From contig JAHDVK010000003.1 of the NCBI GenBank assembly GCA_023384675.1, positions 124,001 to 188,000 of the forward strand: 64,000 nt of DNA, written 5' to 3'. This document shows positions 1 to 64,000 of this stretch, piece by piece (positions within the stretch are counted from its first letter, which is position 1; the number at the start of each line of letters is the position of its first letter). Both the position numbers and the translations under genes were made by a program. Under the pieces are notes generated by a model that ran no database searches, was not told the origin of the DNA, and saw only the letters and a list, made by a program, of their open reading frames with translations. Source of the DNA: Bryobacteraceae bacterium. GTDB taxonomy: Bacteria > Acidobacteriota > Terriglobia > Bryobacterales > Bryobacteraceae.

Positions 1-2330
<2,330 letters not shown>

Positions 2331-2481
2331 CGTTTGTCTGTTAGATGAATCTCTGTTCGGGGTTTGATTTCAGTCGCGGGACCCGCCACCAGCGTACACC
2401 GGAACGGACACGCCGGGAAACGGCAGGAAACCGGGAAACATCCACGCCTCCCGCGCCCGCCTGCAACGCCGGCCGCCAGCC

Positions 2482-3759
2482 TTATCCGGCTTTCTCCAGC
2501 AGCGACCAGTTGATCTCCTGCGAGAGGACCATCTCCTTGGTGACCAGAAACTCGCGGACCTTCTTATACGAAGGTATGTAGTACATCAGGTCGAGCATGA
2601 GTTCCTCGAGGATCATGCGCAGCCCGCGAGCTCCCACCTTCCTCTGCAGCGCCTGTTCGGCGATACACTCCAGAGCGTCTTCGCTAAACCTTAGCTTAAC
2701 ATTCTCGTACTCAAACATCCGCTGGTACTGCCGGATCACCGAGTTCTTCGGCTTGGTCAGGATCTCCACCAGCGCCGCCCGGTCCAGATCCTCCAGCACC
2801 CCGCATACCGGCATACGCCCGATGAATTCAGGGATGAAGCCGTAGCGGATCAGGTCCTCCGGCTGCATCTGCTCGAGCAGCGTCATGTCGCGATGCTGCG
2901 GCGTCGAACGCCGGAACGCGTCCGTGGTGGGCGTGTCGCTGCCGGACTTGAAGCCCATCGACTTGCGCCCCACCCGGCGGCTGATGATCTTCTCCAGACC
3001 AACAAACGCGCCGCCACAGATAAACAGAATATTAGTCGTATCGATCGGCGTGAACTCCTGGTGCGGATGCTTGCGCCCGCCTTGCGGCGGCACGTTCGCC
3101 ACCGTCCCTTCCAGGATCTTCAGCAGCGCCTGCTGCACGCCTTCGCCCGAGACGTCGCGGGTGATCGACGGGTTTTCGTCCTTGCGGCTTACTTTGTCGA
3201 TCTCATCGATGTAGATGATGCCAGTCTGCGCGCGCTGCACGTCCCAATCGGCGTTCTGCAGCAGCCGCAGAATGATGTTCTCGACATCCTCACCCACGTA
3301 GCCCGCCTCGGTCAGCGTCGTGGCGTCCACAATCGCGAACGGTACATCGAGTATCCGCGCCAGCGTCTGCGCCAGCAGGGTCTTACCCGTGCCCGTGGGG
3401 CCGATCAGCAGAATATTCGACTTGGACAGCTCCACCTCGCCGGCCCGCTGCCGGTTCATCTGAATCCGCTTGTAGTGGTTATAAACGGCGACCGCGAGCT
3501 TCTTCTTGGTCGCGTCCTGCCCGATCACATACTGATCGAGGTACTCGCGGATCTCCAGCGGCTTGGGCAGTTTATGCAGAGCGCCGTAGGGCTTCTCCGG
3601 GCGGTCGTCCTCGAGAATCGAGTTGCAGACCGCGATGCACTCGTCGCAGATATAGGCGCGAGGGTAGTCACTGGGCGAGGAGATAAGCTTCCCCACCACA
3701 TCTTGACTCTTATGGCAAAAGGAACAACGTAGCGTTTCGTCGCTTCCGGACCGCTTCAC
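2482..3759 (-). CDS. clpX: ATP-dependent Clp protease ATP-binding subunit ClpX
   Basis: AAA+ unfoldase that feeds substrates to ClpP. The 425 residues match the family length. The N-terminal zinc-binding domain has Cys12, Cys15, Cys38 and Cys41. Walker A GPTGTGKT is at residues 120-127 and Walker B IIYIDE at 181-186. The tripeptide MGF at 268-270 sits where the ClpP-docking IGF loop lies in other ClpX proteins, so this ClpX probably still works with a ClpP. The start is a GTG at 3757-3759 with AGGAG a few bases upstream. Trigger factor lies 101 bases upstream and lon downstream, but the clpP gene usually found between tig and clpX is absent. Confidence 0.96.
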
Positions 3760-3860
3760 AAAGGCTCCTGAGCTGGGGCCGGGACCAAGCGCCCGCCTCC
3801 TGCTTCCTCGCTTCCTACTCCATTATTCATCTAAATCATCGCCAGGAGCAATGGCCGACT

Positions 3861-5177
3861 TTAGTCCGCCTGCTCTTCTACACCCTGAGACCCTTCCGCT
3901 TCCGGCGCCTGCGCCACCTTCACGGCGTGCTCAAAAAGGAAATTCAGCACCTTCTCCGTGCGAATGCGGTTCGCGATCCGGTTCAGCGAACCGTCTTTTT
4001 CGAGCTTCATCCGGACCGCCGCCACCGGCTCACGCTGCTGCCGCGCCAGCCGCTGCACCTCCGCATCCACTTCATCCTGCGTGGGATAGATCGATTCCCG
4101 GTCCGCGATCTTGCCCAAAACCAGGGAACCACGCACGTCGCGCCGCGCGCGCTCGCCCTGGCTCTCCCGGTACTTGTTCCAGTCGATGCCTTCCGTCAGC
4201 TTCTGGACATCGGCCCCCTGCGCCGCCAGCGTCCGCAGCTGGTTCTCCAGATTCGTCTGAAGCTGTTGATCCACATAGGAATCCGGCACCGGAAAATCGT
4301 GCAGATCAACCAGTTTTTCGATCAGCGCGTTCTTGGCCCCGGTCTGCGCCATGAACTCGCGCTCCCGGAAAATCGCCTTGCGAATCTCGTCGCGCAACTC
4401 CTCCAGTGTGGTGAAATCGCCCACATCCTGGGCGAATTCATCGTTCAACTCCGGCAGTTCCTTTAACCGGATGGTCTTCAGCGTGATGCGGAAGCGCACT
4501 GTCTTGCCGGCCAGGTTTTCCGCCGCGTAATCTTCGGGATAGCTGACTTCCGCTTCCCGCTCGTCGCCCGGCATCGCGCCCCGCAGCGCCTCGCTGAACG
4601 GCGCCATCGTGTTCTCCGAGCCGATTTCGATATTCAGCTCGTCCTGCTTCACCGGCTTGCCGTCGAGCCCGGCGATGGATTCCAACGAAACCAGGCAGTG
4701 GTCGCCGTCCTGCGCCGGGCGCGGGTCCACGTTCACCAGTTCGGCGCGCGATTCACGGATGTCGTTCAGCCGCTTTTCGACATCCTCATCGGTCGCCTCC
4801 GGCTCAGAGTACCCCACCTCCAGCCCGCGGACTTCCTGCAGTTCGAAATCGGCCGCCACTTCGAACAGCGTCTTGAAGTGGACGCCGCCGTCGTCGTGGA
4901 AGTGTACGTCCTTGATCTCGGGACGGCTCACCACCCGCAGGTTCTCCTTCTCGCATTCCTGGTCGATAAACTTCGGGATCAGGTTCTCCAGCACTTCCTG
5001 CCGGATTTCGGCGGCGAAATTCTTGCGGATCACGCTGATGGGCGCCTTTCCAGGCCGGAAGCCCTTCAGATGCGCCTTCTGTTGGACGGTCAGCTCGACT
5101 TTTGAGCTCTCCTCCGCCATCGCCTCAGCCGGGATGGTGATCTCCAGTTCGTGTTTGCAGCCTTCAACTAGTGCCAA
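3861..5177 (-). CDS. tig: Trigger factor, ribosome-associated chaperone and prolyl isomerase
   Basis: Binds at the ribosomal exit tunnel and shields nascent chains. The open frame extends upstream to 5351, but homology begins at ALVEGCKHELEITIP, the usual trigger-factor N-terminus. I therefore place the start at a TTG (5175-5177) preceded by GAGGA, giving 438 residues. The ribosome-binding loop GFRPGKAP is present near residue 43. The middle carries the FKBP-like PPIase domain (about residues 150-240) and the rest is the helical substrate cradle. It starts 22 bases after the ArsR-methyltransferase gene and is followed by clpX, so it is probably co-transcribed with both. Confidence 0.94.
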   Translation of the reverse strand: MALVEGCKHELEITIPAEAMAEESSKVELTVQQKAHLKGFRPGKAPISVIRKNFAAEIRQEVLENLIPKFIDQECEKENLRVVSRPEIKDVHFHDDGGVHFKTLFEVAADFELQEVRGLEVGYSEPEATDEDVEKRLNDIRESRAELVNVDPRPAQDGDHCLVSLESIAGLDGKPVKQDELNIEIGSENTMAPFSEALRGAMPGDEREAEVSYPEDYAAENLAGKTVRFRITLKTIRLKELPELNDEFAQDVGDFTTLEELRDEIRKAIFREREFMAQTGAKNALIEKLVDLHDFPVPDSYVDQQLQTNLENQLRTLAAQGADVQKLTEGIDWNKYRESQGERARRDVRGSLVLGKIADRESIYPTQDEVDAEVQRLARQQREPVAAVRMKLEKDGSLNRIANRIRTEKVLNFLFEHAVKVAQAPEAEGSQGVEEQAD

Positions 5178-5199
5178 TTCGTCAATTCCTCTAACCTTT

Positions 5200-6141
5200 T
5201 CAGTGTCGCATGGGGGCGGGGGGCTTGTCCCCCGTGGCGAGAATCGTTTCCAGATGGGGCGCCTGCTCCTCACGATGGACCAGCGCCGCCTCGCAACCGG
5301 CAAAGCCAGACGCTTCAAGCATTTGGACCAGTTCCGCCTGCGAAAATCCAAGCCAGAGATCGGCGTACAGCTCGCGCGCTTCCTCGAAATGATGCTTCAA
5401 CAGGTCCAGCACCGCGATCCGCCCGCCCGGCTTCAGAATCCGGTATGCCTCGGCCAGCGCGCGCTCCGGATGTGGCGCATGATGCAAAGATTGCGAGAAA
5501 AAGGCCACATCGACGGACCCGCTTTCGATAGGCAGATCTTCCAGGTCGCCCAGCCGGTACTCCAGGTTCGACAGGCCGTGCCTTCGCGCCAGATCCGCGC
5601 CGAATTCCACCATCTTTTCCGAACTGTCCACCGCGATCACGCGCTCGGCCCGCTGCGCAAGCAGTTGAGCCACCACGCCTTCCCCCGCGCCCAGGTCCGC
5701 GATCACCAGTGGCGGCAGCAGCCGGAGCACCGTCTCCGCCAGCCCCTTCCAGGAGCGCCCCGGCACATAATGGCGGCCAAACTTCCCGGCCAGTTCGTCG
5801 AAATAGGCCCGCACGCGGTCGCGCCGCCGGTCGAGCGCCAGCCGCAGAGCCTTTTCGTCCAGCGCCGCCTCGGGAACCTCCGCCGCCCCCTGCCGCAGCA
5901 CCTCGAGCAAGCCTTCCACTTTCATTGTCTTAAGACGGTAGAGCACATGCTTGCCTGTGCGCCGGTCCTCCACCAGATCCTCGGCTCTGAGCTGCGCCAG
6001 ATGGGTCGAAATCGTGCTCTGACCCAGCGAAAGTATCTCCTGCAGCTCGGAAACCGACAATTCCTCACGCTCCAGCAGCAACAGCAGCCGCAGCCGGTTC
6101 GGATCGGCCAGTAAACGAAATGTTTTGAGGATTGACGGCAC
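5200..6141 (-). CDS. ArsR-family HTH regulator fused to a SAM methyltransferase domain (SahR-like)
   Basis: A 313-residue two-domain protein. Residues about 8-75 form an ArsR winged helix ([14 protein letters not shown], then a recognition helix around [11 protein letters not shown]). Residues about 130-300 form a class I methyltransferase with the SAM-binding motif DLGAGEG and the later [13 protein letters not shown] and LKPGGR stretches. The start is a GTG (6139-6141). It is transcribed divergently from ahcY, 134 bases away, with an inverted repeat in the gap. This architecture and location fit SahR-type regulators, which sense S-adenosylhomocysteine and control SAM-cycle genes. That function is inferred from family knowledge and context. 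A free-standing methyltransferase with its own HTH is the alternative. No metal-binding ArsR cysteine motif is evident. Confidence 0.85.
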
Positions 6142-6157
6142 GGGCAGACATCATCTA

Positions 6158-6173
6158 TGATAGCAACGTATCA
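6158..6173. promoter_or_regulatory. Inverted repeat TGATA-N6-TATCA, candidate operator between the ArsR-type regulator and ahcY
   Basis: A perfect 5-base inverted repeat with a 6-base spacer lies in the 134-base divergent intergenic region, 16 bases upstream of the regulator start. AT-rich dyads of this kind are usual ArsR-family operators. The role in controlling both ahcY and the regulator is inferred. Confidence 0.45.
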
Positions 6174-6218
6174 CGATTTGTCGATAGGAAGATTAACCAG
6201 ACCGGCACGAATCGTAGG

Positions 6219-6252
6219 GCGGGCTTCGGCCCGCGCGGAGCTTCAGCTCCGC
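6219..6252 (+). promoter_or_regulatory. Two tandem GC-rich hairpins in the ahcY leader
   Basis: The first hairpin is GCGGGC-TTCG-GCCCGC (6219-6234). The second is GCGGAGC-TTCA-GCTCCGC (6235-6252) and abuts it directly. Both have perfect stems and stable tetraloop-like loops. They end 12 bases before the AGAGGAG ribosome-binding site of ahcY. There is no T-run after them. They could be an mRNA-stabilising leader, a dispersed palindromic element, or part of an unrecognised cis-regulator. They do not match the SAH riboswitch core that I know. Confidence 0.5.
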
Positions 6253-6275
6253 CAACTTCTTGCAGAGGAGCACGG

Positions 6276-7703
<1,428 letters not shown>

Positions 7704-7725
7704 TCCTCGCTCCATCCACTACAAA

Positions 7726-7760
7726 CAAGGCCGGCCCTCCGGGGACCGGCCTTGCGTTTT
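7726..7760 (+). terminator. Rho-independent terminator after ahcY
   Basis: A 9-base stem CAAGGCCGG/CCGGCCTTG (7726-7734 with 7746-7754) with an 11-base loop, followed by GCG and TTTT. It starts 22 bases after the ahcY stop codon and lies before the convergent lptB gene end. Confidence 0.85.
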
Positions 7761-7799
7761 CCAGATAGGACTTGTCCACTACGGAGCACGCCCGGCGCC

Positions 7800-8546
7800 T
7801 TATCCCCCCAGCGCAAACCCCTCCCCCAGATAAACCCGCCGCACTTCATCATCCAGCGCCAGCGCCGACGGCGTGCCCGCGCGAAAAATGCGCCCGTCGT
7901 TGATGATGTAAGCGCGGTCGGTCACCGCCAGCGTTTCGCGCACGTTGTGGTCCGTGATCAGAACCCCAATGCCGGTCGTCCGCAGCTCCGCGATGATCTT
8001 CTGCAGTTCGATCACCTGAATCGGATCGATGCCCGAGAACGGCTCGTCCAGCAGCAGGAACTCGGGCTGAATCGAGAGCGACCGCGCAATCTCCACGCGC
8101 CGCCGCTCGCCGCCCGACAGCATGTAGCCCTTGTTGTGCCGGACCTTATCAAGGCCCATCTGTTCGATGAGCGATTCCAGCCGCTCGCGCCGCTCATGCT
8201 CCGGAATCGGCAGCGTCTCCAGAATTGCGCGCAGATTGTCCTCCACGCTCAGTTTCCGGAACACTGAAGGCTCCTGCGGCAGATAGCTGATGCCGGCGCG
8301 CGCCCGCTGGAACATGGCCAGCGGAGTGATGTCGCGGTCGTCCAGCAGAACCCGGCCCGAGTCCGGCGTCACCAGCCCCACGATCATGTAGAACGATGTC
8401 GTCTTGCCCGCGCCGTTCGGCCCCAACAGGCCCACCACTTCACCCACCGCCACCGATACCGATACGCCGTCCACCACGCGCCGTCCGCGGTAGGTTTTGG
8501 TGACATCCTGAGTGCGCAGGGTCCGGGGCGGGGCGGGTGAAGACAC
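7800..8546 (-). CDS. lptB: LPS export ABC transporter ATP-binding protein LptB
   Basis: Cytoplasmic ATPase that, with LptF and LptG, drives lipopolysaccharide from the inner membrane to the periplasmic Lpt bridge. The 248 residues have Walker [10 protein letters not shown] (about 41-49), the Q-loop in YLPQEPSVF, the signature [13 protein letters not shown], Walker B FLLLDEP and the H-loop in ITDHNVRE. The [17 protein letters not shown] stretch is characteristic of LptB rather than amino-acid transport ATPases. The start is a GTG (8544-8546) without a strong ribosome-binding site. The usual partners lptA and lptC are not adjacent; a DinB-like gene lies upstream instead. Confidence 0.92.
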
Positions 8547-8573
8547 AGCGGTTATTGTCCCAGATCGCGCCCG

Positions 8574-9092
8574 CTACGGGCGATCCGCGCCTCCCTGGCT
8601 CCTGCCGCCTCCGCTCAGGTGGCGGTAGAAACCGAGATCCTCGCCCGTCGCCGCCTTCGTCAGCAGCAGGACTTGGCCCGTATGCATCGCGAAATGCTCC
8701 ACCACGTGATAGACGGCTTCCAGCACCGTCACCTCGTAGTTCTGCGGCTTCACCTTCTCGCCGAGCCGCTGTTCGCTCAGCCCCGCGATCGCCGCGCACG
8801 CCTCCTCCACCGTGGACCGCAGCCGCGCCAGCATCTGCTCGCGCGTGACTCCGCCCCGGGCGGCAAACTCTTCGTCGCGCTTCCGGAGATCCGGCTCCCC
8901 CGCCACGCCCGCGAGAATCCACTGCCGGACATTCCCCGCCAGGTGCAGGCACAGATTGCCGCACGAATTTGACGCTTCGTTCGGCCGCGCCCAGATCTGA
9001 TCCTCGCTGAGTTGGCCCAGGCAGACCTCAATCCGCTCCAGGCACTGCCGGAGTTTGCAGATCGAGAATCGCTTGAACTCCTCAGCAATCAT
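8574..9092 (-). CDS. DinB/DUF1572-like putative metal-dependent four-helix protein
   Basis: A 172-residue protein of the DinB superfamily, four-helix bundles that bind a metal through histidines and include thiol-dependent transferases. Likely ligands are the His in CLHLAGNVRQW (about residue 50) and the His residues in YHVVEHFAMHTGQ (about 128-137), which follow the family pattern. The substrate is unknown. Because Bryobacter-like bacteria seem to make bacillithiol (bshC lies at 49548), a thiol transferase role is possible, but nothing in the sequence proves it. The gene ends 28 bases upstream of lptB on the same strand. Confidence 0.75.
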   Translation of the reverse strand: MIAEEFKRFSICKLRQCLERIEVCLGQLSEDQIWARPNEASNSCGNLCLHLAGNVRQWILAGVAGEPDLRKRDEEFAARGGVTREQMLARLRSTVEEACAAIAGLSEQRLGEKVKPQNYEVTVLEAVYHVVEHFAMHTGQVLLLTKAATGEDLGFYRHLSGGGRSQGGADRP

Positions 9093-9170
9093 CGCGGCAC
9101 GCTCCGCGCGCCCGCCGGTTCACAACGGCGGCTGGATCGTGGCGCATGTCCCAGCCGCCAAACGCGCCCC

Positions 9171-10487
9171 TCACAGAATCTGGTCCGACCAGCTCTCCAG
9201 CACCGCCTTCACCTTCTGGCAGAATTGATCGGCCAGCGCGCCATCGATCAACCGGTGGTCGAACGTCAGCGCCAGGTAAGCCATCGAACGGATCGCGATC
9301 GCATCGCCGATCACCACCGGAGCCTTCTCGATCGCGCCCACGCCCAGGATCGCCACCTGCGGCTGATTGATCACCGGCGTGGCGAACAGGCTGCCGAACG
9401 AACCGAAGTTCGTGATCGAGAACGTGCCGCCCTGCACTTCGTCCGGCTTCAACTGCCGCGAACGCGCCCGCGAGGCCAAATCCACGATCGAGCGCTGCAG
9501 CCCGACGATATTCTTCTCGTCCGCGCCGCGGATCACCGGCACAATCAGCCCGTTCTCCAGCGCCACCGCGATGCCGATGTTCACTTCGTTGTGATAGAGG
9601 ACATTGGTCCCCTCAATCGAAGCGTTCACCACGGGGAACTGCCGCAGCGCCTCCACCGCCGCGCGCGTGATGAAGGGCAGGAACGTCAGCCCGAAACCGT
9701 AGCGTTGCTGGAAATCGTCCTTCGCCTTCGCGCGCACCTGCGCGATCTTGGTCATGTCCACGCGATGCACCGTCGTGACATGGGCCGAGGTGCGCTTCGA
9801 GTGGATCATGTGCTCGGCGATCTTCGCCCGCATGATCGACATCGGCTCCACGCGCGTGCGCGGCGGCACGGGCTTGGTGGCAGGGGCCGGTTCGGCCTTC
9901 GCTTCGGCCGCCGGCCTCGCCGGTTCCTCAGCCTTCGCGGCGGGCGCGGTTTCGGCCGGCGCGCCTTTGCCGATGACGGCCTCGAGATCGGCCCGCGTGA
10001 TGCGTCCGCCCGCACCGGTTCCTTTCACCGTCTTCAGGTCGATGTTGTTCTCGCGCGCCATGCGCCGCACCAGCGGCGAGACCGGGCCGGAGAATTCTTC
10101 TTCGTCGCCCTTGGCCTCCGCCGGAGTCTCAGCTTCGGCGGGCTTCGGCTCTTCCTTGGGCTCTTCCTGTTTGGCTTCTTCCTTCGGCGGCTCGTCCGGC
10201 TTCGGCTCTTCCTTCTTTTCTTCTGCTGCCGGCGCCGCGGCCGCCGCGCCGTCGCCCTCGCCGACGCGCGCCACCACGGCGTTCACCTGCACGGTATCGC
10301 CTTCCTGCGCCAGGATCTCGGTCAGCGTGCCCGCCGCGGGCGAAGGGATCTCGGTGTCCACCTTATCGGTGGAAATCTCGAACAGCGGCTCGTCGCGCTC
10401 CACCTTGTCGCCCACTTTCTTGAGCCACTTGGTCAGCGTCCCTTCCACAATGCTCTCGCCCATCTGGGGCATTACGACATCGGCCAT
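9171..10487 (-). CDS. Dihydrolipoamide acyltransferase (E2) of a 2-oxo acid dehydrogenase complex
   Basis: E2 core of a 2-oxo acid dehydrogenase complex; it moves the acyl group from lipoate to CoA. The start is the ATG at 10485-10487 with GGAG 8 bases upstream, giving 438 residues. Residues 1-75 are a lipoyl domain with the modified Lys in EISTDKVDTEIP. A long Ala/Glu/Lys/Pro linker follows, then a peripheral-subunit-binding domain (SPLVRRMARENNIDL) and the catalytic domain ending in DHRLIDGALADQF. The composition resembles succinyltransferase-type or branched-chain E2 proteins and I cannot tell them apart. It follows lipB and lpd in one probable operon; the E1 gene is not in the window. Confidence 0.93.
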   Translation of the reverse strand: MADVVMPQMGESIVEGTLTKWLKKVGDKVERDEPLFEISTDKVDTEIPSPAAGTLTEILAQEGDTVQVNAVVARVGEGDGAAAAAPAAEEKKEEPKPDEPPKEEAKQEEPKEEPKPAEAETPAEAKGDEEEFSGPVSPLVRRMARENNIDLKTVKGTGAGGRITRADLEAVIGKGAPAETAPAAKAEEPARPAAEAKAEPAPATKPVPPRTRVEPMSIMRAKIAEHMIHSKRTSAHVTTVHRVDMTKIAQVRAKAKDDFQQRYGFGLTFLPFITRAAVEALRQFPVVNASIEGTNVLYHNEVNIGIAVALENGLIVPVIRGADEKNIVGLQRSIVDLASRARSRQLKPDEVQGGTFSITNFGSFGSLFATPVINQPQVAILGVGAIEKAPVVIGDAIAIRSMAYLALTFDHRLIDGALADQFCQKVKAVLESWSDQIL

Positions 10488-10510
10488 GGCAAAATCTCCG
10501 TTCCTCAATC

Positions 10511-11185
10511 CTATGCCGGCGGCCGGGCGAGCGCCGGCTCGCCCAACCCGGCGGGTTCGTATTCAAAGACCTCGGCGAATGCCGCGGCCAGCGCTTCCAG
10601 CACCGCGCCGCGCTCCGCGCGAACGCCCAGTTTCTCCATCGACGTCACCGGCCGCCGCAGGCCGCACGGGACGATGTACTCGAAAAACCGCAAATCCGTG
10701 GTCCAGTTCAGCGCGAATCCGTGCGTGGTCACCCAGCGGCTGATATGGACCCCCATCGCGCAGATCTTCGCGCCTTCCACCCACACGCCCGTCGCGCTCG
10801 CGTCCCGCGCGCCCGTAACGCCAAACCGCCGCAGCGCCCGCAGCACCACGTCTTCGAGCCCGCGGATATACGCCACCACGTCGCGCTTCCACCCGCGCAG
10901 ATCGACCACCGGATATCCGACAATCTGTCCGGGCCCGTGATAGGTGATGTCGCCCCCGCGGTCGATCTCCACCAGGTCGATGCCCAGTCCGGCCAGCCGC
11001 TCCGGGCTCACCAGCAGATTCTCCGTATGCGCGTTTCGTCCCAACGTCAATACATGTGGATGCTCGAGCAGCAACAGTTGATCCGCGCCCTCGCCGCGCT
11101 TGCGCTGTTCCGCCAGCTCGCGCTGCAGCGCCCACGCTTCGCGATACGGCATCAACCCCAGGTCTCGAACCGCGAGCTTACGCAT
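10511..11185 (-). CDS. lipB: Octanoyl-[acyl-carrier-protein]:protein N-octanoyltransferase LipB
   Basis: Transfers octanoate from acyl carrier protein to lipoyl domains, the first step of lipoate assembly. The 224 residues carry the family block DRGGDITYHGPGQIVGYP (about 77-94), the catalytic Lys in GAKICAMG and the catalytic Cys in IVPCG. It overlaps the end of lpd by 8 bases and ends 23 bases before the E2 gene. Its product probably modifies the E2 lipoyl domain encoded by the next gene. lipA is not in the window. Confidence 0.95.
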   Translation of the reverse strand: MRKLAVRDLGLMPYREAWALQRELAEQRKRGEGADQLLLLEHPHVLTLGRNAHTENLLVSPERLAGLGIDLVEIDRGGDITYHGPGQIVGYPVVDLRGWKRDVVAYIRGLEDVVLRALRRFGVTGARDASATGVWVEGAKICAMGVHISRWVTTHGFALNWTTDLRFFEYIVPCGLRRPVTSMEKLGVRAERGAVLEALAAAFAEVFEYEPAGLGEPALARPPA

Positions 11186-12572
11186 TGATCGCCAGGCCGT
11201 ACACGTTGTTGAAGGCTTCTCCCACGGCTTCGTAGAGCGTCGGGTGGGCGTGAATCGTGTGGATCATCGTGTCCACGGTAGCTTCGGCCTCCATCGCCGC
11301 CACCGCTTCGGCGATCAGTTCGTAGCCGTGCGGGCCGATGATATGAACGCCGAGGATCTCGCCGTACTTGGCGTCGGCCACCACTTTGACGAACCCGTCG
11401 TGGCTGCCCAGAATCGAGGCTTTCGAGTTCCCCAGGAACGGAAATTTGCCGATTTTGACGTCATAACCGGCCTCTTTGGCCTGTTTTTCCGTCAATCCGA
11501 CGCTCCCGATGCCCGGTTCGGTATAGGTCGCGCCCGGAATCCGCCGCTTGTTGATCGGCACCGCTTCCTTCCCTGCGATGTGCGCCACCGCCACCATGCC
11601 TTCCATCGTGGCGACATGCGCCAGCTGCGGCGTGCCGGCGACGATGTCGCCGATCGCATACACGCCCGCCTCGCCCGTGCGCTGGTAAGGATCCACCTTC
11701 ACAAAGCCGCGGTCCAATTCCACCTTCGTATTCTCGATGCCCACATTGTCGGTGTTCGGCTTGCGCCCCACGGCCACCAGCAGCGTGTCGCCTTCCACTT
11801 CCTCGGTGGCGCCCGAGGCGAGCTGCACCTTCAGCTTCACTCCGCCGTCGTGCTTGTGCACTTCCAGGACCTTCGCGCCCGGCTCGCAGTTGATCTTCTG
11901 CTTCTTGAAGCTGCGCAGGAGTTCCTTGCTGACGTCCTCGTCCTCCACTGGCACCAGCCGCGGCAGCATCTCGAAAACCGTCACGTCCGAGCCGAACCGC
12001 TTGAAAATCGAAGCGAATTCCACACCCACCGCGCCCGCCCCGATCACCAGCAGGCGCTTCGGAACCTCGCGCATCTGCAGGATCTCGACATTCGTCACCA
12101 CGCGAGGCGCGTCGATTTCGAGATTCGGCAGCATCCGCGCCTCGGACCCGGTGGCCAGGATCACCGCCTCTCCCTCGATCACGCGCTTCTCGCCGTCGTT
12201 CGTCACCTCGACCTTGCCGCCGCCCAGCAGCCTGCCGAAGCCCTGGATCACTTCCACCTTGTTCTTCTTCATCAGCATGCCCACGCCGCCGGCGTGCTTG
12301 CTGACGATCTTGTCCTTGCGCTCCAGCACCTTGGCCAGATCGAGCCGCGGATCCTGACAATAGATGCCCTGCTCCTCGGAATGCTGAAAATAGTCCCACA
12401 CCTCGGCAGTGTGCAAGAGGGCCTTGGTCGGCACGCAGCCTACATGGAGACAGGTGCCTCCGAGCTTCGGATCTTTCTCAATCAGGGCGGTCTTCAGGCC
12501 GTACTGGCCTGCGCGAATCGCAGCGGAATAGCCCCCCGGACCGCTGCCGATGACGATCACGTCGTAGGACAT
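11178..12572 (-). CDS. lpdA: Dihydrolipoyl dehydrogenase (E3)
   Basis: FAD-dependent E3 that reoxidises the dihydrolipoamide of 2-oxo acid dehydrogenase complexes, reducing NAD. The 464 residues begin with the FAD-binding motif GSGPGGYSAA. The redox-active pair is in GGTCLHVGCVPTK (about 39-51), the NAD motif is GAGAVGVEFAS, and the dimer-interface His-Glu region is HAHPTLYEAVGEAF near the C-terminus. It is the first gene of the lpd-lipB-E2 unit. The start lies 42 bases from the divergent POTRA gene, so the two may share a promoter region. Confidence 0.96.
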   Translation of the reverse strand: MSYDVIVIGSGPGGYSAAIRAGQYGLKTALIEKDPKLGGTCLHVGCVPTKALLHTAEVWDYFQHSEEQGIYCQDPRLDLAKVLERKDKIVSKHAGGVGMLMKKNKVEVIQGFGRLLGGGKVEVTNDGEKRVIEGEAVILATGSEARMLPNLEIDAPRVVTNVEILQMREVPKRLLVIGAGAVGVEFASIFKRFGSDVTVFEMLPRLVPVEDEDVSKELLRSFKKQKINCEPGAKVLEVHKHDGGVKLKVQLASGATEEVEGDTLLVAVGRKPNTDNVGIENTKVELDRGFVKVDPYQRTGEAGVYAIGDIVAGTPQLAHVATMEGMVAVAHIAGKEAVPINKRRIPGATYTEPGIGSVGLTEKQAKEAGYDVKIGKFPFLGNSKASILGSHDGFVKVVADAKYGEILGVHIIGPHGYELIAEAVAAMEAEATVDTMIHTIHAHPTLYEAVGEAFNNVYGLAINA

Positions 12573-12614
12573 CTATCCCAGTGTAGCATCGGCATTTGCA
12601 CGCATAATGGAGGT

Positions 12615-13916
12615 ATGAGGACCGTTGCGCTGCTCATGCTGGGCGCCCTGCTCACCCCGGCGCAGGCCCCGCGCCCCGACGCGATTCGCGAGATCCGCGT
12701 CGAAGGCCACAAGCGGCTCGCCGAGGCCGAAGTCATCCGTCTGAGCGGCCTCAAGCCCGGTGACCCGGCCGCCGCCGCCACCTTCGAAGCCATGCGCGAC
12801 CGCATCCTCGAAACCGGCTGCATCGAGACCGTCGGCTGGCGCTGGGAGCCCCGCCAGGGCGGCGGCTTCACCGCCACCATCGAAATCACCGAAGCCAGCC
12901 AGCTTCTGCCCTGGGCCGTCGACCGCCTGCCCATCACAACCGAGGACATTCAGTCCCTTGGCACGCGGGAACTCCCCTGCTTCGGCCCCGAAATCCCCAC
13001 CTACGACCGCTACATCACCCGCGCCGCCGCCGCGGTGAACAAACTCGCCCGCGAACGCGGCTTCGACGATGAGGTGATCGCCAAAGTCGGCATCGTCGGC
13101 CGCGACCAGCCCTCCGTCATCTTCCAGCCCAAAACGCCCGCCCCCAACATCGCCGATGTCCGCTTCACCGGCAATGAAGCCATCGAGGAGAAATGGCTCC
13201 GCCGCCAGATGAACGAAGTCGCCCGCGGCGCGCAATTCTCGGAAAATCTCTACCGGCAGTTTCTCGAGAGCCAGATCCGCCCCATGTACGAAAACGTGGG
13301 CCGGCTCACCGTCCAATTCGGGAAAATCACCACCGAACCGGCCAAGGACGTGAAAGGCGTCGTGGTTACCACCGAGGTCGCCGAAGGCCCGGTGTTCGAA
13401 CTGGAGGACGTGGAAATCCAGGGCATGCCGCTCAGCCCGGAGCGCATCGACGAACTCGCCGAATACAAGCGCGGCGAACCCGTCAGCTACTCCAAAATGG
13501 CCGTCACCATGGAAAAACTCTTCCAGGACCTGCGGAACAACGGCTACTTGAAACCCGCCTATTCCGCCAAACGCCAGATCAACGCCGAGCAGTTGACCGT
13601 GAAGCTCATCGTGGACGTCACGCCCGGCCCGCAGTTTCGCATGGGCCGCCTCCTCATCCGCGGCCTCGACGTCATCAGCGAGCCCGTCATCCGCCAGATG
13701 TGGACGCTCCAGCCCGGCGACCCCTTCCGCGACGATTACCCCAACTTCTTCGCCGGTTCCGTCAAGGAACGCGGCGTCTTCGACTTTCTGGCCAACGTCC
13801 GCGCCGAAAAGAAGCTGAATGAGGACAACCGCACCGTGGATGTCACCCTGTTCTTCGAAGCCGGAGCGCAGGGCCTCGACTCGCGCGCTACGCCGAAACC
13901 CAAACCGCGGCAGTAA
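12615..13916 (+). CDS. Secreted POTRA-repeat protein without an Omp85 barrel
   Basis: A 433-residue protein with a signal peptide (MRTVALLMLGALLTPAQA), then four to five POTRA-like units. The clearest start at IREIRVEGHKRL, IADVRFTGNEAI, LEDVEIQGMPLS and MGRLLIRGLDVI (about residues 25, 180, 260 and 340). It stops at residue 433 with a short Pro/Lys tail, exactly where a BamA-type barrel would be expected. It is therefore a periplasmic POTRA chain. A role as a soluble partner of an outer-membrane assembly machine is inferred. The ATG at 12615 is preceded by GGAGG with almost no spacer, so the start is moderately uncertain. The frame is open further upstream, but that part is antisense to lpd. 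Confidence 0.8.
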   Translation: MRTVALLMLGALLTPAQAPRPDAIREIRVEGHKRLAEAEVIRLSGLKPGDPAAAATFEAMRDRILETGCIETVGWRWEPRQGGGFTATIEITEASQLLPWAVDRLPITTEDIQSLGTRELPCFGPEIPTYDRYITRAAAAVNKLARERGFDDEVIAKVGIVGRDQPSVIFQPKTPAPNIADVRFTGNEAIEEKWLRRQMNEVARGAQFSENLYRQFLESQIRPMYENVGRLTVQFGKITTEPAKDVKGVVVTTEVAEGPVFELEDVEIQGMPLSPERIDELAEYKRGEPVSYSKMAVTMEKLFQDLRNNGYLKPAYSAKRQINAEQLTVKLIVDVTPGPQFRMGRLLIRGLDVISEPVIRQMWTLQPGDPFRDDYPNFFAGSVKERGVFDFLANVRAEKKLNEDNRTVDVTLFFEAGAQGLDSRATPKPKPRQ

Positions 13917-13919
13917 TCG

Positions 13920-15281
13920 CTACGCCCAGAACGTCAAGTACGGCCCGCCTTCCGCCAGCCTTTGCACGTACAGCGCCGCCTCGCGCAAGTGGTAATCGCC
14001 CCACATCGAAGATTCCCCGCACGGCACTTTGCGTCCCTCAGGCACGTGGTCCCAGCCGTTCGGCCGGTGATAGACCGAGTGCAGCAACAGGCCCTGATGA
14101 CCAGGGTCCGTGCTGAGATACGGCTCCGCGCAGAGGGTGTGCAGCACAGTCAGGCCCGCCTGCGTGTACCGTGCGCCCGCCTCGCCGCCGAGATACCGGC
14201 CCAGCCGCAGCAGTGCCTGCGCCGCGATGGCGGCGGCCGACGCATCCACCGGCTCGAAATCGTTGTACGGATCCGCCGGCCGGTGCAGATAGTCGCCCAG
14301 CTTGTGCAACTCCGGAGCGCCCGTGTCCCAATAGGGAACGCCGTCCGTGGGCGTGTGCTCGATGTAGAAATCGCAAGTGGCTTCGGCGGCCTTGCGCATG
14401 AAGCCTTCCACCGCCGCGCGCCCGCCCAGCGGTTCCAGTTCCGCATCCGCCAGGGTCTTCAGGAACTCCAGTTGTTCCGCGAAGCCGCACATCGCCCAGG
14501 CCAGCCCGCGGGTCCACGTCGAAAATGGCGAATAGCCCTGCTGTGAGCTCGGGCAGCGAAAGGCGCCGTCGTTGGTATTGAAGACCGCTTCATGGGCGGT
14601 GCGCCCGCGCAGGTCGTAGGCGTCGCGGCCCTCGCCGTAGAACACCACAGACTGCGCGGTGGCGCGGGCATGCATCACCAGCCGTTCGAGCAGGGAAATC
14701 CGCCGGTCGTTCTCGCCCATCAGGGCGTGCCCCAGCCGGTGGCTCACCGCCAGCGCCCGCAATGACCGGATGGTATCCACGAACAGCGAATGCGGCCCGT
14801 TGAAGCTGTGGATGAACCCGCCGCCGGGAATCGCCGTCCAGCGCGCCGCCTGCACCGCGCCGGTCACTTTCAGCGCGAGTTCGTGGAAATGCACCTCCCA
14901 CTCCGCGGCCTCCACCCGGCCCTCTTTCGCCAGCCGGTAGAGGTTGCCGTAGGTGGACACGTTGTTGAACCCGTGGTCATGCACGCCGATGTGCGTCAGG
15001 TGCGGCGCCATCAGCGTGAGCGTGCGGGCACGCCCCATCTCGAGAAACTCCCGCTCGCCGGTCGCGTCGTACTGCAGAATCGCCGAGCCGAACTGAAACC
15101 CCTGAGTCCACTCGGTCCAGCCTCGCGCCGTATAGCGGCCGGCCACGGTGAATACAGGCGCGCCCTTGGCCGGGTCGCACGTTGCGTCAATGGAGCGGAT
15201 CTTCGGCGCCGAGGCGGCCCAGAGTCTTTCGAGGCGCGGCCGCAGGGCCACTGGGGTGAGTGCGTGGTCGATGTCGATCAT
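13920..15281 (-). CDS. GH88-like unsaturated glucuronyl hydrolase
   Basis: An alpha/alpha-barrel hydrolase resembling GH88 unsaturated glucuronyl hydrolases, which remove the 4,5-unsaturated uronic acid left by polysaccharide lyases. The similar features are GVHDHGFNNVST near residue 100, the DASAAAIAAQALLRLG helix and the final CGESSMWGDYHLREAAL block. The length is 453 residues from the ATG at 15279-15281; a TTG five codons upstream is the alternative. No signal peptide is visible, so it is probably cytoplasmic, acting on imported oligosaccharides. It converges on the POTRA gene with 3 bases between them. Family call moderate; the substrate cannot be told. Confidence 0.78.
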   Translation of the reverse strand: MIDIDHALTPVALRPRLERLWAASAPKIRSIDATCDPAKGAPVFTVAGRYTARGWTEWTQGFQFGSAILQYDATGEREFLEMGRARTLTLMAPHLTHIGVHDHGFNNVSTYGNLYRLAKEGRVEAAEWEVHFHELALKVTGAVQAARWTAIPGGGFIHSFNGPHSLFVDTIRSLRALAVSHRLGHALMGENDRRISLLERLVMHARATAQSVVFYGEGRDAYDLRGRTAHEAVFNTNDGAFRCPSSQQGYSPFSTWTRGLAWAMCGFAEQLEFLKTLADAELEPLGGRAAVEGFMRKAAEATCDFYIEHTPTDGVPYWDTGAPELHKLGDYLHRPADPYNDFEPVDASAAAIAAQALLRLGRYLGGEAGARYTQAGLTVLHTLCAEPYLSTDPGHQGLLLHSVYHRPNGWDHVPEGRKVPCGESSMWGDYHLREAALYVQRLAEGGPYLTFWA

Positions 15282-15382
15282 GGGGTGAAAAGGCAATTGT
15301 ACATCCGCGCGAGATTCTTCTTGACAGAGTCAGGCGCGCCCGCTAATGTTGATCATCTTTGCCCCTGGGATAGAAGGAATCA

Positions 15383-16669
15383 ATGACTGCATTTGCGCCC
15401 GTTCGCGCGGAGGAGCGGATCTCGTCGCTCGATACGCTCAGAGGATTTGCCCTGCTCGGCATCTTGCTCATGAACATCGTGGGGTTCGGACTCCACAATG
15501 CCTATGACAACCCCCTGGTGGCCGGGGGAGCGGAAGGCTTCAACCTGGCGGCGTGGATAACGATGCACATACTGGCCGAGGGAAAGATGCGATGTCTGTT
15601 TTCGATGGTGTTCGGAGCGGGCGTAGTCCTGTTAACCGGGCGGGCGGAGGACCGGGGGGCGGGTTCGCAGGTGGCGGACATCTTTCTTCGCCGGAACCTC
15701 TGGCTGATGTTGTTCGGGGCTTTTCACGCCTACCTTTTGTGGCAGGGCGAAATTCTGTATCCCTACGGATTATGTGCTCTTGCGCTGTATCCGTTCCGGA
15801 AGTTACAGGCGCGGACGCTGATCATCCTGGGAGCGGTTCTGGTGATCGGGAGCGCGGCGGGGAATCTTGTCACCGGATACGTAGCGATGGACACGCTGAG
15901 CAAGGGGGCGGCGGCGGAGCAACTGGCTAAGTCAGGCGTGAAACTGACGCCGGAACAAGAGGAAATCAGGAAAAAGCGCGAGGAGATGCTCAAGGAGGAC
16001 CGGCCCAGCCCGGAGGAAGTCGAGAAGGCGAACACGCAATGGCGGGGGAGCCTCTGGGAGGTGCTGAAGATCAGAGGCAAGATTGTATGGCGCTGGCACA
16101 ACCTGGCGTACTACCACATTCTGCACCTCGACCTCTTCAGCATGATGTTCCTGGGGATGGGCTTTTACAAGCTAGGGATTTTCAGCGCGGCCCGCTCCCC
16201 AAAGTTCTATGTGCTGCTGGCGCTTGCCGGTTATGCCTTAGGGGTGACGGTGAACAGTTTCACGGCATGGACGATCGTGAAGAGCAATTGGGATCTGCCG
16301 ACGCGCCTGTTCTGTTTCACGGTGTACGACGTGGGGCGGTTGTCGATTGCGCTGGCGCACCTGGGGGTGCTGATGCTGCTCTGCCAGAAGGGCTGGTTCG
16401 GGTTCGTGCTCCGGCCGCTGACGGCGATCGGGCAGACCGCGCTCAGCAACTACGTCTTCCACTCCGTCGTGTGCGCGACGCTGTTCACGGGGGTGGGCTT
16501 TGGGCTCTTTGGAAAGCTGCAGCGGTATGAGTTGTATTTCGTCGTTCTGACAATCTGGGCGGTGCAGATGGCCGTGAGCCCACTGTGGCTGAAGCACTAC
16601 CGCTTCGGTCCGCTGGAGTGGGGCTGGCGATCGCTCACGTACTGGCAGAAGCAGCCGATGAAGATTTGA
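15383..16669 (+). CDS. DUF418 family integral membrane protein
   Basis: A 428-residue polytopic membrane protein of the DUF418 (YeiB-like) family. It begins with the typical RISSLDTLRGFALLGILLMNIVGF segment and ends with the family block in which GQTALSNYVFHSV and GPLEWGWRSLTYW are recognisable. About eight to ten hydrophobic helices are visible. A charged loop rich in Glu and Lys (about residues 190-225) separates the halves. The function of the family is not established; it is thought to be linked to transport or acyl transfer. The ATG has AGAAGGA 6 bases upstream. It is a single gene, followed 7 bases later by the tRNA-Glu on the other strand. Confidence 0.85.
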   Translation: MTAFAPVRAEERISSLDTLRGFALLGILLMNIVGFGLHNAYDNPLVAGGAEGFNLAAWITMHILAEGKMRCLFSMVFGAGVVLLTGRAEDRGAGSQVADIFLRRNLWLMLFGAFHAYLLWQGEILYPYGLCALALYPFRKLQARTLIILGAVLVIGSAAGNLVTGYVAMDTLSKGAAAEQLAKSGVKLTPEQEEIRKKREEMLKEDRPSPEEVEKANTQWRGSLWEVLKIRGKIVWRWHNLAYYHILHLDLFSMMFLGMGFYKLGIFSAARSPKFYVLLALAGYALGVTVNSFTAWTIVKSNWDLPTRLFCFTVYDVGRLSIALAHLGVLMLLCQKGWFGFVLRPLTAIGQTALSNYVFHSVVCATLFTGVGFGLFGKLQRYELYFVVLTIWAVQMAVSPLWLKHYRFGPLEWGWRSLTYWQKQPMKI

Positions 16670-16676
16670 TGGGGGA

Positions 16677-16754
16677 TGGCGACCCCAGCGGGATTCGAAC
16701 CCGCGTTATCGCCGTGAAAGGGCGGTGTCCTAGGCCGGGCTAGACGATGGGGTC
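16677..16754 (-). tRNA. tRNA-Glu (anticodon TTC)
   Basis: Reading the minus strand, the acceptor stem GACCCCA/TGGGGTC, the anticodon stem-loop CCGCC-CTTTCAC-GGCGA (anticodon TTC) and the T-loop GTTCGAATC all fold normally, and the 3' CCA is encoded (16677-16679). The sequence is close to the standard bacterial tRNA-Glu. It is the only tRNA in the window and lies between the DUF418 gene and the fucosidase gene. Confidence 0.97.
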
Positions 16755-16870
16755 GCAGTGCGGCGGCCGCCGCGAAGGCGATCACCATTCTTGATTCTAG
16801 CTGTCCGCGGCGCGATGGTCAAATTCGCGCCCGCGGAACCGGCTTCACACGGCGATATGATCGTAGGACC

Positions 16871-19159
16871 ATGACCCTCGACTGGACTCGGCGCGCGCTG
16901 CTTTCCGCGGCCGCGGCCACCCCCTGGCTGCGATTGAACGCGGACGAAGGCGCGTCGCCCTGGCGCCTCTGGTATCGCGAACCCGCTTCCCGCTGGATCG
17001 ACGCCCTGCCCCTCGGCAATGGCCGGCTCGGGGCCATGATCCACGGCGGCGTATCCACTGAAATCATTCAACTGAACGAGGATTCGCTGTGGGCCGGCCG
17101 CCCTTACCCGCAGGACGGTGCGCGTTTTCGCGAAGCCCTGCCGCGTGTCCGCGACCTGCTGTTCCAGGGCCGCTACGACGAAGCCAACGCCGTCGCCGCC
17201 AAAGGGCTTACGGGTGAGTGGGGCAAGTGGTTCGGCGCGCATCAGACCCTGGGGGATCTGGTGATCGAAACCGGCCACGCCGGAGCCGCCGGCTATGTCC
17301 GCGAACTGGACCTCGAGCGCGGCGTCGCCGAAGTGCGCTACCGCGCGCGCGGCTCCGCCTGGCGGCGCGCCGCGTTCGCCTCGCGGCCGCAAAAGGCCAT
17401 CGTCTGCCGCATTGAAGGGACCGCCCCCGTCCGCCTGCGCCTCACCGTCCGGCGGGAGCAGGCCCGCCTGCAAGCCACTGAAAAGGGGCTGCATTGGTCC
17501 GGCCAGGCGCCCGAAGGCGGCGTGCGATGGTCGGCCTCGGCGCGGATCATCGCGCCCGGAGGGCGCGTGCGCGCGGCGGGCGATTGGGTCGAAGTGGACG
17601 GCGCGGAGACGGTCACTCTCTTTATCCGCGCCTGGACCAGCTATTTCGGAGCGCCCGAACCCGAAGCCTTTACAGCGCCGGACGTCTCCTACGAAAAGCT
17701 GCTGGCCGAACACATCGCCGCTCACCGCGAGCAGTTCGGACGGGTCACGCTCGACCTCGGCGGCGCGGCGCGCGCCACCCTCCCCACGGACGAACGCCTG
17801 TACGACGTGCGAAAAGGCGGTGAGGATCCGCAACTCGCCGCGCTCTACTTTCAGTATGGCCGCTACCTGCTGATGTCGTCCTCCCAGCCCGGTTCTCTCC
17901 CGGCCAACCTGCAAGGCATTTGGAATCATTTGCTTGCGCCGCCCTGGGAGTGCGACTACCACCTGAACATCAACATCCCGATGAACTACTGGCCCGCCGA
18001 GCCCGCCAATCTCAGCGAATGCCACGAGCCGCTGTTTGATTTCGCCGAACGGCTGATCGAGCCGGGCGCCCGCGTGGCCCGTGATTTCTATGGTTTACGG
18101 GGATCGGTGGTCCACTACACAACGAACGTCTGGGGCTACGCCGAACCCGGCCACGGCTTGATTTTCGGACTTTGGCCCGATGGTCTGGCCTGGCTGGCCC
18201 GCCATTTCTGGGAACGCTGGCTCTATTCGGGCGACGAGGGCTTCCTGCGGCGGCGCGCCTGGCCGTTTTTCGAGGCGGCGGCGCGTTTTCAGGCGGATTT
18301 TCTGGTCGTGGACCCCAAAACGAAGCGCCTGGTCCCTGGTCCGGCGGCCTCGCCCGAAAACGCCTACTTGACCGCCTCGGGCCAGCGCGGAGTGGTGGCG
18401 ATGGGCTGCGCGGCGAGCGTGCAGGCCGTCCGCGACCTGTTCGGAATCGTGCTCGAAAGTGCGCGAATTTTGCGTCTGGAAGGCGACTTTTCGCTCGAAA
18501 TTGCGCAAAAACTCGCGCAGTTGCCGCCCTGGATCGAACCCGGCCGCCATGGTCAGGTGATGGAGTGGCCCGAGGACTTCGAGGAAGCCGAACCGGGCCA
18601 CCGCCACGTTTCCCATCTCTATGCGCTGCATCCCGCCAGCGCCGTGATTCCCCGCCGGGACGCGGCCTGGGCCCGCGCCTGCCGCGCGACGCTGGAGCGG
18701 CGCCTCGCCGCCGGCAGCGGCCAGACCGGCTGGAGCGCCGCCTGGATGGTGAACTTCTTCGCGCGGCTCGAGGATGGAGGCAAAGCCCACGAAATCCTCT
18801 ACAAACTGCTGCGCCAGTCCACCGAACCGAACCTGTTCGACACGCATCCTTCCGCGCGCGGGCCGATCTTCCAGATCGATGGCAATCTCGGCGGCTGCGC
18901 CGGCATTGGTGAAATGCTGGTGCAAAGCCACGCGGGCGAAATCCACCTGCTGCCGGCGCTGCCGGGAGAATGGCCCGCCGGGCACATTCGAGGCCTGCGT
19001 GCGCGCGGCGGCTACACCGTTGATTTGGAATGGGATCGGGGTCAGGTGCGGCGCGCGGCGCTCACCGCGGACCGGGCCGGCTCGGTGAAGGTCCGAACCG
19101 GCCGCGGCGTGACCGAACGGACGCACGCCGCCGGGGCCCGGATTGAAATCGGGGAATGA
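16871..19159 (+). CDS. GH95 family glycoside hydrolase (probable alpha-L-fucosidase)
   Basis: Inverting glycosidase of family GH95, typically acting on alpha-1,2-linked fucose, sometimes galactose. It has 762 residues with a probable twin-arginine signal (TRRALLSAAAA). The N-terminal beta domain has the family block ALPLGNGRLGAMIHGG. In the catalytic alpha/alpha barrel, Asn366 and Asn368 in HLNINIPMNYW match the paired catalytic Asn. The EWPEDFEEAE to HRHVSHL block (from residue 565) supplies the catalytic Glu, and Asp670 in FQIDGN completes the site. It is probably exported. AGGA lies just upstream of the ATG. The gene stands alone and converges with the cytochrome gene. Confidence 0.92.
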   Translation: MTLDWTRRALLSAAAATPWLRLNADEGASPWRLWYREPASRWIDALPLGNGRLGAMIHGGVSTEIIQLNEDSLWAGRPYPQDGARFREALPRVRDLLFQGRYDEANAVAAKGLTGEWGKWFGAHQTLGDLVIETGHAGAAGYVRELDLERGVAEVRYRARGSAWRRAAFASRPQKAIVCRIEGTAPVRLRLTVRREQARLQATEKGLHWSGQAPEGGVRWSASARIIAPGGRVRAAGDWVEVDGAETVTLFIRAWTSYFGAPEPEAFTAPDVSYEKLLAEHIAAHREQFGRVTLDLGGAARATLPTDERLYDVRKGGEDPQLAALYFQYGRYLLMSSSQPGSLPANLQGIWNHLLAPPWECDYHLNINIPMNYWPAEPANLSECHEPLFDFAERLIEPGARVARDFYGLRGSVVHYTTNVWGYAEPGHGLIFGLWPDGLAWLARHFWERWLYSGDEGFLRRRAWPFFEAAARFQADFLVVDPKTKRLVPGPAASPENAYLTASGQRGVVAMGCAASVQAVRDLFGIVLESARILRLEGDFSLEIAQKLAQLPPWIEPGRHGQVMEWPEDFEEAEPGHRHVSHLYALHPASAVIPRRDAAWARACRATLERRLAAGSGQTGWSAAWMVNFFARLEDGGKAHEILYKLLRQSTEPNLFDTHPSARGPIFQIDGNLGGCAGIGEMLVQSHAGEIHLLPALPGEWPAGHIRGLRARGGYTVDLEWDRGQVRRAALTADRAGSVKVRTGRGVTERTHAAGARIEIGE

Positions 19160-19162
19160 CTC

Positions 19163-19489
19163 TTAGAGAGTCTTGAGGTACGCGAGCAGGTCGGCGACTT
19201 CGTCCTTTTCCAGGATCTCTTCGAACCCGGGCATGCCGTTGCCGCCCTTGTTGATCACTTCGAGCACGTTGGCGTCGTTGGCGGCCTTGCCATTGGCCAT
19301 CTTCGGCTTCTTGTAAAGGCCCTTCAGGGTTGGGCCCAGCTTTTTCTCGTCGGTGTTATGCGCGTGGCAGACGCCGCACTGCTCATACACTTCCTTGCCC
19401 TTGGCGGCATTGCCCTTGTTCTGGGCGGCGGCAGGCACGGTCGGTAGCAGACAAAACGCGGCTAGGGCGATGGCGAGGCGCGAAATCAT
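19163..19489 (-). CDS. Periplasmic c-type cytochrome
   Basis: A small class I cytochrome c of 108 residues: signal peptide (ISRLAIALAAFCLLPTVPAAAQ), one haem-attachment motif CGVCH (about residues 38-42), and a distal Met in GNGMPGF about 45 residues later. The helical tail VADLLAYLKTL is typical of the family. It is presumably a periplasmic electron carrier. No oxidase or dehydrogenase gene is adjacent, so its partner cannot be named. AAGGAG lies 14 bases upstream of the ATG, a rather long spacing. Confidence 0.9.
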   Translation of the reverse strand: MISRLAIALAAFCLLPTVPAAAQNKGNAAKGKEVYEQCGVCHAHNTDEKKLGPTLKGLYKKPKMANGKAANDANVLEVINKGGNGMPGFEEILEKDEVADLLAYLKTL

Positions 19490-19627
19490 GGGTGCTCGGA
19501 ACTCCTTCAGACAAATGTGAGGTGATATAGCCTTAGTTTACAATCGCGGAGGCGATCGCGTGAGATCTGCCGCCGCTCGCTATTGGGATGCTTGCGTTTG
19601 CCCAAAAGTTGCCGCGGTTTCTTTCCC

Positions 19628-22600
19628 TCAGAACGCCTGTCCGATCGAGAAGAAGAAACCGCCGCGCGGCTCGCCCGGGCGGCGGTCCAGGATCAGCCCG
19701 TAATCGAAGCGCAGCAGGAAGTAGGGCGTACGGACGCGCACGCCGCCGCCGCCCGTTTTGCGAATGTCGCGCAGGCTCAGGTCGCGAATGCTGGGATAGA
19801 CGTTGCCGATATCGGAAAACGCCACTCCCTCCAGCAGACTGATGAGCGGGAACCGCAGCTCATTGTTTACCAGCATCAGCGCGTCGCCGCCCGTGGCGTC
19901 ACCGAAGAAATCCAGCGGACCCACAGCATTCAACGCGAAGCCGCGCAGCGTGGTGCCGCCGCCGGTGAAAAAGCGCTCGCTGCGCACCAGTTCCTGGCCG
20001 CGCAGCCCCGAAGCGAGGCCCACGCGCGCCGCGCCCGCGTACACGAAACGCGACCGCCGGATGCCGCCGCCCATCGGCACTTCGGCCGGTTTGGTCAGCG
20101 GCACGTACTTGAAGAACTGCCCGTAGTAGCGGACGAAATTGAGCTGCGAACCGATGCCCGCGGGCGCGTATTCCAGCGAATGCGACATGAACGAGCCGCG
20201 CGTTGCGTCCAGCAGCTCGTCGCGCGATTCGCGATTCAGGGTCCAGGTGAGCGGCGCAACCCGCAATGAGACATCGAACGGGAAGAACGGATCCGGGATG
20301 CGGTCGTAGGTGCGCACGTTCTCCATCCGGTAGCCGTAATTCATCGTGTAGCGCTGGCCGAAGCGCAGCTCCTGCTGGGCCGAGACGCCCGCGCGGTCGT
20401 TGATGAAATCGGGCAGGATCTCGCGCCGCAAATACGTGGTGGCGATGGTCTGCAGCGGCAGGCGCTGCAGCAGCGGCTGCGAGAAAAAGAAGCGCGTCTC
20501 GCGGATCTCGCCGTCCAGCCGCCCGCGCCAGCCCAGCGTGCGCGCCGAGCCGAGCGAATTGCGGTTGGTGATGTCGATCACGGCGCCGGGGCCGCGGTCC
20601 GTGTCGAAGTACGCGCCGTAACGGATGTCGAACGGCTGCACCTCGCGGACGCGCGCCCGCAGGCGAATGGGCTGCTGTCCAGTGGTGATGTTGCCGCCGC
20701 TCACCGGCACGCGCTCCACGTCCACCAGCGCGAAAGCGCCTGTTGCATAGAGGCGGCGGCGCGACAGGCTCACCTTCGAGGGATCCAGAACGTCCCCTGG
20801 CTGAAGCGCGAGCTGCGAGCGGATCAGCCGCTCGCTCACCGCGCGCTCGCCTTCCACCTCGAGGCTTTCCACCACCTGCTGCGGGCCTTCGGTGATTTGC
20901 ACGTCCAGATCCACCTGTCCCGGCTTTTCCGCGCGCACGACGCGCGTTTCCACCTGGGCGTTGGTGTAGCCGGACGAGTAATATGCATCGAGCACGCGGT
21001 CGAGCGACTCCTGCCGCAGAACGGGCGTGTAGGACGCTCCGCTGCGCAAGGGCATTTTCCCGATCAGGTCGTCGCTCTTGAACGCTTCATTGCCCGCCAG
21101 CCGGATCTCGCTCACCTCGAAAGCGGGACCTTCTTCCACCTCGATCGTGACCGTGGCGCGGCCCGCTTCGCGGTCGAATTCCACGCGCGGCGCGGGCGTC
21201 ACGGTGTCCAGATAGCCCTTCTCGCGGTACACACCGCGCACCAGGTCAGTCACGCGCCGAGCGTTAAGGAATAGAATCGGGCGTAGTTTGCCCTTGTCGA
21301 TCGCCGCGGTCAGCTCCTTCGCGGATACCGCCTCGTTGCCCTCGAACACAAGCGCGGGCTTGCGGTAACGCACGCCCGGTTCGGACTTGAAGGTCACCGT
21401 GCGCAGCCCCGGTTCGGTGTCTTTGACCTCCGCCTCCACTACGGCCTCGAAGTGGCCGCGCCGCACGAGGGTCTCGCGCAGCGCGCGGGCGGTTTCATCG
21501 AGACGCTGGCCGTCGAACACGCCATCGCGCCAGAGGTCGCGCACCTGCCGGCGGACCTTGCGCGAGGGCGCGTAGCCTTCGAAGTTGAGCAGCACGCGCG
21601 GGCCTTCCTCGATCGTCAGGGTGAGATCGACTTCGGTGTCGTGGACCTCGCGCTCCAGGCGCAGGCGGGCTTCCAGCCGGTCCCGCTTGTCGTAGTCCTT
21701 CGCGATCCGGTCCAGCCCCTGGCGGATGTTGAAGAAATCGTAGCGGCGGCCGGGGCGGGCTTTCAGGCGCTTGCGCAGCCGGTCCTCCGTGAAGAGGTCA
21801 TTGCCGCTGACTTGGACCTCGCCGATGCGCCGCCGGGCTTGCGTTTCGCGGCGTTGACTCGGGTCGCCGCCGAAGCGGACATCGTGGCGGAACTCGAAGC
21901 GGTAGGTGTTGTCCACCTGTTTGACGCCGCGCGCGACGAAGCGGCGTGTAAGGTCGTATTCGGCCACCCACACCTGATCGCCGCCGTTGGCGAGGTTCAT
22001 CGAGTAAATCAGCCGGGCGTCGCGCGTAATGTCTTGTCCGACGGTGAGCCGCGCCGTGGGGTTCGATTCGGCGGCGATCAGATCCGGCTCCACGCGTACC
22101 TTCGAGAGGCCCGTGGCGCGCTCGATCTCGCGCGTAAAACGCCCGCCGAGGCTGCCGGCGAGGTAGCTCAGCACCTGCCGGCTCGCCATCGTAGAGGCAT
22201 CCGAACCGCGGATCTCTTCGAGCGGACGTCCCGTGATGAGCACCGCGATGATATCGGGCTCCGGTTCGGGTGGATCGCTGGTGAGGCGGGTTTCGATCCG
22301 CTCGGCGCCGCCGCCTTCCACCTGCAGGGTGATGTCGAGCCCGCCGGCGCGGGTGCGCGCCAGGATGTCCAGCGAAGGCTCGATGCGCTGCTCGTTGGTG
22401 AAGGTGATGCGCCCGCGCTCCAGCGGGTAGGTGCGTTCGGCGAGATAGAGTTCGCCGCCTTCCTCGATTTCGATACGGCCGAGCAGGCTGGGCCGGTAGG
22501 GTGTGCCCACCACGCGCAGGTCGGTGTTGACTTCAGCGCGCGCGAGGTTGTTATTGATCAGCAGCGGCGCCACGGTCTTCAGGTTGATGTCGAGGCGCGT

Positions 22601-25600
22601 GCGCTCCAGGATCTCGTTGCGCTCCTCGGTGAGGTCCACGCCCTGCTCGGAGTTCAGGTAGGCCAGCAGCCCGGTCTCGAGCGCCAGCACTTCGCGGAAC
22701 GCGCCTTCGACAAGGTCGATGTTGCCCGAGAGCAGAAAGCCGCTGCCCTCGTTGCGGAAACGCAGCGCGGTGTTCGACACGGTGCGGAAATCGGCTGGGT
22801 AATCCAGATAGACTCCCGTGGCGCCGAGTTGGATGTCTGTCTCGCCGAGCGTTCCCCCGTTGAGACGGACGCTGCCGCTGCCCGAGAGCTTACCGCCGTT
22901 CAGCAGGCCGCTGAGCCTGGCGATGGTAATCTGCTCGCCGTCGAATTCGACGCGCGCGTTCACCGCTTCGGCGGCCAGGCGCGGCTCGGGCACGTTCATC
23001 TCGAGGTTGGTGAGTTCGAGGAATCCGGCGGTCTTCAGATCGTCCAGCGGGCCGCGCGCGCTGAAGTCGATGGTGGCGGGGCCGCGCAGCCGCAATGGCT
23101 CCAGCAAGCCAGCGAGCAGCCCGGTTTCCAGACGCCCCTGAAAGCGGAAATCGGCGGCGGGGGTTTCGAGCAGCGTCGCGCTCCCGGTTAGATTCAGTTC
23201 GGTGCCCGGACCGGTGAGCGTGAAGTCCGTCACTTCCACTTTGCCGTTTTCGAGGCGAATCGTCGAAGGCGCTTTCTGCGCCACGGGGATGTCGGACAGG
23301 CGCAGCTGCAACTCATCGAAGGTGAGCGCGGCGCGCACGGCTGCCAGTTCCGGCGCGCGGCTTTCGGCGGTCAGACGGAGCGAGATCAAGCCGGAAGTCA
23401 GCTCGGGCGCGCCTTCAATGTTCGCGGGGTCCAATCCCTCCAGCGCGATTTTGGCCTGCGCCGGCGGACCGTCCGCGGTCAGCGGCCACGGCGAAGAGGC
23501 GCTGCCCGAAAGCTTCGCGCCCGCCCATTCGCCGGTCAGCCGCGTGAGTTGAAACAGGTTGTCGCGCAGCGCCGCCTCGAGTTCCAGCCCGTTCACGGGA
23601 TTCAGGCCCTCGGCTTCGAAGCGGCCTCCGGCGAGCGAAACCTGGGCTTCGGGTTCATATTTCTGCAGGGTTCCGCGCACGGCGGCATTCAGCGCGATTT
23701 TGCCCTCAATGTGCTGTTTTTCGGGCCATTCCGGCATGAATTTTGGCAATTCCGCGAGATCGGCGTTCGCGGTGAGCCGCAATTCGCCCGGCGCACCCGT
23801 TTCCGCCAACGGAAACTCGCCGCTGAGGGAAACGGCCGTGCCCGCCGTGCGGATCTCGCCTTGCCGGATATGGAGCCGCAGGCCCGCCACTTCCACATCC
23901 AGCGGGCCTTCCGTGGTGATCGCCTGTCCTTGATAGACCAGCGCTTCCGGTTCCAGAGTCAGCCGCGCGTTCAGCTTTTCCGGCGTCTCCAGCGGGCCCT
24001 CGCCTTTCAACAGCGCGCGCAGCTTGCCGGTGAGCGGCAGGTTTTCAGGCAGCGGCAGCGCTGCGAGGTCCGTGCCCGCGGCTTCGATGGTGAAGGTGGC
24101 AGGGTAAGGCGCTTCGATTCCCGTACGCAGGCGGCCCTGCAGCGCGTAGCGCGGGGCTTCGAGTTCCACTGTGGCCTTGCCCGCGGCGACCTGCGTGAGA
24201 GTTTTGATGGCGCCCAATTCCAGCTCGTCCACCAGCAGCGACTCGACGCTCGCCGCCAGCCGCAGCGCCGGCTCCTTGATTGTGCCCGCGCCTTCGCCCT
24301 CCAGCTTGAGTACGCCACGAATAGGAAGTTTTTCGGGCAGTTCGAGCTGTTCCAGCCGTAGCGCCGCGGCTTGCAGCGTAACGCGGTATTCTTCCTGTTC
24401 CAGGTTGTACTCGCCTGCGAACGTGAGCGGTTCGCTGCCCGGTTTGTCGAGGCGCGCTTCGCGCAGCGTCACCGTATCACCGCGATAATCAGCCAGCAGG
24501 CGGAGTGCGCCGAGTGGTTCGCGGTAGGCTTCCAGGCCGGAGGCGGTGAGTTCGACGCTCGCCGCAAGCTGATCGACCGGCCCTTCCGCGCGGGCGGTGA
24601 GCGTGAAATCGCCGCGCACGGGCAGATCGTGGATTCCTAGCCCGGGAAGCGTGTTTTCGAGCGAAAAACCATCGCTTTTTGCGTCAAAAAGCAGCTCCGG
24701 AACCGCTTTTTCGAGGTCCAGATGGCCCGTGCCGCGCACCTGCTGCCCGCGCCAGGCGAGCATCAGTTCCGCGATTTCGACAGCCTTTTGCGAGGCCGTG
24801 AGCGAGGCGTCGAGCGTGGCGCCTTCGACATCCCCCGCGCCCAGATTGCGGCCCGCCAGAGTCGCGCTCACGCGCGGGTCCTCGACAGTTCCGGAAAGCC
24901 GCGCCTCGAGGCGCGCTTCGCCCCGCAGCGTTTCTTCCACGGCATCGAGGGCGGGCACATCCAGCGTGAAATTGCCCGACAAGCGCCGCGCGGCGTCCAT
25001 CGCCGCCTGCCCGGTGAGCCGCACGCCCTCGTAATCCCGCACCTCGGCGGTGATGCGCGCGCGGGCCTGGGCCTGGTCGAAATCGAGCGCGGGCATCCAG
25101 GCCTCGGCGTTGAGAACCGCGCGGGTATTCAGCGGAAGCTGGCGGTCGAGGCGGGCGGTGGCGGTGAGGCGCGTTTCGCCCGCGGCCTCGCTGAGGGCGG
25201 CGGACCCTTTCACGCGCAGGGTGCCGTAGGGGCTGGCGGCTTGCAGGTTTGTGAGGTACAGCCGCTGTTCGTCGAGGTTGAAGTGCGCGGCGGCGGCCAG
25301 CCCCACGTCGAAGCCCTTGCCCGCAAGTTCAAAGGTGAAGTCCGGGCCGTTGGCGGTTCCGGCAAGCATCAGCGAGCCGGGCGTGAAGGGCCGCAGATCG
25401 GCCTCGACGGTGAAGCGGGCATCCTCCAGCAGCAGGGTTTTGGGATTCACCTTGCCCTGCAGATAGACGGTCTTGACGGTGACGCGATCGTTCTCATAGC
25501 GGACGTAGCCCGGCTGCGAATTGCCGAAGTAGAGGTCGCGGTCCGTCAGGTGCAGCCGCCAGGCGGGCACTTCGGCCTCGGCCTGGAGGGCGTCGTCGCG

Positions 25601-26071
25601 GAAGCGCAGCGTGCCGTCCTGGAGGAGCAGTTCGGTGACGCGCCAATCCGGCGGAGTGAACGGCTCATCGTCTTCCGCCGGCGGCGGCTGGGGGATGTTC
25701 GACCGGCCATCGGCGGTGAAGACCGCCTCCACCGCGGGCCGGTCCACGAAGAAGCGTTCGACATCGATCTCGCCGCTCCAGAGCGTGCGCCAGCGCACGC
25801 TGAGTTCCATGCGGCGGGCCGCGAACACGGGCGGCAGATCCGGCTGACTAGCGGCGCGCACTTCGAGGCCGCCGATCCACAGCTTCAATTCGGGCAGGCT
25901 GTAGTCGAGAGACCCCACGCGCAGGTCCACATCATAATCGCGGAGAATTGTTTGGACTTTGGCGAAGACGGCGTAACGCGCGCGGTCGGTGTGCAGCACG
26001 AAGAGGCCCGCAGCGGCGAGCAGGATCAGGGCGCCCAACCCCCATGCGCAGATGCGTACGAACCGCCTCAC
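19628..26071 (-). CDS. Giant TamB-Omp85 (TamA/BamA-like) fusion protein
   Basis: One uninterrupted 2147-residue frame that joins two normally separate proteins. Residues about 7-27 are an N-terminal membrane anchor. Residues 30-1400 are AsmA/TamB-like beta repeats ending in the TamB (DUF490) C-terminal block, recognisable by EPEPDIIAVLITGRPLEEI near 1270. Residues about 1412-1805 contain five POTRA units (first begins RIGEVQVSGNDLF). Residues 1806-2147 are an Omp85 barrel with GGGTTLRGF near 2040 and a terminal Phe. The chain could span inner membrane, periplasm and outer membrane alone. By TamA/TamB analogy it may insert outer-membrane proteins or move lipids. The start is a GTG at 26069-26071, 22 bases after the TPR gene; the ribosome-binding site is weak. 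Confidence 0.93.
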   Translation of the reverse strand: MRRFVRICAWGLGALILLAAAGLFVLHTDRARYAVFAKVQTILRDYDVDLRVGSLDYSLPELKLWIGGLEVRAASQPDLPPVFAARRMELSVRWRTLWSGEIDVERFFVDRPAVEAVFTADGRSNIPQPPPAEDDEPFTPPDWRVTELLLQDGTLRFRDDALQAEAEVPAWRLHLTDRDLYFGNSQPGYVRYENDRVTVKTVYLQGKVNPKTLLLEDARFTVEADLRPFTPGSLMLAGTANGPDFTFELAGKGFDVGLAAAAHFNLDEQRLYLTNLQAASPYGTLRVKGSAALSEAAGETRLTATARLDRQLPLNTRAVLNAEAWMPALDFDQAQARARITAEVRDYEGVRLTGQAAMDAARRLSGNFTLDVPALDAVEETLRGEARLEARLSGTVEDPRVSATLAGRNLGAGDVEGATLDASLTASQKAVEIAELMLAWRGQQVRGTGHLDLEKAVPELLFDAKSDGFSLENTLPGLGIHDLPVRGDFTLTARAEGPVDQLAASVELTASGLEAYREPLGALRLLADYRGDTVTLREARLDKPGSEPLTFAGEYNLEQEEYRVTLQAAALRLEQLELPEKLPIRGVLKLEGEGAGTIKEPALRLAASVESLLVDELELGAIKTLTQVAAGKATVELEAPRYALQGRLRTGIEAPYPATFTIEAAGTDLAALPLPENLPLTGKLRALLKGEGPLETPEKLNARLTLEPEALVYQGQAITTEGPLDVEVAGLRLHIRQGEIRTAGTAVSLSGEFPLAETGAPGELRLTANADLAELPKFMPEWPEKQHIEGKIALNAAVRGTLQKYEPEAQVSLAGGRFEAEGLNPVNGLELEAALRDNLFQLTRLTGEWAGAKLSGSASSPWPLTADGPPAQAKIALEGLDPANIEGAPELTSGLISLRLTAESRAPELAAVRAALTFDELQLRLSDIPVAQKAPSTIRLENGKVEVTDFTLTGPGTELNLTGSATLLETPAADFRFQGRLETGLLAGLLEPLRLRGPATIDFSARGPLDDLKTAGFLELTNLEMNVPEPRLAAEAVNARVEFDGEQITIARLSGLLNGGKLSGSGSVRLNGGTLGETDIQLGATGVYLDYPADFRTVSNTALRFRNEGSGFLLSGNIDLVEGAFREVLALETGLLAYLNSEQGVDLTEERNEILERTRLDINLKTVAPLLINNNLARAEVNTDLRVVGTPYRPSLLGRIEIEEGGELYLAERTYPLERGRITFTNEQRIEPSLDILARTRAGGLDITLQVEGGGAERIETRLTSDPPEPEPDIIAVLITGRPLEEIRGSDASTMASRQVLSYLAGSLGGRFTREIERATGLSKVRVEPDLIAAESNPTARLTVGQDITRDARLIYSMNLANGGDQVWVAEYDLTRRFVARGVKQVDNTYRFEFRHDVRFGGDPSQRRETQARRRIGEVQVSGNDLFTEDRLRKRLKARPGRRYDFFNIRQGLDRIAKDYDKRDRLEARLRLEREVHDTEVDLTLTIEEGPRVLLNFEGYAPSRKVRRQVRDLWRDGVFDGQRLDETARALRETLVRRGHFEAVVEAEVKDTEPGLRTVTFKSEPGVRYRKPALVFEGNEAVSAKELTAAIDKGKLRPILFLNARRVTDLVRGVYREKGYLDTVTPAPRVEFDREAGRATVTIEVEEGPAFEVSEIRLAGNEAFKSDDLIGKMPLRSGASYTPVLRQESLDRVLDAYYSSGYTNAQVETRVVRAEKPGQVDLDVQITEGPQQVVESLEVEGERAVSERLIRSQLALQPGDVLDPSKVSLSRRRLYATGAFALVDVERVPVSGGNITTGQQPIRLRARVREVQPFDIRYGAYFDTDRGPGAVIDITNRNSLGSARTLGWRGRLDGEIRETRFFFSQPLLQRLPLQTIATTYLRREILPDFINDRAGVSAQQELRFGQRYTMNYGYRMENVRTYDRIPDPFFPFDVSLRVAPLTWTLNRESRDELLDATRGSFMSHSLEYAPAGIGSQLNFVRYYGQFFKYVPLTKPAEVPMGGGIRRSRFVYAGAARVGLASGLRGQELVRSERFFTGGGTTLRGFALNAVGPLDFFGDATGGDALMLVNNELRFPLISLLEGVAFSDIGNVYPSIRDLSLRDIRKTGGGGVRVRTPYFLLRFDYGLILDRRPGEPRGGFFFSIGQAF

Positions 26072-26093
26072 CCTAGTTCATTTGTAGCGCGTC

Positions 26094-26708
26094 TCAGCGC
26101 ACGGTGCGCATGACGGAGCGGACGCGCGCGGCCTCGGGAGCGTTGGGCGCGAGCTTCAGGAAGCTCTCGAAGTGATTCACCATGCGGTCGGGCCGCTTCA
26201 CCTGGTTGTAGGCCAGGCCGGCGTAATAGTGGGCGTAGGCGTTGCCCGGTTCGTTGGCGCAGGCCTTTTCGAGATCATCGGCGGCGCCGCGGAAATCCTT
26301 GCGGACCACTTTCAACAGGCCGCGAACGTATGGCAGGCGGGGATGATCGGGGCCGGCCTTTTCGGCGGCGGCGATGCCTTTGGCGGCGTCCTCGGCGCGA
26401 TTTTGTTCGGCGGCCACTTCGGCGAAGGAGAGCTGAGTGAGGGCCTGATCGGGGGCGATTTCGATGGCGCGGGCGGCGGCAGCGCGCGCTTCATCGCCCT
26501 TGTCGAGACGAAGCAGCGCGAGCGCATGGTAGGCGGCGGCCTCGGGGTTGGTTTCGTTCTGGGCGAGTTCGCCGCGCAGGGTTTGCTCGGCTTCGGCGAA
26601 CTTGTTTTCCTGAAAGAGCTTCACGCCGGCGGAGTGGTCCGCGGCGAAGGCGAACACGGCAGCGCCGGTCCACAGCGCGAAGCAGGCGATTGCGGATTTG
26701 GAGAACAT
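26094..26708 (-). CDS. Secreted tetratricopeptide-repeat protein
   Basis: A 204-residue protein with a signal peptide (MFSKSAIACFALWTGAAVFAFA) and four to five tetratricopeptide repeats, seen as the alternating helices around AAAYHALALLRLDKGDEA, ALTQLSFAEVAAEQNRAEDA and AYAHYYAGLAYNQVKRPD. It should lie in the periplasm and bind another protein. It is directly upstream of the TamB-Omp85 fusion with 22 bases between, so the two are probably co-transcribed and may work together. There is no similarity in the sequence to BamD-type lipoproteins, as no lipobox Cys follows the signal. Confidence 0.85.
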   Translation of the reverse strand: MFSKSAIACFALWTGAAVFAFAADHSAGVKLFQENKFAEAEQTLRGELAQNETNPEAAAYHALALLRLDKGDEARAAAARAIEIAPDQALTQLSFAEVAAEQNRAEDAAKGIAAAEKAGPDHPRLPYVRGLLKVVRKDFRGAADDLEKACANEPGNAYAHYYAGLAYNQVKRPDRMVNHFESFLKLAPNAPEAARVRSVMRTVR

Positions 26709-26783
26709 AACAGTTAATGGGATGCCCGCCTGGGCGTGGAGGTTTCGCGGCCTGCTCGGCTATCCTTGAAAGGGTATCCCAAA

Positions 26784-27029
26784 ATGAAAGCCGAAATCCA
26801 CGTCACCTTGAAGCGCACCGTGCTAGACCCGCAGGGCCAGACGATTCAACGAGCATTGGTCTCGATGGGCCACCCGGAGATTGTAGCGGTGCGCCAGGGT
26901 AAATATTTTGAGGTCGAACTCGCCGAAGACCTGGACCCGGCGGCTGCGCGCGCGTTGCTCGATCAGGTGGCGCAGGATATATTGTCGAATCCCGTGATTG
27001 AGGATTACCGGGTCGAGCTGAAGGACTAA
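26784..27029 (+). CDS. purS: Phosphoribosylformylglycinamidine synthase subunit PurS
   Basis: Small subunit of the PurSQL enzyme that converts FGAR to FGAM in purine synthesis. The 81-residue product from the ATG at 26784 (MKAEIHVTLKRTVLDPQGQT) matches the family length and keeps the GHPEIVAVRQGKYFEVEL core. The frame is open upstream to 26736 but without similarity. In most bacteria purS is followed by purQ and purL; here glmS follows after 27 bases. The pur partners must lie elsewhere, possibly near purF at the right edge. Its pairing with glmS may reflect shared use of glutamine. Confidence 0.93.
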   Translation: MKAEIHVTLKRTVLDPQGQTIQRALVSMGHPEIVAVRQGKYFEVELAEDLDPAAARALLDQVAQDILSNPVIEDYRVELKD

Positions 27030-27056
27030 CGGCCAGAGGAACAAAGGGGGGCGCCC

Positions 27057-28910
27057 ATGTGCGGCATCATTGGTTACATTGGGGGCAGGAAGCCGGTTCC
27101 GATTCTGCTGGACGGACTGCGGCGGCTTGAATATCGCGGCTACGATTCGGCGGGAATCGCCGTCGTGGACGAGTTGAACAACCTGACCGTCCGGCGCGCC
27201 TCGGGCAAGCTGCATCACCTGGAGGAGGCCGTGCGCCTGAATCCGGTGGATGGCTGGTACGGCATCGGGCATACGCGCTGGGCCACACACGGGCGGCCCT
27301 CGGAGGAGAATGCGCACCCGCACCGCGACTCGAAGGGCGATATCGTGGTGGTCCACAACGGGATCGTCGAGAACTACCTGGAGTTGAAGCAAGAGCTCGA
27401 TCAGGCAGGCCACCGTTTTGTGACCGAGACCGATACGGAGATCATTCCGCACCTGATCGAGGAGCGTTTCAGCGGCGACCTGGAGGAGGCCGTCCGTTCG
27501 GCCGCGCGCGAGTTGCGCGGCGTATTTGCTTTTGCGGCCATTTCGAGGCGTGATCCGGGCAAGATCGTGGTGGTGCGCAATGGCCCGCCGGCGGTGATCG
27601 GGCTGGGCGAGGGCGAATACTTCGTGGCCTCCGACGTGCCTGCGATTCTGGCGCACACGCGCGATGTGTTCTTTCTGCAGGATGGGGACGTGGCGGTACT
27701 GACGCGCGAGGGCGTGCGTCTGACGGACTTCGCCGGGCAGCCGATCAAGCGCCAGATGTCGCGCGTGCTGTGGGATCCCATCATGGCGGAAAAGGGCGGC
27801 TACAAGCATTTCATGCTCAAGGAAATTTACGAGCAGCCGCGCGCCGTGCGCGACACCATTCTGGGCCGCGTGGGCCAGGAGACGGGTCGGGTGTTCCTGG
27901 ACGAGATGGAGATCGCCCGGGAGGCGTTCGCGCGCTTCAGCAGTGTGCGCGTGGTGGCCTGCGGCACCTCGTGGCACGCCGCGCTGGCGGGCAAGTTCAT
28001 GATCGAGCGGCTGGCGCGCATGCCGGTGGAGGTGGACTACGGCTCGGAGTTCCGGTACCGCGACCCGATCCTTGGGCCGGACACGCTGACGGTGCTGATT
28101 TCGCAATCCGGCGAGACGGCCGACACGCTGGCCGCGCAGCGCGAGGCGAAGCAGAAGGGCTCGCCGACGCTCGCCATCTGCAACGTGATGGGGTCGATGC
28201 TGTCGCGCGAGGCGTCGGGCACGCTGCTGACGCACGCGGGGCCCGAGATCGGGGTGGCATCCACCAAGGCCTTCACGTCGCAGCTGACGGCTCTGTTTGT
28301 GATCGCCATGTATTTGGGCCAGGTGCGTGGACGGTTGTCGCAGGCCGATTCGCTGGCGCTGGCGCAGGAACTGCTGCATGTTCCCGCCTTGCTGGAACAA
28401 GTGTTGTCAGACAGCACGATCTACGAAGAGCTGGCGCGCGAACTGCTCAAGGCGACGGACTTCCTGTACCTGGGCCGCGGCATCCACTATCCGATCGCGC
28501 TCGAAGGCGCACTGAAGATGAAGGAGATCAGTTACATTCACGCCGAGGGTTATCCGGCGGGCGAGATGAAGCACGGCCCGAACGCGCTGATCGACGAATC
28601 GCTGCCGACGGTGGTGATCGCCACGCACGATCCGCGGGACGAGGGCTCGCAACTGCGCTATGAGAAGACGCTGAGCAACATCCAGGAGGTGAAGGCGCGC
28701 GGCGGCAAGGTGATCGCAGTGGCTACGGAGGGCAGCCAGCAGGTGGCCGCCACGGCGGATCACACGATCATGGTTCCGGCCACACCGGAGTTGCTGCTGC
28801 CCATATTGGAAGTGGTTCCGCTGCAGTTGCTTGCGTATCACACGGCGGTCCGCCGGGGGTGCGATGTCGATCAGCCGCGCAATCTGGCGAAGAGCGTTAC
28901 GGTGGAATAG
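27057..28910 (+). CDS. glmS: Glutamine-fructose-6-phosphate aminotransferase (isomerizing)
   Basis: Makes glucosamine-6-phosphate from fructose-6-phosphate and glutamine, the entry step to peptidoglycan and LPS amino sugars. It has 617 residues. The protein begins [10 protein letters not shown], so Cys2 becomes the N-terminal nucleophile of the class II glutaminase domain (residues 2-240). Two SIS domains follow (about 295-420 and 465-600), and the C-terminal NLAKSVTVE is the family tail. AAAGGGGGG lies just before the ATG. Only 27 bases separate it from purS, too few for a glmS ribozyme. yjbQ starts within its stop codon. Confidence 0.97.
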
Positions 28911-29329
28911 TGACCCAGGCCACCCACACGATTCACGTACAAACCCACGGCAAGGGGCTTTACGAGTGCACTGCGCAGGTCGCGGCGTGGGTCCGCGCGG
29001 CGGGCATCCGAACTGGGCTGCTGACCGTCTTCTGCCGGCACACGTCGGCATCGCTGGTGATTCAGGAGAACGCCGACCCGGATGTCCGCACCGACATGGA
29101 AGCGGCCTTCGAGCGCCTGGCGCCCGAGGATCACCGCCTGTACGTCCACACCATCGAAGGGCCTGACGACATGCCCGCGCACATTCGTAGCGCGCTCACC
29201 GGCGTGCAGTTGAGCATCCCCGTGATGGACGGCCGCCCGGCTTTGGGAACCTGGCAGGGGATCTACGTGTTCGAACACCGGTCCGTGCCGCATGCCCGTT
29301 CGCTCGCTCTGCACCTGATCGGCGAGTAG
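28910..29329 (+). CDS. yjbQ: YjbQ family protein (UPF0047)
   Basis: A 139-residue member of the YjbQ/UPF0047 family; some members show weak thiamine-phosphate synthase activity, but the true role is unclear. Conserved stretches are CRHTSASLVIQENADPDVR, DDMPAHIRSALTG and GRPALGTWQGIYVFEHR, including the invariant His residues. I chose the GTG at 28910, which overlaps the glmS stop codon (TAGTG) and has GGTGG 5 bases upstream, so translation is coupled to glmS. The frame extends back to 28859 inside glmS, but that part has no similarity. Confidence 0.9.
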   Translation: MTQATHTIHVQTHGKGLYECTAQVAAWVRAAGIRTGLLTVFCRHTSASLVIQENADPDVRTDMEAAFERLAPEDHRLYVHTIEGPDDMPAHIRSALTGVQLSIPVMDGRPALGTWQGIYVFEHRSVPHARSLALHLIGE

Positions 29330-29369
29330 AACGCTGCGCTACCATACCGGAAAGGAGCCGATTTTCTCT

Positions 29370-30347
29370 ATGAGCCTGACCCGACGCAATTTCCTGGAAG
29401 GCGCCGCGCTGTCCGCGCTGGCCGCACAAGCGGTAGTCACCGCGCAGGATCCGAAGACCGGCATGCCGATGCGCACGCTGGGCCGTACGGGCGAGCGAGT
29501 GTCTCTGCTGGCGCTGGGCGCGGGCTCCCGCTGGCTCATGTACAAGGATCTGGACAAGGGTCTGGAGGCCCTGGACCGCGCGCTGAAGGCGGGCATCAAC
29601 TACGTGGATTCCGCCGCTTCCTACGGGGACGGCCAGAGCGAGTCCTGGGTCGGTGAGTATCTGAAGACGAACAAGAAGACTTTCTTCCTGGTGACCAAGA
29701 TCACGCCTCGCAAAGGCGACGAAGCCAAGCGCCAGATCGAACGCAGCCTCAAGCTGCTCGGCGTTTCGCAGGTGGATCTGATGCACGTCCATGCGCTCGG
29801 CAACGAGGACGACCTGGCGCAGGTGGAGGCCAAGGGCAACATTCTCGATGTGCTCTACCAGATGCGCGAGCAGAAGGTGGCGCGCTTCATCGGCGTCACC
29901 GCGCACACGAATCCGCAGGTCACGAAGACGCTGCTGGAGCGGCAGGACCTGGATTCGGTGCAGATGGCGCTGAACATCGCGCAGATCGGCAATTCCGCGC
30001 CTTCGAACCGGGTAGGCCAGGGGCAGACCGGCGCCTCCGGCTTCGAACGCATCGCCATGCCCGTGGCGCTTAAGAAGAACATGGGCCTCACCGCCATGAA
30101 GGTGTTCGGCCAGGACAAACTGCTGCCCGCCGCGCCCATCGAGACGCTGCTGCGCTACGCGATGTCGCTGCCGGTTTCGGCGGCGGTGGCGGGTATGCCG
30201 AAGCTCGAGATGCTGGAAGAGAACATTCGCGTCGCCAAGGCCTTTAAGCCGCTGTCGCGCGATGAGATGAAGGCGCTGCCGGAATCCGTCTCACAGCAAC
30301 TGCGCGCTTCGCTCGATCATTTCTTCGCCAACCATGCCGACGTCTAA
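29370..30347 (+). CDS. Aldo/keto reductase with a twin-arginine-type signal
   Basis: NAD(P)H-dependent oxidoreductase of the aldo/keto reductase superfamily, 325 residues. The N-terminus (MSLTRRNFLEGAALSALAAQ) is a twin-arginine signal, so the folded enzyme is probably exported or anchored outside the cytoplasm. The AKR core is visible as MRTLGRTGERVSLLALGAGS, the Asp and Tyr of VDSAASYGDGQSE, the Lys of TKITPR and the His of MHVHAL, forming the catalytic tetrad. The substrate is unknown; many acidobacterial relatives occur with sugar genes. It overlaps the FkbM gene by 14 bases. Confidence 0.88.
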   Translation: MSLTRRNFLEGAALSALAAQAVVTAQDPKTGMPMRTLGRTGERVSLLALGAGSRWLMYKDLDKGLEALDRALKAGINYVDSAASYGDGQSESWVGEYLKTNKKTFFLVTKITPRKGDEAKRQIERSLKLLGVSQVDLMHVHALGNEDDLAQVEAKGNILDVLYQMREQKVARFIGVTAHTNPQVTKTLLERQDLDSVQMALNIAQIGNSAPSNRVGQGQTGASGFERIAMPVALKKNMGLTAMKVFGQDKLLPAAPIETLLRYAMSLPVSAAVAGMPKLEMLEENIRVAKAFKPLSRDEMKALPESVSQQLRASLDHFFANHADV

Positions 30348-31005
30348 GCCGCCGCTTACGCCCGAGGAGCGGCTCGCGAAATATCTTCGGGACGCCAGCG
30401 ATTACTGGTTTCACGTGTACAAGCCCCACGCCGGCGACGTGATCGTCGATGTCGGTGCGGGCCGCGGCGAGGATGTGTACGCTTTCGCCCGCGCGGTGGG
30501 GCCCACGGGCCGCGTGTGGGCGATCGAAGCGCACCCCGAATCGTTCGGCGAACTGGTGAAACTGTGCGAGGAACACCGGCTGAAGAATGTGACCTGCCTG
30601 AACCTGGCCTGCCTCGACCGGCCGGGCCAGTTTCAGATCGAGACATTGCCGGTGTGGGAGTCGAATTACGTGCGCGAAGGCGAACCGGCGCCGACCTCCC
30701 ACCCGGTGGAGGGCATCACCTTTGACGCGCTGGCCCGCCGCCACGGCATCGGCCGGATCGATTTCCTCAAGATGAACATCGAGGGCGCCGAGCGCCTCGC
30801 GCTGCCCGGCATGAAGGAAGCGATGAAGCGCATCAGCTACGCGTGCGTCTGCGCGCACGACTTTCGCGCCGACCGCGGTGAAGGCGAGGATTTCCGCACG
30901 CGGGCGTTCGTCGAGAAGTTTCTCCGCGACGCGGGATTCGCGCTGGTCTCCCGCGATGACGATCCGCGCTATTACGTGCCGTATCACATTCACGGGCGGC
31001 GCTAA
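30334..31005 (+). CDS. FkbM family SAM-dependent methyltransferase
   Basis: A 223-residue class I methyltransferase of the FkbM type. The SAM-binding stretch is IVDVGAGRGEDVYAFA (about residues 36-51), followed by WAIEAHPESFGEL and the family motif IDFLKMNIEGAERLAL (about 145-160). FkbM enzymes methylate hydroxyls on sugars, lipids or polyketides; the acceptor cannot be told. Its ATG lies inside the end of the aldo/keto reductase gene, so the two are translationally coupled. No glycosyltransferase genes are adjacent, which is unusual for a glycan-modifying methyltransferase. Confidence 0.85.
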   Translation: MPTSKPPLTPEERLAKYLRDASDYWFHVYKPHAGDVIVDVGAGRGEDVYAFARAVGPTGRVWAIEAHPESFGELVKLCEEHRLKNVTCLNLACLDRPGQFQIETLPVWESNYVREGEPAPTSHPVEGITFDALARRHGIGRIDFLKMNIEGAERLALPGMKEAMKRISYACVCAHDFRADRGEGEDFRTRAFVEKFLRDAGFALVSRDDDPRYYVPYHIHGRR

Positions 31006-31047
31006 GCGATATAGTGGTGGCCGTCCGGACGCTGTCCGGGAGGTTCC

Positions 31048-32718
31048 ATGAACTCTTTCTTTCTTCTCCCGTTGTTGGCCGGCGCGTTGCTTGCCCAGCC
31101 CTCACTGCTTTCTCCCGAGCCCGCGCCGTGTGTCCCCGTCAATCCCCACGCCACCCCCGAGGCACGTGCGCTGCTGCACACGATTTGCGCGCTTTCGGGC
31201 AAGCAGATCCTCTCCGGTCAGCACAATTTCCCCAACCATCGCTCTCGCCACAGCGAACGGCTGGCGCAACTGACCGGCAAGCACCCTTACGTCTGGGGTT
31301 CGGATTTCGGCTTCACGGGCGGCGACGACAAGGACTCGATTGAAGGCCGTGACGGCATGATCGCCGAGGCCATCCGGCAGCATGCGGCGGGCTCGATCAT
31401 CACTCTGATGTGGCACGTAGTCCGGCCGACCGATGATGAGCCGGTGCAACCCGGGATCGGCTGGCGGCAGAGCGTGCAGAACCGGTTGAACGACGACGAG
31501 TGGGCGGCGCTCGTCACGCCCGGGACCGCGCTGAACCGGCGCTGGCTCGCGCAGATCGACACCATCGCGCCTTACCTCAAGAGATTGCAGGAGGCCCGGA
31601 TCCCGGTGCTCTGGCGGCCGTATCACGAAAACAACGGCAATTGGTTCTGGTGGGGCGCGCGCCCTGGCGCCAACGGGTTCGCGGCACTCTGGAGGATGAC
31701 GTACGAGCGGATGGTCCACTTTCACCGCCTCGACAACCTGCTGTGGGTCTGGAATCCCAATGCGCCCAACCGCAACGCGGGGCCGTATCATGAATTCCAT
31801 CCGGGCGGAGAATACGTCGATGTCTATGCCGCCGATATCTATGGGCCTTACGACCAGAGCCACCATGATGAACTGCTGACGCTGGCCAAGGGCAAACCCA
31901 TCGCGTTGGGCGAGATCGGCCGCCCGCCCACGCTGGAGACTCTGCGCAGTCAGCCGATGTGGACCTGGTTTATGGGCTGGTCCGACATTTTTGACCGGGA
32001 AGCGACGCCCGAACATCTTGCGCTCTTCAACGATCCGAAAACGCTCTCGAGAGGAGACAAGTTGCCGCAAATGGGGGCGTGGGCAGCGATCTTCGATGGA
32101 AAAACGCTGAACGGCTGGCGCGTGGAAGCCAAGCCCGAGGACCGCGGCAAGGAGTTCTGGAGCGTGACGGACGGCGTGATCCAATGCGACTCGCTTGGAC
32201 GTAAGGACCACGACTACGTGTGGCTGCTGCATGAGCGCGAGTACTCCGATTTCGAGCTGCGCATGCAGGTGCGCGGCTTCCGCGATTCGCCGGGCAATTC
32301 AGGCGTGCAGTTCCGCAGCCGTTACGACCGGCAGATGGGCTGGCTGCATGGTCCGCAAGCCGACATTCATCCTCCGGCGCCATGGCGCACCGGCCTGATC
32401 TACGACGAAACGTGGGAAACGCGCCGCTGGATCGCACCCTCACTGAAGGACTGGCGGATTGAACCGGAGCAGGGGCCGAAGCGCTGGAACTGGGACCCGC
32501 GCGGCTGGAACGATCTGCACATCATCTGCCTGGGTACGCGCATCATCACGTCCGTCAACGGGATTCGCATCACCAATGAAGACCTGGGCGCTGTGCTGAC
32601 CGATGAGGCGCACCGCAAACGCAACGTGGGCATGAAAGGCCATATCGCACTGCAATTGCATTCGAAGGATGAGCTGAAAATTCAATTCCGAAATATTGAA
32701 GTGCGCGAGCTCCGTTGA
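31048..32718 (+). CDS. GH26 glycoside hydrolase fused to a DUF1080 (3-keto-glycoside hydrolase-like) domain
   Basis: A 556-residue two-domain secreted protein with signal peptide MNSFFLLPLLAGALLAQ. Residues about 35-325 are a GH26 barrel; the acid/base Glu194 lies in WRPYHENNGNWFWWG and the nucleophile Glu289 in IALGEIGRPP, so mannanase-type activity is likely. Residues about 344-555 are a DUF1080 jelly-roll domain that begins AIFDGKTLNGWRVEA, a family now linked to 3-keto-glycoside hydrolysis and also carried by carbohydrate-binding proteins. I infer that one polypeptide cuts a mannan-like chain and binds or processes its products. GGGAGG lies 5 bases upstream of the ATG. Confidence 0.88.
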   Translation: MNSFFLLPLLAGALLAQPSLLSPEPAPCVPVNPHATPEARALLHTICALSGKQILSGQHNFPNHRSRHSERLAQLTGKHPYVWGSDFGFTGGDDKDSIEGRDGMIAEAIRQHAAGSIITLMWHVVRPTDDEPVQPGIGWRQSVQNRLNDDEWAALVTPGTALNRRWLAQIDTIAPYLKRLQEARIPVLWRPYHENNGNWFWWGARPGANGFAALWRMTYERMVHFHRLDNLLWVWNPNAPNRNAGPYHEFHPGGEYVDVYAADIYGPYDQSHHDELLTLAKGKPIALGEIGRPPTLETLRSQPMWTWFMGWSDIFDREATPEHLALFNDPKTLSRGDKLPQMGAWAAIFDGKTLNGWRVEAKPEDRGKEFWSVTDGVIQCDSLGRKDHDYVWLLHEREYSDFELRMQVRGFRDSPGNSGVQFRSRYDRQMGWLHGPQADIHPPAPWRTGLIYDETWETRRWIAPSLKDWRIEPEQGPKRWNWDPRGWNDLHIICLGTRIITSVNGIRITNEDLGAVLTDEAHRKRNVGMKGHIALQLHSKDELKIQFRNIEVRELR

Positions 32719-32763
32719 ACTGATTGGACGTTAAGTCCTTCACTTTCAATCTTGTAGTACACT

Positions 32764-34215
32764 ATGAGTTCCATGCCTCGCGTCCGCTTCGCTCCGTCGC
32801 CGACGGGCTATCTCCACATCGGGAGCGCCCGTACGTTCATCTTCAACTGGCTGTACGCCCGCCGTCACGGCGGCACGATGATTCTCCGGATCGACGACAC
32901 TGACGCCGGACGCAACACGCAGGACTCCGAGGATTCGATCTTCGACGGGCTCCGCTGGCTGGGGCTGGACTGGGACGAGCAGTACCGGCAGTCGGAACGC
33001 CTCGACTTGCACACGGCGAAGGCGTTGGCGATTTTCGAGCAGGGCCACGCCTACCGCGACTTCACGCCGCAGGAAGATGCCGCCGAAAAGGCCCATGCCA
33101 CGGGCGCGAGCACGTGGCTCTGCAACCCGGAGATGCGAGAGTTGTCGCGCGAGGAATCGGACCGCCGCGCCGCCGCCGGCGAACCGTTCGTGCTGCGCTT
33201 CCGCGTGCCGCGCGAACCGGTGCGCGAGGTCGGGTTCGAGGACGAAGTGTACGGCGCGCAATCCAAGTCCACCGCCGACATCGAGGACTTCGCGCTGCTG
33301 CGCTCGAACGGCCTGCCGACGTACCACATGGCCTCCTGCGCCGACGATGCGGATCTCGGCATCACCCACATCATCCGCGGCCAGGATCATCTCACGAACA
33401 CGTTCAAACATGTGCTGATCTTCGAAGCGTTGGGTGTGGCGGCGGCGCGTTTCGCGCATCTGCCGCTGCTGATCGCGCCCGACGGTTCGAAGCTCTCGAA
33501 GCGCAAGCACGGGCCGGTGGTGAGCGTCACCACCTATCGCGACGCGGGCTTTCTGCCGCAGGCCTACGTCAACTTCCTCTGCCTGCTTGGCTGGAACCCG
33601 AAGGACGACCGCGAGAAGATGTCCATCGAGGAGATCACCGCGATCTTCGGCTTCGAGGGCATCAACCGTTCGAACGCCGTGGTGAACTTTTCGGATGAAG
33701 ATCCCATCGATCCGAAGGCGCTGTGGCTGAATTCGCAGCATCTGTACGCGCTGCCGGTGGAGACGCTCGCCGCGCTGCTGGAGCCGTGGGCGGCAGCCGC
33801 CGGATGGACGCCCGAGCCCGGCCAGCTGCTGCAAATCGCGCCGCTGATCCAGGAGCGCATGAAGACGTTCGCTGATTTCGCGGCGGTGGCGGACTTCTTT
33901 TTCGTCGAGCCGCTGCCGCCCTACGATGCCGCCGAACTGATCCCGCAAAAAGGCGCCGCCGCGATGGCCGCGCTGGTGCTGGAACGGGCGAAGCAGACGC
34001 TGGCGCAGACCGAATTTACCCACGACGCGCTGGAGCAGGCGCTGCGGGCCGCCGCTGCGGAAATCGGCGTGAAAGCGGGCCAGATGTTTCAGCCCGTGCG
34101 GGTGGCGGTGTGCGGGCGCAAGGTGGCGCCGCCGCTATTCGAGACGCTCGCGGTGCTGGGCCGGGCGCTGACGCTGGCGCGCCTCGATCGTGCGCTCGAG
34201 CTCGTGCGTTCGTAA
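32764..34215 (+). CDS. gltX: Glutamyl-tRNA synthetase
   Basis: Class I synthetase that charges tRNA-Glu; 483 residues is the family length. The HIGH motif appears as [15 protein letters not shown] (about residues 12-26) and the KMSKS equivalent as [11 protein letters not shown] (about 240-250). The C-terminal anticodon-binding domain follows. No zinc-binding CXC-type insertion is obvious. The start is ATG 32764 or a second ATG three codons later; neither has a strong ribosome-binding site. glnS follows after 21 bases, so this GluRS probably need not mischarge tRNA-Gln. That is inferred from the presence of GlnRS. Confidence 0.96.
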
Positions 34216-34236
34216 GCTGGAAAGAACAACTCAAAT

Positions 34237-35961
<1,725 letters not shown>

Positions 35962-35965
35962 AACG

Positions 35966-37540
35966 ATGACCATTCTCGGACTCGGCGGTTTGCTGAACGA
36001 CCCCGCTTGCGCTGTCATGCGCGACGGGCGGATTGTGGCCGCGATCGAGCAAAAGAAACTGCACCGCCGCTTCGAGCGCGGCGTGTTTCCCGCGGAACTG
36101 ATCCGCGAGACGCTGCGCGTGGCGGGCGTGCCGCCGGTGGAGGTCGATACGGTGGCCATCGCGCGGCCTTTCGGCACTCGCGGCGAAACGCGGCTGCACC
36201 TGAGCGTGCGGGCGATGTTTCCGGGAGCCCGCATCGCGCCGGTGGAACACCACCAGGCGCACGCCGCTTCGGCCTTCTTCGCCTCGCCCTTCGAGCGCGC
36301 CACCGTGCTCACACTCGATCATTCAGGCGACTTTCGCTGCGGCGCGCTGTGGCACGGCGCGGGCGCGCGGCTCACGCTGGAACGCGAGTTGTATTACCCT
36401 GATTCGCTCGGCGACCTCTTCAGCCGCGTCACTGACCTGCTCGGCTTTCAGGCGCGCGCCGACGAACACAAGGTCCAGTGGATGTCCACCGCGGGCGAGC
36501 CGAAGCTCACGCAGGTGTTCCTGGATCATTTGAATCTCACCGACGGCTGGCCACGCGTGGACCTCACCGCGTATGACGCTGACCGGCCCGGCCTCGGCGG
36601 CTTCAGCGCCGCGTTTTTGGAGAAACTCGGCGTTTCGTCCGATCGCGCATTAACCGAAGCCGAGAAGCGCGATATCGCGGCCAGCCTGCAAAACGCGGTG
36701 GAGCAGGCGGTGATGAGCATGGCGGGCGAGGGCGAGAATCTCTGCATCGCCGGGGGCCTCGCCATGAACGTGCTGCTGATCGCCGCGCTCGAACGCTCCG
36801 GACGCTGGCAGAACGTCTATGTGCAGCCCGCGGCGGGCAACGCCGGCACCGCGCTGGGCGCCGCCTGGCACGCCTGGCATCAGTTTCATGGCCGCCGCGA
36901 GCGCCACGCGCTGGAATCGCTGTCGCTCGGCCCCGCCTACAATCCCGAGGACGTGAAACAGATTCTCGAGAACTGCAAGCTTCGCTTCCGCTACCTGCTG
37001 ACCACGGGCGAAGTGATTGGTGCGGCGGTGGACCAGCTTGCCTCCGACAAGATCGTCGCCTGGATGCAGGGACGCATGGAGTTCGGCCCGCGCGCGCTGG
37101 GCAACCGTTCCATTCTCGCTTCGCCGCTCAATCCGTATTCCACGGAAAATCTCAATGTGTTTATCAAGCACCGCGAGCCGTTCCGGAAGTTTGCGGCCAG
37201 CGTGCCCGCCGAGCTTGCCGCGCAGTATTTCGACGTGGGTCCGAACGCCCGCTTCATTGCCACCGTGGGCCGCGTCAAGGACGAGCACCGGGAGACGTTC
37301 GCCAGCGCCGTTCTGGGCGACGGACTGGTGCGCGTGCACGCCGTCGAAGAGTCCGAAAATCCGCTCTTCCACCGCTTGCTGCACGCCTGGGGCAAGAAGA
37401 CGAAGCTGCCGGTGCTTTACAACACGTCATTCAACCTGTTCGGCGACCCGCTGGTCTGCACGCCGCGCGACGCGGTCCGCAGCTTTTATTCATCGGGTGT
37501 GGATGCGATGATCGCAGGCGGGTTCTTGCTGGAGAAGTAG
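35966..37540 (+). CDS. NodU/CmcH-type carbamoyltransferase
   Basis: A 524-residue carbamoyltransferase of the NodU/CmcH/TobZ family, which uses carbamoyl phosphate to carbamoylate sugars or natural products. It begins MTILGLGGLLNDPACAVMRDG. The N-terminal Kae1-like domain contains PVEHHQAHAASAFFASPF with its metal-binding His residues, followed by LTLDHSGD. The C-terminal YrdC-like-fold half has the family block MEFGPRALGNRSIL and later LPVLYNTSFNLFGDPLVC. It starts 4 bases after glnS with GGAGG inside the glnS end, so it is probably co-transcribed. The substrate is unknown, and no biosynthetic cluster surrounds it. Confidence 0.92.
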   Translation: MTILGLGGLLNDPACAVMRDGRIVAAIEQKKLHRRFERGVFPAELIRETLRVAGVPPVEVDTVAIARPFGTRGETRLHLSVRAMFPGARIAPVEHHQAHAASAFFASPFERATVLTLDHSGDFRCGALWHGAGARLTLERELYYPDSLGDLFSRVTDLLGFQARADEHKVQWMSTAGEPKLTQVFLDHLNLTDGWPRVDLTAYDADRPGLGGFSAAFLEKLGVSSDRALTEAEKRDIAASLQNAVEQAVMSMAGEGENLCIAGGLAMNVLLIAALERSGRWQNVYVQPAAGNAGTALGAAWHAWHQFHGRRERHALESLSLGPAYNPEDVKQILENCKLRFRYLLTTGEVIGAAVDQLASDKIVAWMQGRMEFGPRALGNRSILASPLNPYSTENLNVFIKHREPFRKFAASVPAELAAQYFDVGPNARFIATVGRVKDEHRETFASAVLGDGLVRVHAVEESENPLFHRLLHAWGKKTKLPVLYNTSFNLFGDPLVCTPRDAVRSFYSSGVDAMIAGGFLLEK

Positions 37541-37575
37541 TCAACGGATTTCTACAATCCGCTCGCCAGAGGCGA

Positions 37576-37788
37576 TCACCCGCTTGCCTGAACCGAGGCG
37601 TACTCCACCGCGGCCAGCAGGTCTTCCCGTTCGAGGTAAGGATAGTCGGCCAGAATCTCCTCAAACGATGTTCCTGAACTGATAAGTTCCAGCACATCGG
37701 ACACGCGCATCCTCATGCCGCGAATGCATGGGCGGCCCCCACACACGCCCGCCTCGATGGTAATGCGATGCAGGCGGTTCGTGTTCAT
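37576..37788 (-). CDS. DUF433 domain antitoxin-like protein
   Basis: A 70-residue DUF433 protein with the complete family pattern: ITIEAGVCGGRPCIRGMRMRV, then VLELISSGTSFEEILADYPYLEREDL. DUF433 proteins contain a helix-turn-helix and often act as antitoxins to a PIN-like DUF5615 toxin encoded just downstream. Here only 35 bases lie between its stop and the end of the carbamoyltransferase gene, so no toxin gene is present. It appears to be an orphan. Confidence 0.85.
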   Translation of the reverse strand: MNTNRLHRITIEAGVCGGRPCIRGMRMRVSDVLELISSGTSFEEILADYPYLEREDLLAAVEYASVQASG

Positions 37789-37903
37789 CTCCAGATGCCC
37801 TCACTTCCAGTCTATTCCGGCCTCCCCGCCCTCGTTCCTGGCGGTCTGCTGCGGTCTTCTGGCCGTCTGGTACCGATCTGCTATCGTTTATTCTTTGTCC
37901 CTT

Positions 37904-38992
37904 ATGACGGCCCCTTCCGCCGGACGCTTTGCGTCTCTCGATCTGTTTCGCGGCGCGACCATGGCGTCGATGATTCTGGTGAACAACGCCGGTTCGTGGC
38001 AGCACGTCTATCCGCAACTGCTGCACAAGGAATGGGATGGCTGGACGTTCACCGACACGGTGTTTCCGTTCTTCCTCTGGATTGTCGGCGTGGCGGTGAC
38101 GCTCGCGACGGCTCGGCGTCTGGAAAAGGGGCAGCCGCGGCGCGAGTTGCTCGCGCACACGCTGCGGCGGGCGGTGATCCTGTTCTGCCTGGGCCTCTTT
38201 CTCACGCTGTTTCCCCACTTCAATTTCGAGGGGCTGCGCATTCCCGGAGTGCTGCAGCGCATCGCCATCTGCTACCTGCTGGCCACGCTGATCTATCTGC
38301 ATTCCACATGGCGGTCGCAGATTGCCTGGGTGGTGGGGCTGCTGGCGTCCTACTGGATGTTGATGGCGTTTTATCCGGTGCCGGGCTGCGGCGCGGGTGC
38401 GCTGACGATGGACTGCAATTTCGCGCGCTATGTGGACGGGCTGTTGCTCGAAGGGCACATGTACCAGCGCACGAAGGATTGGGACCCCGAAGGCATCGTC
38501 TCGACCATCCCCGCGCTGACTACCACACTGCTGGGCGTGCTGGCCGGGCATCTCATGCGGTCCGGGATGAGCGCTCCCGAGCTAATCAGGCGCTTCGTGC
38601 TGACCGGCTGCGTGCTGGTGCTGGCGGGCTACGCGCTGACGCCGTTGATGCCGATCAACAAGCCACTGTGGACTGTGCCCTACACGCTGCTGATGGCGGG
38701 ACTGTCGTTTGCGGCGCTGGCCCTGTGGGAGACAGTGGCGCGGGCGCCCCGGCTTGCACGATGGTTGCGGCCGCTGGAGTTCGTGGGGATGAATGCGATC
38801 GCGCTCTATTTGTTTTCGGGAATCATGGGACGAATCACGGCGCAGACTGGGCTGCGCGAGTGGCTGTTTGATCTGTTTTCGGGGTTCTTGCATCCCTATG
38901 ATGCTTCGCTGCTGTTTGCCCTGCTGATGGTGGGGACGGGGACGCTGCTGGGCTGGGCGATGTACCGCAAAGGGTGGTTCTTGAAGTTTTGA
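37904..38992 (+). CDS. Acyltransferase-like membrane protein (COG4299/DUF5009, HGSNAT-like)
   Basis: A 362-residue polytopic membrane protein with about ten helices. It starts with the family sequence RFASLDLFRGATMASMILVNN, followed by WTFTDTVFPFFLWIVG and the loop IPGVLQRIAICYLLA. These match the bacterial relatives of heparan-alpha-glucosaminide N-acetyltransferase (COG4299), which move acyl groups across a membrane to sugars. The ATG at 37904 gives the family N-terminus; the frame is open upstream to 37715, but that part overlaps the DUF433 gene. No strong ribosome-binding site is visible. Acceptor and donor are unknown. Confidence 0.85.
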   Translation: MTAPSAGRFASLDLFRGATMASMILVNNAGSWQHVYPQLLHKEWDGWTFTDTVFPFFLWIVGVAVTLATARRLEKGQPRRELLAHTLRRAVILFCLGLFLTLFPHFNFEGLRIPGVLQRIAICYLLATLIYLHSTWRSQIAWVVGLLASYWMLMAFYPVPGCGAGALTMDCNFARYVDGLLLEGHMYQRTKDWDPEGIVSTIPALTTTLLGVLAGHLMRSGMSAPELIRRFVLTGCVLVLAGYALTPLMPINKPLWTVPYTLLMAGLSFAALALWETVARAPRLARWLRPLEFVGMNAIALYLFSGIMGRITAQTGLREWLFDLFSGFLHPYDASLLFALLMVGTGTLLGWAMYRKGWFLKF

Positions 38993-39172
38993 AGACACGC
39001 CGGCATCGCGTGGCGGAAAGATGCGCGCTACCTCCGGTCAGCAAGGGGCCGGATAGCCAACAGAGGAAGGGAATCGGCACCGGCTTGTCACATCGCTGGC
39101 TTGACGGCTACGCTTGGGTTGTCAGCGTTTGAGAGGCCGGTTGTCAAAGTGGTTCGAATGTGAGATTAATGC

Positions 39173-41572
39173 CTAGCGGAGGGCGAGGACGGCTTGACCG
39201 GGAGCAAGTTCTACGCGCTGGAGGGCCCCGGGCAGCTTCAAGGTGACCTGAACGGGCTCGGCGTCGGATTTGATCCAGCGGATGATGGGGTCTTTGCGCC
39301 CGGCCACGCGGATCTCCACAGGAACATCGACAGTGAACTCCTCGGGTACGCCGGTTTGGCGCAAAGTCAAAGTCAGCAGGGATCCCTTCACGGAGTGGCT
39401 CAGTTGGAGCTGGGGGATGCCGGTTCCGTACACCCAGTGGTCGAAGAAGTCCACCAAATTGCGGTCGGGAGTGTCTTTCGGGACGAATTCAGAGGCCAGT
39501 TCGCGGAATTGCTCGGTAGTAATTGCGTCGTATTCGTAACGGTTGCGCAAGGCGCGCAGAAACTTGAGAAAGGCTCCGTCGCCTATGCGGCGGCGCAACA
39601 TATGAATGATCCAGGATCCCTTGTCGTAAGTGATAGCGCGCCAGGGGTCGGGCCGCGCGCCGGTGCGGAGGCGCATGCCCCAGGTGATGGGACCTGATGA
39701 TTCCAGCGTGCGGCCTTCGGCAATGGGCCGGGTGAGCAGGTCGCGGTAGGAAACGAGCGCGTTTTCAAGCGCCCGCGCGCCCTTGCGACGTTCCAGAATG
39801 AGCAGCGCGGTGTAATTGGCCAGCGCTTCCTGAAGCCAGTCATCGCGGTAGGTGGAGGCGGCGACGAGGTTGCCCCACCACTGATGGGCGGCTTCGTGCG
39901 CGTACAGGATTTCGTCGTAAAAGGTTTGGAGGGCGGCGCCGCGCGCGGATGGCGGCCGGTCGGCCTCGTCGATGAAGGCGAGCGTGGAGAGATAGAGCAG
40001 ACCAGGGAAACCCTGTCCGAAGAATCCGGGGATCGGCGAGACGGTGAGTACGGGCAGAGGCGGCGGGCCGAACTGGGAGGACATCCAGTCCATTGCCTCG
40101 GCGATCTCGCCGGCGAGGCTGCGCAGGCGGGCGCGGGTGTCCGGGGCGGGGGGCGCGGGCATGGTGATGATCTGGGGTCCGCGCTGGGCAGGATTTCCGC
40201 CGCGCCCCGTGTAGGGCGGGCCGGGGATGATGATGGTGTGGCGCTTCGGCTCGAGCGCGCTTTCGGCGCGGCGATTCGCGAACACCTCGACGGAGAGGCC
40301 GCCGCGATTGAGGGTGACGCTTTCGTAATCGCCCAGGTTGAAGCCTGCCATACGGACTGGAGAGGACGCGCGGCGGTGAACAATGCGCCAGTCGCCCTCA
40401 ACGGTCTCGCTGATCAGATCTCCGGTGGCGACGAGTTGGAGCTTCGCGGGGACGCAGAAACGCAGGTCGAAGGTGGCGAAATCAAGGCCGCGCGCCGGGT
40501 ACCAGTTTGTGCGGGCGCCGACGAAGAAGACGCTGTTGCCCGCGTCGCTGATGACGTTTCCTTCGTGAATAAACTCGAGTTCGTAGCTCTGGCCGGGCTC
40601 AATCGGCTCCGGCAGCACGAGGAGAAACGGTTCGTTGCCGTTGCCGCCGATGAGCATGGCCCGCAAACTCTCGCGCCGGAAGACCTCGACGGGTTTCCCG
40701 TTAATGGACGCGCCGGTGATTTTCATGGCTGGAGCGATTTCAAAGCCCAAGGCGCCGCGCAGAGGCATCGCCGCTTTCCAGGTGACGCGGGTGCGGACCT
40801 CCAGCCGCAGGTCCGGGTGGACGGTGGCTTCGATGCTGAAGTGTTCCGGCGTGCCGAAAGAGGGCGGCTCGCCGCGCTCACGCTGGCGTTCGCGGGTCTC
40901 GAAGCTGGCCCAAATGTTGAAGCCCGTTTCGCCCGGCCGGCTGGCGACAGCGCCGAGCGTGACCTCCTCGCGCGCGAGGGGGTCATAGATGAAATCGAAG
41001 TTGCCAAGCCGGACGCCGGTCAAGGCGGCATAGAACATGCCCATTTCCGGGTTGCCGTTCAGCAGGTCGTGGACGAGCCGGACCTGAAAGCTCTGGCCGA
41101 GATTGCGGGCGACGCCCGCGAAGCGGGAGTGGAGCAGGAGGCCCATCTCGAGGTCGGGCCGGGTGAGCGGGCTTGCGAGAAGATCGGCGCGCCAGCGGTC
41201 CAGAGAGCCGTCGGTGGCGACGAAGATCCCCTGGCGGAAATGTTCGCTGAGGTTGGGCGTGCCTGTGTGGGCGGCCAGCGAGGCGCGTTCACCGCGGTCG
41301 GGCGGGCGGAGGAGGATTTCGGCGTCGTTGATGGCTTCGGGGGCATAAAAAGCGGCGGCCGCACGGATGCCCTGGACTGGTTTCCCGAAGATCAGGTACC
41401 CGTCTGTGAGATAGAAGGTGGCGTCGCCGCGGCGGAATGTGAATTCGCGCACACGGTAGCATTCGGCTTCATCCAGCGAGGTGGCGCGCAGTTCGGCAGC
41501 AATGCTGTTCGCAATTTCGGCGTGCGCCGGGGCCGCAAGGGCCAGCAGCAAGAGGATGAACCGGACGTTCAC
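39173..41572 (-). CDS. Secreted M1 family metallopeptidase
   Basis: A 799-residue zinc aminopeptidase-like protein with signal peptide MNVRFILLLLALAAPAHA. The zinc site is intact: His559, Glu560 and His563 in YAHEAAHQWWG, and Glu582 in WLQEALANY, with the 18-residue spacing of the gluzincins. The usual GAMEN exopeptidase motif is not obvious, so it may not be a typical aminopeptidase. The N-terminal 250 residues are not recognisable. It probably works in the periplasm or outside. The start is a GTG (41570-41572), 10 bases after the HEAT-repeat gene ends, so it is likely co-transcribed with it. Confidence 0.88.
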   Translation of the reverse strand: MNVRFILLLLALAAPAHAEIANSIAAELRATSLDEAECYRVREFTFRRGDATFYLTDGYLIFGKPVQGIRAAAAFYAPEAINDAEILLRPPDRGERASLAAHTGTPNLSEHFRQGIFVATDGSLDRWRADLLASPLTRPDLEMGLLLHSRFAGVARNLGQSFQVRLVHDLLNGNPEMGMFYAALTGVRLGNFDFIYDPLAREEVTLGAVASRPGETGFNIWASFETRERQRERGEPPSFGTPEHFSIEATVHPDLRLEVRTRVTWKAAMPLRGALGFEIAPAMKITGASINGKPVEVFRRESLRAMLIGGNGNEPFLLVLPEPIEPGQSYELEFIHEGNVISDAGNSVFFVGARTNWYPARGLDFATFDLRFCVPAKLQLVATGDLISETVEGDWRIVHRRASSPVRMAGFNLGDYESVTLNRGGLSVEVFANRRAESALEPKRHTIIIPGPPYTGRGGNPAQRGPQIITMPAPPAPDTRARLRSLAGEIAEAMDWMSSQFGPPPLPVLTVSPIPGFFGQGFPGLLYLSTLAFIDEADRPPSARGAALQTFYDEILYAHEAAHQWWGNLVAASTYRDDWLQEALANYTALLILERRKGARALENALVSYRDLLTRPIAEGRTLESSGPITWGMRLRTGARPDPWRAITYDKGSWIIHMLRRRIGDGAFLKFLRALRNRYEYDAITTEQFRELASEFVPKDTPDRNLVDFFDHWVYGTGIPQLQLSHSVKGSLLTLTLRQTGVPEEFTVDVPVEIRVAGRKDPIIRWIKSDAEPVQVTLKLPGALQRVELAPGQAVLALR

Positions 41573-41581
41573 ACTTTCAGT

Positions 41582-43015
41582 TTAGGCCGATGCGCCGGCG
41601 GAGGCGGCGACCGGCCCTGCCGACCACTGCGGAGAGGCGATACGGAGAGTGAGAGCCGGGCCGCCGGGAGCGGGTTCCGGCAGGCGGACCGCCCAGACGC
41701 CGCGCAGGACTTCGCGCAGGGCATCGAAGACTACGGCAGGATCGCCGCCGCGAGGTGCGGGGAGATGAAAGACGCGGGTTTCCGGAGTCAGCCCCGGCAG
41801 TCCAGGGGCGGGCGCGGCGCCCTCGCCGAGACAAAGGGCGTGAGTCCAGCCGCCATCGACGCCGCCCGGGTCGAAGGCCGCGGCGCAGGAGAAGGCGCCC
41901 TGCACCTGGCTCCAGTGCTGTTCCCACTCCTGCCGGGCGGCGCCGGGCGGCAGGATGAAGAGCAGCCGGCAATCGGGCGGGGCGGCTTCCCAGACGGCGC
42001 GGTAATTCCAGACCGGCGTTTCGCCGAGCCAGGGCTGGAGGCAAGCGCCGCGCAGTTCGGAACCAGCGCCGTGAGGCAGGGCGTGGATCAAGAATTCACC
42101 GCTGCTGGCGGCAGCGGCAAGAATGGTGAGCTTGATGTTCCGGGAGCGGCATAGCGCCTCGGCCTGGCGCAGCCGCACCATGGCGGCGAGCGAGCCGCGC
42201 AAGGCCGCGGTTTCGTTGCGGTTCCGGAGGCGCCACTGCTTGAGATACGCGTGGAAGCGCGTGTCGCCGGTGCGGCCCATGGCCCAGATGGCGGCCAGCC
42301 GGGCCACGCCCTCACTCCGTTCGACCATGTCCACCAGCATGGCCAGCGCTTCCTCTTCGCCAGCAAGCAACAGGCCGACGAGCGCGTTCGCGGCGACGCG
42401 GTGAGCCGGATCGCGGCTCAATTCCCGGAGAACGGGGATGTACTCGCGGGGCGGATCGAACCAGAGCGCTTCGACGGCATTGGCGCGGACGCGCGGGTCT
42501 TCGTCGCGCAGCAGGGTATCGAGCAGGCGGCGGCCGCGAAACATGCCTCCACAACCGAGGGCGAGCCGGGCGCGCGCCTGCGCCGCCATGCCGGGAGGCG
42601 GCTCGGACGGGGGAAGCATGTGCTGGAGCTTGATCAACAGGTCGAGCACCGCGGCGAGAGAGGCGGGGTCCTGGGCATGGGGCGGCCAAGTGTGGCCTGC
42701 TGGCTCCGGCGAAGTGAGCTCGCGTTCGAGGCCCGGGTAAACGGTCTGCCCGAACTGTGCCAGGGCGCCGGCCCAACCGGGATCGGTCCCGGCCGCTTCA
42801 CGAATCAGGGAAGCGAGCCAGCCGCGAGTGGCCAGCATAGAAACCACCTGGCGCGCCTCGGGGGTGTTGTGACAGGTGCGGAGCGCCGCACGCGCCCAGC
42901 CAAGGAATGAGCCGGGGCAGCGTTCGGACAATTCCCGCAAGCCGCCCAGACGGATGGACTCTTCACGGGCGAACAGGGGAACGATCCAATCGAGCGTGCC
43001 TGGTTGTACCACCAC
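41582..43015 (-). CDS. HEAT-repeat protein with an unassigned C-terminal domain
   Basis: A 477-residue protein. Residues about 150-290 hold HEAT-like helical repeats, seen in DEDPRVRANAVEALWF, DPAHRVAANALVGLLL and RLAAIWAMGRTGDTRF, which normally form a protein-binding solenoid. The remaining 190 residues, from about IKLTILAAAASSGE, could be a von Willebrand-like or other alpha/beta fold, and I cannot name it. There is no signal peptide or membrane segment, so it is probably cytoplasmic. The start is a GTG at 43013-43015; the codon choice is uncertain because no good ribosome-binding site is near. It is third in a YtxH-DUF948-HEAT-M1 series. Confidence 0.72.
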   Translation of the reverse strand: MVVQPGTLDWIVPLFAREESIRLGGLRELSERCPGSFLGWARAALRTCHNTPEARQVVSMLATRGWLASLIREAAGTDPGWAGALAQFGQTVYPGLERELTSPEPAGHTWPPHAQDPASLAAVLDLLIKLQHMLPPSEPPPGMAAQARARLALGCGGMFRGRRLLDTLLRDEDPRVRANAVEALWFDPPREYIPVLRELSRDPAHRVAANALVGLLLAGEEEALAMLVDMVERSEGVARLAAIWAMGRTGDTRFHAYLKQWRLRNRNETAALRGSLAAMVRLRQAEALCRSRNIKLTILAAAASSGEFLIHALPHGAGSELRGACLQPWLGETPVWNYRAVWEAAPPDCRLLFILPPGAARQEWEQHWSQVQGAFSCAAAFDPGGVDGGWTHALCLGEGAAPAPGLPGLTPETRVFHLPAPRGGDPAVVFDALREVLRGVWAVRLPEPAPGGPALTLRIASPQWSAGPVAASAGASA

Positions 43016-43044
43016 ACCAGACTTATCGGCTCGGGAATGGGAGA

Positions 43045-43554
43045 CTAGATGAACATTTCGTCGTCGTGAGTCGCCTGCGCGACCGACGGCCGCCGGCCGC
43101 TCAGATAGGTGCTGAAGGCCGTGCGGATGCCGCTCATCACGCCGCTGACTTCGCGCACGGGACGCATGACGCCCGAGTGGAGCGTATTCACCAGTTCCTG
43201 CACTCGGGAGAGCGAATCCTCGAGGACGAGTTCAGCGCGCTCGGCCTGGATGCGCAGCCGCTCGGTGACCTCCTGGCGCGCGGCGTCGAAATGGCTCAGT
43301 TGGGCCTGAGTCTCCTCAAGCACGGCTCGGGAGCGCTCGCCGATCTCGCGGACCCGGCTGGAGGTTTCGGCGATGGTGGCGCGGGCTTCCTTCAGCGTGG
43401 ACATGGCCTCGGGGACGAGCGGTGCGATCGTATCCTCGATCCGTTTCACCGCCCGGAACATGGCAATGGAGGCGAAGGCGCTCATCAGCAGCGAGACCGA
43501 AGAGACCGCCACCGCGATCGCCATCAGCAAGAATGTTGTCTCGGATGATGCCAT
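43045..43554 (-). CDS. DUF948-like membrane protein
   Basis: A 169-residue protein with one N-terminal transmembrane helix (about residues 8-32, TFLLMAIAVAVSSVSLLMSA) followed by a long Glu/Arg-rich coiled coil, as in DUF948 proteins, which often sit beside YtxH general-stress proteins. A role in envelope stress or division is inferred from that pairing only. It lies 21 bases downstream of the YtxH gene and 30 upstream of the HEAT-repeat gene. Confidence 0.8.
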   Translation of the reverse strand: MASSETTFLLMAIAVAVSSVSLLMSAFASIAMFRAVKRIEDTIAPLVPEAMSTLKEARATIAETSSRVREIGERSRAVLEETQAQLSHFDAARQEVTERLRIQAERAELVLEDSLSRVQELVNTLHSGVMRPVREVSGVMSGIRTAFSTYLSGRRPSVAQATHDDEMFI

Positions 43555-43575
43555 GAGCGCCTGTCCTTTTTGCTG

Positions 43576-43908
43576 TTACACACCTTCAATCAGATCGTCG
43601 GAGGTCGGCGCCGAGGCAGAGGGCGAGGCGACGCTTTCGCGGTAAGCCTGCTTGCCGGCTTCCACCGCGGAAACCAACTGCTCTTTCTGACGGACCACGG
43701 TCCGCTTGCCGCGCTCGATGACCTCCTCCGCGTCATGGAGCATCTCGTCGGCGCGCCGTTTGACGTATTCCTTGCCTTCTTCCGTTTTGCTCTTGAGCAG
43801 CCGCCTGGTTTCCTCACCAGATTTCGGCGCGAACAGAATGCCCACGGCCACGCCGAGGCCCAAGCCCAACAGGAAGTACGGAATTTTTTTGTCTTCTTCC
43901 ACGTTCAT
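43576..43908 (-). CDS. YtxH domain protein
   Basis: A 110-residue YtxH-type protein. One short hydrophobic helix (YFLLGLGLGVAVGILFAPKSG, residues about 9-28) carries the family Ala-Pro-Lys-Ser-Gly turn. Behind it is a charged amphipathic helix (ETRRLLKSKTEEGKEYVKRR). It is probably inner-membrane anchored and associated with general stress. The ATG at 43906-43908 is close to AAAGGA; the frame is open 17 codons further upstream. Its divergent neighbour is recX. Confidence 0.85.
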   Translation of the reverse strand: MNVEEDKKIPYFLLGLGLGVAVGILFAPKSGEETRRLLKSKTEEGKEYVKRRADEMLHDAEEVIERGKRTVVRQKEQLVSAVEAGKQAYRESVASPSASAPTSDDLIEGV

Positions 43909-44003
43909 AGTCCTTTCTGTCGTCCGAAGACGCCTCTTGCAGTCTTCAGTGTAACCCACGTAAGTTAGAGTGGCGGATCGAGAAAGAAGTTTCCGGCTGC
44001 ATC

Positions 44004-44528
44004 ATGGCCTTTCGGAAAAAACCCGCTGCGCTGGATGCCGCGGCTTTGAAGGACTACGCCGCGCGGCTGCTGATGGGCCGCGCGCTGACGGCGGCGGAGT
44101 TGCGCCGCAAGCTGGCCGCCCGCGCCGCGGAGCCGGGAGACGTCGAAGGAGTGGTCGCGCAACTCAAGGATTACGGCATCGTCGACGATGCGCGCTATGC
44201 GGGCCATTTCGCGGGCGCGCGCGCCGGGGGCGGGAAGTACGGCGCGCAGCGGGTGCTGGCCGATCTGCTGAAGAAGCGGGTGGCGCCGGCGACGGCGCGC
44301 ACGGCGGTGACCGAAGCCTACGCGCAGGTGGACGAAGGGGAGCAGGTGGTGCAGTTTCTGAAGCGCAAGTACCGCGGCAAGGATCTGGCGGCACTGCTGA
44401 AAGACCCGCGTCAACTGGCCTCGGCGTACCGGCGGCTGCGGACGGCGGGCTTCGCTTCCGGCCCTTCGATCCGGGTGCTGAAACGCTACGCCGCGGCGGC
44501 GGAGCAACTGGAAGAGATGGAAGAGTAG
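44004..44528 (+). CDS. recX: Regulatory protein RecX
   Basis: A small cytoplasmic modulator that binds inside RecA filaments and inhibits them. The 174 residues show the RecX triple-helix repeats: LKDYAARLLMGRALTAAELRRKL, then DYGIVDDARYAGHFAGARAGGG and KYRGKDLAALLKDPRQLASA. Length and repeats match the family. recA is not next to it, as it is in many bacteria. It converges on the ThuA gene, with adjacent ends at 44528 and 44529. Confidence 0.9.
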   Translation: MAFRKKPAALDAAALKDYAARLLMGRALTAAELRRKLAARAAEPGDVEGVVAQLKDYGIVDDARYAGHFAGARAGGGKYGAQRVLADLLKKRVAPATARTAVTEAYAQVDEGEQVVQFLKRKYRGKDLAALLKDPRQLASAYRRLRTAGFASGPSIRVLKRYAAAAEQLEEMEE

Positions 44529-46019
44529 TTACTCGAGGCGGCTGCCGGCCCACAGCATCGCGTTGCGCAGCAGCCTTTGGAACCAGGGGTTTTCGTGCGC
44601 CTCGCGGCCGTGGCCGAGTTGGATGACGGCGACGCGCGCGGGCTTGTAGGGGCTGATCCAGGCGATCACTTCATCGCTGGTGGCTTCGTTCGTGGTGATG
44701 AGCGGAGTGATGTCCGGCGCCTGCCAGACGCCCTTGTAGGTTTCGTCGCGAATCCACATGGGGGGCAGTCCGCGCACGATCGGATGGCCGCCGGTGGGGC
44801 GGGCTTCGAGATCGACGTCGTGCTTGTAGGTGGAGCCTTTGGCGTTCAGTGCAGGCCGGTCCTTAAGCAGGTACTGCCCGCCGGCCATGGCGCGCCACCA
44901 GTCCCAGTCCTGGTAGTTCGCCAGGGCGTGGTGCAGAACGACGATGCCCTTGCCGGCTTCGGCGAAGTCGCGCAAGTTCTTCCGCTGATCCTCGGGCACG
45001 TCCTGGATCATGTCGTACATCACGATGACGTCATAGCGTTTGCGCAGGTCGCCGCGGAAGGCGACGGGATGCGGGTTCACGTTGACGCGGATACCGGGGT
45101 GGCCTTCGAAGGCGGCGTAGAGCGAGGCGTCGTGATCGTGGCCGCCCGCTACGAGGAGTACGCGCAGGGCGTTCTTTTCTTTCGGTTCGAGCGGGAGTTC
45201 CGGGGGCAGGGTCACGAGGCCGGTGGCGACCCACTCGACGCCGCGTGCGAAGGAGTCAATGAAGCCCTGGGCCATCATGGCGGGGACGTCGTGGCCGAGG
45301 GCGGTGTGGAAGACGCGACCCTGGCCGTAGGCGTTGGTCCAGAGGATGGGTTCGCGCGCACCCGTCCCTTTCTGATCCGGGCTGTCGTAGGCGCGGGCGA
45401 GCACGCGGATGGAGGGCGAGAGGACGAAGCGGGAATAGAGTTCGTCGGAGACTTTGAATTTCACCGGGAGGTTCGCGGCGATGGGGTGCGCGGCTTCGGT
45501 CCACTCCACTTCAAAGACGTGGCGCCGGGAGTGGCCGGTGCGCTTTTCGCCGTCCTGCCAGCGCGCGCCGAGCATCTTTTCCCATTCGGACCACGGCTCT
45601 TCGCGCACATCGGTGCGGCCCATCTTCGAGCCGAGTACGGGCATGATGCCGAAGGGATAGGAGGCTGCGTGGACGGCCACCAGGCCCTTGCCCTGGCGGA
45701 CAAAGGCGGCGACGGCGTCTTCGGCCTGGGCGCCCCAGCGCGGGCCGCAGTAGTCAGAGACAAGAGCGTGGTAGGGGCGCAGGGTTTCGCGGGTCAGGCC
45801 CGCGGGTTCCTCGGTGACGCGGACGTCAAACCGGCCGGTGGCTTCGAGGATGCGGCGGAGGTGGGCGGTGGAAGCGCGCCAGTCGTGGTTGTTGCGGCCG
45901 CTGAGGATGAGCACGCGCGTCTTGCCGGGCTCGAAGAAGAACTCGTCCTTCAACTGCTGGGCGGGCAGCAGCGCCGCCGCCAGCAGGCTAACCGACCACG
46001 CGCAACGAATCGTGCTCAT
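44529..46019 (-). CDS. Tandem ThuA-domain protein
   Basis: A 496-residue protein with two ThuA-like glutamine-amidotransferase folds. The first (about residues 33-270) has RVLILSGRNNHDWRAS and GKGLVAVHAASYPFG; the second (about 283-495) begins ALRVLLVAGGHDHDASLYAA and has GKGIVVLHHALANYQD. Both keep the family His in the HHA/VHA strand. The first 22 residues (MSTIRCAWSVSLLAAALLPAQQ) are a signal peptide, so the protein is exported. ThuA is linked to trehalose and 3-keto-disaccharide use with Gfo/Idh enzymes. It overlaps the isomerase gene by 32 bases, and the operon begins with a Gfo/Idh gene. The reaction is not settled. Confidence 0.88.
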   Translation of the reverse strand: MSTIRCAWSVSLLAAALLPAQQLKDEFFFEPGKTRVLILSGRNNHDWRASTAHLRRILEATGRFDVRVTEEPAGLTRETLRPYHALVSDYCGPRWGAQAEDAVAAFVRQGKGLVAVHAASYPFGIMPVLGSKMGRTDVREEPWSEWEKMLGARWQDGEKRTGHSRRHVFEVEWTEAAHPIAANLPVKFKVSDELYSRFVLSPSIRVLARAYDSPDQKGTGAREPILWTNAYGQGRVFHTALGHDVPAMMAQGFIDSFARGVEWVATGLVTLPPELPLEPKEKNALRVLLVAGGHDHDASLYAAFEGHPGIRVNVNPHPVAFRGDLRKRYDVIVMYDMIQDVPEDQRKNLRDFAEAGKGIVVLHHALANYQDWDWWRAMAGGQYLLKDRPALNAKGSTYKHDVDLEARPTGGHPIVRGLPPMWIRDETYKGVWQAPDITPLITTNEATSDEVIAWISPYKPARVAVIQLGHGREAHENPWFQRLLRNAMLWAGSRLE

Positions 46020-46848
46020 TGTAGGCCTCCAGGATCGTGTTCAGGTGATGGAGGCTTCGTTCGGCCTGTTCGGGCGTCCCGCACTCCACCGAGAGAACCC
46101 CATTGTAATTGGCGCTGCGCAGGATTTCCGTGATGCGCCGCCAGTTGATAACGCCATCGCCGCAGGCGCAGCCGACGGGCGTGCCGGTGGTCTTGCCGCG
46201 CAGGGTTTCGCCGGTACCGGGATCGATGTCCTTGGCGTGGATATGCACGACGCGGTCCACGACGGCCTGGAGGCCTTCGTAGGGATCGGCGCCGCCGAGC
46301 CAGGCGTTGCCGGTGTCGTAGTTCACGCGGAGCATGGGGGAATCCACGAGATTGACGATGGAAAGCAGCCCCTCGGTGGTTTTGGTGATCTCCTGATGGG
46401 GCTCGATGGCGACGAACACATTGTGGCGTTCGGCGGTGCGGAGGACGGTGTTCAGCGTGTATTTGATGACGCCGAGCGCCTCATCGCGGGGGACCCATTT
46501 CGGGCGGATGCCCTCGTCGGTGTTCACGACGCGCGCGCCGAGGGCGGCGGCAAACCGGATGGCGCGTTCGAGCCAGGGGACGGAGATTTCGGGCCGCATG
46601 AGCGGCGCGTGGGAGGAGAGGCCCGAAACGCGCAGGCAATACTGCTGCAACAGATCGCGGATCAGGAGAGGGTCTTCGTCGAGGGAGACCGAATGGAAGT
46701 AGCCCGCCTCGCTCAACAGTTCGCGCCCGTTGTGGACCATAGGTTCCACCCACTGGTAGCCGATGCGCGAGGCGCGGTCCAGCCCGGCGAGAAAGGGTTT
46801 GTCCTCGCAGCGGATGAACTCGAGGTTCAGTCCTGGATAGATGTTCAT
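45988..46848 (-). CDS. Sugar phosphate isomerase/epimerase (xylose-isomerase-like TIM barrel)
   Basis: A 286-residue TIM-barrel protein of the AP-endonuclease-2/xylose-isomerase-like superfamily. Conserved segments are VAIEPHQEITKT (metal-binding Glu and His), LRVNYDTGNAWL (Asp) and VHIHAKDID (His-Lys-Asp), then LSVECGTPEQ near the end. Such enzymes isomerise or epimerise sugars, often the keto-sugars made by Gfo/Idh dehydrogenases. It has no signal peptide and is probably cytoplasmic. It starts 10 bases after the Gfo/Idh gene and overlaps ThuA by 32 bases. Confidence 0.9.
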   Translation of the reverse strand: MNIYPGLNLEFIRCEDKPFLAGLDRASRIGYQWVEPMVHNGRELLSEAGYFHSVSLDEDPLLIRDLLQQYCLRVSGLSSHAPLMRPEISVPWLERAIRFAAALGARVVNTDEGIRPKWVPRDEALGVIKYTLNTVLRTAERHNVFVAIEPHQEITKTTEGLLSIVNLVDSPMLRVNYDTGNAWLGGADPYEGLQAVVDRVVHIHAKDIDPGTGETLRGKTTGTPVGCACGDGVINWRRITEILRSANYNGVLSVECGTPEQAERSLHHLNTILEAYNEHDSLRVVG

Positions 46849-46858
46849 GATAATCCCC

Positions 46859-48031
46859 TTAGATATCCCATTCCGGCCGCCAATCCACGCGTGAGCGGGT
46901 GCGGTAGGCCATGTTGAGCAGGTGGCAGGCCATGGCGCCGTAGTGGCCGTCGTACACGGTGGCGCTGGGCTCCTGGCGCGATTTGATGCAGGCGAAGAAG
47001 TTCGCCATATGCGCCACTTCGGGCGAGCGGTCGAGCGTCTCGGCGGGGCCTTTGTCCGCGGGCAGGAAGCGCGCGCGGTGGCGGAAGATGCTGAGGCGTC
47101 CGCCCTCGCCGAAGAAGACGATGTCGGCCGATTCCTCGGGCAGAAGATCGGTGATGGTGGCTTCGAAAGTGACGGTCAGATTTTCGTTGTATTCGACGAT
47201 GCCGTTGACGTTATCGGGCGTGTCGCGGCCGTCGTCATACTGATAAATTCCGCCAAGGCAGACCGCGGAACGGGCTTTGGTGAGGCCCAAATACCAGTGG
47301 ACGACATCCACCATGTGGACGAACAGGCCGCCGGTCTGGCCGCCGGTGGCGAAATCCCAATAGGCGAAGCGGTTGAAGTAGCGTTTCGGGTCCCAGGGGA
47401 TTTTGGGGAGCCAGCCGAGGACGGCGTCCCAGTCGAGGCCGTCCGGCTTGCGCTCCATGCCGGCGGGCGGTTTGGTGAGGTAGCCGGTGTTGGCGTTCCA
47501 CACGGTGCGGACCATGTGGACCTTGCCGAGGCGGCCCGAATCCACCCAACGCTGCTTGGCTTCGATGAAGTGGGCGAGCGAACGCTGCTGCACGCCGACC
47601 TGGACGACTCGCTTGTGCCGGCGCTGCGCCTGGAGCATGGGCGGGCCTTGCTCGGGCAGCGAGGTCATGGGTTTTTCGACGAAGACATCCTTGCCCGCTT
47701 CGCAGGCGGCGATGGTGATGGGGGCGTGGGTGTGATCCAAAGTGGCGACGATGACGGCGTCGAGGTCCTTGCGTTCGAGCAGGCGGCGGTAATCGCCGTA
47801 GTCGTCCACCTGGCGTCCGGCGAACTTCATGGATTCGCGGCGGCGCACGTCCCAGGCATCACAGATACCAACAAATTCGCAGCCGCCGGCCTGATTGGCC
47901 ATGCGCATAAGGTGCTGCCCGCGGCTTCCCGACCCGATGACTCCGAGGCGGATCCTTTCGTTGGCGCCCAGGACGCGGGCGGCGCTCGCGGCGGTGGCGA
48001 GCGCGGCGCGCCGGGTGATTGTCAGCGGCAT
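46859..48031 (-). CDS. Gfo/Idh/MocA family oxidoreductase with twin-arginine-type N-terminus
   Basis: NAD(P)-dependent sugar dehydrogenase family, 390 residues. The N-terminus TRRAALATAASAARVLG looks like a twin-arginine signal. The Rossmann motif RLGVIGSGSRGQHLM lies at about 27-41, and the catalytic Lys is in the family motif FVEKPMTS (about 117-124). It probably oxidises a glycoside at C3, consistent with the ThuA and isomerase genes that follow; this is inferred. The ATG has AGGAGGA upstream. It is first of the three-gene operon. Confidence 0.92.
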   Translation of the reverse strand: MPLTITRRAALATAASAARVLGANERIRLGVIGSGSRGQHLMRMANQAGGCEFVGICDAWDVRRRESMKFAGRQVDDYGDYRRLLERKDLDAVIVATLDHTHAPITIAACEAGKDVFVEKPMTSLPEQGPPMLQAQRRHKRVVQVGVQQRSLAHFIEAKQRWVDSGRLGKVHMVRTVWNANTGYLTKPPAGMERKPDGLDWDAVLGWLPKIPWDPKRYFNRFAYWDFATGGQTGGLFVHMVDVVHWYLGLTKARSAVCLGGIYQYDDGRDTPDNVNGIVEYNENLTVTFEATITDLLPEESADIVFFGEGGRLSIFRHRARFLPADKGPAETLDRSPEVAHMANFFACIKSRQEPSATVYDGHYGAMACHLLNMAYRTRSRVDWRPEWDI

Positions 48032-48127
48032 GGCCGTTCCTCCTCTCTAATTCAGACTGCCCACTCCTGTTTGCAGCCCTAGCGGTATTGTATGCGAGCC
48101 GCCGCCGGAGTCAAAGGCAGCCTCCCG

Positions 48128-48766
48128 CTACGGCTTGCGCGCCCAGAGGTAGCAGTGATTCCCGAGCCGCTCCGCGCGGGGCATGCGCAGGAGCCACACA
48201 TCGAGGTATCGAAGCGGCCACAGCAGCCATCCGAGCACTCCATGAGCAAGAGCGCGCCACCAGCGCCACGGCAGCAGAAGCTTGACGAACTCGAGCGTGA
48301 ACACCAGCATCGTGGCCGCCGGTCCGGTGCGCCATCCGGTATCGATCACCTCCAAACCGCCGGCCAGTTCCCTCAACCCGTCCGGCGTGAAGCGCCGGTA
48401 ATCCTTCGGATACTCATGGAACGGGTGGCAGAATGGCGTCACAAGGTGCGCCCAGCCGCCCGGCGCCAGCACGCGTTCGATCTCTTGCACCACGCGCCCG
48501 GGGTTCTGGACGTGCTCCAGCACGGCATCGCATTCCACGCGGGTGAAAAGGCCGTCCGGAAACGGCAGCGCGTGCGCGTCCGCCTGCACATCCACTCCGG
48601 GCATCGCGAAGATGTCGAGGTTGACATAGCCCGGGACGCGCTGCCGGGCTCCGCCGATGTACAGGTTCCAGCGCCCCAGCGGTGCGTTCACCGCGTGTTC
48701 GCGCGGATTCAGGATGTAAGGTTTGGGCGGCGTGAGCCAGCCCTCAAGCCTTGAGCGCAGCGGCAT
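48128..48766 (-). CDS. SAM-dependent methyltransferase with a hydrophobic C-terminal stretch
   Basis: A 212-residue class I methyltransferase. It starts MPLRSRLEGWLTPPKPYILN; the frame is open further upstream, but that part lies inside the aldolase gene. Motif I is VNLDIFAMPGVDVQADAH, followed by the ECDAVLEHVQNPGRVVQEIE and LAPGGWAHLVTP stretches. Residues about 160-190 form a hydrophobic WRWWRALAHGVLGWLLWPL segment that may touch the membrane. The acceptor is unknown. It overlaps the end of the aldolase gene by 23 bases, so it is translated in coupling with it. Confidence 0.8.
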   Translation of the reverse strand: MPLRSRLEGWLTPPKPYILNPREHAVNAPLGRWNLYIGGARQRVPGYVNLDIFAMPGVDVQADAHALPFPDGLFTRVECDAVLEHVQNPGRVVQEIERVLAPGGWAHLVTPFCHPFHEYPKDYRRFTPDGLRELAGGLEVIDTGWRTGPAATMLVFTLEFVKLLLPWRWWRALAHGVLGWLLWPLRYLDVWLLRMPRAERLGNHCYLWARKP

Positions 48767-49511
48767 TCTCGCGCGCCTTTTCGTACAGCATTTGAATCTC
48801 GCTCGAACAGCCCAGGAACAGCGCGCCCATCTCCTTCCATCGCTTCGACAGCGCGGCGTTGCGCGCCTGCGCGCCGGGGGCCACGCCGTGCGCGCGGCAG
48901 CTCGCGAAGATCTTCTCGACGGCATCGAGCATCTTCGGATGCTCGAAATCACCCGGCACTCCCAGCGAAATCGACAGATCCACCGGCCCCACCATCACCG
49001 CATCGATGTGCGGCACGCTCAGCAGTTCGTCGCGCGCTTCGAGCGCCCGCACTGTCTCGATCTGGAGCACCACCAGCGTTTCGCGATTGGAATGCTCCAT
49101 GATTTGCGCAATCGAGGCCGGCTCGAAGTCAATATGGAGCGGCGTCAGCCCGCAACCGCGCTGGCCTTCCGGCGGAAACTTGGTCCACGAAACCGCCTGC
49201 GCCAGCACTTCCGGCGACTCCACGCGCGGGAAAATCACGCCCTCGCCGCCGCAATCCAATGCCCGCGCCACCAGCCCATACTGCAATTCCGGCACGCGGA
49301 TGATGGGCGCCAGGCCCACTTTCACCGCCATCCGGCACAGGTCCTGTACCTCGGAGATCCCAAAGCCGCCGTGCTCGGTGTCGATGAACGCCCAATCGAA
49401 TCCGGCGGCCGCCAGCGCGCGCACCACATCCTGCGACCGGAGTTGCTGATAAGCGGTGCCCAACTGCACCCGGCCCTCGCGCAAAGCCTTTTTCACGGTA
49501 TTGGTTTTCAA
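48744..49511 (-). CDS. HpcH/HpaI family class II aldolase
   Basis: A 255-residue metal-dependent aldolase family TIM barrel. Features are DWAFIDTEHGGFGIS (about residues 39-53), the catalytic Arg in PIIRVPE, the metal-binding Glu in LQIETVRAL and Asp in VGPVDLSISLG. Members split 4-hydroxy-2-oxo acids or 2-keto-3-deoxy sugars into pyruvate and an aldehyde, so a sugar-acid degradation role fits the carbohydrate genes nearby. The exact substrate cannot be told. Confidence 0.92.
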   Translation of the reverse strand: MKTNTVKKALREGRVQLGTAYQQLRSQDVVRALAAAGFDWAFIDTEHGGFGISEVQDLCRMAVKVGLAPIIRVPELQYGLVARALDCGGEGVIFPRVESPEVLAQAVSWTKFPPEGQRGCGLTPLHIDFEPASIAQIMEHSNRETLVVLQIETVRALEARDELLSVPHIDAVMVGPVDLSISLGVPGDFEHPKMLDAVEKIFASCRAHGVAPGAQARNAALSKRWKEMGALFLGCSSEIQMLYEKARENAAALKA

Positions 49512-49547
49512 GATGGCTCCTTCGGCGCACCGCGCCTTATGGCTATG

Positions 49548-51125
49548 CTACACGGTCAGGAGCAGGTGGTCGGGGCAGCCGCGGTGAATGTTGTTTTCGA
49601 TCGTGTCGAGCAGGCTGAAGCCATGCTGCGCCAGAAACGGCAGGACCGAATAGTAGCGCTCCTGCAACACGTGCTCCGGAAACACGAGATTGCTGAGATG
49701 CGCGGCGCTTTCGCTCACCACGGTGTCGCGCCGCAACGCCTCGCGCGCGGCTTTGCGGCGGTTCTTCTCGACCTGATAGAGGATCTTCGCCTTGCTCTTC
49801 GACATGGCGGCGCCGAGCGTGGGATCGAAGCCGGCGAGTTCGCCTTCCAGCCGGTCGAGCACGGCGCGGATCTCGGACTGAGCCTGTTCAAACGTCAACT
49901 GGAGCGATGAGGGCACCAGGTCCGCAGCGATGCGTTCTTTCAGCGGTTCAAGGCCGTGGAAACAGCCGGGCAGCGTCACGCCATGGCGGTCCATCAGCGA
50001 GTGCGCTCGCTCGTCCAGCAGCGTGAAGCCCGACCGGGGTACCGCTACCGGCATGCGGCCCAGCAAAGCCTGGTAAAGAACCTGAGACTGCGCAAGATAC
50101 GCCAATTCCGCGGGCCCGCCGACATAGGCCACGGTCGGCAGCAGATAGTCCTGCATCACCGGCCGCAGCAATGCGTTCGGCGAAAGCAATTCCGGTGTCC
50201 CGGCGAGTTCGGCGGCGCTCAGCCTGCGAGTCTCATGAAAGTAGTCCGTCCCATTGCGACGCAGATGCAGCCGGCGCCCGTTCTCGAGCCTGAAGAAAAG
50301 CGACGTTTGCGCTTCGAACAGAACCTGCGCGTGATAGCCGGCCTCCTTCAACTCCTTGCCACGGGCCTGGATCGCGTCCGATAGCTCGGGGGCGCGCTCG
50401 AAGGCGGCACGCAGCAGCGGCGCGGCCAGGCTGCGAATCTCGGGCTGCAATGGATCGATGAAGACCACGCCCGAACCGGCCAGCAGCCGCGACATCAGCA
50501 GCCGGAAGGCTTCGCCCAGCGTGCGGCCCGGGCGGTAACAGCCCGCCACGAGTTCCAGCACCTCATCGGCATACAGCAGCCCCTGAAGCGCAGCGCGCAG
50601 TTCCTCCAGGGGAACCTCGACAATCTCCATGCCGCCCACCGGCTGTCCCGCCGCGCCGCGCGCGCGCATTTGCAGCCGCAGCGGGCGGTGGCGGCTGTCA
50701 TAGACGTGGCAGTGGTCCACTTCGTCGAAATCGTGATCCTCGGTGGCCAGCCAGAAGACCGGCACGGCGCGGATGCCTTCTTCGCTCAACTGGCGCGCCA
50801 GCCGGGCGGCGGTGAGCGCCTTGTAGATGGAGTAAACCGGACCGGAAAACAGGCCCACCTGCTGCCCCGTGACCACCGCAACCGTATCGGGCAGTTCCAA
50901 CTGGTCGAGCGAGGTGCTTTCGCCATTGATCTTGCGCAGCGCCGACACTAGCCTTTGGCGGCGGTCGTCCGGCGTTTGAATGTGGGTTGCCGCCTCCCGC
51001 AGCGCTTGCGGATCATGCGGGTTATGCCCGTAAAACCCCGCCACGCGCGGAAAATGGTAGAGGTAATCGGCAAAGAGCGAACTCGTGCCGGGCAGTTCCG
51101 TGTGCGGAAGACAGATGCTCTTCAT
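49548..51125 (-). CDS. bshC: Bacillithiol biosynthesis cysteine-adding enzyme BshC
   Basis: Proposed last step of bacillithiol synthesis, adding cysteine to GlcN-malate. I use the ATG at 51123-51125 (MKSICLPHTELPGTSS), 525 residues, close to the family length. Conserved blocks are VVTGQQVGLFSGPVYSIYKA, VFWLATEDHDFDEVDH, YVGGPAELAYLAQ and the late coiled region. Neither bshA nor bshB lies in the window. BshC in a diderm supports an acidobacterial origin, where bacillithiol use is known in some lineages. It is divergent from the frataxin gene with 90 bases between. Confidence 0.93.
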   Translation of the reverse strand: MKSICLPHTELPGTSSLFADYLYHFPRVAGFYGHNPHDPQALREAATHIQTPDDRRQRLVSALRKINGESTSLDQLELPDTVAVVTGQQVGLFSGPVYSIYKALTAARLARQLSEEGIRAVPVFWLATEDHDFDEVDHCHVYDSRHRPLRLQMRARGAAGQPVGGMEIVEVPLEELRAALQGLLYADEVLELVAGCYRPGRTLGEAFRLLMSRLLAGSGVVFIDPLQPEIRSLAAPLLRAAFERAPELSDAIQARGKELKEAGYHAQVLFEAQTSLFFRLENGRRLHLRRNGTDYFHETRRLSAAELAGTPELLSPNALLRPVMQDYLLPTVAYVGGPAELAYLAQSQVLYQALLGRMPVAVPRSGFTLLDERAHSLMDRHGVTLPGCFHGLEPLKERIAADLVPSSLQLTFEQAQSEIRAVLDRLEGELAGFDPTLGAAMSKSKAKILYQVEKNRRKAAREALRRDTVVSESAAHLSNLVFPEHVLQERYYSVLPFLAQHGFSLLDTIENNIHRGCPDHLLLTV

Positions 51126-51215
51126 GCGGTAAAGATCAGCCCCGGTTCCTTCTCTAGAGGGTAGCAGACGCATCCCGGCGGGCGGATGCGCCATCTATTA
51201 GACTGAGCAACAGGC

Positions 51216-51539
51216 ATGGAAGAAGCGGAATTTCATCAACGCGCCGGCGATGCGCTGCAATCTCTTTACAATCGTCTCGCCGAGGCCGCCGACAACTTCG
51301 ACTTCGACGTGGAAATGAACGAGGGCGCGCTGCGCGTGGATTTCGAGGACCCGCCCGACCGCTTCGTGGTCAGCCCCAACGCGCCCGTCCGGCAGATCTG
51401 GGTCTCCGCGCACGTCCAGAGCTTCAAACTCGGCTGGGATGCGGCGCGGGAAGCGTTCGTGCTGCCCGCCACGGACCAAACGCTCGATGAACTGATGGCC
51501 GCGGCCGTCCGCAAGCACATCCCCGAATTTGCGTTCTAA
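51216..51539 (+). CDS. cyaY: Frataxin-like iron donor protein CyaY
   Basis: A 107-residue frataxin family protein that binds iron through acidic residues on helix 1 (EAEFHQRAGDALQSL, later EAADNFDFD) and supports Fe-S cluster assembly. The beta-sheet block VVSPNAPVRQIWVSAHVQS is diagnostic. The length is normal. It is divergent from bshC, and hemW, a radical-SAM enzyme with an Fe-S cluster, starts at the very next base, which fits an iron-sulfur role. Confidence 0.9.
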   Translation: MEEAEFHQRAGDALQSLYNRLAEAADNFDFDVEMNEGALRVDFEDPPDRFVVSPNAPVRQIWVSAHVQSFKLGWDAAREAFVLPATDQTLDELMAAAVRKHIPEFAF

Positions 51540-52634
51540 GTGGCTGGAATCTACATTTCGTGGCCGTTTTGCGCGCAAAAGTGCACCTACTGCAACTTCG
51601 CCTCGGGCGTGCTGCCGCGCGAACTCGAAGCGAGTTATCTGGCTGCTCTGACGGCCGAGATCGCCGCCGTTCACTGGCCGTGGCGGCCCGAAACCGTGTA
51701 CCTGGGCGGCGGCACGCCCTCCACGCTCGACCCCGCGCTGCTTACGGATCTCCTCGCCACCCTCCCTGGGCAACCCTGGACCGAGGCCACCATCGAAGCC
51801 GCACCCGGCTCTCTGACCGCGGGGGGCGTCGCCGCCTGGAAAGCCGCTGGATTGAACCGCGTTTCGCTCGGCGTGCAGTCCTTTGTGGACGCGGAACTCC
51901 GCCGCACCGGACGCAAGCACACCGCGGCCACCGTGGAATCTGACGTCGCGCTGCTGCGCGCAACCGGCATCGAAAACATCTCGGTGGACCTGATCGCCGG
52001 CCTTCCCGGACAGACCGCCGAAGGCTGGCTCGAATCCCTCGCCTGGGTCCGCCGCCTCGATGTGCCGCACGTCTCGGTGTACATGCTCGAAGTGGATGAG
52101 GACTCGCGTCTTGGGCGCGAAATACTGCTCGGCGGCGTCCGCTACGGCGCCGCCGGCGTACCCGGCGAAGCCGAAATCATCCGCTTCTATGAACAGGCCG
52201 CCGCGGACCTCGGCCTCCCCCGCTATGAGATCTCCAACTTCGCGCGGCCCGGTTTCGAATCGCTCCACAACCTGAAATACTGGCGCCGCGAGCCTTACCT
52301 CGGCTTCGGAGCGGACGCGCATTCCTTCGACGGCCGCCTCCGCTGGCAGAATGCCGAAACCGCCGCTGAGTACGTGGCGCGCCGGCAGCGCGGCGAAAGT
52401 GTGCGGGTGGAGCAGACCGGAGCCTTCGAACACGAGGAGCGCTGGTTCGTCGGCCTGCGCCTCGCCGAAGGCGTCGCGCCCGTCGGCGACGATTGGGTGC
52501 GCCATGGAGCGGCACTGAACCGCTTCCTCGCCGATGGCCTGCTTGAACGCGCGGGCGAGCGCCTGCGCCTGACGCCGCGCGGCATTCTGTTGTCCAATGA
52601 AGTGTTCGCAGAATTTCTCGCTCCATGCCCTTGA
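51540..52634 (+). CDS. hemW: Radical SAM haem chaperone-like protein HemW
   Basis: A 364-residue HemW/HemN-like radical SAM enzyme. The 4Fe-4S motif is Cys11, Cys15 and Cys18 in CAQKCTYC (CX3CX2C), followed by the family blocks YLGGGTPSTL and SLGVQSFVDAELRRTGR. HemW binds haem and is thought to deliver it to respiratory cytochromes; true HemN activity is less likely because the longer N-terminal HemN region is missing. The start is a GTG immediately after the frataxin stop. It overlaps ltaE by 10 bases. Confidence 0.92.
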   Translation: MAGIYISWPFCAQKCTYCNFASGVLPRELEASYLAALTAEIAAVHWPWRPETVYLGGGTPSTLDPALLTDLLATLPGQPWTEATIEAAPGSLTAGGVAAWKAAGLNRVSLGVQSFVDAELRRTGRKHTAATVESDVALLRATGIENISVDLIAGLPGQTAEGWLESLAWVRRLDVPHVSVYMLEVDEDSRLGREILLGGVRYGAAGVPGEAEIIRFYEQAAADLGLPRYEISNFARPGFESLHNLKYWRREPYLGFGADAHSFDGRLRWQNAETAAEYVARRQRGESVRVEQTGAFEHEERWFVGLRLAEGVAPVGDDWVRHGAALNRFLADGLLERAGERLRLTPRGILLSNEVFAEFLAPCP

Positions 52635-53659
52635 TTGACCTCCGCTCCGATACCGTTACCAAACCCACCGCCGCCATGCGCCAGGCCATGTTCGAGGCCG
52701 AAGTCGGCGACGACGTTTATCAGGAAGACCCCACCGTCAACCGCCTCGAAACCCGCGCCGCCGAAATCCTGGGCAAGGAAGCCGCGCTCTTCGTGCCCAC
52801 CGGCACCATGGGCAACACCATCGGCATCAAACTCCTCACGCGGCACGGCCAGGAAGTGATCGCCGAGGCGCGCGGCCACCTGCTCAACTACGAACTTTCG
52901 ATGGCTGCCTGGTTCTCGGGCTGCCTCATCCGCCCGGCCGCTGCCGCGGACGGCATCCTCACCTGGGACATGATCGAGCCGCTCGTCCGGCCGCGCGGCC
53001 CCCACTGGGCCGCCACTGGCTGCATTGAACTCGAAAACACGCATAACATGGCCGGTGGAACTGTGTATCCGCAGCAAAGTTTCGACGAAATTTGCGACCG
53101 CGCGCACGAACGCGGCCTCGGCGTTCATCTCGATGGCGCGCGCATGTTCAACGCTGCCGCCGCGCTCGGCCGCCCCGTGAGCGAACTCTGCGCGAAGGCC
53201 GATACCGTCATGGTCTGCCTCTCGAAGGGCCTCGGCGCGCCCGTGGGATCGATGCTCGCCGGACCCGCTGCGCTGATGGACGAAGGGCGCCTCTATCGTA
53301 AACGCCTCGGTGGCGGCATGCGCCAGGCGGGTATCCTCGCCGCCGCCGGTCTGATCGCCATCGAACAGATGCCTGCGCGCCTGGCCGAAGACCACGCCAA
53401 CGCCCGCTTCCTCGCCGAAGGCCTGGCCGCGCTGCCCGGCGTGCTTGTGCTGAACCCCGAACCCGCCACCAACATCGTGGTTTTCGAGGCCCCCGAGCCC
53501 GCCCGCCTGAGCGCCGCACTGAAGGATCGCGGCGTCCTCATCAACCCCATTTCGACTACGGCGCTGCGCGCCGTCACCCACTACGACGTCACGCGCGGGG
53601 ACTGCGCCCAAGCCCTCGCGGCCCTCACGGAGATCCTCACGCCATGCCCTTCACACTAG
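52625..53659 (+). CDS. ltaE: Low-specificity L-threonine aldolase
   Basis: PLP enzyme that splits threonine or allothreonine into glycine and acetaldehyde. It has 344 residues. The N-terminus MPLIDLRSDTVTKPT is a family signature, and the PLP-binding Lys is Lys201 in VCLSKGLGAPVGS. ENTHNMAGGTVYP and VHLDGARMFNAAAA are also present. It overlaps hemW by 10 bases and the SDR gene by 16, so translation is coupled in this run. Confidence 0.94.
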   Translation: MPLIDLRSDTVTKPTAAMRQAMFEAEVGDDVYQEDPTVNRLETRAAEILGKEAALFVPTGTMGNTIGIKLLTRHGQEVIAEARGHLLNYELSMAAWFSGCLIRPAAAADGILTWDMIEPLVRPRGPHWAATGCIELENTHNMAGGTVYPQQSFDEICDRAHERGLGVHLDGARMFNAAAALGRPVSELCAKADTVMVCLSKGLGAPVGSMLAGPAALMDEGRLYRKRLGGGMRQAGILAAAGLIAIEQMPARLAEDHANARFLAEGLAALPGVLVLNPEPATNIVVFEAPEPARLSAALKDRGVLINPISTTALRAVTHYDVTRGDCAQALAALTEILTPCPSH

Positions 53660-54462
53660 ACGGAAAGGTTGCCCTGGTTACCGGCGCGGGCCGCGGCATC
53701 GGCCGCGCCATCGCCGTTGCACTCGCTGCCGCGGGCGCCCGCGTGATGGTGAACGACCTCGATGCGGACGTGCTCAACGAAACCGCCGCGCTCGTTCCCG
53801 GCAGCGCCGCGCTTGCCGGCGATCTCACCGATCCGGCGTTTCCCCAGAAACTCGTGGATGCCGCCATCGCCGAGTTCGGCGCCCTCGACATCCTCGTCAA
53901 TAACGCAGGCTATACCTGGGACAACGTGATCCAGAAAATGTCCGACGAGCAGTTTCAGGCCATGCTCGACATCCACGCCGTCGCCCCGTTCCGCTTACTG
54001 CGCGCATATTCAGGCTGGCTGCGCGAGACCGCGAAACGCGAAAAAGCCGAACGCCGCCGCGTGATGCGCAAGGTCGTCAACATCACCTCCATCGCCGGCA
54101 CCGACGGCAACGCGGGCCAGGCCGCCTACTCCTCCGGCAAGTCCGCCGTCATTGGATTCACGAAGACGATGGCCAAGGAATGGGGCCGCTACAACGTGAA
54201 CGTGAACGCCGTCGGCTTCGGCATCATCGAAACCCGCCTCACCCAAGTCATGGGCCCCGAAGGCGCCTTCATCGAAGTGAAGGGCCGCAGGATCGCCGCG
54301 GGCATCCAGCCTCAAGTCATGGACGTCATCAAAAACGTCTGCCCCCTCGGCCGCCCCGGCACTCCCGAGGAAGCCGCCGGCGCGGTCCTGTTCTTTTGCT
54401 CCCCGCTGTCTGATTACGTCACCGGCGAAGTGCTCATCTGCGGCGGGGGAATGCACTTTTAG
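53644..54462 (+). CDS. Short-chain dehydrogenase/reductase (FabG-like)
   Basis: A 272-residue NAD(P)-dependent SDR. The cofactor motif TGAGRGIG is at about residues 13-20, LVNNAG follows near residue 84, and the catalytic Tyr and Lys are in AYSSGKSAVIG (about 160-170). The C-terminal YVTGEVLICGGGMHF is like 3-oxoacyl-ACP reductases, but the substrate is not fixed by these motifs. A Lys/Arg-rich insert (ETAKREKAERRRVMRK, about 125-140) precedes the active site. It ends 6 bases before the convergent vapC gene. Confidence 0.9.
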   Translation: MPFTLDGKVALVTGAGRGIGRAIAVALAAAGARVMVNDLDADVLNETAALVPGSAALAGDLTDPAFPQKLVDAAIAEFGALDILVNNAGYTWDNVIQKMSDEQFQAMLDIHAVAPFRLLRAYSGWLRETAKREKAERRRVMRKVVNITSIAGTDGNAGQAAYSSGKSAVIGFTKTMAKEWGRYNVNVNAVGFGIIETRLTQVMGPEGAFIEVKGRRIAAGIQPQVMDVIKNVCPLGRPGTPEEAAGAVLFFCSPLSDYVTGEVLICGGGMHF

Positions 54463-54468
54463 CGGCGC

Positions 54469-54849
54469 CTAGAATCCCCACAGCGCCAGCTGCGTATGCT
54501 TGGCAAACGGCAGGAACCCCTTGCCCCGCGACATCAGGATCAATCCATGGTCCAGGCAGTACTGGGCAATCAATGTGTCCATCAACTTTGGCTGCAGCCC
54601 TTTCATGCGCAATTCCGCGCGGAGTTTCCCCGCTCGCTGCCAATGGTCTCCCGGTACGGGACGCTGCGGCACATCGAGCAGCGTGCGCTCAGCGGCGGGA
54701 GGCAAAGCGGGAAAACTCAGAAGCTCGGCCAGCACCACGGGCGCCATTAGGATTGCACGCTCCTGAATTGCCAGGGTAAGCGCCCGGACATCGTTCGCAT
54801 CTTCCCCGGCAAAGAAGGCGATCCAGCAATTCGTGTCAGCGCAAAGCAA
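54469..54849 (-). CDS. vapC: VapC-type PIN-domain toxin with altered fourth acidic site
   Basis: A 126-residue PIN-domain protein; such toxins cut specific RNAs with a Mg-binding acidic cluster. Asp5 (CADTN), Glu42 (LAELLS) and Asp91 (LMDTLIA) fit the family. At the last position the usual TRDxDF motif reads SRGKGF (107-112), so the expected acidic residues are replaced by glycines. Activity may be weaker or the site may be built differently. It overlaps the antitoxin gene by 14 bases, as is normal for vapBC. Confidence 0.88.
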   Translation of the reverse strand: MLCADTNCWIAFFAGEDANDVRALTLAIQERAILMAPVVLAELLSFPALPPAAERTLLDVPQRPVPGDHWQRAGKLRAELRMKGLQPKLMDTLIAQYCLDHGLILMSRGKGFLPFAKHTQLALWGF

Positions 54850-55075
54850 TCTCGCGGTCCTCGCGCAAGCGGTCCAAGTCCAAGTCGATCTTCAATTTGC
54901 CTTTCAACGCAAGCAGCCGCTCATACACATCCGACCGCGCCGTCTGCTCCAGGCTCTCGCGCACGGTCGGCGTCAGGCCCTTGCCCGTCACCTTCATCGC
55001 CCGCTCGATCAGGTCCGCCGGCAGCATCATCGTCACCTTCCGCATCTTTGGCGCTTCCGGTTTCTTCTTCCTCAT
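54836..55075 (-). CDS. vapB: VapB-like antitoxin
   Basis: A 79-residue antitoxin. Residues about 11-45 (MRKVTMMLPADLIERAM onward) form a ribbon-helix-helix DNA-binding region, and the acidic tail (LDLDRLREDREIALR) should wrap the toxin. It lies upstream of vapC with a 14-base overlap. Two palindromic CCGTACGG boxes just before its start suggest autoregulation by the VapBC complex. Confidence 0.85.
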   Translation of the reverse strand: MRKKKPEAPKMRKVTMMLPADLIERAMKVTGKGLTPTVRESLEQTARSDVYERLLALKGKLKIDLDLDRLREDREIALR

Positions 55076-55087
55076 GACTTCATCGTA

Positions 55088-55115
55088 CCGTACGGCATAC
55101 CGTACGGCTATACGG
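55088..55115 (-). promoter_or_regulatory. Repeated palindrome CCGTACGG, probable VapB operator
   Basis: Two perfect 8-base palindromes at 55088-55095 and 55100-55107, on a 12-base pitch, with a degenerate TATACGG half-copy ending at 55115. They lie 13 bases upstream of the vapB start, where a toxin-antitoxin operator is expected. Binding by VapB is inferred. Confidence 0.6.
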
Positions 55116-55126
55116 CATTCCCGCCC

Positions 55127-57784
55127 CTACCACAACCACGCGATATTGAACCGGAAATTCCGTCCTTCGTTCAACGTGTTCGTGATCGCGCCGAAATTGG
55201 GGTCGGTCATATTCGCTCCGGGCTCGGCGAACTGCGGGGTATTCAGAAAATTCACCGAATCGGCCCGGAACTGCAGCCTCGAGTCGCCCTTCAGAATCCA
55301 TTGCCGCATCAGCCCCGCATTCACGTTGTAGATGCCGCCCCGGCGGAAAGTATAGCGGCCCAGATTACCGCTCGGCGCGTCCGGCCGCACGAACGCAAAC
55401 GCGCTCCGCGGAAGCCGCGCCCGCGAAGTATCCGGGTTGCCGAGGGTGCGCCCCAGAATCGAGGGTTCCAGAATGTCCGGACGGTCGCCGCCGATGCCGT
55501 CCACATTGCCGAAGCCCGGCGCGTCGGACCCCGTGCCCACCGTGAACGGCGTGCCTGACTTCAGCAGCACCACGCTCGAAGCCGTCCATCCGCCGAACAG
55601 CGCGCGCACAGCCGGCGGCGCGCGCCGCAGCGCGGGCAACTCGGCATTCAGCCGCGACAGGAAAGCATGCGGCTGATCGAAGCGGCTCAACGCGCGCAGG
55701 TCCACATGCACGCCCTCCTCCGTCTGCGAGGCATTCCGGAACGAATCGACGTCATAGGCGGTGTTGGTGTAGTCGCCGCCCAGGTCCTGCGCCTTGCTCA
55801 GCCAGTAGCTCGCCTCCAGATTGATGCCGCGCCAGCGCGATGTCGTCACCGAGATGCGCCCCGCGTCGTACCAAGCCTTCGAGCCGTTCACCAGCCTGCG
55901 CATGTCGAGGAACTCGGAACTCGGACGAACATCGTTAATCAGCGCCGTAGTGCGCTCCTCGCCTGGCTCCCAGCGCGCGCGGTTGAAGTACCAGTGCGCC
56001 AGCATCTTCACGCCGCGGCTGCCTACATAGCCGGCGCGGATCGTCCAACCCCGCGCCGGCGAAATCTCCCAAACCCCGCTGAACTGCCCCACATAGGGCG
56101 ATACCAGGTCCGGCGTGAAATCGTACAAAACCCCGCGCGGCGTCCCCACGATCGAACCCAGCGGATCGAGAATGTCGGGGTCGTTCACAATGTTCTTGAT
56201 GTTTAGCGGCTGGTTGAACCGCGACTGCTGATAGCTCGCCGGAAAGATCTCGCCGAACTGAATCGCGCCGCCCGCGCGGAACACGCCCCACCCCTCCGGC
56301 AGGCGGATGGCCATGCCGAGCGTCGGCCCCACGTTGTTCCAGTCCGACCGGTAGGGCAGCACAGTGAAATTGTTCACTTCCGTCGGAACCGTCGACATGC
56401 GCCAGCGCACGCCATAGTCCAGCGTGAAGCGCGGATTCACCTGCCAGCGGTCCCCCGCATACCCGGCGAGGTCCCAGTTGCGGAACCCCCGGTGGATCAG
56501 GCCCAGCGAACGCCAGTAGGTGGTGGCCAGCCCGTGACGCAGCGCTTCAATCGCGTCGAGCCCGAAGTTGTTCCGGAAAGCCCACGTGCCGAAATCGTTG
56601 TGGTTATCCGAGTCGCGGCCGTTTAACTGCCGCCGCATCACATCCATGCCCAACCGCCATTCATGCCGCCCGCTCGTCCGCCGGTAGCGCACCCCGTTGC
56701 GGAATTCGTTCTGCGCCCGGTCCACCGGCAGCATCGTCGAGCCGTTGATCGACGTCAGCGCGCCGCCGCCGATGAACACATGCGGCCCCGGATTGTTCGG
56801 CTCCAGCACCAGCAGGCTGCGCACGCGGTCGAAGCCCGTGGTCAATTCCAGCACGCCCGATCCGCCGGTTTCGCGAATCCAGGTCAGCCGCGCGCGGTGC
56901 GCCCGCGTTGTTGTGTCCGGGTTCTGTCCCCGGATCAACTGAAACGCCCGCACCTGCTGCATGGTGAGCTGATAGTCGGCCACCAGGCGGCCCAGCCCTG
57001 CGCCCAGTTGCTGATCCAGCCGCGTCCTTGCGAAATCGCTGTTGATGATCTGCGGTGCGTTGGTGTTCAGCATGCGTTTGTCGATATCCGTCCGGTTGGG
57101 CAGTACCTTCGGATAGGCGTCCAGGATGCGTTGAACGAAAGCACGAGCCTGCGGATCGGTGACCAGCGGCGTACGCTCATCCGGCAGTGGAATCAACACG
57201 TTGCCATTCACCTGGCCGCGGATCTTGCGTTGTGTCCCTTCGCCCTCCCAGCGCGCGCCCCGCCACAGCGGAGCCTGCAAAAGAAAGCCGTAATCGTTCT
57301 CGCGCGCGGGCTGCACCTCGCCCACCTGAAAGAACGTCCGCGCCGTAGTCACACTGTTCAGATGACCCCAGAAGACGCGCCCGTGGATGCCGCTGCCGGG
57401 CACCGGCGCGCTGTGCAGAACGGCCGTCGGCGTTTCTCCGAACTCCGCGCCAAAATAGTTGCGCGACTGGTCGAACTCCGTCACCGGCGTCGCCGTGATG
57501 CCGATGCGAATGTTCAACTCCTTCTGCGCGTTGTTATCTACCAGATTGAATTGGACATTCTCGTTGCGGCGGCTTTCCCCGGACTTCGTATCGGCCGCGC
57601 CCAGCAGGTTGAGCTGCGTGCGCTGCGCCGTCACCTTTTCTTCGGCGGCGCGCGTGGCGTCCGGCGCCGGCTCCTCCTCGCGTGACGTGGTTTTGACGGC
57701 CCCTTCCGGTTCGGGCGGGGACTGCGCCAGCAGGAGGCAAACAAGTGAAATCGCGGAGGCTGTGAGCAAGTTCCAGTTTAGCAA
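55127..57784 (-). CDS. TonB-dependent receptor-like outer-membrane barrel protein (acidobacterial Oar-like)
   Basis: A secreted 885-residue protein with a signal peptide (WNLLTASAISLVCLLLAQS) and many alternating beta strands ending in an aromatic residue (RFNIAWLW). The C-terminal block with LQFRADSVNFLNTPQF and the ESRRNENVQFNLVDNN motif near residue 70 are typical of the large acidobacterial Oar-type TonB-receptor family, whose usual length is over 1000. The N-terminal carboxypeptidase-like domain seen in many relatives is missing and the plug looks short. Its cargo is unknown; oligosaccharide uptake would suit the GH36 gene next to it. The start is a TTG (57782-57784) just after GAGAGGTGA. 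Confidence 0.8.
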   Translation of the reverse strand: MLNWNLLTASAISLVCLLLAQSPPEPEGAVKTTSREEEPAPDATRAAEEKVTAQRTQLNLLGAADTKSGESRRNENVQFNLVDNNAQKELNIRIGITATPVTEFDQSRNYFGAEFGETPTAVLHSAPVPGSGIHGRVFWGHLNSVTTARTFFQVGEVQPARENDYGFLLQAPLWRGARWEGEGTQRKIRGQVNGNVLIPLPDERTPLVTDPQARAFVQRILDAYPKVLPNRTDIDKRMLNTNAPQIINSDFARTRLDQQLGAGLGRLVADYQLTMQQVRAFQLIRGQNPDTTTRAHRARLTWIRETGGSGVLELTTGFDRVRSLLVLEPNNPGPHVFIGGGALTSINGSTMLPVDRAQNEFRNGVRYRRTSGRHEWRLGMDVMRRQLNGRDSDNHNDFGTWAFRNNFGLDAIEALRHGLATTYWRSLGLIHRGFRNWDLAGYAGDRWQVNPRFTLDYGVRWRMSTVPTEVNNFTVLPYRSDWNNVGPTLGMAIRLPEGWGVFRAGGAIQFGEIFPASYQQSRFNQPLNIKNIVNDPDILDPLGSIVGTPRGVLYDFTPDLVSPYVGQFSGVWEISPARGWTIRAGYVGSRGVKMLAHWYFNRARWEPGEERTTALINDVRPSSEFLDMRRLVNGSKAWYDAGRISVTTSRWRGINLEASYWLSKAQDLGGDYTNTAYDVDSFRNASQTEEGVHVDLRALSRFDQPHAFLSRLNAELPALRRAPPAVRALFGGWTASSVVLLKSGTPFTVGTGSDAPGFGNVDGIGGDRPDILEPSILGRTLGNPDTSRARLPRSAFAFVRPDAPSGNLGRYTFRRGGIYNVNAGLMRQWILKGDSRLQFRADSVNFLNTPQFAEPGANMTDPNFGAITNTLNEGRNFRFNIAWLW

Positions 57785-57858
57785 TCACCTCTCTTTCGCC
57801 TATCTTTACTAAACAGGCGTAATCGAAGACCGCGAGATCGCGTCTGCACGGTTAGCAC

Positions 57859-59907
57859 ATGCTGCGGCTATTCTCTCTTCTCCTCCTGCTGGCCCCCTTC
57901 TCGAGCCCCGCCTCCCGCTCTATTTACCTCCGTGATTCGCAGACCTGGGTGCTCACCAACCAGAATGTTTCCGCCCATTTCCAACTCACCGAGCAGGGCA
58001 ACTTCCAGTTCCAGCGCATCGGCCTCGCGCACCGTGACACCCTCTGGCGCACGCGCCCCGAAAGCCCCTCCTGCCCCATCCGCATCGTCACCACCCAGGC
58101 CAACTACGGCTGCTGGACCCGCTACCGCCTCATTTCGCACTCCACCCGCCCACTGACCGGCGGCGGCCACCGCCAGCAGATCACTCTCGAAGACCTCGAC
58201 GCCACCGCGCGCTTCCACATTTCGCTGGAACTGTACCGCGACCACCCCGTCCTCCGCCAGTCCATTCAACTCGAGAACCTCCTCCCTTCCGCGGTCACCG
58301 TCACCGACGCCGACCTGCTGCCTCTCACCCTCGACGACACCGGCGCCCCCTTCACCACGCTGCGCTTGAATCAATGGGTCCACGGCGGCCACTCAGCCAA
58401 CTTCGACCTGCTGGAATCCGCTCTCCAGCCCGGCGTCGAATCCGGCGCCTACGCCGGCGCGGCGGGCGAGCACTGTGCGTGGATCGTGCTCCGCGACGAG
58501 CGGCAGCGGGGCCTCTTTGCCGGTTGGGAGTTCAACGGCCGCGCCTTCGGCAAGCTCATCCATGAGCCCGGGCGCGGAGTCGTTGACCTTCAGGTTCCGG
58601 TCCTTGGCGTCGGCGCGCGCATCGCATCCGGTACCCGCTTCACGCTCCCGGCCGCCTTTTTTGGCGTCTTTCACGGCGATTGGGACGAAGCCTCCTGGCA
58701 GACCGTCTCCTATGTTGAATCCGCCATCGCCAAACGCCTCAGCGATCCCAATTTCCCCTACGTCATGTGGGATTCCTGGGGCTACGGCCAGACCATCCAT
58801 GAATCCACCCTCCGCCGGAACGCGGAAATCGCCTCGTCGCTCGGCATCGAGGTCTTCACCGTCGATCTCGGTTGGGCGCGCCGCATCGGCGACTGGCGCC
58901 ATGACCCCGCGAAGTTTCCCTCCGGCCTGAAAGCCCTTTCCGATTACGTCCATTCGCTCGGCATGAAGTTTGGCCTCCATCTCGCTTTCGCCGAGGCCGA
59001 CGCCCTCGCGCCCGTCCTCATCGCCAACCCCGATTGGCGTGCCACGTTCAACGAAAAATACTATGGCGCCGACTCGCTCTGCCTCGGACACCGCCCTGTC
59101 CGCGAGTGGGTCACGAGCGAAATCATCCGTGTCATCGACGAATATGGCGTCGACTGGATCCTCCAGGACGGCGAGAACATGGTGAAACGCTGCGATAACC
59201 CCGCGCACACCCACGGCCCCGGAAACGCCAATTACGCCGGTGCAGTGCGCGGTCTCGACCTGCTCATCGACACCGTCCAGCGCGAACGCCCGCACGTGCT
59301 TTGGGAAAACTGCGAAAACGGCGGCGCCATGATGACCTATGCCATGACCCGCCGCTACGTCACCTCCATCGCCGCCGACAACGCCGGATACCTGCCCGCT
59401 CGCCGATCCGTCCACGGCATCACCTATTCCTTCCCAGCACGCTACTCCGCCCGCTACATGCCCGAAGAGAACCTCTCGCCCGCTATCACCCGCAGCTACA
59501 TGTTCGGCGGCCCGTGGATCTTCATGAACCGGCTATCCACCCTGTCCGCCGCCAGTCTCGCGCTGGCCAGAACCGAGATCGAACTCTTCAAGCGCCTCCG
59601 GGCCCACATCCGCCATGGCCGCGTCTTCCACCTCACGCCGCCCCCATCCGAAGGCGCCATCGACGCAATCCAAAGCCTGAATCCCGCCACCGGCGCGGCC
59701 GTCGTCTTCGTGCACCGCCAAAACAGCCCCGCCGCCACAGCGCGTATCCCCGCCAAAGGGCTCGACCCTGAACGCTTCTATCTCGTCCGCTCTGAAGATG
59801 GCGGCGCACCCGTCCGCCTCAGCGGCGCGGAACTGATGGACCAGGGAATCCCGGCTCAGTTCCGTTCCACTCTCGACGCGCTCATCCTCCGCCTCGACCC
59901 CGATTAG
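57859..59907 (+). CDS. GH36-like alpha-galactosidase
   Basis: A 682-residue exported glycosidase with signal peptide (LRLFSLLLLLAPFSSPAS). The N-terminal beta sandwich is followed by a TIM barrel with FTVDLGWARRIGDW (about residues 333-346), Asp437 in WILQDGEN as probable nucleophile and Asp507 in SIAADNAGY as probable acid/base, which fits GH36. A beta-sheet C-terminal domain ends the protein. The substrate may be an alpha-galactoside, but relatives include other specificities. It is divergent from the TonB-receptor-like gene and 25 bases before the amidohydrolase gene. Confidence 0.85.
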   Translation: MLRLFSLLLLLAPFSSPASRSIYLRDSQTWVLTNQNVSAHFQLTEQGNFQFQRIGLAHRDTLWRTRPESPSCPIRIVTTQANYGCWTRYRLISHSTRPLTGGGHRQQITLEDLDATARFHISLELYRDHPVLRQSIQLENLLPSAVTVTDADLLPLTLDDTGAPFTTLRLNQWVHGGHSANFDLLESALQPGVESGAYAGAAGEHCAWIVLRDERQRGLFAGWEFNGRAFGKLIHEPGRGVVDLQVPVLGVGARIASGTRFTLPAAFFGVFHGDWDEASWQTVSYVESAIAKRLSDPNFPYVMWDSWGYGQTIHESTLRRNAEIASSLGIEVFTVDLGWARRIGDWRHDPAKFPSGLKALSDYVHSLGMKFGLHLAFAEADALAPVLIANPDWRATFNEKYYGADSLCLGHRPVREWVTSEIIRVIDEYGVDWILQDGENMVKRCDNPAHTHGPGNANYAGAVRGLDLLIDTVQRERPHVLWENCENGGAMMTYAMTRRYVTSIAADNAGYLPARRSVHGITYSFPARYSARYMPEENLSPAITRSYMFGGPWIFMNRLSTLSAASLALARTEIELFKRLRAHIRHGRVFHLTPPPSEGAIDAIQSLNPATGAAVVFVHRQNSPAATARIPAKGLDPERFYLVRSEDGGAPVRLSGAELMDQGIPAQFRSTLDALILRLDPD

Positions 59908-59932
59908 CCCGAGGTGTGCTTCAATACCCTTC

Positions 59933-61006
59933 ATGCGCCGCGCTTTGCTCCTGCTGCTCCCCGTGCTTGCCGCCGGGCAGACGATGGATGTCCGCGAGTA
60001 CTCCCCCAAATCCTCGTTGGTGGTGCCCGAGAACCCGCGCCCGCGCGCAAAGTATCCCATCATTGACGCCCACTCCCACCAACGCTTTCCCATGCCCGCC
60101 GAGAGCTATGCCCTGCTGCTCGAACAGATGGATGCCCTGAACCTCCAGGTGCTCGTCAACCTGAGCGGCGGCTTCGGCGACCGCCTCAAGAACGCCGTCG
60201 AAAGCAGCCGCAAGCATGCCCCCGGCCGCTTCGTGATCTTCGCCAGTCTCGACTTCCGCGATATCGACTCGCCCGAATTCCCCCAGCGCGTTGCCGCTCA
60301 GCTCGAACAGGACTTCCAGAATGGCGCTGCCGGTCTCAAATTCTTTAAAAACTTCGGGATGGACCTGAAGGATGCCCAAGGACGCCGCATCAAGACCGAC
60401 GATCCCCGCTTCGACCGCGTCTTCGAAATCTGCGCCAAATACAAGCGGCCCGTTCTCATCCATACCGCCGATCCCAAGCAGTTCTGGGATCCGGTGGACA
60501 AGTTCAACGAACGCTGGATCGAACTCAACGAAATCCCCGGACGCCGCCGCCCGCCCGAGCGAAGCGATCCCTGGGAGACCCTGATCGCCGAACAGCACAA
60601 CCTCTTCCGCCGCCACCCGAAGACCACTTTCATCAACGCCCACCTCGGCTGGCTCGGCGGCGACCTCGCCCGCCTCGGACGCCTGCTGGACCAATGCCCG
60701 AACGTGTACACCGAAATCGGAGCCGTGTTAGCCGAACTCGGCCGCCAGCCGCGCTTCGCCCGCGCCTGGTTCATCCAGTATCAGGACCGCGTTCTGTTCG
60801 GAAAGGACTCCTGGCAGCCCACCGAATACCCCTACTACTTCCGCGTGCTCGAAACGGCGGACGAATACTTCGACTACTACCGCAAACGCCACGCTTTCTG
60901 GAAGATGTACGGCCTCGATCTGCCCGATGAGGTCCTGAAGAAGCTCTACTACAAGAACGCCTTGCGGATTATTCCAGGGATCGATCCTGCGCCTTTTCCG
61001 CGCTGA
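59933..61006 (+). CDS. Secreted amidohydrolase (Amidohydro_2 family)
   Basis: A 357-residue amidohydrolase-2 family TIM barrel with signal peptide MRRALLLLLPVLAAGQT. Metal-ligand candidates are IIDAHSHQRF (about 43-52), the His in PVLIHTADP, the His in NAHLGW and the Asp in LFGKDSW. Relatives include decarboxylases and lactonases, and the substrate is not fixed by sequence. It follows GH36 by 25 bases. Its last 38 bases overlap the end of the convergent PEP-CTERM gene. Confidence 0.85.
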   Translation: MRRALLLLLPVLAAGQTMDVREYSPKSSLVVPENPRPRAKYPIIDAHSHQRFPMPAESYALLLEQMDALNLQVLVNLSGGFGDRLKNAVESSRKHAPGRFVIFASLDFRDIDSPEFPQRVAAQLEQDFQNGAAGLKFFKNFGMDLKDAQGRRIKTDDPRFDRVFEICAKYKRPVLIHTADPKQFWDPVDKFNERWIELNEIPGRRRPPERSDPWETLIAEQHNLFRRHPKTTFINAHLGWLGGDLARLGRLLDQCPNVYTEIGAVLAELGRQPRFARAWFIQYQDRVLFGKDSWQPTEYPYYFRVLETADEYFDYYRKRHAFWKMYGLDLPDEVLKKLYYKNALRIIPGIDPAPFPR

Positions 61007-61786
61007 GCCGTCTGCGTCTCAACAGGAACAGAGCACCCGCCACGGTCCCCATCAGCAGATACGCCGTTGGCTCGGGAATCTCCGCGAACTGCGCCTCCAC
61101 GGACCGGCCGTTAATCCGGAACGCCACGCCTTCGTTGTTGCCCGTCGCGCTCAACGCGATCTGCCCGCTGAGAGTCCACTGGTATTGGCCCAAATCGACC
61201 GAACTGTTCGCCAGGATCCACTGCGGCGAAAGCGCACCGGTGTTGGAACCGGTGAAACTACCCGTCGACAACCCCGCGCTGTTGGGCGTGTAGAACGGGT
61301 CCATCCCATCAATCAGGAAGCTCAAATTCAACAGGCTGCCGCTATTATTCCCCTGTGGCGTCACCAGCAGAAGTTCGAGCGCATTGTATGGCCGCGCCTG
61401 TGGACCGTAGGAGGTCCCGCCAGGCGCGGTCAGCGTCGGCGTCCCGCCAGTCCCCCAGATCAGATTGGAGTGGTTCCGCCTGCCGCCGGCGTCATGCTGA
61501 GCGTGAGGTTCGAACCCGGCGTGTTCGTCACAGTGAAGTTCCACAATTGATTCTTCAATGCCGTAAACGTGCCAAGGTTCGCCGTGACCGCCGTCGTTCC
61601 CGCGCCTCCCACGCCATCATATGGGCTGAGATACGCATCGACAGCAGTCGAACTGGGCCGATAGCCTGCCTGCAGGACGGGCGCGCCCACGGTGCCTATG
61701 GGAATCGTGGGATCATTGATGGCGATCGTGATCGCGAACGCGGGCACGCACGCCATGAACGCTAACAAGCCTCGAAGCAACAACAT
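60969..61786 (-). pseudogene. PEP-CTERM-anchored protein interrupted by a frameshift
   Basis: The N-terminal part begins at the ATG 61784-61786 with a signal peptide (MLLLRGLLAFMACVPAFA) and reads to a TGA near 61460. The C-terminal part is in another frame from about 61475 to 60969 and ends IPEPTAYLLMGTVAGALF followed by RRRR, the PEP-CTERM sorting signal. Joining the frames by inserting one base near 61465-61475 restores one chain (SMTPAAGGTTP then NLIWGTGGTP) of about 270 residues. A real pseudogene, programmed frameshifting, or a sequencing error are all possible. An intact product would be surface-exposed. Confidence 0.8.
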
Positions 61787-61850
61787 ACTCTCGCCCGCAG
61801 TATACCCCAAAAGGGATATTTCTTAGCTCTTTTGTTTTAGGCCTTTCTGT

Positions 61851-61861
61851 AGACTAAGTCT
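61851..61861. promoter_or_regulatory. Short palindrome AGACT-A-AGTCT in an AT-richer divergent gap
   Basis: A perfect 5-base inverted repeat 16 bases upstream of the methyltransferase start, in the 90-base gap between it and the PEP-CTERM gene. The gap is visibly richer in A and T than its surroundings, as promoters here tend to be. It may be a regulator site; with one copy the evidence is weak. Confidence 0.25.
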
Positions 61862-61876
61862 TTTGGCCGTAACCAG

Positions 61877-62593
61877 ATGTCGCTCTCGCCGGCACGTGTC
61901 CTCACCCGCAACCGCATGGGATGGGTTTCAGCTGCCATTAGCGATCTGAGTCAGGCTTGGGTTGACGATTGCCGCGAGCCGGCTGGTCTCCCGGTCCTCG
62001 ATATCGGCGCCGCTTTCAGTTCCGCTTCCCTAGCCGCCCTTGATGCCGGTATCTCATTGATCGCAAATGACCTTGATCCCGGCCATCTCGCCGAACTCGA
62101 ACGCCGCGCCGGGTCCGCTGCCCTGCTCACCCTCAAGCCCGGCCACTTCCCCAGGGACCTTCATTTCGAAGAGCGCTCCCTGCACTCGGTCCACATTTCC
62201 AACGTCGTCCACTTCCTCACCGGTAAACAATTGGATCTCGGTCTCCGACTGATTGCCCGCTGGCTCCGCCCCGGAGGCCGCCTCTTCCTCCAGGCTGTCA
62301 CCCCTTTCCAGGCCATCTTCACGGGTTTCCATCCGGAATACGAGCGGCGGCGGCAGGCGGGCGTCCGCTGGCCGGGCTACATCCCCAAACTGAGCGAATT
62401 CGCCCATCACCGGCAGTTCAGCCAGATGCCCCGTTCCGTTCACCTGCTGGATGTTGAGGTTTTGAGCCGCGCGGCCAGTGAAGCCGGGCTCGAAATCGAA
62501 CGCTGCTGGTACTTTCGCCGGGCCGACCAACCTCGCGAAATCCTGCTGGATGGCCGCGAAGCCGTCGGCCTGATCGCCCGCTCCCCTGCCTAA
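61877..62593 (+). CDS. SAM-dependent methyltransferase
   Basis: A 238-residue class I methyltransferase. Motif I is VLDIGAAFSSASLAALDAG (about residues 40-58), motif II resembles LIANDLDPGHLAELE, and the later WLRPGGRLFLQAV is motif V-like. Residues about 155-180 (YERRRQAGVRWPGYIPKL) are a distinctive insertion. The acceptor is unknown. The gene is divergent from the PEP-CTERM gene and its stop overlaps the convergent purF stop by 4 bases. Confidence 0.85.
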   Translation: MSLSPARVLTRNRMGWVSAAISDLSQAWVDDCREPAGLPVLDIGAAFSSASLAALDAGISLIANDLDPGHLAELERRAGSAALLTLKPGHFPRDLHFEERSLHSVHISNVVHFLTGKQLDLGLRLIARWLRPGGRLFLQAVTPFQAIFTGFHPEYERRRQAGVRWPGYIPKLSEFAHHRQFSQMPRSVHLLDVEVLSRAASEAGLEIERCWYFRRADQPREILLDGREAVGLIARSPA

Positions 62594-64000
62594 CGGTTCG
62601 GGCGCGAGTTCATCAGGTCTTCGATGTTGACGAGCGGCGTGGGATAGTTGCCCGTGTAGCAGGCGTAGCAATAGCGCCGGTCCGTGTCGGCCACGGCCTC
62701 GGTGAGCTTCTCGATCGACAGGTAGGCCAGCGTGTCGCAGCCGATGAACTGCCGGATTTCATCGACGCTCTGGTTGGCCGCGATCAACTCGCGTTTGGTC
62801 GGCGTGTCCACGCCATAGAAGCACGGCGACACGGTGGGCGGACAACTGATGCGCAAATGGACTTCCTTGGCTCCGGCGGTGCGCACCATGCGGACAATCT
62901 TCTGCGACGTGGTGCCGCGGACCAGCGAATCGTCCACCAGAATTACGCGCTTGCCGGCAAGCAGGTCGCGCACCGGATTCAATTTCAGGCGCACACCGAA
63001 GTCGCGGATGGCCTGCGAGGGCTCGATGAAGGTGCGTCCGACATAGTGGTTACGGATCAGTCCGTGGCGGAAGGGGATGCCCGAGGCATGCGAATAGCCG
63101 AGCGCGGCGGCCACGCCGGAGTCGGGAATCGGCACCACAACATCGGCTTCGACCGGCCATTCCTGGCTCAATAGCCGCCCCATCATCTCGCGCGACTGCT
63201 GCACGGGCCGGCCAAATACTACCGAATCGGGACGCGAAAAATAGACATGCTCGAAGACACACTGCGACGTCTTCTTCGCGGGCGGCGTGAAGAACTGGCG
63301 CGTCAGGCCCTGCGGCCCGGCGATGACCATTTCGCCCGGTTCGACGTCGCCGATGTGGTGGGCGTCGATGAGGTCGAAGGCGCAGGTCTCGGAGGCAAAC
63401 ACGTAGGCGGGCCCCGAGGGCAGGTTCATGCGCCCGATAGCGAGCGGCCGGAAGCCGTGCGGATCGCGGGCGACAATGACGCGGTCCTCGGCGAGAAACA
63501 CGAGAGAATAGGCGCCATCGAGTTCGAGCAGCGCCTCGCGCAGCGCGGTTTCGAGCGTGGGCTGGCCGGAGCGCGCCACCAGATGAAGCACCACCTCGGT
63601 GTCGCTCGAGGCCTGGAAGATAGAGCCTGCGAGTTCCAGGTCGCGCCGCAGTTCGCGCGCGTTTGTGATGTTGCCATTGTGCGCCACGGCGATTTTGCCC
63701 TTGTGGCAGGCCACGGAGAAGGGCTGCGCGTTGAGGAGGGCGGTGTCGCCCGCCGTGGAATAACGCGTGTGGCCGATGGCCATGTGGCCGGGCAGACGGT
63801 TGAGCACGCTGGCGGTGAAGATGTCGGCGGCGTGGCCCATCGCTTTGTGCGTATAAACCATCTTGCCGTCGCTGGCGGAGATGCCTGCGCTTTCCTGGCC
63901 GCGGTGCTGCAGGGCGTGCAGGCCCAGATGCGCCAGGTTCGACGCTTCCGGGTGGCCGTAGACCGCGAAAACGCCGCATTCTTCCTTGAATTTGTCGAAA
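62590..64000 (-). CDS. purF: Amidophosphoribosyltransferase PurF (start beyond right edge)
   Basis: Commits PRPP and glutamine to purine synthesis. The visible frame reaches the window edge; the N-terminal Cys nucleophile is in KEECGVFAVYGHPEASN at about nt 63930-63985, so only a few residues are cut. The glutaminase domain is followed by the PRTase domain with the PRPP loop VILVDDSLVRGTTS. Cys residues in HVYFSRPDSVV and later CYACYTGNYP suggest a Fe-S binding type. About 468 residues are visible. The gene presumably continues a pur operon to the right. Confidence 0.96.
   Translation of the reverse strand, partial: FDKFKEECGVFAVYGHPEASNLAHLGLHALQHRGQESAGISASDGKMVYTHKAMGHAADIFTASVLNRLPGHMAIGHTRYSTAGDTALLNAQPFSVACHKGKIAVAHNGNITNARELRRDLELAGSIFQASSDTEVVLHLVARSGQPTLETALREALLELDGAYSLVFLAEDRVIVARDPHGFRPLAIGRMNLPSGPAYVFASETCAFDLIDAHHIGDVEPGEMVIAGPQGLTRQFFTPPAKKTSQCVFEHVYFSRPDSVVFGRPVQQSREMMGRLLSQEWPVEADVVVPIPDSGVAAALGYSHASGIPFRHGLIRNHYVGRTFIEPSQAIRDFGVRLKLNPVRDLLAGKRVILVDDSLVRGTTSQKIVRMVRTAGAKEVHLRISCPPTVSPCFYGVDTPTKRELIAANQSVDEIRQFIGCDTLAYLSIEKLTEAVADTDRRYCYACYTGNYPTPLVNIEDLMNSRPNR

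Follow-up and report, generated by a model that had tools for sequence, protein, structure and literature searches.

In Proteobacteria, the TAM combines an inner-membrane-anchored TamB groove with an Omp85 barrel and is encoded by two genes in the order tamA-tamB, the Omp85 partner carrying three POTRAs. Within the TamAB complex, the last strand of TamB pairs with the first barrel strand of TamA to give a hybrid barrel, and TamB both binds phospholipid and touches the POTRAs (PMC12800296). A hybrid barrel has likewise been modelled for BamA and TamB of Borrelia, with POTRA1 near POTRA5; in this hybrid of BAM and TAM, TamB is found with a BamA-type Omp85 protein that has five POTRAs (PMC13382580). 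For Acidobacteria, the accessible portion of Heinz 2015 reports BamA-TamB operons as well as a seven-POTRA BamA copy and contains no TamB-Omp85 fusion (PMC4494059), and the accessible portion of a 2014 Omp85 survey mentions WD40 and patatin types and no TamB fusion (PMC4104836). Whether TamB connects the two membranes and passes lipid straight on to an Omp85 barrel is still debated, since the two-protein complex, a long and flexible assembly, has been resolved only in part.

Among one-chain concepts, the closest is that of the long MlaD of Veillonella parvula, which joins an inner-membrane domain to an outer-membrane beta-barrel in a single polypeptide and is proposed to form a transenvelope lipid bridge (PMC10665443). 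Repeating beta-grooves with a hydrophobic inner face and a chorein-like N-terminus are also shared by YhdP/YdbH and by the eukaryotic proteins Vps13, Atg2 and LPD-3. We know of no YhdP/YdbH protein or eukaryotic bridge-like lipid transfer protein that has an Omp85 barrel of its own.

Here, we describe a gene within the window (the whole 64,000-nucleotide stretch analysed) that places TamB and an Omp85 protein in one polypeptide. Like the TAM, the encoded protein has a TamB groove with a predicted inner-membrane anchor, an Omp85 barrel and the TamB C-terminal domain, which in TamAB docks onto the seam of the barrel; unlike the TAM, it places TamB ahead of Omp85 in a single chain, has five POTRAs and is accompanied by a TPR partner. 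It shares the combination of TamB with a BamA-type Omp85 protein with the Borrelia pair, but both that pair and the Acidobacteria operons, as far as the accessible portion of their description goes, consist of separate proteins. Long MlaD differs in that it belongs to the MCE family, works with an ABC transporter, and has an unrelated fold, a narrow barrel and a proposed retrograde direction of transport (PMC10665443). The initial annotation of the window had put this gene forward as a candidate new system of an architecture not known to be described. In open-access journal literature, we find no description of a TamB-Omp85 fusion. The gene is a member of a phylum-wide family and an extra copy in its genome, rather than a one-off.

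Domain architecture of the fusion protein

The fusion gene is a single uninterrupted frame with a GTG start (Table 1), and it thus departs from the canonical two-protein TAM with its separate TamA and TamB genes. The initial annotation had anticipated TamB and Omp85 in one frame, and both its domain order and boundaries, which we recover with Pfam, and its assignment of Phe as the last residue are correct. The N-terminal helix has a mean hydropathy of 2.34, while the rest of the chain nowhere exceeds 1.1, and the N-terminus is AsmA/DUF748-like in Pfam. The chain has the signal anchor, here predicted, and the beta-rich groove body by which the TamB family is recognized (Heinz 2015), and its TamB domain scores 118.7 bits against a curated cut-off of 22.4 for PF04357.

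With POTRA domains and an Omp85 barrel domain (PF01103 at residues 1838-2147, E 2e-34), the chain also belongs to the Omp85 superfamily. The best NCBIfam match of this half is BamA (TIGR03303) at 254 bits, which is below the equivalog cut-off of 297 and well above the 65 bits scored with TamA (NF047950), whose cut-off is 625. Because it has five POTRAs and matches TIGR03303 best, the Omp85 half is better named BamA-like than TamA-like.

Table 1. Features of the fusion locus, in window coordinates
Feature	Position	Strand	Evidence
Fusion gene, 2147 aa: TamB, five POTRAs and Omp85 barrel	19628..26071	-	Frame and Pfam
N-terminal hydrophobic helix, residues 2-26, predicted inner-membrane signal anchor	25994..26068	-	Hydropathy, model
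Second helix, residues 29-44, chorein/AsmA-like groove cap	25940..25987	-	Pfam, model; Vps13 N-terminus match from residue 32
Repeating beta-groove, about residues 48-1270	22262..25930	-	Model, strand-face composition, fold matches
Pfam TamB PF04357 (former DUF490), residues 1055-1384, E 5e-34	21920..22909	-	Pfam
Six-stranded TamB C-terminal (pseudo-substrate) domain, residues 1324-1400, ending ...YRFEFRHDVRF	21872..22102	-	Alignment, model
Junction linker, about residues 1401-1414, GGDPSQRRETQARR	21830..21871	-	Without signal peptide or membrane helix; dN/dS
Five POTRA domains, residues 1415-1810	20642..21829	-	Pfam E 2e-44; model
Omp85 barrel, residues 1814-2147, TTLRGF motif, C-terminus IGQAF	19631..20632	-	Pfam, alignment, model
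Exported TPR protein, 204 aa	26094..26708	-	23 bp upstream of fusion, same strand; TPR families

Structure models of the two halves

Structure prediction of the full chain had been suggested as a check, and we modelled both of its halves with AlphaFold2, folded apart from each other: residues 1-1150 from 32 sequences and residues 1048-2147 from 42. The first model (mean pLDDT of 87) has the N-terminal helix and the second helix, followed almost exclusively by strands. The second (pLDDT of 80) consists of the six-stranded TamB C-terminal domain, five POTRAs, in which the order beta-alpha-alpha-beta-beta is repeated five times, and the barrel, and it matches TamA and BamA at Z of about 21.

Across the 59 long strands of residues 1-1150, hydrophobic residues make up 63% and charged residues 9% of one face, against 37% charged residues on the opposite face, an alternation that was equalled by none of 500 shuffles (0/500). 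Plain Foldseek places apolipoprotein B and LptD on top for this half with poor TM-scores, and matches were therefore taken from a second aligner, which finds Vps13 (N-terminus) and LPD-3, both at Z 9.2, the TamB of the TamAB structures at Z 9.1 and the TamB beta-taco 5vtg at Z 7.5. For long beta repeats, fold matches at Z of about 9 are modest. With this modest fold match, the chain shows the long groove with a hydrophobic inner face that characterizes bridge-like lipid transfer proteins. The kinship with YhdP/YdbH is taken from the literature rather than computed; YhdP itself appears in neither match list for the groove half, which says nothing about kinship.

The fusion is a conserved but patchy family in Acidobacteriota

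A search for the same fusion in other Acidobacteriota, proposed by the initial annotation, is positive: by manual tally, a single-frame match across the TamB-POTRA junction is present in 85 of the 396 sampled genomes, spread over 33 family codes. The complete single-frame layout is seen in 46 Acidobacteriota genes including that of the window (1909-2539 aa), and all eight fusion proteins that were aligned over their full length terminate in IGQAF or IGQAY. The fusion is thus a phylum-wide but patchy gene family and no one-off. Even within the genus of the window, it occurs in two of four genomes, the other two (95-98% complete) being without it, and one large family (f8) has no fusion among the matches listed from the 396 genomes.

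A stop or frameshift near residues 1395-1415 had been named as evidence against a single chain. In-frame stops are absent from the junction-spanning matches of the 396-genome sample, and the fusion in a genome of the same genus (L037, 75% identity) gives a dN/dS of 0.16 overall, 0.09-0.13 across the junction, and 0.13 for residues 1370-1425, comparable to the flanks. These low values at the join show that it is translated and constrained. One relative, G049, has a damaged copy of the fusion with an internal deletion (L177).

The junction and the origin of the fusion

The free TamBs of these bacteria terminate in a strand like ...VDFLFRKRF(K). Fused chains of the window clade retain the equivalent strand, ...YRFEFRHDVRF, followed by GG, a linker of about 14-20 residues and POTRA1. 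The C-terminal strand by which TamB proteins mimic the end of an outer-membrane protein is therefore present, though it is internal in the fusion. The initial annotation had proposed that a chain from one membrane to the other would remove the need for docking, which does not hold: because the pseudo-substrate domain is retained within the chain, the parts are tethered and the docking contact is not replaced.

No hydrophobic helix or signal peptide is found at the join in any of the 46 fused members, whereas an N-terminal hydrophobic helix is present in nearly all of those with a complete N-terminus. Since the Omp85 half lacks a separate export signal, the two halves can be exported only together. 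An internal start that would yield a separately exported Omp85 protein was considered and rejected, the join being without a signal peptide in every member.

In split pairs elsewhere in the phylum, tamB likewise precedes omp85, the intervals being -65 to +103 bp (mechanical calls at 12 loci). Such pairs are the likely precursor of the fusion, which we infer could have arisen from one of them once a single stop and a single signal peptide had been lost. Trees of the Omp85 and TamB halves are broadly congruent: both set the split genes apart from one large group of fused genes and from a second fused clade with 11 members, and one fused gene (L141, from G102) falls among the split genes. When the longest outgroup rows are omitted, the fused Omp85 halves other than L141 lie on one side of a branch with a support of 91, which is not decisive. 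The simplest reading is one ancient fusion and one further event; the alternative, fission from a fused ancestor, is also compatible with these trees. The tree of fused genes disagrees with the family codes, which suggests that the fusion may have moved between families by transfer.

A TPR protein accompanies the fusion

BamD is a TPR-fold lipoprotein that acts on BamA and binds its membrane-proximal POTRAs, and TPR is a common adaptor fold. The protein encoded just upstream of the fusion likewise has the TPR fold and export signal of a BamD-type adaptor, with an N-terminus, MFSKSAIACFALWTGAAVFAFA, that is signal-like as judged by eye, and a conserved tail, AYAHYYAGLAYxxxxRPDxMxxHFExFLKLAPxAPE. 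It looks non-lipidated, since its probable cleavage site, FAFAAD, contains no cysteine.

In a profile search, a homologue of this protein adjoins the fusion at 16 of the 46 fused loci and at none of 25 fetched split TamB/Omp85 loci. Eight of the 16 are upstream on the same strand and eight are downstream, facing the fusion; the occurrence of the same partner in two gene orders argues for a functional link. Genome-wide, at a score line of about 140 bits or more that was set after inspection, a TPR match occurs in 38/396 genomes, 34 of which have the fusion (32 complete and 2 cut by contig ends). The corresponding Fisher p of 3e-20 is a guide only, since the genomes are related and the score line is post hoc. 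The TPR gene occurs in ten of the 61 nearest genomes and adjoins an intact fusion in seven of these; in the other three, the fusion that follows is cut by a contig end (G018 and G019) or damaged (G049). These data bear out the earlier suggestion that the upstream TPR protein may belong to the system. The deep fused clade of 11 has no clear TPR partner nearby, and apart from the TPR gene, no other neighbour recurs at more than 5 of the 46 fused loci.

Other TamB and BamA copies in the genome

The initial annotation had also raised the question of free tamA and tamB in this genome, and the fusion is not the sole copy. Contig 10 has a canonical BamA (TIGR03303, 429 bits), contig 17 groups a free TamB of 1343 aa with a BamA-like gene (TIGR03303, 321 bits) and a small PPIase/SurA-like gene, and contig 8 has a small Omp85. 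The fusion is thus an additional copy in a genome that also encodes TamB as a free protein, its BamA-like partner and a canonical BamA, and replacement of the free TAM/BAM by the fusion is rejected. A second, separate TamB match was likewise present in all of the other fusion carriers first found (7/7).

Proposed mechanism and alternatives

This architecture is naturally read as a physically linked bridge across the envelope. We consider the fusion to be probably a single-chain, TAM-like TamB-Omp85 envelope machine, that is, a covalently coupled, lipid-conducting bridge with its own outer-membrane insertase. Its most likely role, which we also think probable, would be lipid delivery to the outer membrane, perhaps together with the assembly of some barrel proteins. 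The N-terminal helix would remain in the inner membrane, and the beta-groove would cross the periplasm and shield lipid tails. Following the arrangement in TamAB and in Borrelia BamA-TamB, the C-terminal strands of TamB would dock onto the seam of their covalently attached barrel, with the TamB strand ending on the periplasmic side of the barrel, from where the short linker could reach POTRA1 when the POTRA ring is closed. Lipid, and possibly also selected barrel proteins, would then be delivered into the outer membrane by a permanently coupled bridge in the order anchor, groove, docking strands, POTRA ring and barrel, while the TPR protein may act on the POTRA ring as BamD does on BamA. By virtue of the fusion, the stoichiometry would be fixed at 1:1 and the groove tied to its own barrel, and the machine would run beside the canonical BamA and the separate BamA-TamB operon of the cell. 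The idea of a linked export or lipid-transfer machine, as first proposed, thus stands for the linkage, which is given by one conserved, continuous frame, whereas export and lipid transfer are functions that we infer from TamAB, YhdP and Borrelia BamA-TamB. More tentatively, the fusion could represent a further phylum-specific route of outer-membrane biogenesis that is separate from BAM/TAM, in which inner-membrane lipid moves along one polypeptide directly to the seam of a permanent intramolecular hybrid barrel under TPR gating, a possibility we regard as somewhat doubtful.

The same parts could instead be dedicated to assembling or secreting particular proteins of the outer membrane or cell surface, with the groove as a stiff scaffold and lipid transport incidental. 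The insertase fold of the Omp85 half and a partner with a common adaptor fold are consistent with this, and the TAM assembles autotransporters (PMC12800296); given this known part of the TAM in protein assembly, the principal cargo of the fusion may be something other than lipid. However, there is no conserved substrate gene beside the fusion and the inner face of the groove is strongly hydrophobic, and we consider this reading unlikely.

It is also conceivable that the chain is exported whole and then cleaved at the junction in the periplasm, leaving an ordinary two-protein BamA-TamB pair in co-regulated amounts. Over the family, the apparent linker length ranges from none to more than 100 residues (in divergent members, partly a profile-edge effect), as for a loosely constrained and perhaps cleavable stretch, but the linker of the window clade is short and under purifying selection, and separated halves would leave little reason for phylum-wide retention of the fusion while split operons persist. 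Cleavage thus seems quite improbable. That the frame is an assembly artefact, a frameshift error or a decaying pseudogene would fit the damaged copy in G049, yet the recurrence of the frame in 46 genes from many assemblies, the low dN/dS throughout and the lack of in-frame stops make this exceedingly improbable, and we reject it for the family. Because this natural fusion carries a predicted inner-membrane anchor and an outer-membrane barrel on the same polypeptide, it allows direct tests of physical bridging and of 1:1 coupling and is a good structure target. Its existence is strong evidence that TamB and BamA-type Omp85 proteins cooperate, and the conserved TPR partner is a new candidate component.

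Occurrence in plasmids and named genomes

A search of plasmids returns separate BamA-type matches only and no fusion. With two 9-residue patterns, which reach close relatives only, we find 18 loci among named genomes, all from Acidobacteriota MAGs, several of which carry Bryobacterales or Bryobacteraceae labels.

Probable variant and partial forms of the fusion

In both the Omp85-half and the TamB-half trees, the respective half of the fused gene of genome G102 falls among the split genes, and this gene possibly represents a second, independent fusion event. The Omp85 of G394, which retains just a small C-terminal piece of TamB, clusters with the fused barrels in the tree of the Omp85 half and is likely a reduced or re-split fusion. 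In G049, the fusion copy is damaged: the middle of the groove is absent, and the N-terminus and the POTRA-barrel part are split over two overlapping frames.

Genomes of family f18 carry a homologue of the exported TPR partner (e.g., in G112), and no TamB-Omp85 fusion was found in these genomes. This homologue may be a partner protein that occurs where the fusion is missing, or else a close paralogue.

Other genes

The window also encodes an exported protein of 433 residues that consists of POTRA domains only, without a barrel. It is present in 54 of the 61 nearest genomes and is therefore not linked to the fusion. Elsewhere in the window's own genome, a PPIase/SurA-like gene sits between a BamA-like gene and the free tamB, and a similarly sized gene, matched by position only, occupies the equivalent place in loci L044-L047.

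Coordinates of the features
Feature	Locus (genome)	Position	Strand	Note
Fused gene	L141 (G102)	5196-12401		
Omp85	L169 (G394)	2482-5202		906 residues
TPR gene, then damaged fusion	L177 (G049)	3684-7852		
TPR homologue	L180 (G112)	5264-6007		~146 bits
POTRA-only protein	Window	12615-13916	+	PF07244, E 3e-25
PPIase/SurA-like gene	L036	9853-10506	-	Small, exported product

Follow-up and report, generated by a model that had tools for sequence, protein, structure and literature searches.

The window (the whole stretch of 64,000 nucleotides analyzed here) holds a gene that joins a GH26 hydrolase domain to a DUF1080 domain in a single chain. The DUF1080 domain belongs to a tight subfamily that we designate 'type A', a label of our own, and its Pfam family, PF06439, previously called DUF1080, now bears the name 3keto-disac_hyd. 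The fusion gene, its parts and the other genes of the window that enter its interpretation are as follows:

29370..30347, plus strand: aldo/keto reductase with a twin-arginine-type N-end, the latter read by eye (Pfam PF00248)
30334..31005, plus strand: FkbM-family methyltransferase (Pfam; NCBIfam TIGR01444)
31048..32718, plus strand: GH26-DUF1080 fusion gene, 556 amino acids from an ATG start (Pfam, AlphaFold2)
31048..31110, plus strand: signal-peptide-like N-end, about residues 1-21 (sequence read by eye; pLDDT mostly below 50)
31138..32052, plus strand: GH26 catalytic domain, residues 31-335 (PF02156, 166.9 bits, cut-off 20.2; fold match to 6q75)
31627..31629, plus strand: Glu194, predicted acid/base, in RPYHENNG (aligned with a Glu of 6q75)
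31912..31914, plus strand: Glu289, predicted nucleophile, in ALGEIG (aligned with a Glu of 6q75)
32053..32079, plus strand: junction, residues 336-344 (read by eye against stand-alone relatives)
32080..32706, plus strand: type-A DUF1080 domain, residues 345-553 (PF06439, 111.1 bits, cut-off 26.8; fold match to 4jqt, Z 22.9)
32356..32364, plus strand: Q437-A438-D439, at the E-Y-Q position of BT2157/AL2 (alignment; Q437 and D439 invariant in the subfamily)
44529..46019, minus strand: ThuA-family protein, signal-like at its N-end, in which two stretches match ThuA (domain search)
45988..46848, minus strand: TIM-barrel isomerase-like protein (domain search)
46859..48031, minus strand: Gfo/Idh oxidoreductase with a twin-arginine-type N-end (domain search)

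The fusion announced by the original prediction stands: its frame is intact, with no internal stop, and both Pfam scores lie far above their cut-offs. Read by eye, the junction passes from the tail of stand-alone GH26 relatives directly to the point where the mature form of stand-alone DUF1080 relatives begins, a second signal peptide is absent there, and GC3 is alike on the two sides (0.80 versus 0.76). AlphaFold2, run on 49 aligned sequences, modelled the whole protein with a mean pLDDT of 91.2 and a pTM of 0.71, and the predicted folds of the two domains match solved structures (6q75 for GH26, 4jqt for DUF1080). Modelled alone, the DUF1080 half reached a pLDDT of 94.0 and a pTM of 0.91; the lower pTM of the whole protein would fit two rigid domains with no fixed mutual orientation. 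Our literature search found no report that pairs GH26 with DUF1080.

The GH26 active site is likewise as predicted, since Glu194 and Glu289 both align with a Glu of 6q75 and are invariant across the 21 rows of the alignment; from general GH26 knowledge, we take the former to be the acid/base and the latter the nucleophile. The best solved match of this half is Muricauda GH26A (6q75, 305.7 bits by sequence), and the best 26 structure matches align to the GH26 half, most of them carrying GH26 or mannanase in their titles (exceptions: 3cbw and 3tp4). No other GH26 match exists in this genome, and activity as a hydrolase is very probable for the GH26 half. The window also encodes a GH95-family glycoside hydrolase (16871..19159, plus strand). 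Elsewhere in the Acidobacteriota, GH26-GH26 tandem proteins were seen (L008:7875-9890, L010:7848-9935 and L018:7925-9955), whose second domain shares 33 to 35% identity with the GH26 domain of the window; at the last of these loci, a distant DUF1080 frame (28% identity) lies 5.7 kb downstream.

After 4jqt, the fold matches of the DUF1080 half include 9fbe (Z 19.2), 8v31 (18.9), 8tda (18.6), 3osd (18.6) and 8rr2 (18.5). By their titles, 3osd is BT2157, 9fbe and 8rr2 are 3-keto-glycoside eliminase/hydratases, and 8tda (Bacteroides BT2) and 8v31 (Alistipes AL2) are 3-keto-2-hydroxy-glucal hydratases; from matching names, positions and scores, 8rr2, 9fbe and 8tda would all be the BT2157 protein of 3osd. 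Both BT2157 (3osd) and AL2 (8v31) carry E-Y-Q-V-L-D-N-x-x-H, which is a stretch that they share and not a verified catalytic set; the window domain has Q437-A-D439-I-H-P-P instead, so that the BT2157/AL2 activity cannot simply be transferred to it. The proposed link to 3-keto-glycoside hydrolysis thus holds for the fold, which is that of solved eliminase/hydratases, but not for the shared E-Y-Q...DNxxH stretch. The subfamily has invariant polar residues of its own: H388, Y390, Q437, D439, E454, H522, Q536 and H538 are constant in the 28 type-A rows (counted on columns filled in at least 26 of them), and all are kept in the fusion. Our literature search found no open paper on BT2157 residues, and none for the term '3-keto-disaccharide hydrolase'.

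The genome of the window contains 36 PF06439 matches, several of them in tandem, with varied residue pairs at the E-x-Q position. When 33 of these, all but two short pieces and the match in the fusion itself, were aligned with the window domain, the E-x-Q strand read E-x-Q in 22 of the 34 rows, Q-A-D in two (the window domain and one paralogue), Q-x-E in two and otherwise in eight. This paralogue set is probably functionally mixed under one family name. None of it gave a further type-A match at E 1e-45.

Genome searches scored the best few first-look candidates (mostly 3 to 12 per genome), and the counts that follow are lower bounds. Type A is present in at least 21 of 237 genomes of the family, that of the window included, and outside the family in at least 2 of 337 genomes in the Verrucomicrobiota search, 4 of 294 in the Planctomycetota and 1 of 296 in the Bacteroidota, each count including the genome used as search center. 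In the tree, the DUF1080 domain of the window groups with those of G166, G167 and G113, with a moderate support of 88/92 that is below the tool's mark for a firm branch; from this placement it looks like an ordinary family copy. GH26 relatives occur in at least 33 of the 237 family genomes, weak or partial matches such as those in G124 and G224 included. GH26 and type A were found together in 3 of the 237 genomes compared to 2.9 expected; co-occurrence is thus at chance level, and the halves do not spread together.

Among the best candidates scored in each genome, only the genome of the window yielded the full fusion, both in the family search (1 of 237 genomes) and in the phylum sample (1 of 396). 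A conserved architecture was rejected, as neither the family nor the phylum search returned a second example. A search of 84,980 species genomes returned 39 loci, at none of which a GH26-DUF1080 fusion was seen; at three of them the GH26 frame (L007, L009) or the DUF1080 frame (L020) meets a contig end and allows no judgement. That search relies on exact short peptide matches, which distant fusions may escape. In G167, of the same genus, the halves are separate genes, 70% (GH26) and 67% (DUF1080) identical to those of the window; they lie near contig ends and in the same direction, so that a gap of a few kb between them is possible. The close sister genome G165 (84% complete) gave no match to either half, and its gene upstream of gltX resembles, by eye, one for a propeller-type sensor. 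The sequences indicate a fusion that is real, so far single, and probably derived in this lineage by the joining of genes.

Type A has other partners. We read 20 of the 21 family copies (the one left aside is a 233-amino-acid frame in G142): 15 consist of type A alone after a signal-like N-end, 3 are C-terminal to another enzyme, namely GH26 in the window, a metallophosphoesterase (L124) and a cyclophilin (L126), and in 2 a further DUF1080 domain, of the E-x-Q type, comes after type A (L125, L129). Of eight copies outside the family, six stand alone, one follows a ThuA domain (L139) and one is truncated at a contig end (L020/L138). The N-terminal fusions outside the window, with partners named by Pfam, are:

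L124:6170-7834: calcineurin-like metallophosphoesterase joined to type A
L126:5631-6866: cyclophilin joined to type A
L139:568-2181: ThuA joined to type A

By eye, the signal-peptide end of the stand-alone copies is where the join sits in each of the four N-terminal fusions, a pattern that favors module shuffling over misassembly. A rather doubtful extension is that type A is a portable C-terminal module plugged onto secreted enzymes of unrelated chemistry, whose shared address would be one envelope or matrix glycan; type A would either recognize this glycan or process it with a Q/D site that differs from the site of the known 3-keto enzymes.

The surroundings of the fusion gene are compact. 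The aldo/keto reductase gene overlaps the FkbM gene, which ends 42 bases before the fusion gene; gltX and glnS (both named by eye) and a carbamoyltransferase gene follow downstream, and all genes of the series, from aldo/keto reductase to carbamoyltransferase, share the plus strand, no two neighbors being more than 45 bases apart. The original prediction had looked further, to a Gfo/Idh-isomerase-ThuA set 14 kb away that could supply 3-keto chemistry. Such a set exists, but it begins 11.8 kb beyond the fusion gene and lies on the minus strand. PMC10628242 describes an Agrobacterium operon that encodes a Gfo oxidoreductase together with a TIM-barrel eliminase and a presumed hydratase of isomerase-like type, and this gives a precedent for Gfo and isomerase genes serving 3-keto chemistry; against the proposed supply in the window stand the other strand, the distance and little recurrence. 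In 12 neighborhoods of separate relatives (E 1e-15), the ThuA, isomerase, aldo/keto reductase and FkbM proteins of the window were not found, and its only recurring neighbor was one Gfo match (34%, L080), on which ground a conserved operon with 3-keto genes was rejected as unproven. Pfam analysis of 27 neighbor frames in seven loci of separate relatives returned mostly housekeeping or unnamed genes (the frames come from a simple caller and several are probably antisense). Only two resemble sugar redox genes: a PQQ-dehydrogenase gene (L073) near the stand-alone DUF1080 gene of G166, a member of the same genus, and, in G167,

L071:5482-6531: Gfo/Idh gene, situated upstream of the separate GH26 gene at a distance of 3.1 kb (Pfam)

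The link between the fusion and the Gfo/isomerase/ThuA genes is weak, and the aldo/keto reductase is a nearer redox candidate. The genome also contains two PF13618 genes, a family that we presume to be linked to LacABC-type 3-dehydrogenases.

Other features of the window were noted. A frame of 2147 amino acids (19628..26071, minus strand) combines AsmA/TamB-type segments, POTRA repeats and an Omp85 barrel, thereby uniting the functions of TamB and TamA in a single protein. Matching frames of more than 2100 amino acids exist in G165, G108, G105, G098 and G1564, and any match at all was obtained in 10 of 41 genomes searched (its own included) and in none of the other 31; this frame is older than the species, but patchy. 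A BshC bacillithiol-biosynthesis protein is encoded at 49548..51194 (minus strand). Domain searches of three frame sets left 6 of 10, 2 of 9 and 1 of 5 frames with no match, and short repeats in the sequence look like chance.

Our preferred explanation is that of a secreted GH26 retaining hydrolase whose substrates are probably short chains of beta-mannan type, and which acquired a portable type-A module by gene fusion in this lineage. Hydrolysis would follow the standard two-Glu mechanism. Specificity may be like that of Muricauda GH26A, narrow and perhaps exo-acting on manno- and glucomanno-oligosaccharides, to go by the properties given in PMC9860051. The DUF1080 module would mainly bind a glycan or hold the enzyme at its substrate or within the envelope, in the manner of CBM66, rather than perform the next chemical step. 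With binding or targeting as the first choice for the module, we judge this explanation to be about evenly poised. In its favor are the separate halves in relatives, the other partners of type A, the chance level of co-occurrence, the absence of E-Y-Q...DNxxH and the fold match to CBM66. Against it, secreted copies that stand alone, as 15 of 20 do in the family and 6 of 8 outside, are odd for a pure binding module, and the invariance of H388, Y390, Q437, D439, E454, H522 and H538 in 28 rows appears enzyme-like. Moreover, the fusion to ThuA hints at sugar chemistry, as do the proteins in which a canonical E-x-Q DUF1080 domain follows type A, and to the same side belong the Gfo/Idh gene near the G167 GH26 gene, the PQQ-dehydrogenase gene near the G166 DUF1080 gene, and a DUF1080 endo-glucanase of Thermogutta reported in PMC10881899.

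These objections lead to the first alternative, in which the protein has two activities: GH26 would trim the chain, and DUF1080 would cleave or hydrate a related sugar derivative, perhaps a 3-keto one, with a Q/D site of its own. We regard it as possible, with the balance of the evidence on the other side. The fold of the 3-keto eliminase/hydratases and the seven invariant polar or aromatic positions are what would be expected, and BT3469, in which an N-domain with Q-x-E and GGIYDEAR precedes an E-x-Q DUF1080 domain, has the same arrangement as L125 and L129. The two PF13618 genes and the exported-looking aldo/keto reductase just upstream also fit; the redox genes near the separate genes of G167 and G166 point the same way and are too little to shift the balance. 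On the other hand, the E-Y-Q...DNxxH stretch is absent, the halves are unassociated, type A has partners of unrelated chemistry, and just 2 of 27 neighbor frames in seven loci look like sugar redox genes. The stronger form of this idea, a matched two-step enzyme acting on a mannan-like chain and then on a modified product, found no support: the halves are separate elsewhere and co-occur at chance level, and type A is also found on a metallophosphoesterase, a cyclophilin and ThuA.

A second alternative, which overlaps the other readings, is that two working secreted proteins were recently joined in frame by chance and kept their old jobs, the linkage itself being functionless. The restriction of the fusion to one genome of 237 and of 396, the lack of a shared distribution of the halves, and the difference in pTM between the domain alone and the whole protein, as with freely moving domains, are all compatible with such a neutral event. 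We consider it rather unlikely in view of the four different N-terminal partners of type A, in four genomes and each time without a signal peptide of its own on the module, which looks like repeated use. Finally, an erroneous joining of two contigs inside the gene is very improbable: the fusion does come from a single draft assembly (60 contigs) and G165 has another gene upstream of gltX, but the join is in frame, exactly between domains and devoid of a second signal peptide, GC3 hardly changes across it, and the genome has no other GH26 match, nor any other type-A match at E 1e-45.

The preferred explanation, a secreted GH26 hydrolase with a portable DUF1080 module, has a bearing on nomenclature. 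The name '3-keto-disaccharide hydrolase' given by Pfam covers many proteins, with as many as 36 matches in this one genome, and type A is a well-defined subfamily, in a little-studied part of the family, that has the fold of the solved 3-keto enzymes, lacks their shared motif and behaves as a portable module. It bears on whether the Pfam name carries to such branches.

Among known systems, the GH26 half is closest to Muricauda GH26A (6q75), with a Z of 45.4, an rmsd of 1.1 over 300 residues, 45% identity and both catalytic Glu residues in common, although the solved protein is without a DUF1080 domain. Relative to Podospora GH26 (3zm8), both have an insertion near residues 237-246, which is 4 residues shorter in the window protein than in 6q75; it may be the same loop that PMC9860051 reports as blocking the +2 subsite. 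For the DUF1080 half, the levan-binding module CBM66 (4azz) has a similar fold (Z 17.9, rmsd 2.4 over 159 residues, 18% identity), and PMC5673643 states that DUF1080 and CBM66 overlap; the Z score is 0.6 to 1.3 under those of the 3-keto enzymes, so that fold alone does not decide between the two. THTE_1561, an endo-glucanase/xanthanase, belongs to the same DUF1080 family, a likeness drawn from its description in a review (PMC10881899). BT2157 and AL2 share with the window domain the fold (Z 18.5 to 19.2), the GNSG strand and the C-terminal Q-x-H; in PMC9007349, BT2157 is named a 3-ketotrehalose hydrolase and CCNA_01705 is proposed as a 3'-ketolactose hydrolase. The closest solved DUF1080 domain remains the N-domain of BT3469 (4jqt; Z 22.9, 30% identity), an uncharacterized tandem DUF1080 protein that is not joined to GH26: this domain has the Q-x-E strand and GGIYDEARRxW in common with that of the window, and is followed by a DUF1080 domain of the E-x-Q type.
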